Shown here piece after piece: positions 1 through 64,000 of a stretch of 64,000 nt of DNA. The notes below the pieces were generated by a model that worked only from the letters and a program-made list of their open reading frames with translations, did no database searches and had not been told where the DNA came from. Made by a program: the position numbers and the translations under genes. The stretch lies in the NCBI RefSeq assembly GCF_002001205.1, contig NZ_MUNZ01000079.1, positions 1 through 64,000 on the forward strand, in the 5' to 3' direction. This DNA is from Hydrogenophaga sp. A37 (GTDB taxonomy: Bacteria; Pseudomonadota; Gammaproteobacteria; Burkholderiales; Burkholderiaceae_C). How positions within the stretch are numbered: position 1 is the stretch's first letter; every line of letters starts with the position of its first letter.

Positions 1-95
1 GCTGTGGGGGCGGTCTGTGCCAGGGCGGGCAGGGCGGCGCCCAGAGCAAGGGCCAGCAGCAGCGGGCGGAGCGGGAAGGGGGTCTGTGGTCGCAT
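1..95 (-). CDS. Partial exported protein (N-terminus only)
   Basis: Only the first 31 codons lie in the window; the gene runs off the left edge. They form a good Sec signal peptide: a basic start (MRPQ), a leucine/alanine-rich core and an Ala-x-Ala site (PALAQ) where signal peptidase I could cut. The product is therefore probably periplasmic or outer-membrane. Function cannot be told from this piece. It is transcribed divergently from polA, with 70 bp between the two starts. Confidence 0.55.
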   Translation of the reverse strand, partial: MRPQTPFPLRPLLLALALGAALPALAQTAPT

Positions 96-165
96 TCGCC
101 CATTGTAGGCACGGGCCACCGGCGCAGGGCGCCGCCTGGCATTTGGATTCCCCCACAATTGCGCC

Positions 166-3000
166 ATGTCCGAACAAAAAACGCCCACCCCGAGCCTGTT
201 GCTGGTTGACGGCTCCAGCTACCTCTACCGCGCCTTCTTCGCTGGCGGCGAAGCCATGAGCACCACCTTGCCCGATGGCACGGTGCAGAAGACCGGCGCC
301 ATCCGCATCATGATCAACATGATGCAGAAGCTGCTCAAGGACCACCCTTTTGCCTACGGCGCCTGCGTGTTCGACGCCAAAGGCGGCACCTTTCGCGACG
401 TGATCTACCCCGAATACAAGGCCCAGCGCAGCCCCATGCCCGACGACCTGCGCAGCCAGATCGCGCCGATCCACGAGGTGGTGCGCTTCATGGGCTGGCC
501 GGTGCTCGACGTGCCCGGCGTGGAAGCCGACGACGTGATCGGCACCCTGGCCGTGGCCGCTTCGCAGCAGGGCATGAACGTGATCATCTCGAGCGGCGAC
601 AAAGACCTGGCCCAGCTGGTGAACCAGCACATCACCATCATCGACACCATGAGCGGAAAAGTGCGCGACCTGGCCGGGGTGGAGAGCGAGTTTGGCGTGC
701 CCGCCCGCCTGATGCTGGACTACCAGATGCTGGTGGGCGACCAGGTGGACAACGTGCCCGGCGTGCAGGGTGTGGGCCCCAAGACCGCCGTGAAACTGCT
801 GCAGGAATACGGCTCGGTGGACGCCCTCATGGCGCAGGCCGACCAGATCAAGGGCGCCGTGGGCGAGCGGCTGCGCAAGGCGCTCGACTGGCTGCCCACC
901 GGCCGCCAGCTGCTGACCATCAAGACCGACTGCGACCTCAATGGCTGGGTGCCCGACATGCCCTCGCTGGAGGCCATCCGCATCGGCCAGCCCCAGACCG
1001 AACCGCTCAAGACCTTCTACGAAACCTACGGCTTCAAGGGTCTGGCCAAGGCGCTGGGCGGCGGCGAGCCCCCGTCTTTACCCTCTACACTCCCTCGCCC
1101 CTCCGGGGAGAGGGCCGGGGTGAGGGGCGAGCCCACCAACGACCTCTTCAGCGAAGCCGAAACCGCTGAGGCCAGCGAAGCGCCCACACCTTCCAGCACC
1201 CCTGGCTACGACACCATCCTCACCTGGGAGCTCTTCAACACCTGGCTCGCCAAGGTCGAAGCCGCCGAGCTCGTGGCCGTGGACACCGAAACCACCTCGC
1301 TCGACGAAATGGTGGCGCAGATCGTCGGCATCAGCTTCAGCGTGACCCCCGGCGAGGCCGCCTACATCCCGCTCATGCACGCCGGCCCCGACGCCCCCGA
1401 GCAACTGCCGCTGGCCGAGGTGCTCGCCCAACTCAAGCCCTGGCTCGAAAACCCTTTGAGGCACAAGCTCGGCCAGCACATCAAATACGACCGCCACGTC
1501 TTCGCCAACCACGGCATCGAGGTGCAGGGCTATGTGCACGACACCATGCTGCAAAGCTATGTGCTCGAAGTGCATAAACCCCACGGCCTGAGCAGCCTGG
1601 CCGAGCGCCACCTCGGCCGCAGCGGCATCAGCTACGAAGACCTCTGCGGCAAGGGCGCGCACCAGATCCCGTTCGCTCAGGTTGACGTGGCCAAGGCGGC
1701 CGAATATTCGTGCGAAGACTCTGACCAGACGCTCGACGTGCACCGCGCCCTCTGGCCCCAGCTCGAAGCCGACGCCAAGCTCAGGTTCATCTACGAGCTC
1801 GAAATCGCCAGCAGTGAAGCGCTCTACCGCATCGAACGCAACGGCGTCTTGATCGACGCGCCCACGCTCGCCAAACAAAGCCACGAGCTGGGCACGCGCA
1901 TCTTTGCGTTGGAGCAGGAGGCGTATGAAATCGCCGGTCAGCCCTTCAACCTGAGCAGCCCCAAACAGCTCGGCGAAATCTTCTTCGACAAGCTCGGCCT
2001 GCCGGTCATCAAGAAAACCGCCACCGGCGCGCGCAGCACCGACGAAGAGGTGCTGGAAAAACTGGCTGAAGACTACCCACTGCCCGCCAAGATCCTGGAG
2101 CACCGCGGCCTCTCCAAACTCAAGGGCACCTACACCGACAAGCTGGCCCAGCTCGCGCTGCCGCGCACCGGCCGCGTGCACACCCACTACGCGCAGGCCG
2201 TGGCCGTGACCGGGCGCCTCTCCAGCAACGACCCCAACCTGCAGAACATCCCCATCCGCACGGCAGAAGGCCGTAAGGTGCGCGAAGCCTTTGTGGCGCC
2301 CGCCGGCAGCGTGATCGCCAGCGCCGACTACTCGCAGATCGAACTGCGCATCATGGCCCACATCAGCGGCGACGCGGCCCTGCTCAAGGCCTTTCAGGAC
2401 GGCATCGACGTGCACCGCGCCACCGCGTCTGAGGTGTTCGGCATCACGCCCGCCGAGGTCAGCAGCGAACAACGCCGCTACGCCAAGACCATCAATTTCG
2501 GCCTCATCTACGGCATGGGCACCTTCGGCCTGGCCAAGTCATTGGGCATCGAGAACGCTGCCGCCAAGACCTACATCGACCGTTACTTCGCGCGCTTCTC
2601 CGGCGTCAAGCAGTACATGGACGACACCCGCGCCCAGGCCAAGGCCCAGGGTTATGTGGAAACGGTTTTTGGCCGCCGCCTCGTGTTGCCCGGCATCCAG
2701 AACGAAAAGGGCGCCCGCCTGGCCGGTCTGGAGCGCCAGGCCATCAACGCGCCCATGCAAGGCACGGCGGCCGACCTCATCAAGCTCAGCATGGTGGCGG
2801 TGCAAAAGGCGCTGGACGAGCAGCAGCGCGGCACCAAGATGATCATGCAGGTGCACGACGAATTGGTGTTCGAAGTGCCCGAGGCGGAAGTGGACTGGCT
2901 CAAGACCGAAATCCCGCGCCTGATGGCGGGTGTGGCCGAACTCAAGGTGCCGCTGCTGGCGGAGGTGGGGGTGGGTGCGAACTGGGATCAGGCGCATTGA
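166..3000 (+). CDS. polA: DNA polymerase I
   Basis: This 944-residue protein is the repair and Okazaki-fragment-processing polymerase. Residues 1-300 are the 5'-3' exonuclease/flap nuclease domain. Residues about 355-545 are the DnaQ-like 3'-5' exonuclease, with the metal ligands kept (Asp373-x-Glu375), so proofreading should be intact. Residues about 560-944 are the polymerase domain, with motif A (DYSQIELR, Asp721), motif B (RRYAKTINFGLIYG) and motif C (VHDELV, Asp898). Residues about 306-322 in the linker are encoded by a palindromic repeat element listed separately, which makes the protein slightly longer than E. coli PolA (928). The ATG at 166 has no Shine-Dalgarno sequence; a -10-like CACAAT ends six bases upstream, which suggests a leaderless transcript. 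Confidence 0.98.
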   Translation: MSEQKTPTPSLLLVDGSSYLYRAFFAGGEAMSTTLPDGTVQKTGAIRIMINMMQKLLKDHPFAYGACVFDAKGGTFRDVIYPEYKAQRSPMPDDLRSQIAPIHEVVRFMGWPVLDVPGVEADDVIGTLAVAASQQGMNVIISSGDKDLAQLVNQHITIIDTMSGKVRDLAGVESEFGVPARLMLDYQMLVGDQVDNVPGVQGVGPKTAVKLLQEYGSVDALMAQADQIKGAVGERLRKALDWLPTGRQLLTIKTDCDLNGWVPDMPSLEAIRIGQPQTEPLKTFYETYGFKGLAKALGGGEPPSLPSTLPRPSGERAGVRGEPTNDLFSEAETAEASEAPTPSSTPGYDTILTWELFNTWLAKVEAAELVAVDTETTSLDEMVAQIVGISFSVTPGEAAYIPLMHAGPDAPEQLPLAEVLAQLKPWLENPLRHKLGQHIKYDRHVFANHGIEVQGYVHDTMLQSYVLEVHKPHGLSSLAERHLGRSGISYEDLCGKGAHQIPFAQVDVAKAAEYSCEDSDQTLDVHRALWPQLEADAKLRFIYELEIASSEALYRIERNGVLIDAPTLAKQSHELGTRIFALEQEAYEIAGQPFNLSSPKQLGEIFFDKLGLPVIKKTATGARSTDEEVLEKLAEDYPLPAKILEHRGLSKLKGTYTDKLAQLALPRTGRVHTHYAQAVAVTGRLSSNDPNLQNIPIRTAEGRKVREAFVAPAGSVIASADYSQIELRIMAHISGDAALLKAFQDGIDVHRATASEVFGITPAEVSSEQRRYAKTINFGLIYGMGTFGLAKSLGIENAAAKTYIDRYFARFSGVKQYMDDTRAQAKAQGYVETVFGRRLVLPGIQNEKGARLAGLERQAINAPMQGTAADLIKLSMVAVQKALDEQQRGTKMIMQVHDELVFEVPEAEVDWLKTEIPRLMAGVAELKVPLLAEVGVGANWDQAH
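1081..1131. repeat. Palindromic REP-like element inside polA
   Basis: A perfect 10-bp inverted repeat (CTCGCCCCTC at 1094-1103 and its complement at 1122-1131) encloses a GC-rich loop with further self-complementarity. It is read in frame as the peptide LPRPSGERAGVRG, in the linker between the two nuclease domains of PolA. The sequence has the look of a dispersed intergenic repeat rather than polymerase coding sequence. That it was inserted is inference, because no empty-site allele can be seen here. Confidence 0.65.
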
Positions 3001-3347
3001 GCGTTGCTGAGAACGCCGCGTAGGCGACGACCCAATCTGCTGGGGCAATGCGCATGTTGGTCCGTTTCGCGCACAGTGCCCACATCCGGCAGATGTTGAT
3101 GAGGTCGACCGGGGCGAGGACCTGGCGGCATTCCCGCAACTGACAATGTCAGCCGTCTCGAAGCCGTGCGATGCAACTGTCCATCCGGCCGACAGCGATC
3201 TCTGGCATATGTCATTTTTTTCACGACTCGCCCGTTTTTTTTTCAGGTTCTGTTGCTCCTGAATGGCTGAGGCTGAAAACGATTGCACAATTTATTGGAT
3301 GTGCGCCCACAACGGGTGCGAGATGGCTCTGAAGGCAAAAAGAAGAA
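3001..3347. other. Gene-free stretch between polA and lyase-type lipoprotein
   Basis: This 347-bp region has no convincing coding sequence. It is less GC-rich than its surroundings near its right end and holds two T-runs (about 3215-3221 and 3234-3242). I see no clear promoter hexamers and no insertion-sequence ends. A short open frame on the minus strand (about 3000-3139) has no recognisable product. Confidence 0.5.
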
Positions 3348-6044
3348 ATGAACATGGATTTTGTGAAAGAGCATCGTCACGGCTGGGTGCAGTCCAGCTT
3401 CGCTTTGATGTTGGTTCTGCTGTTGGCAGGCTGCGGCGGAAACGATCCCAACAAGGCCATCGGCGAGAGTGAGGCTGAGGCGGTGGCAGTGCCCAACGCT
3501 CAGTTGAACGCACAGTCCTTGGCCGAAGCAGAGTCCCAAGCACTCCAGGCAGACGCTTCGGTGCCCTTGGAGAGCCTGCCACCCGGCAGCATTGCCCCCA
3601 AGGTGGCCTACACCTCGGGCGCCATCGCTCGCAAAGCTGCGTTGGTGGGCACCTTGGCCTATCGCTTTTACAACGCCAGCAACGGCGCTCACCTCTACAC
3701 CATCAGCACCACCGAACGCGACGAGTGGGTGGGCAACTCCTCGTTCACTCTGGAGGGCCCGGCCTTCTCGGTGGCCGCTTCTTCCTCGCCCGGTCTCTCT
3801 CCGGTGCACCGCTTTTACAACGTCCGAAACGGGGCGCGCTTCTACACCGCCAGCGAGACCGAGCGTGCCAACGTAGCCGCCACCTTGCCGCACTACAGAT
3901 ACGAAGGAGTGGAGTACCACGCCAGCCAAGTGGCTGGTACCGGCCTGGTACCGCTCTACCGGTTCTATGTGCCGAGCAAGGAGTTTCACTTCTACACCGC
4001 CGACGAGGCTGAGAAGGCCTACATCCGTGCCAATCTGAGCGATGTCTACAGCTACGAAGGCATTGGCTACCACGTGCTTTCCACCCAAACCACTCCCGAG
4101 GACCCCCCCGAGGCCCGCGTTATCAAACACCCAGGCGTTGGGCTCACCCTCTCGGATCTCCAGACGCTCAAGGCGAACGTCGATCAGGGCAGGGAGCCGT
4201 GGAAGTCTGGGTTCAATAATCTGGCCAACCGTCCCAACGCCAGGATCACCTACGCAGGGCGTGGTGGCCCGTTCGCGAAGGTGAGCCGCGCCCCCGACGA
4301 GAATCTCAATGCTTGGCGCAGCGACATGGCCGCGATCTCGGACCAAGCACTGATGTGGTATTTCACTCAGAACGAGCGATACGCGAAGACTGCAAAGTGG
4401 CTGCTGCTTAGGTGGGCCACCACCCACGTTGAGTTTTCAGGTCGCGAGTCCATGCTGGATCTGGGCGACTACGCTGCCGCGTTCGTGGGCGGTGCGGAAA
4501 TCCTGCGCAGCACCTACCCGGGCTGGACGGAGGCAGACACGGCGACCGTCAAGACGTACTTCAAGAACGTCCTGATTCCGGCAGCGAATCCCTATGGCGA
4601 AAGCATGTTCGGCGCAGCCAATAAGGGCTCACTGTCCCTCGTCGCGTTGGGGCTGATGGCGATCTACAACGACGACGCTGAGTTGCTGGACAAGGTTGTC
4701 TATCAGACGCGCACGCTCGCCCATATCGGGTTGCGAAATTCCAATGACATCGGCATGCTCGGCGATTACCTTCGCGACCAGGGGCACGCCCATGGGCAGC
4801 TCGCGTCACTGACCATGCTGGCCGAGGCGCTCTGGAGCCAAGGCATCGACATTTATTCCGACTTTGACAACCGCCTGCTGGCGGCGGGTGAGTATTGGGC
4901 GAGGGTGAACGAGTTCGTCCCCACGACAGCCCTTCCTTTCGGCACCACCGATCGCTACTACACCTCTGACGTCACCAATCGCGGCTGGGACGGCGCCAAT
5001 CGCGGGAGCGTGGCGCTCACTCAGCTCTATGGCGCCTACGTCCTGCGCAAAGGTATCCAGGCACCCTTCATCGCTCAGAGGCGCCTTGGGACGTCCGTGG
5101 GCGGCACCGCCTTCTTGTTCCTCAAGGAGTCCGACACCTCGAAGGCGACGCCCCCGCCGCCGCTGCCCATTCCTTCGGCCACCTCGATCACCTCGGGGTT
5201 CAGCAGTGCTGACATCGGGGGTCCCAGCCAAGCCGGCGCGGCCACATACGCCGCCGGAAAATGGAACGTGGCCGGGTCAGGCTGGGGTATCTGGGACGCA
5301 CTCGACAGCTCCCACTTCGCCTACAAGGCCCTCACCGGCAACAGCACCATCATCGCGAAAGTCGAGTCGGTCGAGAACACCCATCCGTCCGCAATGGCGG
5401 GCGTGATGATGCGCACAAGCCTGGAGTCAGGCGCTCCGCGCGCCTGGATGGCGATCAATAGCAACGGTCAAGCCTTACAGAACATGACGAAACTGGCGGT
5501 GTATGGCAGCTCGAACTACGCAAACAAGGCATTAACCAATGGGAGCTCTGGGCCCATTAACTGGGTGAAGCTCGAGCGCATCGGGAACATCATCACCGGC
5601 TACATTTCTCCCGATGGCACCAATTGGGCAGCCACCAATGTTGGCCGCATCAACGCGCCGGTTCCGGACACCATCTATGTCGGATTGGTGACCACGTCGG
5701 TCACAAGCAAGCTAAACAACAGCGTCTTCAGCAATGTCCAGATCACCGGCGGCGACGGTGGTGCGCCGATCGTCATCCCCGCAGCGCCCGCCATGCTGCT
5801 GGCCTCGCCGGGCGATGGTGCCGTGCCGCTGCGCTGGCAGGCGTCCTTCGGTGCCACCAGCTACACCGTTCACCGCTCCACCTTCAGCGGTGGTCCCTCC
5901 GAGACGATCGCATCGGGCGTCAAGGGCAGTAGCTACACGGACACGTCAGTGACCAATGGCACCACCTACTACTACACCGTCACGGCGACCAACGCCACTG
6001 GAACGAGCGGTAGTTCTCCCGTGGACAGCGCCACACCGCGTTAG
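3348..6044 (+). CDS. Modular lipoprotein: DUF5648 + alginate-lyase-like + ConA-like + FN3
   Basis: The product is an 898-residue surface or periplasmic lipoprotein. The signal peptide ends in a lipobox (LLAGC, Cys29). Residues about 100-245 hold three repeats of the DUF5648 type (YRFYNASNGAHLYT, HRFYNVRNGARFYT, YRFYVPSKEFHFYT). Residues about 255-525 resemble the all-alpha alginate lyase fold (PF05426), including a conserved-looking RDQGHAHGQ stretch. Residues about 565-750 look like a DUF1349-type concanavalin-like beta sandwich, and 755-898 contain a fibronectin type III domain. The likely role is polysaccharide binding and cleavage, but the substrate is unknown and catalysis is not proven. 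A TAG stops the frame just before a discoidin-like domain that is still readable downstream, so the protein has probably lost its C-terminus. An alternative start is Met3. Confidence 0.85.
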   Translation: MNMDFVKEHRHGWVQSSFALMLVLLLAGCGGNDPNKAIGESEAEAVAVPNAQLNAQSLAEAESQALQADASVPLESLPPGSIAPKVAYTSGAIARKAALVGTLAYRFYNASNGAHLYTISTTERDEWVGNSSFTLEGPAFSVAASSSPGLSPVHRFYNVRNGARFYTASETERANVAATLPHYRYEGVEYHASQVAGTGLVPLYRFYVPSKEFHFYTADEAEKAYIRANLSDVYSYEGIGYHVLSTQTTPEDPPEARVIKHPGVGLTLSDLQTLKANVDQGREPWKSGFNNLANRPNARITYAGRGGPFAKVSRAPDENLNAWRSDMAAISDQALMWYFTQNERYAKTAKWLLLRWATTHVEFSGRESMLDLGDYAAAFVGGAEILRSTYPGWTEADTATVKTYFKNVLIPAANPYGESMFGAANKGSLSLVALGLMAIYNDDAELLDKVVYQTRTLAHIGLRNSNDIGMLGDYLRDQGHAHGQLASLTMLAEALWSQGIDIYSDFDNRLLAAGEYWARVNEFVPTTALPFGTTDRYYTSDVTNRGWDGANRGSVALTQLYGAYVLRKGIQAPFIAQRRLGTSVGGTAFLFLKESDTSKATPPPPLPIPSATSITSGFSSADIGGPSQAGAATYAAGKWNVAGSGWGIWDALDSSHFAYKALTGNSTIIAKVESVENTHPSAMAGVMMRTSLESGAPRAWMAINSNGQALQNMTKLAVYGSSNYANKALTNGSSGPINWVKLERIGNIITGYISPDGTNWAATNVGRINAPVPDTIYVGLVTTSVTSKLNNSVFSNVQITGGDGGAPIVIPAAPAMLLASPGDGAVPLRWQASFGATSYTVHRSTFSGGPSETIASGVKGSSYTDTSVTNGTTYYYTVTATNATGTSGSSPVDSATPR

Positions 6045-6462
6045 AGGGTGAACGTCGCCACCGGCGGCATCGCAAACGACAGCGGGAGCACGAGCGGCGC
6101 CATGAGGGCCTTCGACCGGAACACGGGGGACGGGATGGTTCTACAAGGGCACGACCGGCTGGCTGCGGTATGACCTCGGTCACACGGAGCGCGTCCAGCG
6201 CTATGCCATCCGCAGCGCCAGCGGCCAGGTCCCTCGCGATCCGAAGGACTGGCAATTCCAGGGCTCCAGCGACGGCGCCACCTGGACAACGCTCGACACG
6301 CAAAGCAACCAGGCCTTTGCCCGACGCTTCGAGTTGAAGACCTACGTGATCGCGAATCCCAGCCTCTATCGTTACTACCGACTCAACGTCACAGCCAACA
6401 ACGGCGACGCCGTCTTCACGGATCTTGGCGAATTCGAGCTGCTCGTTTCCAGGCCGCAGTGA
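6045..6462 (+). pseudogene. Decayed F5/8 type C (discoidin) domain of the upstream lipoprotein
   Basis: Reading on in the same frame after the TAG at 6042-6044 gives a normal beginning of a discoidin domain (VNVATGGIANDSG, AMRAFDRNTG). At the G5 run near 6126 the frame must shift by one base to continue as GWFYKGTTGWLRYDLG and then to a natural TGA at 6460-6462. The full piece is about 139 codons and ends with a typical LGEFELLV strand. One nonsense change and one extra G therefore separate it from the lipoprotein gene. Sequencing error in the G run cannot be excluded, but two independent lesions make real decay more likely. Confidence 0.7.
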
Positions 6463-6687
6463 ACCCGATACTCGATTGACGTCGGGAGCCAGTGAGCAAC
6501 TGGGCGTGCCGTGGTTGCCCAGACATCCGACCTGACGTTGCGTGACCTTGGATCGAGTGCGTCGGAGGTGTCCGGACCCTGTTTTCGCCGACAGCACCAC
6601 CTTCGGGTTCGGTGCGGCAGGCTGGTGCGGTTTGATTCGATCTTCCCTGGGGCCGCCCCACCACATGCACGTCGCCCGACTGCGAGG
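6463..6687. other. Gene-free stretch after the decayed domain
   Basis: No coding sequence, terminator or repeat with clear ends could be recognised here. Open frames on both strands lack ribosome binding sites and resemble no family I know. Confidence 0.4.
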
Positions 6688-6831
6688 TCACGCGCACTCT
6701 CTTCGCGCCGCGTCGAGCAGGCGGTGCGGTTTGGGCGGGGGGTTGGCCGCGTCGCAGACGGTCAGCAGGCTCAGCCCCCACACGCCGCCCAGGCATCCGA
6801 GAAACTGCAGAATGGGCTCGGCCTGGTTCAT
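6688..6831 (-). CDS. Possible small membrane protein, 47 aa
   Basis: A 47-codon frame starts with ATG at 6831, preceded by an excellent Shine-Dalgarno sequence (GGAGG, spacing 4 bases). The N-terminal half is hydrophobic (LQFLGCLGGVWGLSLLTV) and could form one membrane segment; the rest is proline- and arginine-rich. I do not recognise it. It lies alone in an otherwise gene-free stretch and is read away from the downstream hydrolase gene. The ribosome binding site is the main support, so this is a moderate to low confidence call. Confidence 0.35.
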   Translation of the reverse strand: MNQAEPILQFLGCLGGVWGLSLLTVCDAANPPPKPHRLLDAARRECA

Positions 6832-7016
6832 GACGCCTCCCTGTTGGCTGGTCTCATGGCTGGTTGCGCGGCCATTGGAGCCGCGGTGCGGCGTGGGTCG
6901 CCAACCTGAAATTCTGCGGGCGTTGGCGAATCAAAAATGCCCGAACCGTGATGCCGACCATGCCGCCATTCGCAACTTCGACGGCTTCTTTGTCCCACTT
7001 CAACCAGGAGATTTCC

Positions 7017-7916
7017 TTGTTCAATACCGATCTGATCACCGACAGCCAGGCCTTGCTGGACGCCAGTGATGTGAACAACCAGCCCTCGCGCCGCACGGCC
7101 CTCAAGGCCGCGCTGGGTGTGGGTTACGCCGCTGCGGCGATGCCCATCATGGCGCAGACGGCCATCAAGACGCCGGCCGATGGGCTGACGGCGGGCGAAG
7201 TGATGATCGATGTGAACGGTTTCAAGATGCCGGCCTACCGCGCGGCGCCCGCGGGCAAGACCGGGCTGCCGGTGGTGTTGGTGCTCTCGGAGATTTTTGG
7301 TGTGCACGAGTACATCGCCGACACGGCGCGTCGCTTCGCGAAAGCGGGCTACCTGGCTATCGCGCCCGAGCTGTTCGTGCGTCAGGGCGACGCGCAGAGC
7401 TATGGCGAGATGGCCAAGCTGATGTCCGAGGTGATTTCCAAGGTGCCCGACGCGCAGGTGATGGCCGATCTGGACGCCACGGTGAAATGGGCCGCGGCCA
7501 ACGGCGGCGACACCAGCAAGCTGGGCGTGACCGGCTTTTGCTGGGGCGGGCGCCAGGTGTGGCTCTATGCCGCGCACAACCCCAACGTGAAGGCGGGCGT
7601 GGCCTGGTACGGCCGCCTGGTGGGCCAGGCCAGCGAGCTGAACCCGAAGCACCCGGTGGACGTGGCGGCCAAGCTGAGCGGGCCGGTGCTGGGCCTGTAT
7701 GGCGCGGCCGACACCGGCATCCCCCTTGACACGATTGATAAGATGAAGGGCGTTTTGGCTGGCGGCAATGCGGCGGCCAAGGCCTCGAGCTTTGTGGTGT
7801 ACCCGGATGCGCCGCACGCCTTTCACGCCGACTACCGACCGAGCTTCCGCAAGGAGGCGGCCGAAGACGGCTGGAAGCGGGCGACGGCCTGGTTCAAGCA
7901 GCACGGCGTGGCCTGA
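7017..7916 (+). CDS. Dienelactone hydrolase family protein, Tat-exported
   Basis: This is an alpha/beta hydrolase of the dienelactone hydrolase family. The nucleophile is Cys175 in GFCWGG, with the Asp in YGAADTG and the His in PDAPHAFH completing the triad. The N-terminus carries a twin-arginine motif (PSRRTALK, Arg25-Arg26) followed by an alanine-rich core ending at MAQ, so the enzyme is probably exported folded by Tat. I chose the TTG at 7017 because AGGAG lies 6 bases upstream and the Tat signal then begins about 23 residues in. Longer in-frame starts (ATG at 6951 or 6864) lack a ribosome binding site. The substrate is unknown. An intrinsic terminator follows. Confidence 0.85.
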   Translation: MFNTDLITDSQALLDASDVNNQPSRRTALKAALGVGYAAAAMPIMAQTAIKTPADGLTAGEVMIDVNGFKMPAYRAAPAGKTGLPVVLVLSEIFGVHEYIADTARRFAKAGYLAIAPELFVRQGDAQSYGEMAKLMSEVISKVPDAQVMADLDATVKWAAANGGDTSKLGVTGFCWGGRQVWLYAAHNPNVKAGVAWYGRLVGQASELNPKHPVDVAAKLSGPVLGLYGAADTGIPLDTIDKMKGVLAGGNAAAKASSFVVYPDAPHAFHADYRPSFRKEAAEDGWKRATAWFKQHGVA

Positions 7917-7940
7917 ACGGGCCGCACGGTATGCCACGCA

Positions 7941-7964
7941 GGGCCGCGAAAGCGGCCCTTTTTT
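7941..7964 (+). terminator. Intrinsic terminator after hydrolase gene
   Basis: GGGCCGC and GCGGCCC pair around a GAAA tetraloop and are followed directly by six T residues. It lies 25 bp after the hydrolase stop codon. Confidence 0.9.
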
Positions 7965-7972
7965 CTGCCCCT

Positions 7973-8009
7973 TTGACGGGCGCGGGGTACCCGTCAAGGG
8001 GCCCTTGAC
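7973..8009. promoter_or_regulatory. Overlapping palindromes upstream of ZIP transporter
   Basis: TTGACGGG (7973-7980) is repeated inverted at 7990-7997 with a 9-base spacer. The right arm overlaps a second perfect palindrome, GTCAAGGG-G-CCCTTGAC (7993-8009). This ends 18 bp before the ZIP start codon, a position that suits an operator. The binding protein is unknown, and a dispersed repeat is the alternative. Confidence 0.4.
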
Positions 8010-8027
8010 GAGTACCTTGGAACAAGA

Positions 8028-8867
8028 ATGATCCTGTTGGCGATCTTGATCGGAACCGTGGCGGCCGGCGTGGGCAGCGTCTGGCTGGCCGCATTGCTGA
8101 GCTTTGCCATGCTGGCGCGCTTCACCCAGCACATGCTGAGCCTCGCGGCCGGCGCCTTGCTGGCCACGGCCTTCATGCACCTGCTGCCCGAGGCCTTCGA
8201 GAGCCAGGCCAGCGCGCAAGAGCTGTTTGCCATGTTGCTGGCGGGGCTGGTGTTCTTTTTTCTGCTCGACAAGGCCGAGCTCTGGCACCACGGCCATGAG
8301 CACCACCAGGGTGATGCCCCTGCCGCCGCGCACGGTCACGACCACGGTCATGCCCATGCACACGCTCATGCACACGCCGCGCATTCGGGGCACGCGCACG
8401 CCTCAGGCCACGCTGAACCGCGCTCGGGTGGCTGGGCGGTGCTCGCAGGCGACAGCGTGCACGCCTTTGGCGACGGCATCCTGATCGCGTCGGCCTTTGT
8501 GGCCGACATGCGGCTCGGTGTGGTCACCGCGCTGGCGGTGCTGGCCCATGAAGTGCCGCACCACATGGGCGACCTGGTGGTGCTGCGCCAGACCTCGGGC
8601 ACGCACCGCGCCGCCCTGGTGAAGGTCTCGCTCGCGGGCACGGTGACGGCGCTGGGCGGGCTGGTGGGCTACTTTCTGGTGGCGCAGCTGGAAGACTTTC
8701 TGCCGTACTTCCTGGTGGCGGCGTCCAGCAGTTTTGTCTATGTGGCACTGGCCGACCTGATTCCGCAACTGCAGAGGCGGTTGGGCTTGCGCGAGACGGC
8801 CGCGCAGATCGCCTGGCTGCTGGTGGGCATTGGACTGGTGACCGTGGTGAGCGGTCTGGCGCATTAG
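8028..8867 (+). CDS. ZIP family divalent metal transporter
   Basis: This 279-residue inner-membrane protein of the ZIP family moves zinc or another divalent metal into the cytoplasm. It has about eight hydrophobic segments. The metal site motifs HAFGDG and HEVPHHMGD lie in the central helices. Between the third and fourth membrane segments is a long histidine-rich loop (residues about 86-130, many HGH and HAH units) that probably binds metal. The ATG at 8028 follows a weak purine stretch (GGAACAAG). It sits alone, downstream of a terminator and a pair of palindromes that could be its operator. The metal specificity cannot be told from sequence. Confidence 0.92.
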   Translation: MILLAILIGTVAAGVGSVWLAALLSFAMLARFTQHMLSLAAGALLATAFMHLLPEAFESQASAQELFAMLLAGLVFFFLLDKAELWHHGHEHHQGDAPAAAHGHDHGHAHAHAHAHAAHSGHAHASGHAEPRSGGWAVLAGDSVHAFGDGILIASAFVADMRLGVVTALAVLAHEVPHHMGDLVVLRQTSGTHRAALVKVSLAGTVTALGGLVGYFLVAQLEDFLPYFLVAASSSFVYVALADLIPQLQRRLGLRETAAQIAWLLVGIGLVTVVSGLAH

Positions 8868-8875
8868 AAACACCC

Positions 8876-8956
8876 CTGCCGCGCTTCGCGCGACCCCCTC
8901 AAGGGGCGGCACTGGCCGTCCGGCAAAGCCGGCCCGGCGGTGCCCTTGGTTGGGCT
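8876..8956. repeat. Dispersed repeat family 1, copy A
   Basis: A GC-rich element lies between the convergent ZIP and kinase genes. It carries CCCCCTCAAGGGG, the core palindrome CCGGCAAAGCCGG (8920-8932) and the flanks CACTGGC and GTGCCCTTGG. The same order of motifs occurs at 16070-16142, 16217-16290 (inverted) and, more diverged, 56303-56389 (inverted). Confidence 0.7.
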
Positions 8957-8960
8957 TCGT

Positions 8961-11531
8961 TCAGTCGACTGTTGGACGACCAAAAGAAAACCAGAAGCTC
9001 GCTCCCTTGCCCACCGCGCCTTCGCCGCAGATGTGGCCACCGTGGCGTTCGATGATGCGGCGCACCGTGGCCAAGCCGATGCCGGTGCCCTCAAATTGCA
9101 GGGGCGAGTGCAGCCGGGTGAACGGCTGAAACAGGCGGTCGGAATGCGCCATCTCGAACCCGGCGCCGTTGTCGCGCACACAAAACGTCGGTGCTTCGCC
9201 GGGCGGGGCGCTGATCTGTGACAGCTCGATGCGAGGGTGAGTCTCCTGGCGGGTGTACTTCCAGGCGTTGCCGAGCAGGTTTTCCAGCACGATCTGCGCC
9301 ATGCGGGGGTCGCAATCGGCCATCATGCCCGGCGCAATCACCACCTCGACCTCGCGCGCCGGGTCGCGGTGGCACTCCTGGCGCAGCACGTCCTGCGCGA
9401 GTTGGCTCAGGTTGACCGAGGTGCGTTGCAAGGTGCTCTGGCTCACGCGCGCCAGTGCCAGCAGGTCGGTGATGAGGCGGTTCATGCGCGCCACCGAGCC
9501 CGCCACGCGCTGCAGCAGGTCTTCGTCGTCCGGGGTCAGGCGGTCGGCCATCTGTTCCTGCAGCAGGTGCATGAAGCCGTCGATGGAGCGCAGCGGCGAC
9601 TTCAGGTCGTGCGAGACCGTGTAGGCGAAGGCGTCGAGCTCTCGGTTGAGGTACTGCAGCTGTTCGGTGCGTGCCGCCACGCGCTGCTCCAGGGTGTCCT
9701 GCAGCTTCTGGATCTCGCGGTCGCGCCGAAGGCGCACCAGCTCGGCGTTGCAGCGGCTGGCAAAGATGGTGAGCAGGGCGCGGGTGTCTGCATCGGTGGC
9801 TTGCCGGTGGCCCCAGGTGGCGACCAGCAGGCCGATGGCGGTGCCGTCTGGGTCGCGCAGGACCATGCCGGCCAGGGCCTGTACCCGGTCCGGGTCGAAG
9901 GGCGGGGTGTCCAGGCGCTGGGAGGCCGTGCGGATGTCTTCCACCAGCAGGTCCTGGTGCGGCAGGATGCGCGCGTAGGTGGTCTGGTCAAGGCTCAGCG
10001 TCCGGTGGGGCCGCAGCTCGCCGTCGCACAGCAGGGCGAGGGTGTCGAGTTGCTGGTGGTCGGCGCTGAGTTCGCCGATCACGACCCCATGGGCCCCGAC
10101 GGCCCGGGCCAGGCGCTCCGCCAGCGAGAGGAAGAAGGCTTCACCGGTGGCCGACGAGACGCCCTGGGCCACGTTCATCAGCAAGGCCCGCTGGCGCTTT
10201 TCTTCGGCCACGTTGATCGTGAAGGTCAGCGCGCAGGCCTCGCCATCGAGCTCGATGGATTCGGCCCACATCCGGACATCCACCTCCTCGCCCTGTTTGT
10301 TGCGCATGCGGGTTTCATAGCCCAGCAGCTGGCCGTCCTGACGCAGCTGCCGGGTGTAGTCGTCGCGGTCGGCCGGGCTGAGCCAGGCGCCGATCTCCAG
10401 CGAGGTCTTGCCCGCGCAGTCGGCTTGGCTGTAGCCCAGCACCCGCTCGTTGGCGGCGTTGGTTTCCATGAAGCGGCCGTCGGACATCCGCGTGATGCTC
10501 ATGCCCAGCGGGCTGAAGTTGAACGCCTTGGAGAACCGCTCCTCCGATTTCTGCAGGGCTTGGCGCGCCCGTTCCTCCACGCTGATGTCGATCACCATCA
10601 CGAAGAGCAGGCGCTCGGGCCCGTTCTGCACCACCTCGGCGTACATCAGGGCTTCGAACAGGCTGGCATCGCGCCGCCGTCCCAGGGTTCGCATGCCGCG
10701 CACACGGCCATGGGCCTTGAGTGCCGCGCGGAAGGTCTTGTCATCGGCGGGCTTGGCCCAGAGGGTGGGCGGGGGCTTGCCGAGCATTTCCTGGCGGCTG
10801 AAGCCGCTCATGTCGGCATACGCATCATTGACGTCCACCACCATGCGGGTGTTGAGCGACTGCACCAGGCAGGCGGCGGGGTTGCCACGGAAAAGGGCCC
10901 TGAAACGTTCTTCGCTGGCGCGCAGATCGGCTTCGGTCTCCAGGGTCTGGTTCAGGCTGTCCGCCAGGCGGTGGTAGGCCTTCATGAGGCGGTGGCGCCC
11001 GAAAAACACGCTCACCAGAATGGTGGCGATCACCGAGGTGTGCACCAGCCAGACCGCCCAGCCCATGCGCATGCCGGCGGGCACGAAGATGCCGCGCTGC
11101 TCCAGCCAGTTGAAGAGGCCCAGCACGAGGGTGCAGTAAACACCCACGGCGATCATGCCCTGGCGGGGCAGGAAGCTGCCGGCCAGCACCACGGTCGCCA
11201 TCATGGCGATCACCGCGCTGCTGCGCACGCTGCCGTCGAGCGCCGTGGCCAGTGTGGTGCCCAGCAGCATGCTGCCAATCAACGCGTAGGTCACCAGCCG
11301 TATCTGGCCGTGGCGAAACGGCAGCCACAGCGCCCAGAGCACGACGGAGAGCAGCGCGATCACCACGACCACCCGGGTCGCGCCGTCGCGCAGGAACACG
11401 GCGGTCGCGATCGAGGGCGCGGCCACGCACAGGGTCAGCAGCAACGCGCGCACGGCCTGCTGCTGGTGACGTTCGATCACGCCCGTCTGTCCCGGGGCCA
11501 GTGGGTCGTCGGTGAGGATGGAGTTGTCCAT
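8961..11531 (-). CDS. Membrane sensor histidine kinase (PAS-PAS-GAF), copy 2
   Basis: This 856-residue protein has five or six N-terminal membrane segments (about 28-185), two PAS domains (about 205-330 and 335-455), a GAF domain (about 465-605), a short coiled coil and a HisKA domain with the phospho-acceptor His641 (VSHDLKSPL). It ends in a HATPase domain with the N box (LENLLGNAWKYT), G1 (DNGAGF) and G2 (GTGIGLA). All catalytic motifs are present. It has no receiver domain and no response regulator gene beside it, so its partner is elsewhere. It starts 10 bp after the stop of a paralogue with the same architecture, which implies a tandem duplication and one transcript. The signal is unknown. 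Confidence 0.93.
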   Translation of the reverse strand: MDNSILTDDPLAPGQTGVIERHQQQAVRALLLTLCVAAPSIATAVFLRDGATRVVVVIALLSVVLWALWLPFRHGQIRLVTYALIGSMLLGTTLATALDGSVRSSAVIAMMATVVLAGSFLPRQGMIAVGVYCTLVLGLFNWLEQRGIFVPAGMRMGWAVWLVHTSVIATILVSVFFGRHRLMKAYHRLADSLNQTLETEADLRASEERFRALFRGNPAACLVQSLNTRMVVDVNDAYADMSGFSRQEMLGKPPPTLWAKPADDKTFRAALKAHGRVRGMRTLGRRRDASLFEALMYAEVVQNGPERLLFVMVIDISVEERARQALQKSEERFSKAFNFSPLGMSITRMSDGRFMETNAANERVLGYSQADCAGKTSLEIGAWLSPADRDDYTRQLRQDGQLLGYETRMRNKQGEEVDVRMWAESIELDGEACALTFTINVAEEKRQRALLMNVAQGVSSATGEAFFLSLAERLARAVGAHGVVIGELSADHQQLDTLALLCDGELRPHRTLSLDQTTYARILPHQDLLVEDIRTASQRLDTPPFDPDRVQALAGMVLRDPDGTAIGLLVATWGHRQATDADTRALLTIFASRCNAELVRLRRDREIQKLQDTLEQRVAARTEQLQYLNRELDAFAYTVSHDLKSPLRSIDGFMHLLQEQMADRLTPDDEDLLQRVAGSVARMNRLITDLLALARVSQSTLQRTSVNLSQLAQDVLRQECHRDPAREVEVVIAPGMMADCDPRMAQIVLENLLGNAWKYTRQETHPRIELSQISAPPGEAPTFCVRDNGAGFEMAHSDRLFQPFTRLHSPLQFEGTGIGLATVRRIIERHGGHICGEGAVGKGASFWFSFGRPTVD

Positions 11532-11541
11532 GGGGCGGTGG

Positions 11542-14133
11542 CTACACGGTCGCCGCAGGGGGAGGCAAGGGCGCGCTCACCGGCCCGGATCCCGCCGTCA
11601 GCGTGAAGTGGAACACCGCGCCTTGGCCAGGGGCGGATTCGCCGCTGATGCTGCCGCCATGCCGCTCGACAATGCGACGCACCGTGGCCAGACCGATGCC
11701 GGTGCCTTCGAACTGGCGGGGCAGGTGCAGGCGCTGGAAGGGTTTGAAAAGCTTGTCGGCGTACTGCATGTTGAAGCCCACGCCGTTGTCCCGGACAAAG
11801 AAGGTGCCGGGTGCATGGCTGTCGCCGGACAGCTGCCGGAACTCGATCAGCGGATCGGCTTGATCGCGGGTGTATTTCACCGCGTTGCCGAGCAGATTCT
11901 CCAGCGCGATGAAGGCCAGGCGCGCGTCGCAGTGGCAGACCATGCCTGGCGTGATGTGCCAGCGCAGACGCCGTTCGGGCTGTCTCGTCTGCTCGGTCAA
12001 CATCACCTGTTCGGCCAGGGCGCTCAGGTCGGTCTCGACGCGAGACAGCGTGCCCTGGCTGACGCGCGCCAGTGCGAGCAGGTCGGCAATCAGCAGGCTC
12101 ATGCGTTGCGTGGCGCCGAGCACGCGGTCGAGCAGGGCGCGTTCATCGGGGCGCAGGCGGTCGGCCACTTCTTCGCCCAGCAATCGGGTGAATCCGTCGA
12201 TGGCGCGCAAGGGTGACTTCAGGTCGTGCGACACCGAGTAGGCGAAGGAGTCCAGTTCGGCATTGAGCTTTTGCAGCTCGGCGGTTCGTTCGCGAACCCT
12301 TTGCTCCAGCGATGAGTTGAGGCGCTGGATTTCGCGGTCGCGCCGCAGCCGGATCAGCTCGGCGTTGGCCCGGCTGGCAAAGATGGCGATCAACGCGCGG
12401 GTGTCGTTGGGCAGCTCAATCGGCTGTCGCCAGAACGCGTTGAGCAGGCCCACGGGCGTACCGTCTTCGTCTCGCAGCGACTGGCCCACATAAGCCTGCA
12501 AACCTTCGGCGACCAGTAGCTGGTCTTGCGGAAAGCTTTGTGTGAGCTGGCTCTCGAACACGCAGAGCTGCGACTGATCCAGTGCCACGCCACATGGAGC
12601 ACCGTCCAGACCGAAGGTGAAATTGTGGCTGGCGGTGCCGTCTTTCCAGACCGCCAGGGTGCGCACTTGACGGTTCTCGCGCAGTTCGCACACGGTGACC
12701 ATGTCGGCACCAATGGCCTGCGCCATGTGCATCGTGAGCACCTGAAACAGCGCGTCGCCGCTGGGGCCTGCCATGCCGCGGGTGAGCGCCATCAACTGGG
12801 CTTCCCGGCGCTTCTCTTCCGTGGTGTTGACGAAGCAGGACAGGACGCAGTCTTCACCATCCAGTTCAATCCGCTCTGCCCATATCTTGGCGTCGATCAG
12901 CTGTCCATCGGTGTGTCGCATCTGGGTTTCGTAGGCACTGACATGGCCATCCCGTTGAATGCGCTCGATGAAGGTCTGGCGCTCTGCCTGGCTCAGCCAT
13001 CCACCAGTTTCCAGTGTGGTTTTTCCCAGGAGCTCATTTCTGTTCAGACCCAGCTCGGGATCTCGCGCCTGATTCACCTCGACGAAGCTGCCATCGCTCA
13101 GCCGGGTGATGGTCATCTTCAGCGGACTGAGGTTGAAGGCTTTGGCAAAGCGCTCTTCGGAACGTCTCAACAGTTCCATCGACGCGGTCTGGGCGCTCAC
13201 GTCGGCGATGGTGGTGATGATCAGCTTGTCTTGTGGGTCGTTGCCCATTTCGCTGGACACCATGGCGTCGAACCGGCTACCGTCCGAACGCAGGCCCTTG
13301 CACTGGAACTGAAGCACCTGACGGTGGTTGATCAGTTGCTGGAGAAACACCTCGCGTTGTGCGGGCTCACCCCAGAGAAAGGTGTCATCGCGACCCAGGG
13401 CCTGGTCACTGGTGTAGCCATAACAGCGTTCAAAGGCGGGGTTGACGTCCAGAATCAAACCATTGCGGCCCGACAGGGCAACCATGGGGCTGGGGTTGGC
13501 GTGGAAGATGCGGCCAAAACGCTCCATGCTGCGGTCACGTTCCTGCTCGGTGCGTTTGCGCAGCGCCAGTTCGTCGGCCATCTGTTGGTAGGCTTTTTGC
13601 GCGCGGGAGCGACTGTAGAAAACGAGCATGGCCACCACCACCAGCACGGTGGAGTGGGTGAGCCACACCGTGGAGCCCGTGTTGTAGTTGGGTTTGACCA
13701 GCAGACCGTGCCGCTCGGCCAGGGTGATTGAGCCCAACATGGCGATGCCGTACACCACCGACCCGATGAGCGCCTTTTTCCCCAGGAAGACGCCCGCGCC
13801 GACCACCGAGGCCACGACCACAAAGCCTCCCCCGGCGCGCACCGAGCCGAAGATCATCATCTCCAGGCCAGCGGCTGTCATCACGCCGAACACCATGAAA
13901 TAGGCCGTGTGGGTGATGGACATGCGGCCGCTGCGCATCATCCACAGGCTGATCCAGCCCACCGAAGCGATCAGCGCTGTGACGCCGGTTTCCCACACGC
14001 TTCTGCTGCTCAGGTACATCAATGGTGTGAGCACGGTGGCGGACACGCCGATGAGCAAGGCGATCGATTGATGCATCGCCTTGATGGTGACTGCTTCAGT
14101 GTCTGCAGCGAGGGGCGGCGAGGGTGTGGTCAC
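11542..14133 (-). CDS. Membrane sensor histidine kinase (PAS-PAS-GAF), copy 1
   Basis: This 863-residue protein is the upstream member of a tandem kinase pair. It has about six N-terminal membrane segments, two PAS domains (about 210-335 and 340-455), a GAF domain, a coiled coil and HisKA with His636 (VSHDLKSPL). The HATPase domain has the N box (LENLLGNAVKYT), G1 (DNGVGF) and G2 (GTGIGLA). The kinase core is close to its neighbour, while the membrane region and first PAS domain have diverged, so the two probably sense different cues and may share one output. The longest frame begins with GTG at 14133 without a good ribosome binding site; the in-frame ATG that follows AAGGCG, about 18 codons inside, is an alternative. 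Confidence 0.92.
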   Translation of the reverse strand: MTTPSPPLAADTEAVTIKAMHQSIALLIGVSATVLTPLMYLSSRSVWETGVTALIASVGWISLWMMRSGRMSITHTAYFMVFGVMTAAGLEMMIFGSVRAGGGFVVVASVVGAGVFLGKKALIGSVVYGIAMLGSITLAERHGLLVKPNYNTGSTVWLTHSTVLVVVAMLVFYSRSRAQKAYQQMADELALRKRTEQERDRSMERFGRIFHANPSPMVALSGRNGLILDVNPAFERCYGYTSDQALGRDDTFLWGEPAQREVFLQQLINHRQVLQFQCKGLRSDGSRFDAMVSSEMGNDPQDKLIITTIADVSAQTASMELLRRSEERFAKAFNLSPLKMTITRLSDGSFVEVNQARDPELGLNRNELLGKTTLETGGWLSQAERQTFIERIQRDGHVSAYETQMRHTDGQLIDAKIWAERIELDGEDCVLSCFVNTTEEKRREAQLMALTRGMAGPSGDALFQVLTMHMAQAIGADMVTVCELRENRQVRTLAVWKDGTASHNFTFGLDGAPCGVALDQSQLCVFESQLTQSFPQDQLLVAEGLQAYVGQSLRDEDGTPVGLLNAFWRQPIELPNDTRALIAIFASRANAELIRLRRDREIQRLNSSLEQRVRERTAELQKLNAELDSFAYSVSHDLKSPLRAIDGFTRLLGEEVADRLRPDERALLDRVLGATQRMSLLIADLLALARVSQGTLSRVETDLSALAEQVMLTEQTRQPERRLRWHITPGMVCHCDARLAFIALENLLGNAVKYTRDQADPLIEFRQLSGDSHAPGTFFVRDNGVGFNMQYADKLFKPFQRLHLPRQFEGTGIGLATVRRIVERHGGSISGESAPGQGAVFHFTLTAGSGPVSAPLPPPAATV

Positions 14134-14212
14134 GGGGTGAGCGGTGTGTCAGCCTTGCCAAGGGGTGCAGGTGGGATGAAGAAAACCATTGCGGAGGTTC
14201 TTCAATGTCGAC

Positions 14213-15085
14213 TCATGCGGCCGGAACTTGATCCTTCGCGCAGGGCAACCCCGGCGTGTTGCACCACTCGCTCCAGCTGCCAGGGAACAGCGCGGTCCGG
14301 CCGAGGCCGGCGATTTCCATGGCCAGTAGGTTGGGAATGGCGCTCACGCCGCTGCCGCACTGGTGCACCACCGTGGCCGGATCGCGGCCCGCCAGCACAC
14401 GCTCGAAGTCGGCGCGGAGCTCGGCGGCGGGCTTGAAGCGGCCGTCGGGCGCCATGTTGTCAGCAAAAGGGCGGTTGAGCGCTCCGGGGATGTGGCCCGC
14501 CACGGGGTCCAGCGGCTCCACCTCGCCTCGAAACCGTGCCGCCGCGCGGGCGTCGATCACGGTCAAGTCGGGATGCCCCAGCCGCCGGACGATGTCCTTT
14601 GCGCCGAACATGGTCACCAGGGAGGGCTTCAACTCGAAGCTCGACGAGGCCACCGCAGACGAGGGTCCGCTGGCCAGCGTCCCACCGGCGGCCTGCCACG
14701 CGGCCAGACCGCCGTCGAGCACCGCCACCGCTTCGTGCCCACACCACTTGAGCATCCACCACAGTCGGCCGCAGTGGTTGGCGCCTTGCCGCTCCATGAC
14801 CACGGCCTGCTGGCCATTGGACAGGCCCAGCGCCTGGAGCCGGGCCGCGAAGGTCTCGCGCGAGGGCAGGGGGTGGCGGCCTCCGCTGGCACGGTCGGCG
14901 CCGGTTTTGTCGCTCAGGTGTTCGTCGAGGTGAACGTACACGGCGCCCGGAATGTGCTGAGCCTCGAACTGTTGCCGGCCGGCGCCTGGGTTCGTGAGGT
15001 CGAAGCTGCAGTCCAGCACCAGCAAGGGCTGGCCGCTGGTCATCAACTGTTGGAGGGCGGTGGCGGAGATGAGGGTGCTGTACAT
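14213..15085 (-). CDS. sseA: Sulfurtransferase (3-mercaptopyruvate type)
   Basis: This 290-residue protein has two rhodanese domains. The C-terminal one carries the active-site cysteine in HQCGSGVSA. This CGSGV loop is typical of 3-mercaptopyruvate sulfurtransferases, as opposed to CRKGV in thiosulfate sulfurtransferases. It would transfer sulfane sulfur to thiols or cyanide in the cytoplasm. I chose the ATG at 15085 (MYSTLISATAL); a GTG 13 codons upstream is also open. It stands alone on the minus strand between the kinase pair and the EamA gene. Confidence 0.9.
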   Translation of the reverse strand: MYSTLISATALQQLMTSGQPLLVLDCSFDLTNPGAGRQQFEAQHIPGAVYVHLDEHLSDKTGADRASGGRHPLPSRETFAARLQALGLSNGQQAVVMERQGANHCGRLWWMLKWCGHEAVAVLDGGLAAWQAAGGTLASGPSSAVASSSFELKPSLVTMFGAKDIVRRLGHPDLTVIDARAAARFRGEVEPLDPVAGHIPGALNRPFADNMAPDGRFKPAAELRADFERVLAGRDPATVVHQCGSGVSAIPNLLAMEIAGLGRTALFPGSWSEWCNTPGLPCAKDQVPAA

Positions 15086-15170
15086 ATCGCCATTCTCAGT
15101 CTGTCCGGCCGTGGTGGCGATCACACCAAAGGACTACTCGCAGGCCGACGGTGTGAAGGCAGGCACAGAT

Positions 15171-16055
15171 TCAATGCTCTTCGGCCGGCGAGTTGGGAAT
15201 CGCGCGGGCGCGCAACACCGTGGCGGTGATGCCGCTCGCGATGATCAGCGCCATGCCCAGCCAGCCCATCAACGGCAACTGGTCGCCGAAAATCACCAGG
15301 CTGTAGATGCCGGCGAACACGATGCCCGAGTACTGCAGGTTGGCCACCACCAGGGTCGCGCCGCGCGAATAGGCGCGTGTCATGCACAGCTGGCCGCCCA
15401 GCGCCAGCAGCCCGATGGGCAGCAGCCACAGCGCGGCCGGCCAGGTCCAGGGCGTGGCGCCGACAAACACCATGCCCAACAAACCCGCCAGCACCGCGCC
15501 GATGGAGAAATAAAACACCGTGCGGCTCTCGGGCTCGCCCGCGCGGCTGAGCGCCGTCACCTGCAGGTAGGCAAAGGCCGCGAAGATGCCCGACAGCAGC
15601 CCCACCAGCGCGCCCAGCACCTGGTCCGGGTTCAGACTCGGCCGGAGCATCATGGCGACACCGGCAAAGCCCGCCAGCACGGCCATGAACAGCGGGCCCT
15701 GCTGCCGCAGCGGGGCATCGCGGCCCTGCGTCAGCAGCGCGCCGCCGAGCAGGAAGGTGGCGATCCAGACGCTGCTCATGTAATTGAGCGTCATGGCCGT
15801 GGCCAGGGGCAGCACGGCGATGGCATAGAACCAGGCGGTCAGCGAAATGGTGCCGACCAGGCTGCGCCAGAGGTGCATCATCGGTACCGTGGTGCGCAGC
15901 GAGATGCCGCGCGCGCGGGTGAAGCCATACAGGAAGATCACGCCCACCATGCCCCGGTAGGCGACGATCTCGAAGCTGTTGAAATGCACCGAGGCCAACT
16001 TGATGCAGACCCCCATGGTCGCGAAGAACAGCGAGGCGAGCAGCATCCACGCCAT
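15171..16055 (-). CDS. EamA/DMT family transporter
   Basis: This inner-membrane protein of about 294 residues has ten predicted hydrophobic segments arranged as two EamA halves, the drug/metabolite transporter layout. Members export amino acids, metabolites or drugs; nothing here fixes the substrate. The ATG at 16055 (MAWMLLASLFFATMG) puts the first membrane helix right at the N-terminus. A longer frame from a GTG at 16088 would run into a dispersed repeat and is less likely. It lies downstream of the Rieske oxygenase on the same strand, separated by an inverted pair of repeats. Confidence 0.9.
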   Translation of the reverse strand: MAWMLLASLFFATMGVCIKLASVHFNSFEIVAYRGMVGVIFLYGFTRARGISLRTTVPMMHLWRSLVGTISLTAWFYAIAVLPLATAMTLNYMSSVWIATFLLGGALLTQGRDAPLRQQGPLFMAVLAGFAGVAMMLRPSLNPDQVLGALVGLLSGIFAAFAYLQVTALSRAGEPESRTVFYFSIGAVLAGLLGMVFVGATPWTWPAALWLLPIGLLALGGQLCMTRAYSRGATLVVANLQYSGIVFAGIYSLVIFGDQLPLMGWLGMALIIASGITATVLRARAIPNSPAEEH

Positions 16056-16069
16056 ATCAGAAGTCCCCT

Positions 16070-16142
16070 GCACCGCCTGCGGCGTCACCCCCCAGGGGGC
16101 GCCACTGGCTGCCCGGCAAAGCCGGTTCCGCAGTGGCCTTGG
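16070..16142 (+). repeat. Dispersed repeat family 1, copy B
   Basis: This copy has the order CCGCCTGCGGCGTCAC, CCCCCAGGGGGC, CACTGGCTGC, CCGGCAAAGCCGG (16113-16125) and GTGGCCTTGG. It is nearly identical, in opposite orientation, to copy C at 16217-16290. Together they form an inverted pair around about 75 bp. Confidence 0.8.
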
Positions 16143-16214
16143 ACGAAGGCACGCCGCGCTGGACGTGCTGCAGTTTCAGATGGAACGACACGTGAGAGGT
16201 GTCTGGTGCGAGAG

Positions 16215-17423
16215 TCACCGCGGAACCGGCTTTGCCGGGCAGCCAGTGACGCCCCCCTGGGGGGGTGACGCTGCAGGCGGCGCGGGGGGGAGCATCCGCC
16301 TGTACCACTCGTGAAAGTGCTGCATGCCGTCTTCCATCGGGCTTTGGTACGGGCCGACCTCGTTGTCGCCGCGCGCCAGCAGGGCTTTGCGCCCAGCGTC
16401 CATGCGCTCGCCGATCTCGTCGTCCTCGATGCAGGTCTCCATGTAGGCCGCGCGCTGGGCTTCGACGAACCCGCGCTCGAAGGCGGCGATGTCCTCGGGG
16501 TAGAAGAACTCCACCCGGTTCAGGGTCTGGTGGACGCTGATCGGGTGCAGCGTCGAGACGGTGAGCACGTGCGGGTACCACTCCACCATGATGTGCGGGT
16601 AGTAGGTGAGCCAGATCGCGCCGTGGTCGGGCGCCGCGCCGTTGCGGTACTGCATCAGCTGCTGGTGCCAGCGCTGGTAGACCGGGCTGCCGGCCTTGCC
16701 CAGCAGGTTCTGTGCGCCCACGGTCTGTACCGAGTACTCAGGCTTGAATTCCCAGCGCAGGTCGTCGCAGGTGACGAAGCCGCCCAGACCCGGGTGGAAC
16801 GGGACCACGTGGTAGTCCTCCAGATAGACCTCGATGAAGGTCTTCCAGTTGTAGTTGCAGGTGTGCAGCTCCACGTGGTCGAGCACCATGCCGTCGAAGT
16901 TGAGTGCCGCGCGCGGGCCCATGCCGGCGAGGTCGGCCTCGATGTCGCGGCCGTTGTCCTCGAACAGCAGGCCGTTCCATTCGCGCAGCGGGTAGCGTTT
17001 CAGATCCAGGCAAGGGTCTTGAGCGAAATGCGGAGCGCCGAGCAGGGAGCCGATGGGATTGCCGGTGTTCTGGCCGCCGCTGTAGGTCCAACGGTGCAGC
17101 GGGCAGACGATGTGGCCGCCCGAATGCCCACTCTGGGTCTGGCCCAGGTTGCCCCGGCCTTTGAGCATGACGGCCTGGCGGTGACGGCAGACGTTGGAAA
17201 CCAGTTCCACGCCGTTGGCGGTGCGCACCAGGACCCGGCCTTCGCCTTCGTGGGGGAGTGCGTAGTAGTCGCCGGGTTCGGGCACGGCGTTGGCGTGCCC
17301 CACGTAGCGGGGCCCTCGCTGGAAGATCGTTGCCAGTTCCTGCTGGAACAGCGCCTCGTCGAAATAGCTGGAAACCGGAAGTTGGCTTTCGGCCTGCTGG
17401 AGTTGAAGACTCAAATCAGACAT
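16215..17423 (-). CDS. Rieske aromatic ring-hydroxylating oxygenase, alpha subunit
   Basis: This 402-residue protein has the two signatures of ring-hydroxylating oxygenase large subunits. The Rieske [2Fe-2S] ligands are Cys79-x-His81 and Cys107-x2-His110 (CPLH). The mononuclear iron site is in EDYHVVPFHPG (His205 and His210). It would use electrons from a separate reductase to oxygenate an aromatic or quaternary-amine substrate; no reductase or ferredoxin gene lies nearby. The last 24 or so residues are encoded by a dispersed repeat, so the natural stop codon has probably been replaced and the tail is unlikely to be functional. The start is ATG at 17423. Confidence 0.92.
   Translation of the reverse strand: MSDLSLQLQQAESQLPVSSYFDEALFQQELATIFQRGPRYVGHANAVPEPGDYYALPHEGEGRVLVRTANGVELVSNVCRHRQAVMLKGRGNLGQTQSGHSGGHIVCPLHRWTYSGGQNTGNPIGSLLGAPHFAQDPCLDLKRYPLREWNGLLFEDNGRDIEADLAGMGPRAALNFDGMVLDHVELHTCNYNWKTFIEVYLEDYHVVPFHPGLGGFVTCDDLRWEFKPEYSVQTVGAQNLLGKAGSPVYQRWHQQLMQYRNGAAPDHGAIWLTYYPHIMVEWYPHVLTVSTLHPISVHQTLNRVEFFYPEDIAAFERGFVEAQRAAYMETCIEDDEIGERMDAGRKALLARGDNEVGPYQSPMEDGMQHFHEWYRRMLPPAPPAASPPQGGVTGCPAKPVPR
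16217..16290 (-). repeat. Dispersed repeat family 1, copy C, within the Rieske gene
   Basis: This is the inverted partner of copy B, with core CCGGCTTTGCCGG at 16226-16238. It overlaps the last 24 or so codons of the Rieske oxygenase gene and supplies the tail read as PPQGGVTGCPAKPVPR. Confidence 0.8.
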
Positions 17424-17699
17424 GAAGGTCTTGACCTAAAGACTCCCCCTATGAAGGGGCAGGGTGAAGCGCGTAGCGAGTGAACGATCGGCGCGGGAAG
17501 GGTGGAAGTGCTGCGTCCCTCCGGGCGTTGGCGGCCCGTCAGTTGAGTGATGAAAAAAAGAGCGCGGATTGTACCCCGGGGGTGTGACGAATGCCTCCTC
17601 TGCGACGGGGCCGGAACGCGGGGGATAAAATCTGCCGTCGCTGCGGCTGTGTCGCGGCCGTTTGACGGGCCGCCCCCGTGGCCCCTTTCGACCTTTTGC

Positions 17700-17969
17700 A
17701 TGACCACCACACCCACTGCCAAACCCCCTCGCGCTGCCAGCCGGACGGCCGCGACGACCGAAGCGGCCGCCAGCTACGAGGCCGCTCTGGAGGAGCTGGA
17801 GCAATTGGTGGCGCAGCTCGATGCCGGGCAACTGCCCCTGGACCAGCTGCTGACCCGCTACCAGCGGGGCGCCGAGTTGCTTGCTTTTTGCCGTGCCCGG
17901 CTGGATGCGGTGGAAAACCAGATCAAGGTGCTCGAAAACGGCGAAGCCAAACCCTGGGACGCCGCATGA
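17700..17969 (+). CDS. xseB: Exodeoxyribonuclease VII small subunit
   Basis: This 89-residue protein has the short helical core of XseB ([24 protein letters not shown] split by the usual leucine pattern). It pairs with XseA to degrade single-stranded DNA. The N-terminal 25 residues are an alanine/threonine-rich extension. The ATG at 17700 gives the normal length; no strong ribosome binding site is visible. Its stop overlaps the start of ispA (ATGA), the usual arrangement with isoprenoid genes. Confidence 0.94.
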
Positions 17970-18850
17970 GCGGGTTTGTGGGTTGGCGCGCCGCCCAGCA
18001 AGACCGTGTGGAGCAGGCGCTATCGTCGTGGGTCGCCGCCGATGCCCCCGCTGGCCTGGGGCTGGCCATGCGCTACGCCGTGCTCGATGGTGGCAAGCGT
18101 CTCCGACCGTTGCTGGTGCTGGCCGCTGGCGAGGCGGTGCAGGGCGACCGCGCTGCCGCCCTGCGCGCGGCCTGCGCGGTCGAGCTCATCCACGCCTACT
18201 CGTTGGTGCACGACGACATGCCCTGCATGGACAACGACGTGTTGCGCCGTGGCAAACCCACGGTGCACGTGCAGTTTGGCGAGGCGCAGGCCTTGTTGGC
18301 TGGCGACGCGCTCCAGGCGCTGGCCTTTGAGTTGCTGGTGCCTGACGATGGTTCGATGCAGCCCGCCTTGTCGGCTTCGTTGTGTCGCCAACTGGCCCTG
18401 GCGGCCGGCGCGACCGGCATGGCCGGTGGCCAGGCGGTGGATCTGGCCAGTGTGGGCCTCTCGCTTGACCAGGCTGCGCTGGAGGCCATGCACCGGCTCA
18501 AGACCGGGGCCCTGTTGCAGGCCAGCGTGATGATGGGCGTGGCCACCGCCCATGTGCATGCCGACGTGAGCCGTGAGCTGTCGGCTTACGGCGCCTGCCT
18601 CGGGCTGGCATTCCAGGTGGTGGACGACATCCTCGACGTCACCACCGACTCCACCACCCTGGGCAAGACGGCGGGCAAGGATGCCGCCAACGACAAGCCC
18701 ACGTTCGTGTCCCTGATGGGGCTGCAGAAGGCGCAAGCCTACGCCGACGAGTTGCTCGACCAGGCACATGCTGCGCTGCACCGCAGTGGCCTGGCACACA
18801 CCGACACCCTTCACGCCCTGGCCGACTGGGTTGGCCGCCGCGCCAGCTGA
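17966..18850 (+). CDS. ispA: Farnesyl diphosphate synthase (polyprenyl synthetase)
   Basis: This 294-residue cytoplasmic enzyme condenses dimethylallyl and geranyl diphosphate with isopentenyl diphosphate to make farnesyl diphosphate. The first aspartate-rich motif is DDMPCMDND (Asp83 onward) and the second is VVDDILD. The KRLRP and GGQAVDL segments also match the family. Its ATG overlaps the xseB stop by the ATGA arrangement, implying coupled translation, and dxs follows 17 bp downstream. Geranyl synthase activity is the main alternative. Confidence 0.95.
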
Positions 18851-18867
18851 ACCCGTAACTTGCCGCA

Positions 18868-20775
18868 ATGACCACCCCGATCGCCATGAGCAACCTGTTG
18901 GCCTCCATCGATTCGCCGGCCGATCTTCGCCGGCTCTCCCGCACGCAACTGCGTCCCTTGGCCGACGAGTTGCGCGACCACGTGCTCCAGAGCGTCTCGC
19001 GCACCGGTGGCCACCTGAGTTCCAATCTCGGGACCGTGGAGCTGACGGTGGCGCTGCACTATGTGTTCAACACGCCCGAAGACCGCCTGGTCTGGGACGT
19101 GGGCCACCAGACCTACCCACACAAGATCCTGACCGGTCGCCGCGACCGCATGGACACCTTGCGCCAGCTCGGCGGCATCAGCGGCTTCCCGCGCCGCGAC
19201 GAAAGCGAGTACGACACTTTCGGCACCGCCCACTCGTCCACCAGCATCTCGGCGGCGCTGGGCATGGCCATGGCGGCCAAGATAAAGGGCGAGAGCCGCC
19301 ATTCGGTGGCCATCATCGGCGATGGCGCCATGACCGCCGGCATGGCGTTCGAGGCGCTGAACAACGCGGGCGTGGCCGAGGGGCGGCTGCTTGTGGTGCT
19401 CAACGACAACGACATGTCGATCTCGCCGCCGGTGGGCGCGCTCAACCGCTACCTGGCCCAGCTCATGAGCGGTCAGTTCTACGCCGCCGCCAAAAACGTG
19501 GGCAAGTCGGTGCTCAAGGGCGCGCCGCCGCTGTTCGAGCTGGCCAAGCGCCTGGAAGAACACGCCAAGGGCATGGTGGTGCCAGCCACGTTGTTCGAGA
19601 AGTTCGGCTTCAATTACGTGGGCCCCATTGATGGCCACGATCTGGATTCGTTGATCCCGACGCTGGAAAACATCCGCCACCTGCTGGACCACAACAGCGG
19701 GCCGCAGTTCCTGCACGTGGTGACCAAGAAGGGGCAGGGCTACAAGCTGGCCGAGGCCGACCCGGTGGCCTACCACGGCCCGGGCAAGTTCGATCCGGCG
19801 GTGGGGTTGGTCAAGCCGGCCACCGCGCCCAAGCCGACCTTCACGCAAGTCTTCGGCCAGTGGTTGTGTGACATGGCCGCCGCCGATCCGCTGCTGGTGG
19901 GCATCACGCCCGCCATGCGGGAGGGCTCGGGCATGGTGGAGTTTCACCAGCGGTTTCCCGGGCGCTATTTCGATGTGGGCATTGCCGAGCAACACGCCGT
20001 CACGTTCGCTGCTGGCCTGGCCTGCGAGGGCATGAAGCCGGTGGTGGCGATCTACTCCACCTTCCTGCAACGGGCCTACGACCAGCTGATCCACGACGTG
20101 GCCTTGCAAAACCTGCCGATGGTGTTTGCGCTCGACCGCGCCGGGCTGGTGGGCGCCGACGGTGCCACCCACGCAGGTGCCTACGACATCGCCTACCTGC
20201 GCTGCATCCCCAACATGGCGATCGCCTGCCCGTCCGATGAGGCCGAGACACGCCAGCTGCTGTCCACGGCCCATGCGCAGAACCATCCTGTGGCCGTGCG
20301 TTATCCGCGTGGTTCGGGCGTGGGTGCCACTGTGCCGGCGAGCCTTGACGGGCTTCCCTACGGAAAAGGCGAGGTTCGCCGCCGTGGGCGCGGTGTGGCG
20401 ATCCTGGCGTTCGGCACACTGCTGCATCCCGCGCTGTCCGTGGCCGAACAACTCGACGCCAGCGTGGCCAACATGCGCTGGGCCAAGCCGCTCGATCTGG
20501 ATCTGTTGCGCGAGATGGCCCACACCCACCAGGCGCTGGTGACGGTGGAAGAGGGTTGTGTGATGGGCGGAGCCGGCAGCGCCGTGCTGGAGGCCCTGCA
20601 GGCCGAGGGGATCAACATGCCCGTGCTTCAACTGGGCCTGTCAGACGTATTCACCGAACACGGCGACCCGGTTCGTCTGATGGCGGCAGAGGGCCTGGAC
20701 GCGGCCGGCATGGAGCGTTCCATCCGTGCGCGATTCGCCGATGTCCTGGGGGCTGGGCTCAAGGCCGCTGCCTGA
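18868..20775 (+). CDS. dxs: 1-deoxy-D-xylulose-5-phosphate synthase
   Basis: This 635-residue enzyme joins pyruvate and glyceraldehyde 3-phosphate in the first step of the MEP isoprenoid pathway, using thiamine diphosphate. The N-terminal domain has the cofactor motif [18 protein letters not shown]. The central transketolase domain has [13 protein letters not shown] with the catalytic glutamate, and the C-terminal domain begins near residue 495. It is the third gene of xseB-ispA-dxs, so isoprenoid precursor supply and prenyl chain synthesis are co-transcribed. The start is ATG at 18868; ATG at 18886 ([11 protein letters not shown]) is a possible shorter start. Confidence 0.97.
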
Positions 20776-20920
20776 GATCTGTCGGGGCCTGGCAGAGACG
20801 GTGTTGGCCCGTTCGGCTCGTCGGGGCGTGAGGTATTTTCACGCGATCATTGAAGCCAATTTGATCGATCTCCAGCGAGGTGCTCCCAAGCTTGCAGAAG
20901 CCTGAACGACCGGGGTCGAA

Positions 20921-20947
20921 TGGGGGTTTTTCGAGGGAAAACCCCCA
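20921..20947. repeat. Perfect hairpin between dxs and TRAP genes
   Basis: TGGGGGTTTT and its exact complement AAAACCCCCA flank a 7-base loop. There is no T-run on the plus strand after it, so it is not a clear terminator. It lies in the 270-bp gap between dxs and the TRAP binding protein, where no gene or strong promoter was seen. Confidence 0.6.
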
Positions 20948-21045
20948 GCAGTGGGGGGTGTCGCCTTCCTACAATGGCGCGGACTGATGCAAGTCCCCGA
21001 CCCTTGACGGGCGGGAGTGAAACACCAACCACGGAGTCATTCAAT

Positions 21046-22125
21046 ATGGATCGTCGTTCCCTTATCAAGCACGCAGGCATTGCCGGCGTGCTGGCCGCAG
21101 GAGCTGCACCCGCTGTTCACGCGCAGGCCGCCATTCGCTGGCGTCTGGCCTCCAGCTTCCCCAAGGCGCTGGACACCATTTACGGTGGTGCTGAGGCGTT
21201 TGCCCAGAAGGTCAACGAGATGACCGGCGGTAAATTCACCGTTTCTGTGCATGCCGGTGGTGAGCTCATGCCCGCTTTCGGCGTGGTCGACGGCGTGCAG
21301 GAAGGCACCGTGGAGTGTGCTCACACCGCGCCTTACTACTTCTTCGGCAAGGACGACACCTTCGCCCTGGATTGCGCCATTCCTTTCGGCCTCAACAGCC
21401 GCCAGATGACGGCCTGGATGTTCGAAGGCAACGGCTTGAAGCTGATGCGCGAGTTTTACAGCGCCTACAACATCGTCAACTTCCCCATGGGCAACACCGG
21501 TGCTCAGATGGGCGGCTGGTACCGCAAGGAAATCAAGAGTCTTGCCGACATCAAGGGCATGAAGATGCGCATCGGCGGCTTCGCTGGCAAGGTGTTCACC
21601 GCCATGGGTGGTGTGCCGCAGAACATCCCCGGTGGCGAGATCTACCAGGCGCTGGAAAAAGGCACCATCGACGCGACCGAGTGGGTGGGTCCGTACGACG
21701 ATCAGAAACTGGGTTTCAACAAAGTCGCCAAGAACTACTACTACCCTGGCTGGTGGGAAGGCGGCCCTCAGCTCACGCTGTACGTCAACAACAAGGCCTT
21801 CAACGCCTTGCCCAAGGAATACCAGGCCATCGTTGAAGCGGCCGCTTCCTATGCTCACGTGGACATGCAGGCCAAGTACGACGGCCGCAACCCAACGGCG
21901 CTCAAGCAGCTGGTGGCGTCTGGCGTGAAGGTGCTGCCGTTCCCCAAGGTGGTGATGGACGAGGCTTTCAAGCAATCCATGGCCCTCTACGCCGATCTGA
22001 GCGCCAAAAATCCGAAGTGGAAAAAGGTCTACGACGACTACTCGGCCTTCCGCAAAGACCAGAACCTCTGGTTCCGCTTCACTGAAGCGCAGTTCGACCG
22101 CTACATGCAGTCGGCCAAGCTGTAA
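21046..22125 (+). CDS. TRAP transporter substrate-binding protein (DctP family)
   Basis: This 359-residue periplasmic binding protein captures an organic acid for the membrane subunits encoded downstream. The N-terminus is a Tat-like signal (DRRSLIKHAG, then an alanine-rich core ending at VHAQA). The mature part resembles the TakP clade, which binds 2-oxo acids (AIPFGLNSRQMTAW, GGWYRKEI, GPYDDQKLGF). The ATG at 21046 has ACGGAG about eight bases upstream. Two strong hairpins follow the gene before dctQ, which would give more binding protein than membrane subunits. The exact ligand is inferred only at the level of organic acids. Confidence 0.93.
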   Translation: MDRRSLIKHAGIAGVLAAGAAPAVHAQAAIRWRLASSFPKALDTIYGGAEAFAQKVNEMTGGKFTVSVHAGGELMPAFGVVDGVQEGTVECAHTAPYYFFGKDDTFALDCAIPFGLNSRQMTAWMFEGNGLKLMREFYSAYNIVNFPMGNTGAQMGGWYRKEIKSLADIKGMKMRIGGFAGKVFTAMGGVPQNIPGGEIYQALEKGTIDATEWVGPYDDQKLGFNKVAKNYYYPGWWEGGPQLTLYVNNKAFNALPKEYQAIVEAAASYAHVDMQAKYDGRNPTALKQLVASGVKVLPFPKVVMDEAFKQSMALYADLSAKNPKWKKVYDDYSAFRKDQNLWFRFTEAQFDRYMQSAKL

Positions 22126-22145
22126 TTCGCTCCCGGTGTCCGGTG

Positions 22146-22171
22146 AAAAGCCCCGCCACGGCGGGGTTTTT
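22146..22171 (+). terminator. Terminator-like hairpin after TRAP binding protein
   Basis: CCCCGC and GCGGGG pair around CACG, extended by AAAAG upstream and a TTTTT run downstream. It lies about 20 bp after the binding-protein stop and probably stops part of the transcripts. Confidence 0.85.
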
Positions 22172-22205
22172 CGCTCGGGCAAGCTTGTGGCCACCGGCCG
22201 CAAAT

Positions 22206-22242
22206 CCCTCCGGTCAGGGCTTCCTGACCCGGGGAGGGTTTT
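22206..22242 (+). terminator. Second hairpin between TRAP binding protein and dctQ
   Basis: GGTCAGG and CCTGACC pair around GCTT, and an outer CCCTCC pairs with GGAGGG; TTTT follows. A leader-attenuator or a second partial terminator are both possible. Confidence 0.6.
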
Positions 22243-22297
22243 CAACAGACGACAGACTGGCCTGTCGCTGAACATGCACTTCCGTGCGGGGTATTCC

Positions 22298-22918
22298 ATG
22301 AAGTTCTTGTTAAGTGTTTCGCGTCTGATTGACGCTGTCAGCGAGCTCATCGGCAAGCTGGCGATGTGGCTGATCCTGGCCGCCACCCTCATCAGCGCCG
22401 GCAACGCCATCGTGCGCAAAATCTTCAACACCAGCTCCAACGGTCTGCTGGAAATCCAGTGGTACCTGTTTGCGGCGGTGTTCATGCTGGGCGCGGGTTT
22501 CGCGTTCTTGCGCAACGCCCATGTGCGCATCGACTTCGTATCGTCCAAGTTCAGCGCCCGGGGGCGCAACTGGGTGGACGTGTTCGGCATCCTGGTGTTC
22601 CTGTTTCCCCTGTGCTATGTCGTTGGTACGCTGGGATACCCACTTTTTGAACGCGCCTGGACCACGGGCGAAATGTCGTCCAACTCCGGTGGTCTGATCC
22701 GCTGGCCGGTGTATGGCCTGATTCCACTGGGTTTCGCACTGCTGTTTGCGCAGGGCATCAGCGAGCTGATCAAGCGCTTCGCATTCCTGACGGGCAATGG
22801 TCCCGACGTGCTGGCCCATGAAGGTCCGAGCGACGAAGAACTTCTGGCCCAGCAGCTGCTGGAAGAAGAAGAGCAGGAGCGCCTCAAACAAGAACAACAA
22901 CTCAAGGGAGCGAACTGA
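22298..22918 (+). CDS. TRAP transporter small permease (DctQ family)
   Basis: This 206-residue inner-membrane protein has four hydrophobic segments (about residues 20-42, 52-72, 97-118 and 142-165) and the DctQ signature around NGLLEIQWYLFAAVFMLGAG. It joins the large permease to use the sodium gradient for uptake. Residues 175-206 form a strongly charged cytoplasmic tail (LLEEEEQERLKQEQQ) that looks like a coiled coil. The ATG at 22298 (MKFLLSVSRLID) gives the normal length. The large permease gene begins 2 bp after its stop. Confidence 0.93.
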   Translation: MKFLLSVSRLIDAVSELIGKLAMWLILAATLISAGNAIVRKIFNTSSNGLLEIQWYLFAAVFMLGAGFAFLRNAHVRIDFVSSKFSARGRNWVDVFGILVFLFPLCYVVGTLGYPLFERAWTTGEMSSNSGGLIRWPVYGLIPLGFALLFAQGISELIKRFAFLTGNGPDVLAHEGPSDEELLAQQLLEEEEQERLKQEQQLKGAN

Positions 22919-22920
22919 TC

Positions 22921-24708
22921 ATGGTCGAATTCCTCACCGCCAATTTTGTGCCGCTGATGTTCGGCGGCCTGCTGGTGTTCCTGCTGTCGGGTTTTCCGGT
23001 GGCGTTCGCCCTCTCGGCCACCGGCCTGTTCTTCGGCTTTATCGGGATGGAGATCGGGCTCTTCCCGTCCAACCTGTTCCAGGCGCTGCCGTTGCGGGTG
23101 TTTGGCATCATGCAGAACGACACGTTGCTGGCCATTCCGTTCTTCACCCTCATGGGCATCATCCTGGAGCGCAGCCGCATGGCCGAAGACCTGCTGGCCA
23201 CGGTGGCCCAGGTGTTTGGCCCGGTGCGCGGTGGCCTGGCTGTGGCCGTGATCCTGGTGGGCGCGCTGCTGGCCGCCACCACGGGTGTGGTCGCCGCTGC
23301 TGTGATTTCCATGGGCCTGATCTCGCTGCCCATCATGCTGCGCTACGGCTACAACCGCACCATCGCCACCGGCACCATCACCGCTTCTGGCACCCTGGCA
23401 CAAGCGATACCGCCGTCGCTGGTGCTGATCGTGCTGGCCGACCAGCTCGGTCGTTCGGTGGGTGACATGTATTCGGGCGGTTTGCTGCCTGGTCTGATGT
23501 TGGTGGGCCTGTACCTGTTGTTCATCGCGGGCGTGGCCATCGTCAAACCCGCCTGGGTGCCTGCGTTGCCGGCCGAGGCGCGCGTGTACAACGAACCCAA
23601 CGGCAGCAGCGGCCACCGCTCGCTGCTGATCTTGTTGCTGATCTGTGGTGTCGCGGGCTTCGCCTGGTCGCAGGTGCACCAGTCCATCATCAACCCGATG
23701 ATCGGGCGGGAGATCGACGCGCCGGGCGATGAGATCGTGATCATGTCGCTCACCGTGGCGTCGTTCCTGGCACTGGCGCTGGCCATCGTCAACAGCCTGT
23801 TCAAACTGGGCCTGCTGTCGCGCCTGGCCGGTCAGGTGACCTTTGTGTTGATCCCCCCGCTGGTGCTCATCTTCCTGGTGCTGGGCACGATTTTCCTCGG
23901 GATTGCCACCCCCACCGAAGGCGGTGCCATGGGTGCACTCGGCGCGCTGATCATGGCCGGGTCGCGCAAACGGTTGAGCTGGAGCCTGCTGATGCAAGCG
24001 CTGGAGAACACCACCAAGCTGGCGATCTTTGTGCTGTTCATCCTGATCGGCTCCACGGCCTTCAGCTTCACCTTCAACGCGGCCGACGGCCACTTCTGGG
24101 TCGAGCACTTGTTCGCCAAGCTGCCGGGCGGCCAGATGGGCTTCCTGATCGTGGTGAACATTCTGGTGTTCGTGCTCGGCATGTTCATCGACTTCTTCGA
24201 AATCGCGTTCATCGTGATCCCGTTGCTGGCACCGGTGGCCGAGAAGATGGGCATCGACCTGATCTGGTTCGGCATCATCATCGCCATGAACCTGCAGACC
24301 TCGTTCCTCACGCCGCCGTTCGGTTTCGCGCTGTTCTACCTGCGCAGCGTGGCTGCCCGCAGCGACTACACCGACCACGTGACCAAGCAGCGCATCCCGG
24401 CGGTGACCACGGCCCAGATCTACAAAGGCTCGATCGCCTTCATCATCCTGCAGCTGATCATGGTGGCCGTGGTGGTGCTCAACCCGGGCTTGGTGACCGG
24501 CAGTCTGGAAAAAGCCACGGTGGTGGACGACGCGTCGGTGACCGACATGCTCAACAACATGCAAGACCTGCAACAGGACGCCGATCCGGCGGCCGAGGGC
24601 GCAACAGCCCCCGAAGGCGAGTCCAAGGACGGCATGCCGGTGCCCGAGGCGGAAGCGGAAATTGATCCGGCCAAAGCGCTGGAAGAAGCCGTCAAGAAGG
24701 CCGAGTAG
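22921..24708 (+). CDS. TRAP transporter large permease (DctM family)
   Basis: This 595-residue inner-membrane protein has about 13-14 hydrophobic segments and the DctM features (GIPFFTLMG-like AIPFFTLMGIILE, TGTITASGTLAQAIPPS). It forms the translocation pathway of the TRAP system. The permease core ends near residue 530. The remaining 65 residues are an acidic, alanine-rich tail (PEAEAEIDPAKALEE), longer than the typical DctM of about 430 residues. Start ATG at 22921 has AAGGGAG upstream inside the dctQ end. dut follows with no gap. Confidence 0.94.
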   Translation: MVEFLTANFVPLMFGGLLVFLLSGFPVAFALSATGLFFGFIGMEIGLFPSNLFQALPLRVFGIMQNDTLLAIPFFTLMGIILERSRMAEDLLATVAQVFGPVRGGLAVAVILVGALLAATTGVVAAAVISMGLISLPIMLRYGYNRTIATGTITASGTLAQAIPPSLVLIVLADQLGRSVGDMYSGGLLPGLMLVGLYLLFIAGVAIVKPAWVPALPAEARVYNEPNGSSGHRSLLILLLICGVAGFAWSQVHQSIINPMIGREIDAPGDEIVIMSLTVASFLALALAIVNSLFKLGLLSRLAGQVTFVLIPPLVLIFLVLGTIFLGIATPTEGGAMGALGALIMAGSRKRLSWSLLMQALENTTKLAIFVLFILIGSTAFSFTFNAADGHFWVEHLFAKLPGGQMGFLIVVNILVFVLGMFIDFFEIAFIVIPLLAPVAEKMGIDLIWFGIIIAMNLQTSFLTPPFGFALFYLRSVAARSDYTDHVTKQRIPAVTTAQIYKGSIAFIILQLIMVAVVVLNPGLVTGSLEKATVVDDASVTDMLNNMQDLQQDADPAAEGATAPEGESKDGMPVPEAEAEIDPAKALEEAVKKAE

Positions 24709-25158
24709 ATGCAGATCGACGTCAAAGTGCTGGACCCCCGCATGGCGGGCCAGCTCCCTGCCTACGCCACCAGCGGCAGCGCCGGACTGGACCTGCGTGC
24801 CTGCCTGGACGCTCCGTTGACCCTGGCACCCAACGCCTGGCAGCTGGTGCCAACGGGTCTGGCCATCCACCTGGCCGACCCGGGCTACGCCGCCATGATC
24901 CTGCCGCGTTCCGGCCTGGGCCACAAACACGGCATCGTGCTGGGCAACCTGGTGGGGCTGATCGACAGCGACTACCAGGGCCAGCTCATGGTGAGCGCCT
25001 GGAACCGCAGCGACGTGGCTTTCACCATCGAGCCCATGGAGCGCATTGCGCAAATGGTGATCGTGCCGGTGGCGCAGGCGCGCTTCAATGTGGTGGACGA
25101 TTTCGCTGCGGCCAGCGAGCGCGGTGCTGGCGGGTACGGATCTACAGGGCGCGGCTGA
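24709..25158 (+). CDS. dut: dUTP diphosphatase
   Basis: This 149-residue enzyme hydrolyses dUTP to dUMP and pyrophosphate, keeping uracil out of DNA and supplying thymidylate synthesis. All five trimeric dUTPase motifs are present: [30 protein letters not shown] and the C-terminal [11 protein letters not shown] arm. The ATG follows the dctM stop directly, so it is probably co-transcribed with the TRAP genes. A strong terminator follows. Confidence 0.97.
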
Positions 25159-25186
25159 GCTGTTGTTGAACCGGCATGGCAAAAGA

Positions 25187-25216
25187 CAAAGGCTGCGTGA
25201 GCAGCCTTTGTTGTTT
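25187..25216. terminator. Bidirectional terminator between dut and FKBP gene
   Basis: CAAAGGCTGC and GCAGCCTTTG pair around GTGA, with T-rich sequence on the plus-strand side and A-rich sequence before the stem. It serves dut and perhaps the convergent isomerase gene. Confidence 0.85.
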
Positions 25217-25238
25217 CTGAAGAGGGTTCCGTCTGGCG

Positions 25239-25781
25239 TCAGTGCAGGGTGGGAGAGGCCACGCCGGGTTCGCCAGTGCCGTTGTCGCCGTCGACCTGCA
25301 TGCTGAAGAAGCCAGTGCCCAGCGAGCCTTTGCCGATCTCGCTCACGGTCGCTTCGCGCACCGCGTGCACCTTGAGTTGGATGCGCAGGGCGATGCCCGC
25401 CAGCGGGTGGTTGCCGTCCATGACCACGTGGTCCGGGTAGATGTCGCTCACAAAGTAAAGGCGGTCGCGCGGGGCGCTGGCATTGCAGCCCTCTGGCAGA
25501 CCTTCGAAACCCATGCCTTCTTCGATGTTCTCGGGGAACAGGTGGCGGGGCTCGAGGAAGAGCAGGCGATCGTCGTAGTCGCCAAAGGCGTCCTGGGGCT
25601 CGATTTGAAGTTCCAGGGTGTCGCCGGCCTCATATCCTTGCAGACCCCTTTCAATGCTGGCCAGCAGGTCGCTGCCGCCGACCAGAAACTCGACCGGTTC
25701 ATCCAGTGTGTCGAGTTCTTCGCCCAGGGTGTCTTTGAGCGTCCAGGTCAGTGCCACGACGCATTGTTCGGTGATTTTCAT
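25239..25781 (-). CDS. FKBP-type peptidyl-prolyl isomerase, SlyD-like
   Basis: This 180-residue protein has the split FKBP fold of the SlyD/FkpA-small group. The first FKBP strands are at residues 1-75 (KDTLGEELDTLDEPVEFLVG). An inserted flap chaperone domain spans about 80-130, and the fold closes with NHPLAGIALRIQLKVHAVREAT. It would speed proline isomerisation and assist folding in the cytoplasm. The histidine-rich metal-binding tail of E. coli SlyD is missing, so a nickel role is not supported. Its start lies 14 bp from the divergent oxygenase gene across a palindrome. Confidence 0.9.
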   Translation of the reverse strand: MKITEQCVVALTWTLKDTLGEELDTLDEPVEFLVGGSDLLASIERGLQGYEAGDTLELQIEPQDAFGDYDDRLLFLEPRHLFPENIEEGMGFEGLPEGCNASAPRDRLYFVSDIYPDHVVMDGNHPLAGIALRIQLKVHAVREATVSEIGKGSLGTGFFSMQVDGDNGTGEPGVASPTLH

Positions 25782-25783
25782 CA

Positions 25784-25793
25784 GACAATTGTC
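25784..25793. promoter_or_regulatory. Palindromic divergent -10 elements (GACAATTGTC)
   Basis: The 10-bp palindrome provides a -10-like GACAAT on each strand. On both strands the hexamer ends six bases before the start codon, so each transcript would start at its ATG. No -35 match is convincing and there is no room for a ribosome binding site. The call is inference from spacing. Confidence 0.4.
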
Positions 25794-25795
25794 CC

Positions 25796-26950
25796 ATGAC
25801 CCAAGCCACCCTTTCCAGTACCGTCACCCCTTCGATCGACCAACCCAGACAGATGCTCGGAGGTCTGTCGCAAGCGCAGTTCATGCGCCGCCATTGGCAA
25901 AAAAAGCCTCTGCTGATCCGCAACGCCTTTCCTGACTTTCATCCGCTGCTCAGCCGTCAGCAGCTGTTCGCGATGGCCGCAGACGAAGCGGTGGAGTCGC
26001 GACTGATCGTGCACAAGCCCAAGGGCTGGGCACTCAAGCACGGGCCGTTCGGTCCGAGGGCCTTTCCCCCGCTGAAGCAACCCCGCTGGTCGCTGCTGGT
26101 GCAGGGCGTGGACCTGCATGTGAACGCTGCGCATGAGCTGCTGCAGCGCTTTCGCTTTGTGCCAGACGCACGGCTGGACGACCTGATGATCTCGTGGGCC
26201 AGTGATGGCGGTGGTGTGGGTCCGCATTTCGACAGCTACGACGTGTTCCTGCTCCAGGCCAGTGGTCAGCGTCTTTGGCGCATCGGTCGGCAGAAAGACC
26301 TGTCATTGGAGCAGGGCGTGCCGCTGAAGATCCTCAGCCATTTCCAGCCGGAGGAGGAGCATCTGCTCAACCCTGGCGACATGCTGTATCTGCCCCCACG
26401 CTGGGCCCACGACGGCATCGCCGTGGGTGACGACTGCATGACCTATTCGGCCGGGTTTCGTGTGCCGCAGCGCGGTGGACTGGCTGGAGAGTTGCTGCAG
26501 CGCATGGCCGACGAGTACGACGATCCCACGCTGTACCGTGATCCCGATCAACTGGCCACCGCAACGCCAGCGGCCATGCCCGCCTCGCTGGAGGCCTTCG
26601 CCGCCGACGGGCTCCAGCGCTTGCTGGCCGACCGGGCCTCGTTGGCCTGCGCGCTGGGCGAGGTGATGACCGAGCCCAAGCCCCGTGTGTGGTTTGAAGA
26701 GCCGCAAGGCGCATGGACTCCCTCAGCTTTGACGCTGGACCGGCGCACCCGCATGATGTATGACGACAAACACATCTTCATCAATGGCGAGAGTTTCCGG
26801 GCGGATGGGGCCGACGCGCGCCTGATGCACACGCTGGCCGATCAGCGGCGACTGGGACATGTGCAGGTTCAGCGCGCCAGCGAAGGCGCACGCTCGCTGC
26901 TGCAAGACTGGTTTGAGGCGGGGTGGTTGCACCCCCAATCTGGGGCTTGA
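25796..26950 (+). CDS. roxA: Cupin/JmjC ribosomal protein hydroxylase (RoxA/YcfD family)
   Basis: This 384-residue Fe(II)/2-oxoglutarate oxygenase resembles E. coli YcfD, which hydroxylates an arginine of ribosomal protein L16. The JmjC/cupin domain carries the iron ligands His144-x-Asp146 (GPHFDSYDVF) and His205 (PRWAHDG). The dimerisation helices and C-terminal winged-helix-like region follow from about residue 220. It is read divergently from the FKBP gene, and a small gene of unknown function follows 19 bp downstream. The substrate assignment comes from the family. Confidence 0.88.
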   Translation: MTQATLSSTVTPSIDQPRQMLGGLSQAQFMRRHWQKKPLLIRNAFPDFHPLLSRQQLFAMAADEAVESRLIVHKPKGWALKHGPFGPRAFPPLKQPRWSLLVQGVDLHVNAAHELLQRFRFVPDARLDDLMISWASDGGGVGPHFDSYDVFLLQASGQRLWRIGRQKDLSLEQGVPLKILSHFQPEEEHLLNPGDMLYLPPRWAHDGIAVGDDCMTYSAGFRVPQRGGLAGELLQRMADEYDDPTLYRDPDQLATATPAAMPASLEAFAADGLQRLLADRASLACALGEVMTEPKPRVWFEEPQGAWTPSALTLDRRTRMMYDDKHIFINGESFRADGADARLMHTLADQRRLGHVQVQRASEGARSLLQDWFEAGWLHPQSGA

Positions 26951-26969
26951 AACCACAAGGACCGATGCG

Positions 26970-27482
26970 ATGGAACCCGAACATGGTGTGAATGAACCGG
27001 TTGCCTTGCCCGTGGGGCGGCTGCAGGGGCGGCAGGTGTTTGTCGACTTGGTGCGCCAGGCCCTGGCCTGTGCCGCGCGCGAGCGGTGGGGGCACATCGT
27101 GCTCAGCGACCCCGATTTCGCCGACTGGCCGTTGGGCGAACGTGCCGTGGTGGACTCACTTCAAGCCTGGGCCGGTCGTGGCCGCCACATCCGGTTCATG
27201 GCGCGGGACTTCGGATGCCTGCGCGAGACGCATCCACGTCTGGTGCAATGGCGGACCACCTGGGCCCATCTGGTTGAAGCCCATGCGTGCCGTGGGTTGT
27301 CGGGGGGCGACGTGCCCAGCGCGATTTGGTCACCCGGCTGGACCATGGAGCGTCTCGACATCGACCGTTGCACATTGGTGGCCAGCACTGAACCCGAGCG
27401 CCGAACGCAGTTGCATGAACGCTTGCAGGCGTGCTGGCAACAAGGAAGCCCGTCGTTCGCGGCCACCACATTGGGTTTGTAG
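26970..27482 (+). CDS. Conserved-looking protein of unknown function, 170 aa
   Basis: I do not recognise the family with certainty. The protein is soluble, without signal peptide or membrane segments, and rich in arginine, tryptophan and leucine. It has a clear phrase around residues 45-60 (SDPDFADWPLGERAVVD) followed by RHIRFMARDF, which could be a small alpha/beta fold. The ATG at 26970 has AAGGA about seven bases upstream and follows the oxygenase stop by 19 bp, so the two genes are probably co-transcribed. Starts further upstream would overlap the oxygenase gene. Confidence 0.8.
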   Translation: MEPEHGVNEPVALPVGRLQGRQVFVDLVRQALACAARERWGHIVLSDPDFADWPLGERAVVDSLQAWAGRGRHIRFMARDFGCLRETHPRLVQWRTTWAHLVEAHACRGLSGGDVPSAIWSPGWTMERLDIDRCTLVASTEPERRTQLHERLQACWQQGSPSFAATTLGL

Positions 27483-27706
27483 TCTTTCGTGTGACAGATT
27501 GTTTTTTTTGAACTTACTCTGTCAACAAAAGAAAAAAATGGGCGAGGGTAAATACTTATGGTTGATTCAAAGGTATGATTCTGACCCAGTCTGCAGGGTG
27601 CAATCCAAACGCTCGCGCAGCAGGGTCAACCAAGCCCGGATCACGGATTCGGGTTTTTTTATGGTTGATTCAAGATCATTTTTGTTCATCCATTTGAGGA
27701 ATCACC
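27483..27706. other. AT-rich intergenic region with terminator and direct repeat
   Basis: This 224-bp gap is clearly less GC-rich than its surroundings. A 15-bp direct repeat, TTATGGTTGATTCAA, occurs at 27556-27570 and 27659-27673. Between the copies lies an intrinsic terminator. The stretch could encode a short RNA or be a long 3' untranslated region of the upstream gene. Confidence 0.5.
27635..27660 (+). terminator. Intrinsic terminator upstream of alanine-rich lipoprotein
   Basis: CCCGGATC and GATTCGGG form an 8-bp stem (one G-T pair) with a three-base loop, followed by seven T residues. It lies about 150 bp after the nearest upstream stop codon. Confidence 0.85.
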
Positions 27707-28054
27707 ATGAAAAAGACCGTTCTGCTCGCCTCCCTGCTCGCCGCCATCGCCCTGACCGCTTGCGGCAAAAAGGAAGAAGCACCTGTTGCCGCTCCTGCTG
27801 CTGAAGTGGCCCCCGCCGTTGAAGCCGCCAAGGACGCTGCTGGCGCCGCTGTCGACGCCGCCAAGGATGCTGGCGCCGCTGCTGCCAACGCCGGTGCTGC
27901 TGCTGGCGCCGCTGCTGGTGCTGCCGCCGCTGGTGCTGCTGACGCCGCCGCCACTGCTGCCAAGGACGCCGCAGTCACCGCTACCGACGCAGCCAAAGAA
28001 GCCGCTGACAAGGCTGCTGAAGCCGCCAAGGCCGCTGCCAAGCCCGCCCAGTAA
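27707..28054 (+). CDS. Small alanine-rich lipoprotein
   Basis: This 115-residue protein begins with a lipoprotein signal peptide and lipobox (ALTACGKKEE). Almost all of the mature part is alanine with regularly placed Lys, Asp and Glu (AAKDA, AAKEAADKA), which predicts one long amphipathic helix or an alanine coiled coil. This recalls Lpp-type lipoproteins, but no C-terminal lysine for peptidoglycan attachment is seen, so an equivalent role is only a guess. The ATG has GAGGAA upstream. A strong terminator follows. Confidence 0.88.
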   Translation: MKKTVLLASLLAAIALTACGKKEEAPVAAPAAEVAPAVEAAKDAAGAAVDAAKDAGAAAANAGAAAGAAAGAAAAGAADAAATAAKDAAVTATDAAKEAADKAAEAAKAAAKPAQ

Positions 28055-28083
28055 TACGGGTTCCGGGCTTCGGCCCGAACATG

Positions 28084-28115
28084 AAAAAAGCCGCTGTGAA
28101 GACAGCGGCTTTTTT
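28084..28115. terminator. Strong terminator after alanine-rich lipoprotein
   Basis: AAAAAAGCCGCTGT and its complement pair around GAAG, giving a 14-bp stem with A-tract and T-tract ends. It can work in both directions and separates this gene from the convergent bamC. Confidence 0.93.
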
Positions 28116-28183
28116 ATTGCCGGAACCGAATGGGTTCGGGCAAGTGAAGTGGACGGCCAGACGAGCTGGCCGTCCACTGTCGT

Positions 28184-29323
28184 TTACTTGATGTCGTTGG
28201 CCAGCAGTTGCACGATGCGTTGTGCATCGGCCGAACCGTCGGGTTGTCCTTGGGCGTTGAGCACCGACACCGTGGTGGTCGTGCCGCTGCTGCGCACGGT
28301 GATGCGGTATTGCGCCGGTTTGGCCTGTGGTTCACCGCCGCCGAACAAGCGTCCGAAAAAGCCCGGTTTGGGACCATCGGTGGTGGCCAAGGGCACGTAG
28401 CGGACGAAGTACATGCCCTGGGTACGGTCACGATCCTCCACGGTGAATCCGGTGCGGTCGAGCGACAACCCCACACGGCGCCAGGCACGGTCAAAGTCGT
28501 CTTCCATTTGCAAGACGGGCAAGTTGTTGACGGTGGTCACACGTGTGGTCGTCTGGGTGGGTGCTGCGGCCACCACGGCCTTCGCCTGTGCCTCGTTCAC
28601 ACCCAACTTGATCATCAAACGGCGCAGGAATTCCGTTTCGAGCTCGACGTCGGCAGGGCGGGGTTGCCAGATCGTCTGGTCCTTTTTGGAATCGGTGTAG
28701 ACCTCCACCATGCCACGGTGGCTGATGTAGATTTCGGTACCACCGGCGGCGTTGCGCTCCAGCCGGGTGCGGAACTTGTCGCGCTCGCCGGTCGAGTACA
28801 AGCTGTCGAAGACCTTGCCGATGGTGGATCGGATCACGTCTTGCGGCAGCTTGGCGCGGTTTTCGGCCCAGTCGGTTTCCATCACGCCCAGGTTCTCCTG
28901 GTTCAGCGTGAGAACGAATCCGTTTTCCTGCCAGAAGTCTTTGACCGGGGTCCAGACCTTGTCTGCCGGGCGGTCGATGACCAGCCAGCGCAGGTTGCCC
29001 GCGCGCTCGATGCGCACGTCACCCACTTTGTTCGCTGCCGTGTCGCTGGCACCTGCACCCGTGACGGGCTGCGCGGCCTGATAACCACTCGCCGTCACGA
29101 CCGAGCCGGGCACCTGGTAACGAGCGTCACGGCTGAGCTGGGTCAGATCGGGAGGCACGTCGAGTGTGTTGCCCTGGCGCGCGCTTTTGTAGTCGATCTT
29201 GTCTTCCTGCAGCACGGAACAGCCCGTGGCCAGCACGGCGGCCAGAGCCACCACCCCGAGGCGGTCTCGAGGGGCGCGCCAAGGGCTGGGGGAAGAACAT
29301 GACATGGGGTGGAGTGTGTGCAT
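28184..29323 (-). CDS. bamC: Outer membrane assembly lipoprotein BamC
   Basis: This 379-residue lipoprotein belongs to the BAM complex that inserts beta-barrel proteins into the outer membrane. The signal peptide ends at a lipobox (VLATGC, Cys35). An unstructured segment (about 36-105) precedes two helix-grip domains, about 110-225 (NLRWLVIDRPADKVWTPVKD) and 270-375. It is somewhat longer than E. coli BamC (344). It lies 37 bp downstream of dapA on the same strand, the classical dapA-nlpB order. Confidence 0.93.
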   Translation of the reverse strand: MHTLHPMSCSSPSPWRAPRDRLGVVALAAVLATGCSVLQEDKIDYKSARQGNTLDVPPDLTQLSRDARYQVPGSVVTASGYQAAQPVTGAGASDTAANKVGDVRIERAGNLRWLVIDRPADKVWTPVKDFWQENGFVLTLNQENLGVMETDWAENRAKLPQDVIRSTIGKVFDSLYSTGERDKFRTRLERNAAGGTEIYISHRGMVEVYTDSKKDQTIWQPRPADVELETEFLRRLMIKLGVNEAQAKAVVAAAPTQTTTRVTTVNNLPVLQMEDDFDRAWRRVGLSLDRTGFTVEDRDRTQGMYFVRYVPLATTDGPKPGFFGRLFGGGEPQAKPAQYRITVRSSGTTTTVSVLNAQGQPDGSADAQRIVQLLANDIK

Positions 29324-29360
29324 GGGGGGCTCGGTGGCGTCAGGAGGAATGGGCTGCGGC

Positions 29361-30248
<888 letters not shown>

Positions 30249-30331
30249 GTTCTCTGTCTCGGTACAGGGGGCGCCGTGTCACGGCAGCGAAGGAAAAAGG
30301 ACCCGGGCGGCACGCGCGCGAATCCCGCATT

Positions 30332-30886
30332 CTACCCAGCGGCATCCAGCGCAAAGCGCGGGGGCAGGGTGGCGGTGGATGGGGGTTTTCGCACCGCCAC
30401 GATGCGTTGGACAAAGCGCTCAGGGGCGTCACAGAAGCCGTCTTCATACGCTACGACATGCAGGTCGGCGCAGACCCGCAGCAGCTCACCGTGGTGTAAC
30501 AAAAAGTCAGGCCGCGAGGGCTTGCCCACGGTCTCGTTGCCGGCTGCAAAGGTCTCGCAGATCAGGACGCCGCCATCGGCCACGCTGGCGACGATCTGCA
30601 GCAGCAGAGGACGCCAGAGGTAGTTGGTCACCACCACCGCGTCGAAGGTCTCGCCCGCGAACGGCCAGGGGCCGTTTTCGATGTCGGCTTCGACGGCGCA
30701 ACCCAGCTCCGCCACGGCGGTGATGGCTTCGGGCGAGCGGTCCACACCCGTCACCGGATGACCGAGCCCGGCGAACCAGCGCAGGTGCCGGCCGTGGCCG
30801 CAGGCCACGTCGAGCACGGTACCGCCGCTAGGCACGAGGTGCGACCATCGCCTGACCCAGGCCGAGGGAGCTTCCGTGCCGTACAT
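30332..30886 (-). CDS. Class I SAM-dependent methyltransferase
   Basis: This 184-residue protein has the seven-strand methyltransferase fold. Motif I is LDVACGHGRH, motif II ends in VTGVDRSPEA and the acidic loop is EADIENGPWPF. It resembles the small TehB-like group but the substrate is unknown. Its ATG overlaps the stop of a 42-codon membrane-protein gene by one base (TGATG), and that gene in turn overlaps the MFS gene, so the three are translationally linked. The methyltransferase may modify a compound handled by the transporter, but this is inference. Confidence 0.9.
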   Translation of the reverse strand: MYGTEAPSAWVRRWSHLVPSGGTVLDVACGHGRHLRWFAGLGHPVTGVDRSPEAITAVAELGCAVEADIENGPWPFAGETFDAVVVTNYLWRPLLLQIVASVADGGVLICETFAAGNETVGKPSRPDFLLHHGELLRVCADLHVVAYEDGFCDAPERFVQRIVAVRKPPSTATLPPRFALDAAG

Positions 30887-31014
30887 CAGAAACAGCTCCA
30901 GAGCTGGTCGGCCAGATTCACCAGGAAATCAGGCCGGTTGTAGAGCGAGAGTGTGCCCAGCAGCGCGAGCGCCACCCCGGTCCACATCAGCGCCTTCACT
31001 ACCAAGGGCTTCAC
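30886..31014 (-). CDS. Small membrane protein, 42 aa, between MFS and methyltransferase genes
   Basis: This 42-codon gene starts at the GTG at 31014, inside the GTGA overlap with the MFS stop codon, and ends in a TGA sharing one base with the methyltransferase ATG. The product has one membrane segment (VVKALMWTGVALALLGTL) and a short tail (YNRPDFLVNLADQLWSCF). The precise overlaps at both ends argue that it is translated. No known family is recognised. It could be an accessory subunit of the transporter. Confidence 0.7.
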   Translation of the reverse strand: MKPLVVKALMWTGVALALLGTLSLYNRPDFLVNLADQLWSCF

Positions 31015-32252
31015 GCTGCGGCTCCCACGCGCTGCGGACCGCGGGTGATGGGCGCCTCGCGCACCGGCAGGTTGATCAGCGCGGCGAACACGCCCAGCGC
31101 GATCGAGATGTACCAGACGATGTCGTAGCTGCCGGTCTGGTCGTACAGGTAGCCGCCCAGCCACACGCCCAGGAAGCTGCCGATCTGGTGACTGAAGAAC
31201 ACGAAGCCGCCGAGCATCGACAAATGCGCTACACCAAAAATCTGCGCCACCACCGCGTTGGTCGGCGGAATGGTGGACAGCCAGAGCACGCCCATGACGG
31301 CCGCGAACACGTACACGCTGGCGGGCGAGAGCGGCACGATCAGGAAGGCGCTGATCGCCACGGCGCGGGCCAGGTAGATGAATGACAGGATGTGGCGCTT
31401 GGGAAAACGCTGCCCCAGCACGCCCGCCGCGTAGGTGCCCAGCACGTTGAACAAGCCGATCAGCGCCAGCGCGTAGCTCGCCACCTGGGGCGACAGGCCG
31501 TTGTCTTTGAGGTAGCTCGGCATGTGCACGCCGATGAACACCACCTGGAAGCCGCAGACAAAGTAGCCGGCCATCAGCAACTGGAAGCTGCGGTATTTGA
31601 AGGCTTCGCGCGCGGCCTGAAGAATGGTCTGTTCCCGGGGAGGCGCCACGCCACCCACAAAACCCGGTTCGCGCAGGAACAGCGCCAGCGGCATGATCAA
31701 CAACACCGCGCCACCGAGGATCAGCAGCGCCTGCTGCCAGCCGAACCCGCTGATCAGCCAGCCCTCGATGGGCACCATCAGGAATTGACCGAACGAACCC
31801 GCCGCTGCCGCCACGCCCATGGCCCAGGAGCGTTTCTCGGCCGGGATCTGTCGGCCGATCACGCCGTAGATCACGGCGTAGGTGGTGCCGGCCTGCGCCG
31901 CGCCGATCAGCACGCCAGCGGTGAGAGCGAACGTGAGCGGTGTGGGCGACAGCGCCATGCCGGTCAGCCCCAGTGCGTACAACACGGCGCCCAGCAGCAG
32001 CACACGGAAGGCGCCAAAGCGGTCGGCCGCCATGCCGGCGAAGATACCGAACAGGCCCCATGAGAGGTTTTGAATCGCCAGCGCGAACGCGAAGTTTTCT
32101 CGCGTCCAGCCCTGGTCCTGGGTGATGGGCTGCAGCCAGAGGCCGAAGCCGTGGCGCACGCCCATGGAGAGCGTGACGATGGCGGCGCCGCAGGCGAGCA
32201 CCTGGAGCGTGGAGAGGCGGGCGGTTGGCGCGGTGGCCGAATGGGAGGACAT
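31011..32252 (-). CDS. MFS transporter
   Basis: This 413-residue inner-membrane protein has 12 predicted membrane segments in two halves, with the MFS loop motif between segments 2 and 3 (GMAADRFGAFRVL). The pattern (GVRHGFGLWLQPI near the N-terminus) fits the oxalate/formate and monocarboxylate antiporter-like branch. The substrate is unknown. It is the first gene of a three-gene overlapping operon. On its strand a -10-like TACATT ends six bases before the ATG and no ribosome binding site is seen, suggesting a leaderless transcript. Confidence 0.92.
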   Translation of the reverse strand: MSSHSATAPTARLSTLQVLACGAAIVTLSMGVRHGFGLWLQPITQDQGWTRENFAFALAIQNLSWGLFGIFAGMAADRFGAFRVLLLGAVLYALGLTGMALSPTPLTFALTAGVLIGAAQAGTTYAVIYGVIGRQIPAEKRSWAMGVAAAAGSFGQFLMVPIEGWLISGFGWQQALLILGGAVLLIMPLALFLREPGFVGGVAPPREQTILQAAREAFKYRSFQLLMAGYFVCGFQVVFIGVHMPSYLKDNGLSPQVASYALALIGLFNVLGTYAAGVLGQRFPKRHILSFIYLARAVAISAFLIVPLSPASVYVFAAVMGVLWLSTIPPTNAVVAQIFGVAHLSMLGGFVFFSHQIGSFLGVWLGGYLYDQTGSYDIVWYISIALGVFAALINLPVREAPITRGPQRVGAAA

Positions 32253-32417
32253 CCCGAAAATGTAGCGAATCCCCGGAGAACGCGCCTGTCGCCTTCAATT
32301 CAAGTCGATGAAATCGGCGCTGGCGATTGATGTCCAGCGCGAATGGGTGGAGATGGCGGGTGTTTTCTCTGTATTTGCATCCAGTGGTTTGAGTGGGGAT
32401 GCTTACAATCCGCCCCC

Positions 32418-34388
32418 ATGGCAACCCAATCTCCCAACGAATACTCCGAAGGTTCGATCCGCGTCCTCAAGGGTCTGGAGCCGGTCAAACAGCGCCCGGG
32501 CATGTACACCCGGACCGACAACCCGCTGCACATCATCCAGGAAGTGCTGGACAACGCGGCCGACGAGGCCCTGGCCGGTCATGGCAAAAAGATCAAAGTG
32601 ACGCTGCACACCGACAGCTCGGTCAGCGTGGAGGACGATGGCCGCGGCATCCCGTTCGGCCTGCATCCGGAAGAAAAGGCCCCGGTGGTCGAGCTGGTGT
32701 TCACCCGGCTGCACGCGGGTGGCAAGTTCGACAAAGGCTCGGGTGGCGCCTACAGCTTCTCGGGCGGCCTGCACGGCGTGGGCGTGAGCGTGACCAACGC
32801 GCTGTCCACCCGGCTGGAAGTGACCAGCTACCGCGAAGGCCAGGTGGCCAGGCTCGCGTTCTCGGCCGGTGACGTGATCGAACAACTGGTGATCGCGCCC
32901 AAGGGCGAGGGCGACCGCAAGCAGGGCACCACCGTGCGCGCCTGGCCCGACGGCAAATACTTCGAATCCGCCGTGCTGCCCATGGCCGAGCTGACGCACC
33001 TGCTGCGCAGCAAGGCGGTGCTGATGCCGGGCGTGCAGGTCACGCTGGTGAACGAGAAGACCAAGGACACCCAGGTCTGGCTTTACAAGGCCGGTCTGCG
33101 CGACTACTTGGCGCAGACGCTGCATGGCGACCCGGTGATCCCGCTGTTTGAAGGCGAAGGTTTTGCCGACGCGAAAGACGACAACTTCGCCGACGGTGAA
33201 GGCGCCTCGTGGTGCGTGGCCTTCACCGAAGACGGCCAGCCGGTGCGCGAGAGCTACGTGAACCTGATCCCCACCAGCGCCGGTGGCACGCACGACAGCG
33301 GCTTGCGCGACGGCCTGTTCCAGGCGGTCAAGGCCTTCATAGAGATGCACGCGCTGTTGCCCAAGGGCGTGAAGCTGCTGCCCGAAGACGTGTTCGCCCG
33401 TGCCAGCTACGTGCTCAGTGCCAAGGTGCTGGACCCGCAGTTCCAGGGACAGATCAAGGAGCGCCTGAACTCGCGCGACGCGGTGCGCCTGGTCGGCGGC
33501 TTCGTGCGCCCTGCGCTGGAGCTCTGGCTCAACCAGCACGTGGACTACGGCAAAAAACTCGCCGAACTCGCCATCAAGGCGGCGCAGTTTCGCCAGAAGG
33601 CCGGCCAGAAGGTCGAGAAGCGCAAAGGCTCGGGCGTGGCCGTGTTGCCCGGCAAGCTGACCGACTGCGAAAGCCGCGACCTGGCCCACAACGAGGTGTT
33701 CCTGGTCGAGGGTGACTCGGCCGGCGGCAGCGCCAAGATGGGCCGCGACAAAGAAAGCCAGGCCGTGCTGCCGCTGCGCGGCAAGGTGCTCAACACCTGG
33801 GAGGTGGAGCGCGACCGCCTGTTCGCCAACACCGAAATCCACGACATCTCGGTCGCCATTGGTGTCGATCCGCACGGCCCGCTGGACACGCCCGACATGA
33901 GCGGTCTGCGCTACGGCAAGGTCTGCATCCTGTCGGATGCTGATGTGGACGGCTCGCACATCCAGGTGCTGCTGCTCACGCTGTTCTTCCGCCACTTCCC
34001 CAAGCTCATCGAGGCCGGCCACGTGTACGTGGCGCGCCCGCCGCTGTTCCGGGTGGACGTGCCCGCGCGTGGCAAGAAGCCGGCGCTCAAGCAGTACGCG
34101 CTGGACGACGGCGAGCTGCAAGCCATCCTGGACAAAGCCGAGAAAGATGGTGTGTCGCGCGAGAAGTGCCCGATCAGCCGCTTCAAGGGGCTGGGTGAAA
34201 TGAACGCCGAACAGCTCTGGGACACCACGCTCAACCCCGACACCCGCCGCCTGATGCAGGTGACCCTGGGCGCGATGGACTTTGCGGCCACGGAGGCGCT
34301 GATCACCAAGCTCATGGGAAAGGGCGAAGCGGCCTCGCGCCGCGAGCTCATGGAGCTGCACGGTGACTCGGTGGAGGTGGACGTGTGA
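32418..34388 (+). CDS. parE: DNA topoisomerase IV subunit B
   Basis: This 656-residue subunit supplies ATP hydrolysis to topoisomerase IV, which unlinks daughter chromosomes. The GHKL ATPase domain has EVLDNAADEAL, DDGRGIP and GGLHGVGVSVTNALS. The transducer domain follows, and the TOPRIM domain starts with FLVEGDSAGGSAK and carries DADVDGSH. Its length and lack of the GyrB insertion support ParE over GyrB, as does parC nearby. I chose the ATG at 32418; TACAAT ends eight bases upstream and no ribosome binding site is present. Its stop overlaps the next gene by one base. Confidence 0.97.
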   Translation: MATQSPNEYSEGSIRVLKGLEPVKQRPGMYTRTDNPLHIIQEVLDNAADEALAGHGKKIKVTLHTDSSVSVEDDGRGIPFGLHPEEKAPVVELVFTRLHAGGKFDKGSGGAYSFSGGLHGVGVSVTNALSTRLEVTSYREGQVARLAFSAGDVIEQLVIAPKGEGDRKQGTTVRAWPDGKYFESAVLPMAELTHLLRSKAVLMPGVQVTLVNEKTKDTQVWLYKAGLRDYLAQTLHGDPVIPLFEGEGFADAKDDNFADGEGASWCVAFTEDGQPVRESYVNLIPTSAGGTHDSGLRDGLFQAVKAFIEMHALLPKGVKLLPEDVFARASYVLSAKVLDPQFQGQIKERLNSRDAVRLVGGFVRPALELWLNQHVDYGKKLAELAIKAAQFRQKAGQKVEKRKGSGVAVLPGKLTDCESRDLAHNEVFLVEGDSAGGSAKMGRDKESQAVLPLRGKVLNTWEVERDRLFANTEIHDISVAIGVDPHGPLDTPDMSGLRYGKVCILSDADVDGSHIQVLLLTLFFRHFPKLIEAGHVYVARPPLFRVDVPARGKKPALKQYALDDGELQAILDKAEKDGVSREKCPISRFKGLGEMNAEQLWDTTLNPDTRRLMQVTLGAMDFAATEALITKLMGKGEAASRRELMELHGDSVEVDV

Positions 34389-35140
34389 TGCGCAGCGTGC
34401 TTCGCCTGTTCGCCGCGTGGGTCGCGGCCGGGCTGCTGCTCGCGGCCGCGCCCGCTCGCGCCGAAATCTGGGGCTTTGTGGACCGCAAGGGCATGTCGCA
34501 CTTCGCTGACCATCAGGTCGACCGCCGCTACGAGTTGTTCTACCGGGGCGCCAAGGCCTCGGCGGGTTCGTCCTCCAGCCGGGTGCCCAGCGCCGTCAAT
34601 GCGCCGCCCAGCTTGGGTGCGCGCTTTGATGTGTCCCCCGATTTCAAGGCCGTTCGCCACCTGATCCGCGAAGCCGCCAACGCCCACGGGCTGGAGTTCG
34701 AATTGCTCCAGGCCGTGATCGCCACCGAGTCCGGCTTCAACACCCGCGCGGTCAGCCCCAAGGGCGCGATCGGCCTGATGCAGCTCATGCCCGACACGGC
34801 GCAGCGCTTCGGCGTGCGGCCCAAGGTCAACCAGACGCTGGAAGAACGCCTGACCGATCCGCGCACCAACGTGCAGGCCGGCGCCCGCTACCTGGCCTGG
34901 CTGCTGAAGTACTTCAACGGTGAGCTGGAGCTGGCCATCGCGGCCTACAACGCCGGCGAGGGCGCTGTGTTGCGCGCAGGCCGCAAAGTGCCCAACTACC
35001 CCGAGACCCGCGACTACGTGCGCAAGGTCACCCAACTTCACCAGAACCTGCTGCCGCCCCGTGCGGTGAGCGAGGGGCGAGCGGCCGCCCTGTCACCCGC
35101 TGCCATGCAGCCTCGCAGCCTGCCCGTGGCCTCGCTCTGA
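34388..35140 (+). CDS. Lytic transglycosylase with SLT domain
   Basis: This 250-residue exported protein has a signal peptide (cut after ARA, near residue 25), a short domain resembling DUF4124 (EIWGFVDRKGMSHFADHQ) and an SLT lytic transglycosylase domain (residues about 90-225). The catalytic glutamate is Glu114 in ATESGFN, and GLMQLMP and AAYNAGEGAV also match the family. It cleaves peptidoglycan glycan strands to form anhydromuropeptides. The ATG at 34388 overlaps the parE stop (TGATG), and parC follows 21 bp downstream. A wall enzyme between the topoisomerase IV genes is a recurring arrangement in related bacteria, as far as I recall. Confidence 0.93.
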   Translation: MRSVLRLFAAWVAAGLLLAAAPARAEIWGFVDRKGMSHFADHQVDRRYELFYRGAKASAGSSSSRVPSAVNAPPSLGARFDVSPDFKAVRHLIREAANAHGLEFELLQAVIATESGFNTRAVSPKGAIGLMQLMPDTAQRFGVRPKVNQTLEERLTDPRTNVQAGARYLAWLLKYFNGELELAIAAYNAGEGAVLRAGRKVPNYPETRDYVRKVTQLHQNLLPPRAVSEGRAAALSPAAMQPRSLPVASL

Positions 35141-35161
35141 TCTGTACCCCACCGAATTCCC

Positions 35162-37503
<2,342 letters not shown>

Positions 37504-37507
<4 letters not shown>

Positions 37508-37695
37508 TGGGCGCCGACGCCACCAGCCTGTTCCTGATGCTGGCGAGCTTCGCGCTCACCTTCTTGGTTGCGCGCCTCATTGGCAAACGCCTGAAGGCCC
37601 GGCGCGATACGAAGCAGGCCGCCCAGGCCGAGCAACATCTGGCTCAACAAAGCCGCCAGGTGCGGCGGGCGCAGGCGCGCAAAAAACGCAGCTGA
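37504..37695 (+). CDS. Small membrane protein, 63 aa, coupled to parC
   Basis: This 63-residue protein has one N-terminal membrane segment ([20 protein letters not shown]) followed by a strongly basic, glutamine-rich helix ([10 protein letters not shown] at the end). The ATG overlaps the parC stop as ATGA, and a second ATG follows at once. The overlap and sensible topology support a real gene. I do not recognise a family. The basic cytoplasmic tail could touch DNA, RNA or lipids, but no function can be assigned. Confidence 0.75.
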
Positions 37696-37701
37696 ACCGC
37701 C

Positions 37702-38982
37702 ATGCGCCATCCACCGGTCTTCGGCCCCCACCTCAAAGGCTTCCCCACCGGTGGCGCGCAGCTCACGCGCGAGCAGATTCCCCAACAAGGCTGGCAGCTG
37801 CTTCGCGGTGACCTGGCCCTGCCGCTGGCGGTGATCAAACAACCTGCCCTGCAGCACAACCTGCGCTGGATGCGTGACTTCTGCGCGCAGCGCGGCATCG
37901 ATCTCGCGCCGCACGGCAAGACCACCATGTCGCCCGAGCTGTGGGCGATGCAGCTGGAGGCGGGCGCCTGGGGCATCAGCTTCGCCACCGTGTTCCAGGC
38001 GGCGGTTGGCGTGCGCCATGGCGTTGCACGCATCGTCATCGCCAACCAGGTGCTGCAGCCCGCCGAGCTGGACGCCTTGGTGGCGCTGCACATCGAGTGG
38101 CCCGCGCTGCGCTCGCTGTTTCTCGTGGACTCGATGGCGCAGGTCGACCTTATCGAAGCCTGGGCGCTCCAGCGCGGCTGGGTGGGGCGTTTCGACGTGC
38201 TGCTGGAGCTCGGCATGGCCGGTCAGCGCACTGGCGTGCGCGAGCCGGGCGCCGCCCGCGAGCTGGCACGGCGCATCGCTGCCAGCCCCGCTCTGCGCCT
38301 GTGTGGTGTGGAGTGTTACGAGGGCCTTGTGGCCCGTTGCGATCACGCCAAGGACCGCGCCGCCGTCAGCGAGCTGATGGACCGCGTGGACCTGCTGGCC
38401 CGCGAAGGCGTGGCCCAGGGGTGGTTTGGCCAAGCCGACGAGATTGTCATCAGCGCCGGTGGCTCCGCCATCTTCGACCTCGTGGCCGAGCGCATGACAC
38501 CCGACCTTGGCGTGCCCGTGCGCGGCATCCTGCGCTCGGGTTGTTACCTCACGCACGACCACCTGCGCTACCAGCGTTACCTGTGTTGTGTGGGCGAGCG
38601 TCTGAACCTGCGCGAAACCCTGAAACCCGCGCTGGAGGTGCTGGCCTGTGTGCAGAGCTGTCCCGAACCCGGGCTGGCGTTGCTCGGCATGGGCCGGCGC
38701 GACGTGTCGCACGATCTGGACATGCCCTTGCCGCTCTGGCGGTCGGATGCCAAGGGGGGTGCGCCGAGAGCCGTGCCCGCCCACTGGCACATCGATGCCC
38801 TGAACGACCAGCACGCCTACCTGCGCTTTGAACCGGTGGCGCCCCAGAGTGAATGGCCGCAGCTCGGCGAAACCGTGGCCTCGGGTATCTCTCACCCCTG
38901 CACCACCTTCGACAAGTGGCGCTGGCTGCCCGTGGTGGATGATGGCTACCGCGTGGTCGATGCCGTCACCACCTGGTTCTGA
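37702..38982 (+). CDS. PLP-dependent D-amino-acid dehydratase/deaminase-like protein
   Basis: This 426-residue protein joins an alanine-racemase-type barrel to a D-serine-dehydratase-like C-terminal domain, the layout of eukaryotic-type D-serine dehydratase and D-threonine aldolase. The pyridoxal phosphate lysine is Lys73 in PHGKTTM. A probable zinc site is His398-x-Cys400 (SHPCTTFDKW). It would act on a D-amino acid such as D-serine, giving pyruvate and ammonia, but the substrate is not fixed by sequence. It lies 6 bp after the small gene that follows parC. Confidence 0.88.
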   Translation: MRHPPVFGPHLKGFPTGGAQLTREQIPQQGWQLLRGDLALPLAVIKQPALQHNLRWMRDFCAQRGIDLAPHGKTTMSPELWAMQLEAGAWGISFATVFQAAVGVRHGVARIVIANQVLQPAELDALVALHIEWPALRSLFLVDSMAQVDLIEAWALQRGWVGRFDVLLELGMAGQRTGVREPGAARELARRIAASPALRLCGVECYEGLVARCDHAKDRAAVSELMDRVDLLAREGVAQGWFGQADEIVISAGGSAIFDLVAERMTPDLGVPVRGILRSGCYLTHDHLRYQRYLCCVGERLNLRETLKPALEVLACVQSCPEPGLALLGMGRRDVSHDLDMPLPLWRSDAKGGAPRAVPAHWHIDALNDQHAYLRFEPVAPQSEWPQLGETVASGISHPCTTFDKWRWLPVVDDGYRVVDAVTTWF

Positions 38983-39055
38983 CCCGGCGCCTTTCGGGGC
39001 TGGTTCCGAATCCGCGTGCTAACCTGCGCAGCGTTTTTCAACCCAAGAGGCAAAC

Positions 39056-39451
39056 ATGCTGAACTCTCTCAAGAACTGGCTGTTGGTGGTGTCGTCTGGC
39101 CTGTTGCTGACCGCTTGCGGCGGTGGCAGTGACGACCCAACTCCCCACGGCGCGATCGCGCTCAACGCCACCCAACCGGCGGCGCTGATCGTGACCAACT
39201 TCATTTCCCAGGAAACAGCCAACGCGGCGGCGGTCACCCGCTGTGGCGGTGAAGGTTGTGTGGTGGTTTTCGAGTTCTCCGGCAAGGGCAGCTGCGGCGC
39301 GCTGGCCACGGGCGGTGGCAGCGCGCTGGTGTGGGGCGTGTCGGGCGGTGCCACCCAGGCCGAGGCCGAAGCGGGCGCTCTGGCGCAGTGCCAGGCCAAG
39401 GGTGGCCGCAACTGCAGCATTCCCAGCGCCATCCCTGGCAAGTGCATGTGA
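39056..39451 (+). CDS. DUF4189-type lipoprotein
   Basis: This 131-residue protein has a lipoprotein signal peptide (LLLTACGGG) and a mature domain with the DUF4189 pattern: GAIALN at the start, a cysteine-containing middle (CGGEGCVVV) and AEAEAGALAQCQAKGGRNC near the end. The four or more cysteines probably form disulfides in the periplasm. Function is unknown for the family. AAGAGG lies about six bases before the ATG. It stands alone. Confidence 0.85.
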   Translation: MLNSLKNWLLVVSSGLLLTACGGGSDDPTPHGAIALNATQPAALIVTNFISQETANAAAVTRCGGEGCVVVFEFSGKGSCGALATGGGSALVWGVSGGATQAEAEAGALAQCQAKGGRNCSIPSAIPGKCM

Positions 39452-39512
39452 TCCAGACCTGGTTGGCGGTATCGAAGGCCGCCTTCACCATGAAGGCGCT
39501 GAGTGGGGTCGT

Positions 39513-39935
39513 TCAGACCGCGCTTTCCGCAAACGCCTTGTAGTTGTTGAGGATCGCCTGCCAACCACCGACCTGGTACTCGGCTGGGAAGGTCGCGTCG
39601 GGGGTGAAACTCACGGTCAGCTCGGTGTGGCCGTCCTTCTCGCTGAACACCGCCAGCACCCGCCGGTCTTCACCCAGTGCATAGACCAGACGCTGCAGCG
39701 GGACCACCTCGGTGTAGGTGCCTTCGAAATCAAAGCCCATGGAGCCGTCGCGCGCTTCCATGCGCGTGCGCAGCACGCCGCCGACGCGCAGGTCGTTTTC
39801 CGCTCGTGGGCAATGCCACTCCGGCGCCGCGTGGTTCCACTGGACGATGGCCTCAGGGTCGGTGTACGCGGCCCATGCGCGGGCGGAATCACATTGCACG
39901 AGGACCCGCACGGTGAGCAGGGTGTTGTCGATCAT
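39513..39935 (-). CDS. SRPBCC family protein (AHSA1-like)
   Basis: This 140-residue protein has the START-like helix-grip fold of the AHSA1/polyketide cyclase group (VQCDSARAWAAYTDPEAIVQWN, GTYTEVVPLQRLVYAL, VGGWQAILNNYKAF). Such proteins bind small hydrophobic ligands; the role here is unknown. I chose the ATG at 39935 because AAAGGA lies 9 bases upstream. The open frame continues further upstream but without family similarity. Confidence 0.87.
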   Translation of the reverse strand: MIDNTLLTVRVLVQCDSARAWAAYTDPEAIVQWNHAAPEWHCPRAENDLRVGGVLRTRMEARDGSMGFDFEGTYTEVVPLQRLVYALGEDRRVLAVFSEKDGHTELTVSFTPDATFPAEYQVGGWQAILNNYKAFAESAV

Positions 39936-40051
39936 GGTTCGTCGTCCTTTCAAAAGCCTGAGATGCACAGGGCTCTGGAAGATACCCGAAGCTTCACCCA
40001 GCGAGACGCAAGGGATGAGCCGCCTGTGTTGGGGGGATGGCTCTAAACTTG

Positions 40052-40062
40052 CTGCACCGCAG
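40052..40062. promoter_or_regulatory. PhaR-like operator, upstream copy
   Basis: CTGCACCGCAG matches the CTGC-N3-GCAG pattern reported for the polyhydroxyalkanoate regulator PhaR. It lies 10 bp before the -35 element of the phasin promoter and is followed by CATAAA, as is the downstream copy. Confidence 0.55.
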
Positions 40063-40072
40063 CATAAAACGC

Positions 40073-40100
40073 TTGCCATCATCGGGAATACCCGTAGAAT
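40073..40100 (+). promoter_or_regulatory. Phasin promoter
   Basis: TTGCCA (-35) and TAGAAT (-10) are separated by 16 bp. Transcription would start near 40107, giving a leader of about 80 bases before the phasin ATG. Confidence 0.65.
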
Positions 40101-40110
40101 CACACCCATG

Positions 40111-40121
40111 CTGCACTGCAA
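40111..40121. promoter_or_regulatory. PhaR-like operator, downstream copy
   Basis: CTGCACTGCAA, containing the palindrome TGCA-C-TGCA, lies just past the expected transcription start, where a bound repressor would block elongation or polymerase entry. It shares the surrounding GCTGCA...CATAAA frame with the upstream copy. Confidence 0.55.
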
Positions 40122-40186
40122 CATAAATCGACAATCGATGCATGTTCACCGGCGGCTTCTCAACCCTCCACTTCAAGGAACCTGAA

Positions 40187-40729
40187 ATGAACAACCCCGC
40201 TGAACAATTGATCGCCGCCAACAAAGCCAACCTGGAAGCCCTCGAAGGCGCCGCCAAGAAGGCCTACACCGGCGTGGAAAAGCTGGTCGACCTGAACATG
40301 GCCGCCTCCAAGGCCGCCTTGGGCGAGTCTTTCAGCTACGCCCACGCTGTCATGGCCGTCAAGACGCCCCAGGAATTCATGACCCTGCAAACCAGTTTCT
40401 TCCAGCCTCTGGCTGAGAAGTCGGTCGCCTACTTCCAGCATGTGCAAAGCATTGCCACCGAAGGCAGCGCCGATTTCACCAAGCAGGTCGAAGCCAAGAT
40501 GGCCGAAGCCCAGAAGGCGTTCGGCGCCTCCGTGGACCAGTTGGTGAAGAGTGCACCGGCCGGCTCCGAAACCGCCGTGGCCGCCTTCCAGAGCGCGTTG
40601 AGCAACGGCCAGAAGGCCGTTGAGCAGACCCAGGCCGCCATCAAGAAGGCCACGACCGCCGCCCAAGCCAACTTCACGGCTGCTTCCAAGCAAGCCACCG
40701 ATCTGGCCAAGAAGGCCTCCAAGGTCTGA
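40187..40729 (+). CDS. Phasin family protein
   Basis: This 180-residue, mostly helical, alanine/lysine-rich protein belongs to the phasin group that coats polyhydroxyalkanoate granules (NPAEQLIAANKANLEALEG, TPQEFMTLQTSFFQPLAEK). It lacks a signal peptide and binds granule surfaces through amphipathic helices. The ATG at 40187 has AAGGAA upstream; an upstream ATG at 40142 lacks one. The promoter is flanked by two PhaR-like operators, so expression probably rises when granules titrate PhaR. A strong terminator follows. Confidence 0.93.
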   Translation: MNNPAEQLIAANKANLEALEGAAKKAYTGVEKLVDLNMAASKAALGESFSYAHAVMAVKTPQEFMTLQTSFFQPLAEKSVAYFQHVQSIATEGSADFTKQVEAKMAEAQKAFGASVDQLVKSAPAGSETAVAAFQSALSNGQKAVEQTQAAIKKATTAAQANFTAASKQATDLAKKASKV

Positions 40730-40767
40730 TTGACCCGGATGTGAGCGGCCTTCGGGCCGTGACCACC

Positions 40768-40805
40768 CCAACAAAAGAGGCTCCTTCGGGAGCCTCTTTT
40801 GTTGG
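40768..40805. terminator. Bidirectional terminator after phasin
   Basis: CAACAAAAGAGGCTCC and its complement pair around TTCG, a 16-bp or longer stem with A-rich and T-rich flanks. It serves the phasin gene and the convergent metalloprotease-like gene. Confidence 0.93.
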
Positions 40806-40820
40806 GCAAAGCGGCCGCCT

Positions 40821-41399
40821 TCACAACTGGCCAGCCTCCACCCAGAACCGTTCTCGGGCGATGCCCGCGAGCCAGGCCTTGAAGCGCGCCCTGTGCGCCT
40901 CCCAGGGGGCGGCCAGAGGCGCGCGAGGGTCTTCGCTCAGCGAATAGGCCATGCCCTCGACGAACCATGTGGGCATGAGCAGCCGCCGGATCACGCCCAG
41001 GCGCTGCCCCTGCAAGACGTGGATCAGCTCGTGGCGGATGAAATGGGGTTGCCAGGCTCGAGGCGCCAGAACGATGCCCCAGGTGCCCACCGTCACCGCC
41101 GCCCTCGCTCCCAGCCCGAAACGGTCGGCACAGGCCTGCGTCGCGCAGAACACCGCTCGGGGTGCTGTTTCCAGCGGGGCAATGGAATCCGACACGAACG
41201 CCATGCCTTCGGCATAGAGGTCACTGGCTGCTTGCCAGCGCTGTGGATCGTCGGTGCAAACCGGTCCCCGGTCGCACGAGAGACCCACCAGCGCGGGCGC
41301 CAGCACGCGCACGGGTTTGACCAGCAGCCAGGCCGCGAGCGGCGTCACCACCAGCAGCAAGAAGGCCAGGCGCAGGAGCAACAGGCGTTTGGTCTTCAT
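40821..41399 (-). CDS. Membrane-anchored protein with HExxH zinc motif
   Basis: This 192-residue protein has an N-terminal membrane anchor (LLLLRLAFLLLVVTPLAAWLL) and a short domain with RHELIHVLQ, a HExxH zinc-binding motif (His123, Glu124, His127). A glutamate 21 residues later (FVEGMAYSL, Glu148) could be the third ligand, as in gluzincin peptidases. Two cysteine pairs may form disulfides outside the membrane. It could be a small peptidase, but activity is unproven and I do not recognise a named family. An SRPBCC gene lies 10 bp upstream on the same strand. Confidence 0.82.
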   Translation of the reverse strand: MKTKRLLLLRLAFLLLVVTPLAAWLLVKPVRVLAPALVGLSCDRGPVCTDDPQRWQAASDLYAEGMAFVSDSIAPLETAPRAVFCATQACADRFGLGARAAVTVGTWGIVLAPRAWQPHFIRHELIHVLQGQRLGVIRRLLMPTWFVEGMAYSLSEDPRAPLAAPWEAHRARFKAWLAGIARERFWVEAGQL

Positions 41400-41409
41400 G
41401 GGTCCCTGT

Positions 41410-41838
41410 TCAATCGGGCGAGCCCGTCTCCGCCATCTGCTTGAGCCGCGCCAGCGTCACCGGCAGTCCGGCGTCCAGCTGGCGTTTCAGCGCCGGGCCG
41501 ATCAACGAGGACAACAGGCCCGAGAGCGTCACCCGGTGCACCACCTCGGTCTGCGAGGGTCCGAGTGGGGTCATTTCATGCTCGAACACCATGCGCAGCA
41601 GCAGCGGAATGCGCGATTCCACCGTGAACCCGCGCGCCGGATCGGCGAAGGTCACCACCATGGGCACCGTGTTGCCCTGGGTCGGTGTCAGCGTGCCGCG
41701 CGAGCCGGCGGCCAACGGACCGTCCAGCGTGGCGGCCCTGGTGTCCGGGTCCCACTGACGCCAGTGGGGTACGTCGGCGTAGATCTGAAAGATCGGGCCT
41801 GGCGGGGTGGAGATGGTGATGCGATGTTCAATCAACAT
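41410..41838 (-). CDS. SRPBCC family protein (polyketide cyclase-like)
   Basis: This 142-residue protein has the helix-grip fold (ITISTPPGPIFQIYADVPHWRQWDP) and ends in the long C-terminal helix typical of the group. It probably binds a hydrophobic ligand; the role is unknown. It starts with ATG at 41838 and lies 10 bp upstream of the HExxH gene on the same strand, so the two are probably co-transcribed. Confidence 0.87.
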   Translation of the reverse strand: MLIEHRITISTPPGPIFQIYADVPHWRQWDPDTRAATLDGPLAAGSRGTLTPTQGNTVPMVVTFADPARGFTVESRIPLLLRMVFEHEMTPLGPSQTEVVHRVTLSGLLSSLIGPALKRQLDAGLPVTLARLKQMAETGSPD

Positions 41839-41947
41839 GTTGCGGTCGCTTGGTGTGTCGGTTGTCGGCCTCCAAGCGAACTCACGCGCTCTGTGCCGCC
41901 GCCCTTGCGTTTAGACTGGTTTTTACGGGTTCATGAGGAGGCGCTGT

Positions 41948-43264
41948 GTGCATGGGCCGCTTCGAATGGAACCCTCCGAACCTGCTTTTCGTCCGCCATC
42001 AATCATGTTCCCTATGTTGAAACCCCCGCTCACCATCGGCCTGTGCACACAGGTTGTTTCGACGGCACGCGGAACAGTCCATGTGGGCATCGCGCTGTTG
42101 TTCGCTGTGCTGGTGACAGCGTGCGGCGGGGGCGAAGCCCAGGGTGATGCTGTTCAGCTCGACCGGGCGCCGCAAAAGGAGGTGGTCGGGACGGCCGGAC
42201 CCCAGTCAGTGCCTGGCGCTTTCCGCAAAGAAGCCGAGATTATGGAGGCCGCGGCGGTGTTGAACCGCCAGGAACTCGACAAGGCAGCCTTGGCACAACC
42301 ATTGCAACCCATGCAACAGACCGCAGGGTCGACGGAGCCCCGCACGCTGAATGCGGTTACCAAGGCGGCGACGGCATCGGTGCCGGTCTATCGCTTTTAC
42401 AACGCTTCAACCGGTGCCCACTTCTACACCACCAGTGCGACCGAGCGGGACTCGATCCGAGCCCGTCTGCCCAGTTATTCCTACGAAGGCACGGCCTTTG
42501 AGGCCCTGGCGCAGGCTGGCACAGGATTGGCACCTGTCTACCGCTTCTACAACACGCAAACCGGCGTGCATTTCTACACGATCAGCGAGTCCGAGAAGAA
42601 CCTGGTGCGCGACAGCTTGCCGCAGTTCCATCTGGAAGGGGTGGCCTACTACGCCAGCCAGGTGGCTGCCACGGGTTTTCGGCCGCTGTACCGGTCTTAC
42701 GTGCTGAACAAAGGCTTCCACTTCTATTCCGTCAACGCGTCGGAGACCGCTGGTTTGGCTCAGTACCGCGCTGAAGGCGTTGGGTACTACGTGGTGGGCA
42801 CGGCGCCCGAGCCCGATCCCGGAACCGCCGACGCCACCTGTCAGTTGGCCAACTTTCAGGTCGACCTGATGCAACAGATCAATGCCGCCCGTGCCGTGGC
42901 GCGCAGTTGCGGCAGCACGGCCCGCCCGGCCGCCACCGCTGTGTCGTGGGACGCCGCCCTGGCTGCGGCCGCTGCGCGCCATTCCAGCGACATGGCCCAA
43001 AACAACTTCTTCAGCCACACCGGCAGCGATGGCAGCACCGTGGGGCTGCGCGCCACGGCAGCGGGCTACAGCTGGTCGGCCATTGGAGAAAACATTGCGG
43101 CAGGTCACACCACTGTGTCGGAGGTGATGACCGGTTGGCTCAGCAGCGAAGGGCACTGCAACAACATCATGAACAGCGCCTACACCCATGTCGCCCTGGC
43201 TTGTGTGGCGAAGCCGGGCACCACCTACACCAGGTATTGGACGATGGTGCTGGGCCGGCACTGA
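41948..43264 (+). CDS. Lipoprotein with DUF5648 repeats and CAP domain
   Basis: The mature protein begins at a lipobox (VLVTACGGG, Cys59 from this start). Three DUF5648-type repeats (YRFYNASTGAHFYT, YRFYNTQTGVHFYT, YRSYVLNKGFHFYS) are followed by a CAP/SCP domain with the usual His-Glu-Glu-His pattern (FFSHTG, GENIAAGHT, GWLSSEGHCNNIMN). It shares the DUF5648 block with the lyase-type lipoprotein at 3348, which suggests that this block is a surface or ligand-binding adaptor. CAP proteins bind sterols or act on peptides; the role here is unknown. The start is uncertain: GTG at 41948 has an ideal AGGAGG six bases upstream; ATGs at 41933, 41966 and 42005 lack one. Confidence 0.85.
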   Translation: MHGPLRMEPSEPAFRPPSIMFPMLKPPLTIGLCTQVVSTARGTVHVGIALLFAVLVTACGGGEAQGDAVQLDRAPQKEVVGTAGPQSVPGAFRKEAEIMEAAAVLNRQELDKAALAQPLQPMQQTAGSTEPRTLNAVTKAATASVPVYRFYNASTGAHFYTTSATERDSIRARLPSYSYEGTAFEALAQAGTGLAPVYRFYNTQTGVHFYTISESEKNLVRDSLPQFHLEGVAYYASQVAATGFRPLYRSYVLNKGFHFYSVNASETAGLAQYRAEGVGYYVVGTAPEPDPGTADATCQLANFQVDLMQQINAARAVARSCGSTARPAATAVSWDAALAAAAARHSSDMAQNNFFSHTGSDGSTVGLRATAAGYSWSAIGENIAAGHTTVSEVMTGWLSSEGHCNNIMNSAYTHVALACVAKPGTTYTRYWTMVLGRH

Positions 43265-43277
43265 CTCGCCGGGACGC

Positions 43278-43748
43278 TCAGCCCAACTCAGCAATCAGCT
43301 CAATCTCGACACAAGCGCCCATCGGGATCTGCGCGACGCCGAACGCGCTGCGCGCGTGCGCGCCAGCCTTCGGGCCGAAGACCTCACCCAGCAGCTCGCT
43401 GCAGCCGTTGGTGACGAGGTGTTGCTCGGTGTAGGTGGCGGTGCTGTTGACCAGGCTCATGACCTTGACGATGCGTTTGACATCGTCGAGCGTCTTGCCA
43501 CCGGCCAGGCAGGCGGCGGCGAGGGTGCCCATGAGGTCGATGGCGATGGCGCGGGCGGCGGCCTTGCCTTCTTCGGTGGTCATGGTCAGACCGAGCTGGC
43601 CGACCCAGGGCTTGCCTTCTTTCTTGGCGATGTGGCCGCTCAGGAAGACGAGGTTTCCGGTCTGCACGAAGGGCACGTAGGCAGCGGCGGGAATGGCCAC
43701 GGGTGGCAGGGCGATGCCCAGTTGGGACAACTTGTCGTAAACGCTCAT
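43278..43748 (-). CDS. RidA family protein
   Basis: This 156-residue protein belongs to the RidA/YjgF family, whose members hydrolyse reactive enamine/imine intermediates formed by PLP enzymes. The phrases GNLVFLSGHIAKKEGKPW, VKVMSLVNST and GAHARSAFGVAQIPMGACVEIELIAELG match the longer (about 150-residue) subgroup. The arginine in HARSAFGV corresponds to the substrate-binding arginine. The ATG at 43748 has AGGAG upstream. It is convergent with the CAP lipoprotein gene. Confidence 0.92.
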   Translation of the reverse strand: MSVYDKLSQLGIALPPVAIPAAAYVPFVQTGNLVFLSGHIAKKEGKPWVGQLGLTMTTEEGKAAARAIAIDLMGTLAAACLAGGKTLDDVKRIVKVMSLVNSTATYTEQHLVTNGCSELLGEVFGPKAGAHARSAFGVAQIPMGACVEIELIAELG

Positions 43749-43963
43749 GGAAGGCTCCTGAAGGCTGGGAATGGGGCACTGCGACCGGGGTGGCGCAGGG
43801 GTGCGGGCCATTCTATCGGCGGGGGTGGTCGTCAGCGGTTCTTCAGCGCACTGCTGGAATAATCGAGGGCTTTTGTTTCGCGATCCGGTGCCAGGCCCTC
43901 CTGGCCAGCCCCGGCTCCCCATGAACCAGGCGACCGGCCGAGTCGCCCGCTGGAGACACCACG
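43749..43963 (+). promoter_or_regulatory. Structured leader upstream of antiporter gene (possible)
   Basis: A -10-like AATAAT (43858-43863) is followed by about 95 bases with several hairpins. GAGGGC (43865-43870) can pair with GCCCTC (43895-43900), and this competes with CCAGG-ccct-CCTGG (43891-43904). GGCGAC/GTCGCC (43929-43947) forms a stem just before the ribosome binding site. The alternatives could be regulatory, but no known riboswitch class is recognised. Confidence 0.3.
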
Positions 43964-45388
43964 ATGAAGACCCTTTCCCCGCGCGCTGTGGCCCGCCTGG
44001 CCGCCCTGGCCGCCGGCTTGCTGCCCGTGCTCGCGCAGGCCGCCGACATGGACGGCAGCCAGCTGTCCGTGCTCTGGGGCGTGCCATTTGCCGGCATCCT
44101 GCTGTCGATCGCGCTGGTGCCGCTGGTGGCGCCGCTCTTCTGGCACCACCACTTCGGCAAGGTGTCGGCGGCCTGGGCGCTGGCGTTCCTGCTGCCGTTT
44201 GCCGTGGTGTTTGGCCCGACGGCCGCGGGCGCCGGCATCGCGCACGCGATGCTGGCCGAGTACATCCCTTTCATCATCCTGCTCACCGCGCTCTACACCG
44301 TGGCAGGCGGTATCTTCATCCGCGGCAACCTGCATGGCGGCCCTGGGCTGAACACGGCGATTCTGGCCGTGGGCGCGGTGCTGGCCAGCTTCATGGGCAC
44401 CACCGGCGCGTCGATGCTGCTGATCCGTCCGCTGATCCGCGCCAACGACCACCGCAAACACGTGGTGCACGTGGTGGTGTTCTTCATCTTCATCGTCTCG
44501 AACGCCGGCGGTTCGCTCACGCCGCTGGGCGACCCGCCGCTGTTCCTGGGTTTCCTGAAAGGGGTGGATTTTTCCTGGACGCTGATCCACATCCTGCCCG
44601 AGACGGCGTTCCTGCTGGCCGCGCTGCTGGCGCTGTTCTACGGCATCGACTGGTGGTACTACCACCGCAAGGAAGAAGTCCAGCCGAAAGACCCGACGCC
44701 TGACGACCGGACGTTCGGTTTTGACGGCGGCATCAACTTCGTGCTGCTGGCCGTGGTGGTGGCGCTGGTGCTGATGAGCGGGCTGTGGAAGTCCAGCGTG
44801 TCGTTCAACATCGCCGGCACCGAGGTGGGCCTGCCGGGCCTGCTGCGCGACCTCGGCCTGATCGCGGTGACGGTGGCCTCGCTGCAGCTGACGCCTTCGG
44901 GTGTGCACGCCGACAACCAGTTTGCCTGGGCGCCGATGCAGGAGGTGGCCAAGCTGTTCGCGGGCATCTTCCTGACCATCATCCCGGTGATCGCCATGCT
45001 CAAGGCCGGCGTCGACGGCCCGTTTGGCGCCGTGGTGCGCGCGGTGACCAACCCCGACGGCTCGCCGAACCCGGCCATGTACTTCTGGGCCACGGGCCTG
45101 CTCAGCTCCTTCCTGGACAACGCGCCGACCTACCTCGTGTTCTTCAACACCGCCGGCGGCGACCCGGCCGTGCTCATGACCACGCTGGCCCCCACGCTGG
45201 TGGCGATTTCGGCGGGCGCGGTTTTCATGGGCGCCAACAGCTACATCGGCAACGCACCCAACCTGATGGTCAAGGCCATCGCCGAAGACCGTGGCGTCAA
45301 GATGCCCAGCTTCTTCGGCTACATGATCTGGTCGGTCGGCATCCTGGTGCCGTTGTTTGCCATCATGACCTGGCTCTTCTTTGTTTGA
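43964..45388 (+). CDS. Sodium:proton antiporter, NhaD-like
   Basis: This 474-residue inner-membrane protein belongs to the ion transporter superfamily that includes NhaD and citrate transporters. After a signal-like first segment it has 11-12 hydrophobic segments, with NAGGSLTPLGDPPLFLG in the first half and SSFLDNAPTYLVFF plus GANSYIGNAPN in the second, the re-entrant motifs of this superfamily. It probably exchanges Na+ for H+. GGAG lies upstream of the ATG. nhaA occurs 2.8 kb downstream. Confidence 0.9.
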   Translation: MKTLSPRAVARLAALAAGLLPVLAQAADMDGSQLSVLWGVPFAGILLSIALVPLVAPLFWHHHFGKVSAAWALAFLLPFAVVFGPTAAGAGIAHAMLAEYIPFIILLTALYTVAGGIFIRGNLHGGPGLNTAILAVGAVLASFMGTTGASMLLIRPLIRANDHRKHVVHVVVFFIFIVSNAGGSLTPLGDPPLFLGFLKGVDFSWTLIHILPETAFLLAALLALFYGIDWWYYHRKEEVQPKDPTPDDRTFGFDGGINFVLLAVVVALVLMSGLWKSSVSFNIAGTEVGLPGLLRDLGLIAVTVASLQLTPSGVHADNQFAWAPMQEVAKLFAGIFLTIIPVIAMLKAGVDGPFGAVVRAVTNPDGSPNPAMYFWATGLLSSFLDNAPTYLVFFNTAGGDPAVLMTTLAPTLVAISAGAVFMGANSYIGNAPNLMVKAIAEDRGVKMPSFFGYMIWSVGILVPLFAIMTWLFFV

Positions 45389-45407
45389 TGAACGGTGCGA
45401 TGCCCGA

Positions 45408-46928
45408 ATGACCGACGACTTGCTTCCCTGGTTCGTGCTCGCGCTGGGCGTGCTCAACGCCTTGCTGGTGCTCTGGCTGCTGCTGCGTCGCCCGCCGGCC
45501 AATGCCGACGAAGCCGCGCAGCGACAGCAGCTGCTGGTCACGCTGCAGGCGCAGGGCCTGCAGACCACCCAGCGCATCGAGCGTGTGGAGAGCGAGCTGC
45601 GCCGCGAGATCAGCGACAGCTCGCGCGGGGGGCGGCAGGAGATCCAGCAGACCCTGGCGACCTTCCAGGAAACGCTGACGCGGCAGGACGCCGAGGCCAC
45701 GCGCACGCAGAACACCCAGCTGGATGCGTTTTCCCAGCAACTGCTGCAATTGCGTGGCACGCTGGGCGACACGCTGACCCAGCAGCTGCAGGCCATCAGC
45801 CTGGGCATGGGTCAGCAGGCGGCCGAAGCCACTCGCACGCAGAACGCACAGATCGACGCCTTCGCGCAGCAGCTGGTGCAGCTGCGCGGCACGCTGAGCG
45901 ACACGCTCACGCGCCAGCTGCAGGACATGAGCGAGGGCAACGCGCGCCGCCTGGCCGAGATCCGCACCACGCTGGACGGCCAGCTGGCCCAGCTGCAGCA
46001 GAGCAACGCCGCCAAGCTCGACGAGATGCGCGCGACTGTGGACGAGAAGCTGCAGAGCACGCTGCAGGCGCGCCTGGGCGAGAGCTTCAAGCAGGTGGCC
46101 GACCGGCTGGAGCAGGTGCACAAGGGCCTGGGCGAGATGCAGACGCTGGCACAGGGCGTTGGCGACCTCAAGCACCTGCTGAGCAATGTGAAGACGCGCG
46201 GCATGTTCGGCGAGGCACAGCTGGGTGCGCTGCTCGAACAGGTGTTTGCTCCCGACCAGTACGCGACCCAGGTCACCACCCGGCCCGGCAGCCGCAACGC
46301 CGTGGACTTCGCCGTCAAGCTGCCCGGTCGCGGCGACGACGGCGCCCCTTGCTGGCTGCCCATCGACGCGAAGTTTCCGAATGAAGACTATGAGCGCCTG
46401 CTCGATGCGCAGCAGCGCGCCGATGTAGAGGGCGCCGAGCTGGCCGCGCGCGGGCTGGAGCAACGCATCCGGCTCGAAGCCAAGAGCATGGCCGACAAGT
46501 ACCTGGAGCCGCCGCACACCACCGACTTCGCGATCCTGTTCCTGCCCACCGAAGGCCTGTATGCCGAGGTGTTGCGCCGACCGGGGCTGATGGAGGTGCT
46601 GCAACGCGAATACCGCGTCACGCTCGCTGGGCCGACCACGCTCATGGCCATGCTCAACTCGCTGCAGATGGGCTTTCGCACGCTGGCGCTGGAGAAGCGC
46701 AGCAGCGAGGTGTGGCAGGTGCTGGGCGCGGTCAAGACCGAGTTCGGCAAGTTTGGTGATGTGCTGGCGCGCGTGAAGAGCCAGACCCAGACCGTGCTCA
46801 ACACCCTCGACAACGCCGAGACGCGCAGCCGCGCCATGACCCGCGCGCTCAAGACGGTCGAAGCGCTGCCGCAGGACAAGGCGAGCGCGCTGTTGCCGCT
46901 GGACCCCAGCGACGACGGAGACACTTGA
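45408..46928 (+). CDS. rmuC: DNA recombination protein RmuC
   Basis: This 506-residue protein has an N-terminal membrane anchor (FVLALGVLNALLVLWLLL), a long coiled coil (about residues 40-240) and the RmuC nuclease-like domain (about 255-460: RGMFGEAQLGALLEQV, PIDAKFPNEDYERL, FLPTEGLYAEVL). RmuC limits DNA inversions at short repeats. The coiled coil contains a 44-residue tandem duplication (EATRTQN to QLQ, nucleotides 45690 and 45822). The ATG at 45408 follows the antiporter stop by 19 bp. The next gene starts within its stop codon. Confidence 0.94.
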   Translation: MTDDLLPWFVLALGVLNALLVLWLLLRRPPANADEAAQRQQLLVTLQAQGLQTTQRIERVESELRREISDSSRGGRQEIQQTLATFQETLTRQDAEATRTQNTQLDAFSQQLLQLRGTLGDTLTQQLQAISLGMGQQAAEATRTQNAQIDAFAQQLVQLRGTLSDTLTRQLQDMSEGNARRLAEIRTTLDGQLAQLQQSNAAKLDEMRATVDEKLQSTLQARLGESFKQVADRLEQVHKGLGEMQTLAQGVGDLKHLLSNVKTRGMFGEAQLGALLEQVFAPDQYATQVTTRPGSRNAVDFAVKLPGRGDDGAPCWLPIDAKFPNEDYERLLDAQQRADVEGAELAARGLEQRIRLEAKSMADKYLEPPHTTDFAILFLPTEGLYAEVLRRPGLMEVLQREYRVTLAGPTTLMAMLNSLQMGFRTLALEKRSSEVWQVLGAVKTEFGKFGDVLARVKSQTQTVLNTLDNAETRSRAMTRALKTVEALPQDKASALLPLDPSDDGDT

Positions 46929-48097
46929 GTTCAACCTTGAAAGCCGGCCTGGCGCGACTGATCGCCGCGCAGGTCAGCCTGCACGCCTGCATGACCGGCT
47001 TTCGCATGGCCGCGCCGCTGATGGCACTGCGCGAGGGCCACAGCCCGGTCGCGGTGGGCATGCTGCTGGCCCTGTTTGCGCTGGCCCAGGTGTTTCTGGC
47101 CTTGCCGGCCGGCCGCTATGCCGATCGCATAGGCCTCAGGAAGCCGGTGCTGCTGGCCGTGGGCGTGGCCACCGGGGGCGCGTTGCTGGCGGTGGCCTTC
47201 CCGGTGTATGGCGCGTTGTGCCTCACCGCCCTGACCTGCGGTGGTGCTACCGGTCTGGCCATGATCGCGCTGCAGCGCCATGTGGGCCGGCTGGCGAACA
47301 ACGCCACCGAGCTCAAGCAGGTGTTCAGCTGGATGTCCATCGGCCCGTCGATCTCCAACTTCATCGGGCCGCTGGCGGCGGGCGTGCTCATCGACGCCGC
47401 GGGCTTTCGAGCGGCCTACCTGCTGCTCGCGCTGCTGCCCTCACTGGCCTGGTTCTGGGTGCGCCGCGTGGTGGAGCAGGCGCCCGTGGCGCCCGAGGAG
47501 CGCAATACCAGCGGCTCGTCGTGGAATTTGCTGCGCGAGACCGGGTTCCGCCGGCTCATGCTGATCAACTGGCTGCTGTCTTCGTGCTGGGACGTGCACA
47601 CCTTTCTGGTGCCGGTGATCGGGCATGAACGCCACCTCAGCGCCACCGTGATCGGCGCCATCCTCGGCGCGTTCGCGCTGGCCGCCACCGCCGTCCGGCT
47701 GGTCATGCCCTGGCTGGCCGCGCATCTGCGCGAACCGGTGGTGATCGGCTCGGCGATGGTGAGCACGGCGCTGCTGTTCGCTGTGTACCCGCTGGCGCAC
47801 AGCGCCTGGACCATGGGCGCGCTGTCGGTCCTGCTCGGTGTGGCGCTGGGTTCGGTGCAGCCCATGATCATGAGCACGCTGCACCAGATCACACCGCGGC
47901 ACCGCCACGGCGAAGCGCTGGGTCTGCGCGCGATGACGATCAATGGATCGAGTGTGGTGATGCCCCTGCTGTTTGGCTCGGCGGGTGTGGTGGTGGGGGT
48001 GTCGGGTGTGTTCTGGGTGGTCGGTGCGGTGGTGGGCGCGGGCTCGCGCCTCGCCTGGCGCTTGCCCCATTCCTTGGGTCCGCACACGGGCGAGTGA
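46925..48097 (+). CDS. MFS transporter
   Basis: This 390-residue inner-membrane protein has 12 predicted membrane segments and the MFS loop motif after segment 2 (GRYADRIGLRKPVLL). It probably exports a small molecule; the substrate is unknown. The start is a TTG in a TTGA overlap with the rmuC stop, which implies coupled translation. A first ATG inside the frame (MTGFRMAAP) would remove half of the first helix and is less likely. Confidence 0.9.
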   Translation: MSSTLKAGLARLIAAQVSLHACMTGFRMAAPLMALREGHSPVAVGMLLALFALAQVFLALPAGRYADRIGLRKPVLLAVGVATGGALLAVAFPVYGALCLTALTCGGATGLAMIALQRHVGRLANNATELKQVFSWMSIGPSISNFIGPLAAGVLIDAAGFRAAYLLLALLPSLAWFWVRRVVEQAPVAPEERNTSGSSWNLLRETGFRRLMLINWLLSSCWDVHTFLVPVIGHERHLSATVIGAILGAFALAATAVRLVMPWLAAHLREPVVIGSAMVSTALLFAVYPLAHSAWTMGALSVLLGVALGSVQPMIMSTLHQITPRHRHGEALGLRAMTINGSSVVMPLLFGSAGVVVGVSGVFWVVGAVVGAGSRLAWRLPHSLGPHTGE

Positions 48098-48184
48098 GCC
48101 GACCCGCGGCGCACTCAGGTCGTGTTGTGGGGGCTTGGGCGATCTGCGGGCACTTCGCCCGAACCGCCCCCTAAGATCGACGCC

Positions 48185-49330
48185 ATGAACACAGCACAAC
48201 GAGACGGACTTTTGCTGGCAGGCAGCGCGGTGGTCGGCATGGCCCTGATGAACAGCCCGATGTCCGACAGCATGCAGCAACTGCTGGCGTTGCCTTTCCA
48301 GGTGGGCGTGGGCGAATACGTGCTCGCCAAGCCGCTGGAGTTGTGGATCAACGACTTCCTGATGGCCATCTTCTTCCTGCTGGTGGGGGTGGAGATCAAG
48401 CACGAATGGCAGCACGGTGCGCTGGCCACGCCGCAGGCACGCATCCTGCCGTTTGGTGCGGCTGTGGGGGGGATGGCGATTCCCGCCCTGATCTTCGTGT
48501 TGTTCAACTGGAACCAGCCGCACAACCTGGCGGGCTGGGCCATTCCTGCTGCCACGGATATCGCGTTTGCCATCGGCCTCATGGCTCTGGCGGCCCCGGG
48601 CATTCGTGGTGCGCTGCTGGCGTTCCTGACGGCCGTGGCGGTGCTGGACGATCTGGGCGCGATCATCGTGATCGCGCTGTTCTATACCGATCAGTTGAGC
48701 AGGACCATGTTGGGTTTCGCTGCCTTGGGCGTGGGGGCGCTGTTCATGCTTTCCAGTCTGCGGGTGCAGCGCATCTGGCCCTATGTGGCGGTGGCTCTGT
48801 TTCTTTGGGTGTGCGTGCTCAAGTCGGGCGTGCACGCCACGCTGGCGGGCGTGGTGGTGGGCCTGTTCCTGCCCGCCTCGCAGGACGGCAACAGCCCGGC
48901 GGAGAAGCTGGACCACGCCCTCAAGCCCTGGGTGAGCTGGCTGATCCTGCCGCTGTTCGGGGTGGTGAATGCGGGCGTTTCGCTGGCGGGCTTTTCGTGG
49001 GATGCCCTGGTCCAGCCGGTGACCCTGGGCGTGGCGGCGGGGCTGCTGCTGGGCAAGCCACTGGGGATTCTGGCGGGCACCTGGGTGGCGAGTCGGCTCG
49101 GCGGTGGACTGCCCGATGGCCTGCACTTGCGCGACTATGTCCCCGTGGCCTGCTTCTGCGGCATCGGATTCACCATGGCGTTGTTCATTTCCACGCTGGC
49201 CTATCCGCCGGGCAGCGATCCGGGCGACGCAGCCAAGCTCGGTGTTTTGCTGGGAACCGTTTGCGCGTTTGCGTTGGGTACCCTGGTGGCCCGCTGGAAC
49301 GGGTCAGGACGTGCACTTGCCAGTGCCTGA
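48185..49330 (+). CDS. nhaA: Na+/H+ antiporter NhaA
   Basis: This 381-residue inner-membrane antiporter expels Na+ in exchange for H+ and helps set internal pH. It has the NhaA hallmarks: the unwound helix around ATDIAFA, the paired aspartates in VLDDLGAI that carry the ions, and CGIGFTMALFIS near the C-terminus. The ATG at 48185 (MNTAQRDG) is preceded by TAAGAT seven bases upstream and no ribosome binding site. It is convergent with the TetR regulator gene, with 14 bp between the stops. Confidence 0.95.
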   Translation: MNTAQRDGLLLAGSAVVGMALMNSPMSDSMQQLLALPFQVGVGEYVLAKPLELWINDFLMAIFFLLVGVEIKHEWQHGALATPQARILPFGAAVGGMAIPALIFVLFNWNQPHNLAGWAIPAATDIAFAIGLMALAAPGIRGALLAFLTAVAVLDDLGAIIVIALFYTDQLSRTMLGFAALGVGALFMLSSLRVQRIWPYVAVALFLWVCVLKSGVHATLAGVVVGLFLPASQDGNSPAEKLDHALKPWVSWLILPLFGVVNAGVSLAGFSWDALVQPVTLGVAAGLLLGKPLGILAGTWVASRLGGGLPDGLHLRDYVPVACFCGIGFTMALFISTLAYPPGSDPGDAAKLGVLLGTVCAFALGTLVARWNGSGRALASA

Positions 49331-49344
49331 GCCCTGGGTGACAT

Positions 49345-50046
49345 TCATTCGATAGGGGCGGGTGTTGATGCCTTCGTCGGGGCTCTGGTGGTGTGTCGGA
49401 CCGGGGGTTTTTTACCCGCTTTGATCGGGAAACCGAGCCCGCTCAGGAACGCATCGACCACCTGCCGGCCGCAGCGCCGCAGGTCAAACGCTTGGGGGTC
49501 GAGCAGCCAGTTCTGGATCAGGCCGTCGATCATCACGTGCAGGCCGAGCGCTGCGCTTTGCACCGGGATGGCAAGGGTCAGCCTCTGCTGGTTGGCCGCC
49601 GACTTCAACACCTCGGCGGTCTGCTGCATGCAGTCGTTCCGGCACTGCAGGCGACGGGCACGCACCGCGTGCATTTCGTCGTTGTATTCCACCTGCAGGG
49701 TGGCAATTTCGAAGACGCGGCGCGTGCGCTCGTCGGTAGCGGTCTTGTGCAGGGCGTATGCGATGGAGTCGCGCAGTGACTGCAGTGGGTCTGAAAGAGT
49801 GGAGGGGGTTTTCCCTACCTTGTTCAGGGTTTCTTCCAGCGGCAAAACCACGCGCTCCATCATCGCGTTGAATAGGTCGGCCTTGTCCTTGAAGTGCCAG
49901 TAGATGGCGCCGCGGGTGGTGCCGGCCGTGATGGCAATGTCGTTGAGCGACGTGCGTGAAACGCCGCGCTCCTGAAACAGGTGCTCGGCCGCGTCGAGCA
50001 GGCTGTGGCGGGTGGCCTCGGCGTCGGCCTTGGTGCGTCGAACCAT
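49345..50046 (-). CDS. TetR family repressor of RND efflux (AcrR/TtgR type)
   Basis: This 233-residue regulator has an N-terminal helix-turn-helix (SRTSLNDIAITAGTTRGAIYWHFKDKADLF), very close to AcrR, TtgR and MexZ-type repressors, and a C-terminal ligand-binding domain of the AcrR kind. It is divergent from the efflux genes across a perfect 11-bp inverted repeat of AcrR type, so it almost certainly represses them and itself until a drug or solvent binds. The ATG at 50046 is chosen by family length. The last 20 residues are basic and proline-rich. Confidence 0.93.
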   Translation of the reverse strand: MVRRTKADAEATRHSLLDAAEHLFQERGVSRTSLNDIAITAGTTRGAIYWHFKDKADLFNAMMERVVLPLEETLNKVGKTPSTLSDPLQSLRDSIAYALHKTATDERTRRVFEIATLQVEYNDEMHAVRARRLQCRNDCMQQTAEVLKSAANQQRLTLAIPVQSAALGLHVMIDGLIQNWLLDPQAFDLRRCGRQVVDAFLSGLGFPIKAGKKPPVRHTTRAPTKASTPAPIE

Positions 50047-50100
50047 GTCATGTCTCCAGTCGGATGTCCCCAGGTGAGCCTGGAACTTATTGGGCTCGAC

Positions 50101-50128
50101 TATACATACATTCATGGATGTATGTATA
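50101..50128. promoter_or_regulatory. AcrR/TtgR-type operator
   Basis: TATACATACAT and ATGTATGTATA form a perfect 11-bp inverted repeat around TCATGG. It lies between the divergent repressor and efflux genes and overlaps -10-like sequences on each strand (TATACT at 50125-50130 on plus, TATAGT at 50099-50104 on minus). The ACATACAT half-site is like that of known AcrR-family operators. Confidence 0.88.
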
Positions 50129-50222
50129 CTGCGACCCCTTGCCTTCGTCGGCTATCGCTCACGACAGTCATGCCGGCCGCTTTCTGGCGGCCTCCCCCGA
50201 TTTCAAGCCCTTAAGGATTCCC

Positions 50223-51497
50223 ATGCCTGCCCAGAGTCCCCAGTCTCATGCCTTGTTCAACCCATCGCTGGTGACCCCTGGTCGCACGGCGGTGTGGGCC
50301 CGCCGCTGGTCGGTGATCTCCGTCGCGGTGCTGCTGGTGGCCTGCGGCAAGTCCGAGGCGCCGGCCGGTGCGCCGCCGGGCGGCGGCATGCCCGCACCCG
50401 AGGTGGGGGTGGTCACCGTCGCCCCGGGCGATGTGGGTCTGCAGACCGAGCTGCCGGGTCGCCTGGAGGCTTCGCGTGTGGCGCAGGTGCGGGCTCGGGC
50501 CGCTGGCATCCTGCAGCAGCGCCTGTTCAAGGAAGGCAGTGACGTGAAGGCCGGCCAGGCGCTGTTCCGCATCGATGCGGCACCGTATGCCGCCGCCATG
50601 CAAAGCGCACAGGCCAGCCTGGCCCGCGCGCAGGCCAATGTCGCTCAGGCCACGGCACTGGCTGAACGCTACAAGCCACTGGTGGCCGAGAACGCGATCA
50701 GCCAGCAGGAATACGCCAACGCCGTCGCGTCCCAGAAGACCGCGGAAGCCGATGTGGCTGTCGCCAAGGCGGCGGTGCAGACCGCCAGCATCAACCTGAA
50801 CTACGCGAACGTGACCGCGCCGATCGCCGGCCGCATCGGCCGTGCGCTGGTGACCGAGGGCGCGCTGGTGGGGCAGGGCGAAGCGACCCAGCTCGCCGTG
50901 ATCCAGCAGGTGGACCCGATGTATGTGAATTTCACCCAATCGGCCGCCGAAGCCATGAAGCTGCAGCGCGCGCTGGAGAGCGGGCAGCTCAAGGGCGCGG
51001 GCACCGGTGCCGCCAGTGTGCGCGTGGTGCTGGAAGATGGCAGCGAATACGCGAAGGCCGGGCGCTTGCTGTTCTCGGACCTGTCGGTGGATTCGACCAC
51101 CGGTCAGGTGACGCTGCGTGCCGAGGTGCCGAACCCCGGCGGTTCGCTGTTGCCTGGTCTGTATGTGCGCGTGCGCCTGGAACAGGCCACCGCCCGTGAC
51201 GCCATCACCCTGCCTCAGCAGGCGGTGACGCGTTCGGCCCAAGGCGACTCGGTCCAGATCGTCACGGCGGACGGGAAGATCGAGCAACGGACCATCAAGG
51301 TCGGTGGTCAGCAGTCAGGGAAGTGGGTGGTCATGGACGGCCTGAAAGCCGGCGAGCAGGTGATGGTGGACGGCTTCCAGAAGCTGCAGATGATGCCGCC
51401 GGGTACGCCCGTGAAGGCGGTGCCATGGACACCGGCGGGCGCCCCGGCAGCGGCCGCGCCAGCCGTCGCAGCTCCCGCTCCAGCGGCGGCCAAGTAA
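50223..51497 (+). CDS. RND efflux periplasmic adaptor subunit
   Basis: This 424-residue membrane-fusion lipoprotein links the inner-membrane pump to the outer-membrane channel. The signal peptide ends in VLLVACGKSE (Cys41). The barrel-sandwich, helical hairpin (about 120-190) and beta-barrel domains follow in the AcrA order (GRLEASRVAQVRARAAGIL, YANVTAPIAGRIG, LLPGLYVRVRLEQ). The C-terminus is alanine/proline-rich. AAGGA lies 6-7 bases before the ATG. It is first in the efflux operon, controlled by the adjacent operator. Confidence 0.95.
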   Translation: MPAQSPQSHALFNPSLVTPGRTAVWARRWSVISVAVLLVACGKSEAPAGAPPGGGMPAPEVGVVTVAPGDVGLQTELPGRLEASRVAQVRARAAGILQQRLFKEGSDVKAGQALFRIDAAPYAAAMQSAQASLARAQANVAQATALAERYKPLVAENAISQQEYANAVASQKTAEADVAVAKAAVQTASINLNYANVTAPIAGRIGRALVTEGALVGQGEATQLAVIQQVDPMYVNFTQSAAEAMKLQRALESGQLKGAGTGAASVRVVLEDGSEYAKAGRLLFSDLSVDSTTGQVTLRAEVPNPGGSLLPGLYVRVRLEQATARDAITLPQQAVTRSAQGDSVQIVTADGKIEQRTIKVGGQQSGKWVVMDGLKAGEQVMVDGFQKLQMMPPGTPVKAVPWTPAGAPAAAAPAVAAPAPAAAK

Positions 51498-51589
51498 GGA
51501 GCGGCAAATGAGCATGCCCCCACGTTCACTTTGTTCACTGCCCCCCATGGGGGCTTCAGCCTCCTTGAGGCGGCTCGGCGGAAACTGAT
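51498..51589. other. Spacer between adaptor and pump genes
   Basis: This 92-bp gap holds CCCCCCATGGGGG and a GC-rich hairpin-forming stretch (CAGCCTCCTTGAGGCGG). It resembles the dispersed palindromic elements of this genome but is not clearly a member of either repeat family. It may reduce pump expression relative to the adaptor. Confidence 0.35.
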
Positions 51590-54500
51590 ATGGCCAAATT
51601 CTTCATCGACCGACCCATCTTTGCGTGGGTGATCGCGCTCTTCATCATGGTGATGGGTGCGGTGTCCATCACGCAGCTGCCGATCGCGCAGTACCCGCCG
51701 GTGGCGCCCCCATCCATCGTCATCAACGCCGTCTACCCCGGTGCATCGGCCAAGACGCTGGAAGACAGTGTGCTGTCGGTCATTGAGCAGGAAATGAACG
51801 GCTCGCCCGGCCTGATCTACATGGAAGCCGTGGCCCAGGCCAACGGCACCGGCAGCATCACGCTGAGCTTCGAGCCCGGCACCAACGACGATCTGGCACA
51901 GGTGGACGTGCAGAACCGGCTTTCGCGCGCCACCCCGCGCCTGCCCTCGGCGGTGACGCAGCAGGGTGTGAAAGTGGACAAGTCCCGCAACAACTTCCTG
52001 CTGTTTGCCATTCTGTCGTCGGACGATCCGGCGCTGGATCCGGTGGCGCTGGGTGACTACGCCTCGCGCAGCGTCGTGCCTGAATTGCAGCGCCTGCCCG
52101 GCGTGGGCCAGGCCCAGCTGTTCGGCACCGAGCGTGCCATGCGGGTCTGGATCGACCCGGCCAAGCTGCTGGGCTTCAACCTGAGCGCGGCCGACGTGAC
52201 CAACGCCATCCGCGCGCAGAACGCGCAGGTGTCGGCCGGTGAAATCGGCGCCTTGCCCAACGTGGCGGGTCAGAGCATCGCTGCCACCGTGGTGGTCAAC
52301 GGCCAGTTGGCCAGCGTGGAGCAGTTTGGCAACATCGTGCTGCGCGCCAGCGGCGATGGCGCCTCCGTGCGCCTGAAAGACGTGGCCCGCATCGAGCTCG
52401 GCGCCCAAGGCTACGCGACCTCCGCGCGCCTGAACGGCAAGCCGTCCACGGGTATCGGCGTGCAGCTTTCGCCCAGCGGCAACGCGCTGGCTACCGCCAC
52501 CGCGGTGCGGGCCAAGATGGCGGAACTGGAGCGGTTCTTCCCCAAGGGCATGACCTGGGCCATCCCTTACGACAGCTCACGCTTCATCAAGATCTCGATC
52601 CAGCAGGTGGCGGTGACGCTGGCAGAAGCCGTGGCGCTGGTGTTCCTGGTGATGTTCCTGTTCCTGCAGAACTGGCGCTACACCCTCATTCCCACGGTGG
52701 TGGTGCCGGTGGCGCTGCTGGGCACCTTCGCCACGCTGCTGGCGCTGGGGTTCTCGATCAACGTGCTGACCATGTTCGGCATGGTGCTGGTGATCGGCAT
52801 CGTGGTGGACGACGCCATCGTGGTAGTGGAGAACGTCGAGCGCATCATGAGCGAGGAGGGCCTGCCTCCGCTGGAAGCCACGCGCAAGGCCATGGGCCAG
52901 ATCTCGGGCGCCATCATCGGCGTGACGGTGGTGCTGATCTCGGTGTTCGTGCCGCTGGCGTTCTTCAGTGGTTCGGTCGGCAACATCTACCGCCAGTTCG
53001 CTGCGGTGATGGGCGTGTCCATCGCCTTCTCGGCGTTCATGGCACTGTCATTGACGCCGGCCCTGTGCGCCACCCTGCTCAAGCCGGTCGAGGCGGGTCA
53101 CGCCCATGCCAAGACCGGTTTCTTCGGCTGGTTCAACCGGGGGTTTGCGCGCACCGCCAAGGGTTACGAAGGTGGTGTGGCCAAGCTGCTGCCGCGCGCC
53201 GGTCGCACGCTGGTGATCTACGCCGCCATCGTTGGGGCGGTCGCGGTGATCTACCAGCGCCTGCCCACGTCCTTCTTGCCCAACGAGGACCAGGGCAACC
53301 TGTTGGTGAACGTGCAATTGCCGCCGGGCGCCACGCAAGAGCGCACCCTGGAGGTGATGAAGCAGGTCGAAGGCTTCATGCTGAAACAGCCTGAGGTCGA
53401 GGGCATGGTCGGCGTGCTGGGCTTCAGCTTCTCGGGCCAGGGCCAGAACGCTGCGCTCGCCTTCGTCACGCTCAAGGACTGGACCGAACGCACTGGCGCA
53501 GAGAACTCGGCCCAGGCCTTGGCCGGCCGCGCCTTTGGTGCGCTCTCCGGCATCCGCGACGCCTTCATCTTTCCGTTGAGCCCACCGCCCATCCCCGAGC
53601 TGGGCGCGTCCTCGGGCTTCAGCTTCCGCCTGCAGGACCGGGCGGGTCTGGGTGGTGAAGCGCTGCTGAACGCCCGCAACCAGATGCTGGGCATGGCCTC
53701 GCAGAGCAAGCTGCTCACCCAGGTGCGGCCCGACGGTCTGGAAGATGCGCCGCAGCTGCAGATCGACATCGACCGCGACCGCGCCAACGCGCAAGGTGTG
53801 GGCTTCGACAGCATCAGCGCCGCCATCGGCACCGCGCTGGGGTCGAGCTACGTGAACGACTTCCCCAACGCCGGTCGCTTGCAGCGGGTGGTGGTGCAGG
53901 CCGATGCCGCAGCGCGCATGCAGCCCGAAGACCTGCTGCGCATCAACGTGCTCAACAGCAAGGGGCAGGCGGTGCCGCTGTCGGCCTTCGCCAGCACCCA
54001 TTGGGTCACGGGCCCGATGCAGACCGTGCGCTACAACGGCTACCCGTCCATGCGCATCAGCGGCAGCGCCGCGCCGGGCGTGAGCACCGGCCAGGCCATG
54101 GCCGAGATGGAAGCGCTGGCCGCCAAGCTGCCAACGGGCTTCGGTTTTGAATGGACCGGCCAGTCGCGTGAAGAAAAGCTCGCCGGCGCGCAGGCCATGA
54201 TCCTCTATGGCTTCGCGATCCTGGCGGTGTTTCTCGCGCTGGCGGCGCTGTACGAGAGCTGGTCCATCCCGCTGGCGGTGGTGCTGGTGGTGCCGCTGGG
54301 CGTGCTCGGCGTGCTGCTGGCCACGCTCTTGCGCGGCTACTCGAACGACGTCTACTTCCAGGTGGGGCTGATCACCATCATCGGCCTCTCGGCGAAGAAC
54401 GCGATCCTGATCATCGAGTTCGCCAAAGACCTGCAGGCCCAGGGCAAAAGCGTGATCGAAGCGGCGCTGGCGGCGGCGCACCTGCGGTTCCGTCCCATCG

Positions 54501-54736
54501 TCATGACCTCGCTGGCCTTCACGCTGGGGGTCATGCCCTTGTTCCTGGCCTCGGGCGCGGGTTCGGCCAGCCAGCGCGCCATTGGTACCGGCGTGGTCGG
54601 CGGCATGCTGACCGGCACGGTGCTGGCGGTGGTGTTTGTGCCGATTTTCTTTGTCGTCGTGCGCACCTTCTTCAAGGGCAGCGAGCGCCAGCGTCATCAC
54701 GATGCCGAACAGGCTGAACACCATGGGGTGCGTTGA
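51590..54736 (+). CDS. RND efflux pump permease (HAE1 family)
   Basis: This 1048-residue inner-membrane pump exports hydrophobic drugs or solvents using the proton gradient. It has 12 membrane segments and two large periplasmic loops. The proton-relay residues are present: paired aspartates in GIVVDDAIVVVENVER and the lysine in GLSAKNAILIIEF. The N-terminus (AKFFIDRPIFAWVIAL) is typical of AcrB/MexB/TtgB. It works with the adaptor encoded upstream and the channel encoded downstream. Confidence 0.97.
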   Translation: MAKFFIDRPIFAWVIALFIMVMGAVSITQLPIAQYPPVAPPSIVINAVYPGASAKTLEDSVLSVIEQEMNGSPGLIYMEAVAQANGTGSITLSFEPGTNDDLAQVDVQNRLSRATPRLPSAVTQQGVKVDKSRNNFLLFAILSSDDPALDPVALGDYASRSVVPELQRLPGVGQAQLFGTERAMRVWIDPAKLLGFNLSAADVTNAIRAQNAQVSAGEIGALPNVAGQSIAATVVVNGQLASVEQFGNIVLRASGDGASVRLKDVARIELGAQGYATSARLNGKPSTGIGVQLSPSGNALATATAVRAKMAELERFFPKGMTWAIPYDSSRFIKISIQQVAVTLAEAVALVFLVMFLFLQNWRYTLIPTVVVPVALLGTFATLLALGFSINVLTMFGMVLVIGIVVDDAIVVVENVERIMSEEGLPPLEATRKAMGQISGAIIGVTVVLISVFVPLAFFSGSVGNIYRQFAAVMGVSIAFSAFMALSLTPALCATLLKPVEAGHAHAKTGFFGWFNRGFARTAKGYEGGVAKLLPRAGRTLVIYAAIVGAVAVIYQRLPTSFLPNEDQGNLLVNVQLPPGATQERTLEVMKQVEGFMLKQPEVEGMVGVLGFSFSGQGQNAALAFVTLKDWTERTGAENSAQALAGRAFGALSGIRDAFIFPLSPPPIPELGASSGFSFRLQDRAGLGGEALLNARNQMLGMASQSKLLTQVRPDGLEDAPQLQIDIDRDRANAQGVGFDSISAAIGTALGSSYVNDFPNAGRLQRVVVQADAAARMQPEDLLRINVLNSKGQAVPLSAFASTHWVTGPMQTVRYNGYPSMRISGSAAPGVSTGQAMAEMEALAAKLPTGFGFEWTGQSREEKLAGAQAMILYGFAILAVFLALAALYESWSIPLAVVLVVPLGVLGVLLATLLRGYSNDVYFQVGLITIIGLSAKNAILIIEFAKDLQAQGKSVIEAALAAAHLRFRPIVMTSLAFTLGVMPLFLASGAGSASQRAIGTGVVGGMLTGTVLAVVFVPIFFVVVRTFFKGSERQRHHDAEQAEHHGVR

Positions 54737-54862
54737 CATGAGCACACCCTCCCTGCGCCGCTTCGCGTCTTTCCCTCGGGGTGAGCACATCCGCGGCCCG
54801 CTGGACGGCCCCTCTTCTTTCGTTGCATGGCGTGTTTCACAAAGCACGCTGGAGACCTTGAC

Positions 54863-56251
54863 ATGACCTCTTCCTTGATCTTTCACCGCAGCGCACTGGC
54901 TCTGGCTGTCCTGACGCTCGCTGGCTGCTCAATGATCCCGACGCTGGAGCGCCCCGCCGCGCCCGTGGCCGCGCAGTTCCCCGGCCAGTTGGCCTCGGCC
55001 GCAGCGGCCGGCCCGGCGCTGGCCTGGGAGAGCTTCGTGAACGACGCCCGGCTGCGCGAGCTGATCACGCTGTCGCTGCAGAACAACCGCGATCTGCGCG
55101 TGGCCACGCTCAACATTGAACAGGTGCGGGCGCAGTACCAGATCCGTCGCGCCGATCAGCTCCCCACGCTGAACCTGGCCGCGACCGGCAACCGCCAGCC
55201 CACGGCCGACGACGGCATGAGCAGCACCTACACCGCAGGCCTGGCGATGGCCAGCTGGGAGCTGGACTTCTTTGGTCGGGTGGCCAGCCTGAAAGAGGCT
55301 GCGCTCGCCGAGTTCCTGGCCAGCGAAGAAGCGCGCCGGACAGCGCAAACCAGCCTGGTCGCGGCGGTGGCCAGCACCTGGCTCAGCCTGCAGGCCGACG
55401 AAGAGTTGCTGCATCTCACGCAGAGCACCCTGATCACTCGCGAAGACTCGCTGCGCCTGACCAAGCTGCGCTTCGACAACGGCGCCACCTCGGCCCTGGA
55501 TCTGCGCCAGGCCGAATCGTTGTCCGCCGCAGCGCGCAGCGCGCTGGCTCAACAACAGCGGGCGAAGTCACTCGATCTGAACGCCCTGACGCTGCTGGTG
55601 GGCCAGACCCCGCCGCCCAACCTGCTGCCCACGGTGGCCGGAGCGACCACCCAGGCCCAGCTGAGCGAGGTGCCCGAAGGCCTGCCGTCCGAACTGCTCA
55701 CGCGCCGCGCGGACATCCGCCAGGCCGAGCAGGCGCTGATTGCGGCCAACGCCAACATCGGTGCGGCGCGCGCCGCCTTCTTCCCTCGCATCTCGCTCAC
55801 CGCGAGCGTCGGCACCGCGAGCAACCAGCTCTCGGGCCTGTTTGAAAGTGGCTCATGGGGCTTCTCGATGGCGCCCCAGGCGCTGCTGCCGATCTTTGAC
55901 GCGGGCCGCAACCAGGCGAACCTGACGGTGGCCAAGGTGTCGCGCGACGTGGCGGTGGCGCAGTACGAGAAGGCGATCCAGGTCGCGTTCCGTGAGGTTG
56001 CCGACGCGCTGGCCGGGCGCACGACGTTGGGCGAACAGCTCGCGGCCCAGCAGGCTCAGGCCACCGCCGAGGCCGAGCGCTTCCGCCTGGCCGATCTGCG
56101 CTACCGCAACGGGGTGGCGAGCTACCTTGATGTGCTTGACGCGCAACGCTCGCTGTTCACGACCCAGCAGGCGTTGGCGCAGACGAAGCTCGCGCAGCAG
56201 CAGAGCCAGGTGGCCCTGTACAAGGCGCTGGGGGGCGGCTGGACGGAGTAG
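54863..56251 (+). CDS. RND efflux outer-membrane channel lipoprotein (OprM/NodT family)
   Basis: This 462-residue lipoprotein forms the trimeric TolC-like tunnel of the efflux system. The lipobox is LTLAGC (Cys22). Two outer-membrane efflux repeats cover about 60-260 and 275-460, with the family phrases NNRDLRVATLNIEQ, SWELDFFGR and RYRNGVASYLDVLDAQRSLF. The ATG at 54863 has GGAG upstream. It follows the pump gene by 126 bp of non-coding sequence. Confidence 0.95.
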   Translation: MTSSLIFHRSALALAVLTLAGCSMIPTLERPAAPVAAQFPGQLASAAAAGPALAWESFVNDARLRELITLSLQNNRDLRVATLNIEQVRAQYQIRRADQLPTLNLAATGNRQPTADDGMSSTYTAGLAMASWELDFFGRVASLKEAALAEFLASEEARRTAQTSLVAAVASTWLSLQADEELLHLTQSTLITREDSLRLTKLRFDNGATSALDLRQAESLSAAARSALAQQQRAKSLDLNALTLLVGQTPPPNLLPTVAGATTQAQLSEVPEGLPSELLTRRADIRQAEQALIAANANIGAARAAFFPRISLTASVGTASNQLSGLFESGSWGFSMAPQALLPIFDAGRNQANLTVAKVSRDVAVAQYEKAIQVAFREVADALAGRTTLGEQLAAQQAQATAEAERFRLADLRYRNGVASYLDVLDAQRSLFTTQQALAQTKLAQQQSQVALYKALGGGWTE

Positions 56252-56302
56252 CGGGTTCTCACGCGCTCGCTGGTGCCGGGGCGTTTTCCGGAGTGCAATG
56301 TC

Positions 56303-56389
56303 TTGCCCAGGGCACCCAAGGATCCGGCTCCGCCGGTCCCAGGGTGCGCCCCCCTTCAAGGGGGGACGCGCGAAGCGCGGCGGGGGGTA
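56303..56389 (-). repeat. Dispersed repeat family 1, diverged copy
   Basis: Read on the minus strand it has CCGCGCTTCGCGCG, a CCCCCTTGAAGGGGGG-type palindrome, CCGGCGGAGCCGG in place of the core, and GGGTGCCCTGGG. It lies between the convergent channel and LOG genes, as copy A lies between convergent genes. Confidence 0.5.
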
Positions 56390-56390
56390 G

Positions 56391-57260
56391 TCAGTTCTTC
56401 AAATCGTAGAAGCGCAGGATCTGGTCCCAGGCGGCCTGGGGTTCGTCCACAAAGATGAACAGCTTCAGGTCGTCGGGCGAAATCGTGCCTTCTTCCACCA
56501 GCAGATCGAGATCGATCAGGCGCTTCCAGTAGGCCGAGCCGAACAACACGATCGGCACCGGCTTGGCCTTCTTGCACTGCACGAGGGTGATCACCTCGAA
56601 CAGCTCGTCCAGCGTGCCGAAGCCGCCCGGGAAGGCCACAAGGGCTTTCGCGCGCATCATGAAGTGCATCTTGCGCAGCGCGAAGTAGTGGAACTTGAAG
56701 CTCAGCTGCGGGGTGATGAAGCGGTTGCCCGACTGCTCGAAGGGCAATGAGATGTTCAACCCGACGTTGAGCGCGCCTTCGTCGTGCGCGCCCCGGTTGG
56801 CCGCTTCCATGATGCCCGGGCCGCCACCGGTGCAGATGAACATCTGGTCTTCCTTGGCAGCGCTGGCGCTGTAGCGGGCCACCAGGCCGCCAAAGGCGCG
56901 GGCCTCGTCGTAGTAGTGCGCGTTGCGCAGAATCGCCTCGGCCTTGCGGATGGTCTCGGCGTCGCCGCCTGCCTTGGCCTGGTCGAGTGCGGCCTGGGCT
57001 TCTGAGGCCTCGCGGAAGCGGGCGCTGCCGAAGACCACGACGGTGCTCTCGATGCCCAGCGCCTGCTGTGCCAGATCGGGCTTGAGCATTTCCAACTGGA
57101 GGCGGATGCCGCGCGTCTCGCGGCGCAACAGGAACTCGGGATCGGCAAAGGCCATGCGGTAGGCATCGGCCGCGAGGGGGTTGCCGTTGTTGGCGTGCGC
57201 CTGCAGGTCGGCCCAGGCGTCTGCAATGCGCCGTTCGCTCAGGTCTTGGGTGGCTTCCAT
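56391..57260 (-). CDS. LOG family protein (TIGR00730, nucleotide phosphoribohydrolase-like)
   Basis: This 289-residue protein has the Rossmann-like lysine-decarboxylase-fold of the LOG family, with both signature loops: GGGPGIMEAANRGA and PGGFGTLDELFE. Members cleave ribose 5-phosphate from purine nucleotides such as cytokinin monophosphates or AMP. A helical N-terminal extension of about 70 residues precedes the fold. Earlier labels as lysine decarboxylase are not supported by function in the family. Confidence 0.92.
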   Translation of the reverse strand: MEATQDLSERRIADAWADLQAHANNGNPLAADAYRMAFADPEFLLRRETRGIRLQLEMLKPDLAQQALGIESTVVVFGSARFREASEAQAALDQAKAGGDAETIRKAEAILRNAHYYDEARAFGGLVARYSASAAKEDQMFICTGGGPGIMEAANRGAHDEGALNVGLNISLPFEQSGNRFITPQLSFKFHYFALRKMHFMMRAKALVAFPGGFGTLDELFEVITLVQCKKAKPVPIVLFGSAYWKRLIDLDLLVEEGTISPDDLKLFIFVDEPQAAWDQILRFYDLKN

Positions 57261-57295
57261 GGCGTTCTTTCAGTGGAGAAGAGAGTAGGGATGCA

Positions 57296-58174
57296 TCACA
57301 GGCCCATGGCGAGGGCCAGCGGCACGAAGATCACCGCCAGTGCATTGCCCAGCATGATCATCGCACCCACCTTGTCGGGCTCCTGGTGGTAACGGTCGGC
57401 GAGCATGAATTGCACCACGGCGGGTGGCAAGGCTGCGAACAGCAACAGCTGACCGCGCGCGGCCCCTTCGAGCCCGAGGGCCCAAGCCAGCGGGATGCCG
57501 ATGGCCAGTCCGATCAACGGGCGCGCCAGCGCGCCGAGCAGTCCGAGGGCCAGACCCTCTCGGGTGAGAGCGGTCAGCCGGACGCCCAGCGCGAACAGCA
57601 TCATGGGCAGCAGTGCGTCGCCCAGCAACTTGCAGCTGGCGAGCACCACATCGGGCGGACGCACGTCGGTCAAGGCGCTGAAGAAACCCAGCGCGGTGCC
57701 GATCATCAGCGGGCTGGTGAGCAGGTCGCGTGTGCGCGCGGAGGCGCTGGTGATGCGTGCACCGATCGAGAAATGAAACAGGTTGCTGACCGAAAACAGC
57801 GCCACGGCCGCGCCAAAGTGCGCCGGGCCAAAGGCCAGCAGCGCCAGCGGCAGACCCATGTTGCCGCAGTTGTTGAACATGACCACGGGCACGAGGGTGC
57901 GTGGCTGTGCGCCGAACAGCCGCGCCAGGGGCCAGGCCAGCAGGCCACTGCCGAGGATCAACACCGTGCCGCCGATCAGCAAGGGCACGTGGTCTGCGAG
58001 GCGGAAGTCTTTGGACGCCAACGCCGAATACACCAGCGCCGGCGCCAGCACATCAAGCGCAATGCGGTTGAACGCCGCCATGTCCGGCACCTTGCGCCGC
58101 GCGTAGCCATAGCCGACCGCGACGATCAGAAAGACCGGGATGATGACGTCGGCGATGCGGGACAGCAATTCCAT
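57296..58174 (-). CDS. AEC family transporter
   Basis: This 292-residue inner-membrane protein has about nine or ten hydrophobic segments and belongs to the auxin efflux carrier (AEC) family. MFNNCGNMGLPLALLAFG is the characteristic helix-break motif. Bacterial members transport malate, malonate or similar acids; the substrate here is unknown. It starts with ATG at 58174 and lies 35 bp upstream of the LOG gene on the same strand. Confidence 0.92.
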   Translation of the reverse strand: MELLSRIADVIIPVFLIVAVGYGYARRKVPDMAAFNRIALDVLAPALVYSALASKDFRLADHVPLLIGGTVLILGSGLLAWPLARLFGAQPRTLVPVVMFNNCGNMGLPLALLAFGPAHFGAAVALFSVSNLFHFSIGARITSASARTRDLLTSPLMIGTALGFFSALTDVRPPDVVLASCKLLGDALLPMMLFALGVRLTALTREGLALGLLGALARPLIGLAIGIPLAWALGLEGAARGQLLLFAALPPAVVQFMLADRYHQEPDKVGAMIMLGNALAVIFVPLALAMGL

Positions 58175-58204
58175 ACAGGTCGTCTAGGGTAGCGTGAAAA
58201 TGCA

Positions 58205-58227
58205 AAAAGGCTCCCGAAGGAGCCTTT
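58205..58227 (-). terminator. Terminator after efp
   Basis: AAAGGCTCC and GGAGCCTTT pair around CGAA. On the minus strand the stem is followed by a run of five T residues. It ends the efp transcript before the AEC gene. Confidence 0.8.
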
Positions 58228-58251
58228 CTGGTGTCACTGGGTCTGATCGGT

Positions 58252-58327
58252 TTCGGCGCCGGGCCGCCCCAAGCCGAAACGCACCCCCTTGGGGGGCAGC
58301 GACCCGCGCAGCGGCGGAGCGTGGGGG
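58252..58327 (-). repeat. Dispersed repeat family 2, copy 1
   Basis: This 76-bp GC-rich element is nearly identical, in opposite orientation, to 63397-63471. Shared blocks include CCCCCACGCTCCGCCGCTGC, GGGTCGCTGCCC and GGCCCGGCGCCGAA. It lies just after the efp stop codon. Confidence 0.85.
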
Positions 58328-58336
58328 AGCAGTTCC

Positions 58337-58891
58337 TCAGACGCGCTTGCGGTATTCACCGGTGCGGGTGTCGATTTCGATCTTGTCGTCCTGCGCCACA
58401 AACAGCGGCACGGCCACTTCAAAACCGGTGGCGATCTTGGCGGGCTTGAGCACCTTGCCGGACGTGTCGCCCTTGACGGCGGGTTCGGTCCAGGTGATCA
58501 CGCGCTCGACACTGGTCGGCAGTTCGACCGAGATCGCCTTGCCGTCGTAGAACACCACTTCAACGGTCATGCCGTCTTCGAGGTAGTTCAGGGCGTCGCC
58601 CATGTTTTCGGCTTCGACTTCGTACTGGTTGTATTCGCTGTCCATGCAGACGTACATGGGATCGGCGAAGTAGGAGTAGGTGCACTCCTTCTTGTCCAGA
58701 ATGATCTGGTCCATCTTGTCGTCGGCCCGGCAGACCACTTCGGTGGCCATGTTGTTCAGCAGGGCCTTGAGCTTCAGGCGCACGGTGGCCGCGCCACGGC
58801 CGCCACGGGCGTATTCGGTCTTCAGAACGATCATGGGGTCCTTGCCGTGCATGATCACGTTGCCTGCGCGCAGTTCTTGGGCGATTTTCAT
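58337..58891 (-). CDS. efp: Elongation factor P
   Basis: This 184-residue factor relieves ribosomes stalled at polyproline stretches. It has the KOW-like domain I ([19 protein letters not shown]) and two OB-fold domains, ending in [13 protein letters not shown] and [13 protein letters not shown]. The tip of domain I carries an arginine at position 32 (ARGGR32GAA) in place of the lysine modified by EpmA in E. coli. Arg32 is the residue rhamnosylated by EarP, whose gene lies just upstream on the same strand. Confidence 0.97.
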
Positions 58892-59043
58892 AGGGATTCC
58901 AACAGTTGGGCCGCGGTTTCCGGCAGGGCACTTGCGGCCTGCGGAAGGGTCTTGAGAGCTGCGATCTGCGCGGCGAGGCAGAGGGCTGGCTGGAAACGGG
59001 CATCGGCCAGAGGCCGCACCGGTTTTCTGCAAAGCCTTGAATT

Positions 59044-60138
59044 TTATCGCTTTTCCAGCACGAATTTGATCAGCTGTTCGCTCAATGACGGCTGGGCGAG
59101 CAGGCGAGCGCGGGCGGCCTGCACGCAGCCGGTCCAGCTGTGCACCACTTCCCAGCCGGGCCACACGGTAGCTGGCGCGGTCACGCCGTTCCAGGCATGG
59201 TGCATTTCGCGCAGCGAGGCGGGCGCCTGCAGCCAGTCCAGAAAGGCGTCGAGCTTGGCGTGGTGGGCGTTGTCGTGCTGCGGGTAGATGTGCCAGACGA
59301 AAGGCTTGCCCGCCCACAGTGCTCGCACCAGAGAGTCTTCGCCGCGCACGAAATTGAGGTCACAACTCCAGAGCAGGTGGTCGTAGTCGCGCTGGGTCAG
59401 GCGCGGCAGGCGCTGGAGGACGGCGAGGCCGGTGTCCAACCCCTGAGCCTGTGCGGTGGCCACGGCATCGCCCGCACGGCCGGCGGTGACCAGCCAGTCG
59501 CTCGCAGTGTCGCCCGCCTGTCGCAGCACGGAGGGCAGGGCGGAGGGCTCGTAGCAGAAGAGGCTGGCGCGCGGCTGGTCGGTGTGAGGCAAGCCGCGCG
59601 ACCCGAGCCAGGCATGGGCGTCGAAAGCGGCTTGACGCTCTGGCAGGTCGTTCTCTCGAAGCAGCCCACCGGTGGCCGGTGTGAAGCCCGGGTAGAAAAA
59701 CCACTTGCCCACGCCGCGCATCGGCCCGGTGGACACCAGCGAGGGCAGGCGGTGACAGCGCTCGACATAGGACTCGGCGCTCATGTATTCCAGGTTGACC
59801 CAGACCGGCGCCTGGCCACCTGCGGCGATGGCGGTGTCCCGGTGTTCCAGTGCTTCGGGCGGCGGATGGCAGCCGAAGGTCTCGATCCAGACATCGGCAG
59901 GCGGCAGGCCCGCCAGCAGACCACTCGCCAACGGTTCGGTCCAGTGCAATACCTGCACGCCGTCCACATGGCCTTCGAGTGCACCGGGCACCATCCAGCC
60001 GAGGTCGTCGGGTTGATCGATCCAAAGCCGCACGGTCTGACCGCTTGCGGCCAGTTCGGCGCAGAAGCGCCAGCAGACACCGATGTCGCCCAGGTTGTCG
60101 ATGACTTTGCAGAAGATGTCCCAGCGCATGGCCTGCAT
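59044..60138 (-). CDS. earP: EF-P arginine rhamnosyltransferase EarP
   Basis: This 364-residue glycosyltransferase (former DUF2331) transfers rhamnose from dTDP-rhamnose to Arg32 of EF-P. The N-terminal phrase [19 protein letters not shown] contains the catalytic aspartate region, and [27 protein letters not shown] is the nucleotide-sugar site of the family. It lies 152 bp upstream of efp in the same direction, a pairing that confirms both calls. ATG at 60138 or the in-frame ATG at 60129 could be the start. Confidence 0.95.
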
Positions 60139-60250
60139 TGTCGACGCAAGCGCCGGCGGACTTGGCGGCCCGACCCGGTCGGCCTATAGTGGCTGGCTGA
60201 GGCCACGGGGCCGTGCGTGCCCACCCAACGCTTGTCTGAGGAGTGATGCC

Positions 60251-61315
60251 ATGTGGACTGCCCGTTTGAACCGTGTCTGCCGTTGGTTTCTCGCGGTTTG
60301 CAGCACGTGGCTGGTGTTTCTGTTGCCTGCGGGTGCCCAGGACCTGTTGGCCGACATGGGCAGCGGGCCGCCGTCGGGCCGCTATGCATTTGCCAGTTCG
60401 ACACCGAAAACCCTGGCAGATCTGCTCAAGGGTCCGGGGCAGGGAGACGCGGTGAACGCGGTGGGCCACCTGTTCCTGCCGCCTGGCGATGCTGCGGCGG
60501 GCAAGGTCGGTGCGGTGATCCTGATTCATGGCTCCGGGGGGATTTACGACGCCATGCTGGACTTCTGGCCCAAGCAGTTCAATGCGGCAGGCTTCGCGGT
60601 ACTGGCGGTGGATTCGTTTGGACCGCGCGGTGTCAAGAGCACGGCGGACGACCAGTCGCAGGTGCCATTTTCGGCAGACACCGCCGACGCCTTTGCCGCC
60701 TTGCGGCTGTTCGCGACCCACCCTCGCATCGACCCCAAGCGCATCGCCATCATGGGCTTCTCGCGCGGAGGCATCACCACCTGGCGCACTGCGGTCGAGC
60801 GCGTCATCGCTTCGCAGAAGCTGCCCGATGGCCTGCGCTTCGCGGCGCATGTGCCGGTGTATTCGGGTGGCTGCTCAGGCCTCTTCCGTTTTGTCGTCAA
60901 ACCCGGGGTGTTTTCTACCGCAGCGCCCATGCTGTGGGTGCATGGTGATGCCGATGACTACACGCCGATCGGGGCTTGTCGGGACTTTTCTCAGCGCATC
61001 GCCCAGGCTGGAACACCGGTGGAATTCGTCGCCATCGCGGGCGCCCAACACAAGTTCGATATGGACGACACGCGGCGCTTTCCCATGCGTGGCGCTTTGC
61101 GCACCCTGGAGAGTTGTCCGGTTGAGCTGGACGTCGACACGATGTTGGCATACGACCGCAACAACGGCCAGCGCCTGACAGGAGAGGCGCTTCAAACCAC
61201 CCTGAAGCAGGCCTGCAGCGCGGTAGGCGCCTCGGTGCAGGGGGATCGCGCGGCGCGCGACAAGGCCGCGCAGACGGTGCTCGCTTTCCTGGGAAGGGCG
61301 CTGGCACCGCGCTGA
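60251..61315 (+). CDS. Exported dienelactone hydrolase-like protein
   Basis: This 354-residue alpha/beta hydrolase has a signal peptide ([19 protein letters not shown]). The serine nucleophile is in MGFSRGG, with the aspartate in HGDADDYTP and the histidine in GAQHKFD. The oxyanion region is [11 protein letters not shown]. It differs from the protein at 7017, which has a cysteine nucleophile. The substrate is unknown. The ATG at 60251 has GAGGAG upstream. It is divergent from earP. Confidence 0.87.
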
Positions 61316-61364
61316 CATCTGTGGCCCTGGATGTGAGGGAACGGGGCGCGACACAATAACGCCC

Positions 61365-63395
61365 ATGTCAGAAACGCACACCGAACAATTGCTCAGCGAA
61401 GTCGCGGCCCTGCCGGGCCTGCCCGGCGTCTACCGCTACTTCGACGCCCAGGGCCAACTGCTCTACGTGGGCAAGGCGCGCAACCTAAAGAAGCGTGTCA
61501 GCAGCTATTTTCAAAAGCGTCACGACGGCACGCGCATCGGCCACATGATCAGCAAGATCGTGCGCATGGAGACCACGGTGGTGCGCTCCGAGGCCGAGGC
61601 GCTGCTGCTGGAAAACAACCTGATCAAAACGTTGAACCCCAAGTTCAACATCCTGTTTCGCGACGACAAGAGCTACCCCTACCTCAAGATCACCGGCACG
61701 CGAGAAACCTTTCGCACCGCCGGACCGCGCCCGGTGCCTTCGCTGGCGTTTCCGCGCATGGCTTACTACCGCGGCGTGGTGGACCGACGCCACAGCTATT
61801 ACGGCCCATACCCCAGCGCCTGGGCGGTGAAGGAAACCATCACCCTGCTGCAAAAGGTGTTCCGCCTGCGCACCTGCGAAGACACGGTGTTCGCCAACCG
61901 CACGCGGCCCTGCCTGCTGTACCAGATCAAACGCTGTACCGGGCCTTGCGTGGACCTGATCGACAGCGAAGCCTATGCACAGGACGTGGCCGACGCCGAG
62001 CGCTTTCTGCGCGGCGAAACCCAGGCGGTGCTCGACACGCTGGAGGCGCGGATGATGGCGCACGCCGAGAAGCTCGAATTCGAGCAGGCTGCCGAGATCC
62101 GCAACCAGATGAGCGCGCTCTCCCGCGTGTTGCACCAGCAGGCGATGGACAACGTGTCCGACAAGGACGTGGACGTGCTCGCGGTCAAGGTGCAGGGCGG
62201 TCGCGCCTGCGTGAACCTGGCCATGATCCGCGGCGGTCGCCACCTGGGCGACCGGCCGTATTTTCCGGCGCACGTGGAGGACGCGACGCAGATCGAGAGC
62301 CTGCTGGCCGAGGACGGCGCGGCGAGCGGCGACCCGGTTGAGCGCGTGGCGGTGCAGGTGCTCGAAGCCTTCATCGCACAACACTACCTGGGCACGGCCA
62401 TGCCGCACACCCTGGTGACCAGCCATCCGGTGGGCAAACCGCTGCTGGACGCGCTGACCGAACAGATTGGCGCCAAGGTCAATGCCGTGCACCAGCCGCG
62501 CGAGCACCGCCGCATCTGGCTGGAGATGGCGCAGAAAAACGCCGACATCGCGCTCGCCCGGCTGCTGTCGGAAGAGGGTTCGCAGCAGGCCCGCACCCGC
62601 GCGCTGGCCGAGGCGCTGGGCCTGCCCGACGACAGCCTCGACGAGCTGCGCATCGAGTGCTTCGACATCTCGCACACGGCGGGCGAATCCACTCAGGCGT
62701 CCTGCGTGGTGTTCGAGGCGCACAAGATGCAGAACGCGCAGTACCGTCGCTACAACATCGATGGCATCACCGGCGGCGACGACTACGCCGCGATGCGCCA
62801 GGTGCTGCTGCGCCGCTACGGCAAGATCGCCGAGGCCTTGCGCGCAGAGACCGAGGAAGCCGCCACGCCCGCAGAGCCGACCGACGCTTCAGAACCGGCC
62901 GCAGAAGGCAGCACCGACGCCACCTCGGGTCTGCCGACCGGCCCGCGCATGCCCGACCTGGTGCTGGTGGACGGCGGCAAGGGCCAGGTCAGCATGGCGC
63001 GCGAGGTGTTCCAGCAACTCGGGTTGGACCTGTCGCTGATCGTCGGCGTGGAAAAGGGCGAGGGCCGCAAGGTGGGCCTGGAAGAGCTGGTGTTCGCCGA
63101 CGGCCGCGAGAAGGTCTACCTGGGCCACGACTCGGCCGCGCTGATGTTGGTGGCGCAGATCCGTGACGAGGCGCACCGCTTTGCCATCACCGGCATGCGC
63201 GCCCAGCGCGCCAAGGTGCGCACGGGCGGCAGCAAGCTCGAAGACATACCAGGTGTCGGTCCCAAGAAGCGGGCGCGTCTGCTGCAACGCTTTGGCGGCG
63301 TGCGCGGCGTGGCATCGGCCAGTGTGGAAGATCTCTGCACGGTGGACGGCATCTCGACCGAACTGGCCGACGCCATCTACCGAGCGCTGCATTGA
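61365..63395 (+). CDS. uvrC: Excinuclease ABC subunit C
   Basis: This 676-residue nuclease makes the two incisions of nucleotide excision repair. The GIY-YIG domain is at residues 15-100 ([20 protein letters not shown]), the UVR domain near 225-260 ([19 protein letters not shown]), the RNase H-like C-terminal nuclease near 400-600, and the helix-hairpin-helix pair at the end ([18 protein letters not shown]). An alanine/glutamate-rich insertion of about 30 residues (about 495-525) sits in the C-terminal nuclease region before [15 protein letters not shown] ends seven bases before the ATG, with no ribosome binding site. pgsA follows. Confidence 0.97.
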
Positions 63396-63396
63396 A

Positions 63397-63471
63397 CCCC
63401 CACGCTCCGCCGCTGCGTGGGTCGCTGCCCTCCGAGGGGGCTGATCCGGCTTGGGGTGGCCCGGCGCCGAA
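63397..63471 (+). repeat. Dispersed repeat family 2, copy 2
   Basis: This is the inverted near-copy of 58252-58327, placed directly after the uvrC stop codon. As with copy 1, the element begins one to ten bases after the end of a gene. Confidence 0.85.
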
Positions 63472-63519
63472 TCGCCTTGTTGGTCTCGGAATGGTGCGCT
63501 GCTCCCCCATAATCCCCCC

Positions 63520-64000
63520 ATGTTTTTCAACCTTCCCACCCTGCTGACCTGGGCGCGCATCGTCGCCATCCCGCTGATCATTGGGGTGTTCTATCTGGAA
63601 GGCATGAGCGCCAAAGAGCAGAACCTGATCGCCACCGTGCTGTTCGTGGTGTTTGCCGCCACCGACTGGGCCGACGGCTACCTCGCCCGCAAACTCAACC
63701 AGACCTCGGCCTTTGGTGCCTTTCTTGATCCGGTGGCGGACAAGTTTCTCGTCTGTGCCAGCCTGCTGGTGCTGGTGCACCTGGAGCGGGCCGACGTGTT
63801 CGTGGCGCTGATCATCATCGGGCGCGAGATCGCGATCTCGTCGCTGCGCGAGTGGATGGCCATCATCGGTGCGACCAAGAGCGTGGCCGTCCACATGGTC
63901 GGCAAACTCAAGACGGCCGTGCAAATGACAGCGATTCCCTTTCTGTTGTTCAACGGCAAGCTGCTCGGTGTGATCGACACCCACCTCTGGGGCACCTGGC
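63520..64000 (+). CDS. pgsA: CDP-diacylglycerol-glycerol-3-phosphate 3-phosphatidyltransferase (partial)
   Basis: The first 160 codons are present; the gene runs off the right edge. The product makes phosphatidylglycerol phosphate in the inner membrane. The CDP-alcohol phosphotransferase motif is complete: DWADGYLARKL, then GAFLDPVADK (Asp49, Asp52, Asp70, Asp74). The N-terminus (FFNLPTLLTWARIVAIPL) matches PgsA. A -10-like CATAAT ends six bases before the ATG. Adjacent uvrC-pgsA is a common order in proteobacteria. Confidence 0.95.
   Translation, partial: MFFNLPTLLTWARIVAIPLIIGVFYLEGMSAKEQNLIATVLFVVFAATDWADGYLARKLNQTSAFGAFLDPVADKFLVCASLLVLVHLERADVFVALIIIGREIAISSLREWMAIIGATKSVAVHMVGKLKTAVQMTAIPFLLFNGKLLGVIDTHLWGTW

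Follow-up and report, generated by a model that had tools for sequence, protein, structure and literature searches.

The inverted repeat pair between the genes for a Rieske oxygenase and an EamA-family transporter in Hydrogenophaga sp. A37 is most probably a doublet of a REP-like, hairpin-forming and mostly stop-proximal repeat family of Hydrogenophaga and relatives, of which one copy (unit C) became the end of the oxygenase. The units of this family are dispersed, keep their hairpin by compensatory change, stand in the same orientation behind genes, and pair with their C-run edges outwards. We analysed a stretch of 64,000 nucleotides from this strain (the window) and followed the repeat into the rest of the genome and into related species.

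A covariance model placed unit B at 16063-16142 on the plus strand (95.9 bits), with its 5' C-run edge adjoining the EamA start, and unit C at 16209-16290 on the minus strand (82.0 bits), with its 5' C-run edge towards the oxygenase. The two inverted units, each of about 80 nt, are separated by a 66-nt spacer (16143-16208), which can be aligned in part with spacers from other, unrelated doublets of this repeat. A repeat search delimited two arms of 48 nt (16088-16135 and 16216-16263) that are 92% complementary, with 80 nt between them. The RNA of the junction is predicted to fold into one long stem at -186.1 kcal/mol (mean of shuffles -113.8, z = -15.1, 0 of 200 shuffles as low); B and C each also form a predicted hairpin of their own, which could compete with the long stem. 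Both neighbouring genes lie on the minus strand. The initial annotation had thus correctly described near-identical inverted copies, able to form a hairpin, between the oxygenase and an EamA gene on the same strand.

The oxygenase gene (17423-16215, minus strand) encodes a Rieske non-haem iron oxygenase alpha subunit of 402 aa (PF00355 and PF00848) that ends in PPAPPAASPPQGGVTGCPAKPVPR. Solved Rieske oxygenases are distantly related to it, the best match being the oxygenase subunit of carnitine monooxygenase (E = 2.6e-12). The Pfam match to the catalytic domain (PF00848) stops at residue 378. Unit C continues the reading frame, with no stop codon before it, and the repeat provides the last 24 residues of the predicted protein (P379-R402) together with the TGA stop codon (16215-16289, minus strand), which lies in the outer stem of the unit. 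The assignment of the last 24 or so residues to copy C, made in the initial annotation, therefore stands, and the predicted tail of the oxygenase is derived from the repeat.

A search of the genome with a 231-nt stretch gave 87 matches, a number that includes the query and matches on both strands of one place. Nineteen units were aligned with MAFFT (alignment A1), a structure was predicted from the alignment, and a covariance model was then built. The predicted fold has three stems, the last of which has 15 pairs and a CCGGC-NNN-GCCGG tip. In alignment A1, 97.8% of the cells are paired and 11 of the 24 pairs have changed on both sides; in shuffles the mean was 4.0 and 0 of 500 reached 11, and sliding the partners by 1-3 columns gave at most 3. 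The model matches at least 150 places in the genome (150 of 150 scored), from which we extrapolate a total of about 200-350 units. Four units fall under E 1e-6 in the 64-kb window. The third (8869-8949, plus strand) has its edge 5 nt past the TAG that ends a 296-codon open frame, and the fourth (56307-56390, minus strand) has its edge 3 nt past the TGA that ends a 292-codon open frame. A sequence profile found three units in the window and three in five further 20-kb stretches. At E 1e-5 the covariance model has matches in 39 of 40 same-genus genomes, which are presumably all Hydrogenophaga (own genome included; at most 117 matches scored in each), and with one genome per genus across the family it matches 52 of 100 at E 1e-7 (own included); up to 46 matches could be scored per genome there, and no genome of another genus had more than 29. 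Rfam gave three matches in 15900-17600, none at gathering score (the highest 18.6 bits against 35), and no published description of the family was found in the part of the openly accessible literature that was covered.

Several other repeats were noted in the window. Stretches at 9000-9788 and 11617-12405 are 71-85% alike in pieces at a constant spacing of 2617 and probably represent paralogous sensor-kinase genes in tandem (named as kinases by eye, from ORF 11542-14133). A motif of about 67 nt is repeated some 38 kb apart, at 3656-3869 and 42385-42601, and by eye codes for a YRFYN...HFYT-like stretch, and 27813-28043 contains 33-nt repeats at multiples of 33 nt, alanine/lysine-rich if read (by eye). 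A different inverted repeat pair, at 58252-58327 and 63397-63471, has two copies about 5 kb apart that match over 44 nt at 93% and over a further 36 nt at 83%; its right copy begins 1 nt past the TGA of a 722-codon open frame, and this second family may also be stop-proximal.

To describe the position of the units we took 129 stretches around the 150 places, in which 158 units were found by profile, and called genes by a coding score of our own, for which long open reading frames were the training set. The C-run edge lies 1-15 nt past a predicted same-strand stop codon in 112 of the 158 units; random placement in 58 intergenic gaps put 14% near a stop. Control counts among the 158 were 2 for the 3' edge at a stop on the opposite strand, 6 for the 3' edge at a start on the same strand and 1 for the 5' edge at a start on the opposite strand. 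The remaining 46 units comprise 5 that are read through, 14 that lie further away and 27 without such a gene end near; the 27 include both units of the window pair, which were misread by the gene caller. Some of these 46 are gene-call failures and some are real. Sixteen of the 158 were called inside a predicted gene, several of them through doubtful overlapping calls. In a second species (G025), whose stretches, 1.2 Mb in all, were chosen partly for holding units, 74 of 120 units have a stop codon no more than 15 nt away (3'-edge control, 3); of the other 46, 4 are read through, 7 have their edge near a gene start on the opposite strand and 35 lie in other positions. The units thus have both features of REP-like elements in the broad sense, namely dispersed palindromic copies mostly outside genes and a stop-proximal position. 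The initial view of a local pair that rewrote one gene gives way to that of a unit found genome-wide and mostly behind stop codons.

The same observations bear on the possibility that the units are functional 3'-end elements, which protect mRNA 3' ends or brake translation and are kept by selection, and that the pair tunes the oxygenase against EamA. The position and orientation behind stop codons and the compensatory change in the hairpin are consistent with such a role, as is the slow turnover of the units. Of the 158 units, 43 could be compared with the second species at both flanks (left out were 112 for which the stretches covered did not contain orthologues of both flanks and 3 whose flanks were too far apart), and 32 of these 43 sites have a unit in the same place and orientation. 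However, 10 of the 43 have no recognised unit in the second species (by eye, some hold diverged relatives and others are apparently empty), and at one, the window's C, only the opposite unit is present. Furthermore, with the extrapolated 200-350 units most genes of the 5.5-Mb genome would be left unserved, and template switching or conversion can keep palindromes matched without functional selection. We regard a selected 3'-end function as a possible but less likely alternative to the reading as a repeat family with a preference for stop codons.

Single units prevail (130 of 158), and among distinct pairs less than 250 nt apart 13 of 14 in the own genome are edges-out, one is tandem and none is edges-in; the second species gave the same numbers (13 of 14, 1 and 0). 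In 10 of the 13 doublets of the own genome each unit has a gene ending on its side of the pair, and in 7 of these the distance is at most 15 nt for both units. Because the spacer is 33-57 nt long in 19 of the 26 edges-out doublets of the two genomes and a spacer motif is shared, the doublet has the look of one compound repeat. As a general rule, concerted evolution of the arms was considered and rejected: mean likeness was 0.73 within doublets and 0.74 between them, and 1536 of 2000 permutations were as high as the observed value. Within alignment A1, GGCTGCC was seen by eye only in the two units of the window, most copies having GGCGGCC.

The doublet of the window is unusual in lying between same-strand genes, with the edge of B facing the EamA start; locus L190 holds a second doublet between same-strand genes. 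The position of B is uncommon but not unique, because 7 of the 120 units of the second species have an opposite-strand gene start near their edge. The EamA-family transporter gene (15171-16055, minus strand) probably starts at the ATG at 16055, as indicated by comparison with orthologues, rather than at the GTG at 16088 of the open reading frame list. By eye, the sequence AGGGGA at the edge of B (16064-16069, minus strand) lies 8 nt before this ATG and is a possible ribosome-binding site; an orthologous locus with B only (L022) has GGGAGGA there (by eye).

Edges-out doublets with preferred spacers and related spacer sequences are also what would be expected of a REP/REPIN system in which a Y1 transposase (RAYT) copies the doublet, and a Y1_Tnp gene is present in 34 of 40 genomes of the genus, mostly as a single copy (one in the own genome). 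Such an origin is nevertheless quite unlikely. Among the 31 Y1_Tnp loci examined (of 36 listed; about 1.5 kb on each side, less at contig ends) none had a unit, whereas according to PMC2817692 a rayt gene invariably has its own REPs at its flanks; since this flanking is absent, the units do not group with RAYT-borne REPs in that respect, although they share the inverted doublets of REPINs. In addition, no GT(A/G)G head before the palindrome stands out by eye in alignment A1, and one genome (G016) has a Y1_Tnp gene and no unit at E 1e-5.

We then compared the 3' ends of oxygenase orthologues. The nearest named orthologue (L051, Hydrogenophaga sp. MAG_7), with 99% protein identity and 95% identity of the gene DNA over 1122 columns, ends in HFHEWYRGRMRTE and a stop codon at 381 aa. 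L022 (protein 96%) ends in RMRTA, also at 381 aa, and L024 (90%) ends in RMRTE at 379; all three are without the tail, which agrees with the earlier proposal that C replaced or extended the C-terminus. Behind B, L024 showed no match to EamA; judged by eye, a convergent gene seems to end here, so that the gene order differs. The survey comprised 111 rows (the window, 30 loci and the best 80 of 590 relatives; L021 is the gene of the window itself), a sample that gave 104 distinct ends after identical 200-nt ends were merged. Neither unit nor tail is present in 91 of these. The pair and the tail occur together in 6 and C alone with the tail in 2, so that the tail is found in 8 distinct ends (window included), each with a unit; a C-side unit without a repeat-coded tail occurs in 2 (L037 and L077), and B alone without a tail in 3 (L051, L022 and L024). 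A tail without a repeat unit, the observation that the initial annotation had named as contrary to its claim, was looked for and found in none of the 104. The tail thus occurs only with the repeat, the nearest orthologues are shorter, and the native stop codon is gone, as in a repeat-derived C-terminus. The alleles, too, lend no support to a local pair that rewrote one gene: repeat-coded tails are present in seven other distinct same-genus alleles of the oxygenase, and B is the sole unit at the junction in L051, L022 and L024.

A gene tree was built from 39 of the surveyed sequences, and the alleles with the pair are scattered in it: the state 'pair' needs 6 changes, 5 of them forced by well-supported branches, and the state 'none' needs 6, of which 4 are forced. 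The window, L051 and L022 group together with full support, and of the three only the window has C. As judged from this tree, the history of the junction comprises several gains, losses or exchanges, and would involve either repeated gain of C, or recombination of pair alleles between species, or many losses. The spacers of the window, L023, L031 and L033 align above shuffles (z 3.7 to 5.9, 0 of 300 in all six comparisons), but the same spacers match unrelated doublets about equally well, and their similarity was dropped as proof of common descent. A 14-nt C/G run was likewise discarded as a rare shared mark, being common genome-wide (37 of 129).

Of the 10 distinct ends that have a C-side unit, 8 carry the tail, against 5 read-through calls among 158 units genome-wide, and all nine same-genus C-side alleles share one entry frame, a phase taken by 48 of 105 units genome-wide. 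This frequency and common frame exceed plain accident and could mean shared descent of the alleles or selection on the tail. Five alleles (the window, L023, L031, L033 and L045) end at the same outer-stem TGA, which is rare at that place (GTGA in 2 of 71 GTGN ends genome-wide, window included), and together with the common frame this leans towards shared origin or selection. That the oxygenase gained a useful proline-rich C-terminus is, even so, distinctly improbable. It would account for the eight distinct ends with a tail, the single frame and the recurrent TGA, but the great majority of the sampled ends, among them those of the closest relatives, do without the tail, L038/L063 and L037 end early, and the constraint on the repeat itself confounds any test of selection on the protein. 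A broader version, in which the stop-anchored hairpins form a genome-wide system of 3'-end control and stop loss donates a proline-rich tail kept in frame across lineages, also appears unlikely. We read the 24-residue end added by the repeat as an accident of an uncommon kind, for which precedents exist, and see no new system in it.

An intrinsic terminator between the oxygenase and EamA genes, which the very stable predicted hairpins might suggest, is highly improbable and was rejected, because no terminator-like site was found at 15900-16500, a T-run follows only 8 of 157 units, so that the units are not in general intrinsic terminators, and the next called gene after a unit is on the same strand in 79 cases and on the opposite strand in 60. 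Terminator-like hairpins with T-runs were seen by eye inside the spacers of two other doublets (L188 and L351) and directly behind the unit of L266, indicating that units can lie between a stop codon and a terminator.

On the reading of the pair as a doublet of a dispersed stop-proximal family, a unit would have arrived or been copied in behind the oxygenase gene, and the native stop codon would later have been lost by a small deletion or a base change; in L023 it looks like TGA changed to TGC. The tail may be neutral, tolerated through its position past the end of the catalytic domain. As regards the function of the repeat units, we infer that they fold in the mRNA and modestly affect its decay or the end of translation, as for the stop-proximal REPs of E. 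coli, and the edge of B may serve as the ribosome-binding site of EamA.

The work found on why REPs cluster behind stop codons concerns E. coli. An unrelated repeat in other bacteria, with clear placement and orientation, offers independent material on the control of translation or mRNA decay by stop-proximal hairpins, and the oxygenase provides a natural series of one gene with and without the tail across related species.

Both halves of the finding have precedents, since stop-proximal REPs (PMC12306157) and an amidase lengthened by a repeat (PMC2759123) have been described. Rickettsia palindromic elements are palindromic repeats inserted within genes and read as protein; compared with them, the Hydrogenophaga units lie mostly behind stop codons and are rarely read. 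The RU repeats of enterobacteria are ERIC-type. In one report on RU fusions, a repeat has lengthened an amidase of Erwinia carotovora, apparently by taking away its stop codon (Delihas 2007, PMC2759123), and this case shares with the oxygenase a repeat-added C-terminal extension past the conserved domain with the normal stop apparently removed; the differences are the repeat itself and the repeated occurrence of the oxygenase tail at a single junction, in several species of the genus. RAYT-associated REP doublets and REPINs (PMC2817692) form compound repeats in which two inverted units enclose a spacer, as here, whereas the Y1_Tnp genes of Hydrogenophaga were not flanked by units at the loci examined. 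In arrangement the units also resemble the REP/BIME elements of E. coli, for which PMC12306157 gives many dispersed, GC-rich imperfect palindromes, inverted doublets and a share within 15 nt past the stop codon (446 of 4,072, and 260 of 496 in a study cited there), and cites an earlier study in which stop-proximal REPs stall ribosomes. In comparison, the Hydrogenophaga unit is about 80 nt or longer, has three stems and C-runs, is unrelated in sequence, shows no GT(A/G)G head by eye, and stands near a stop codon in 112 of 158 cases.
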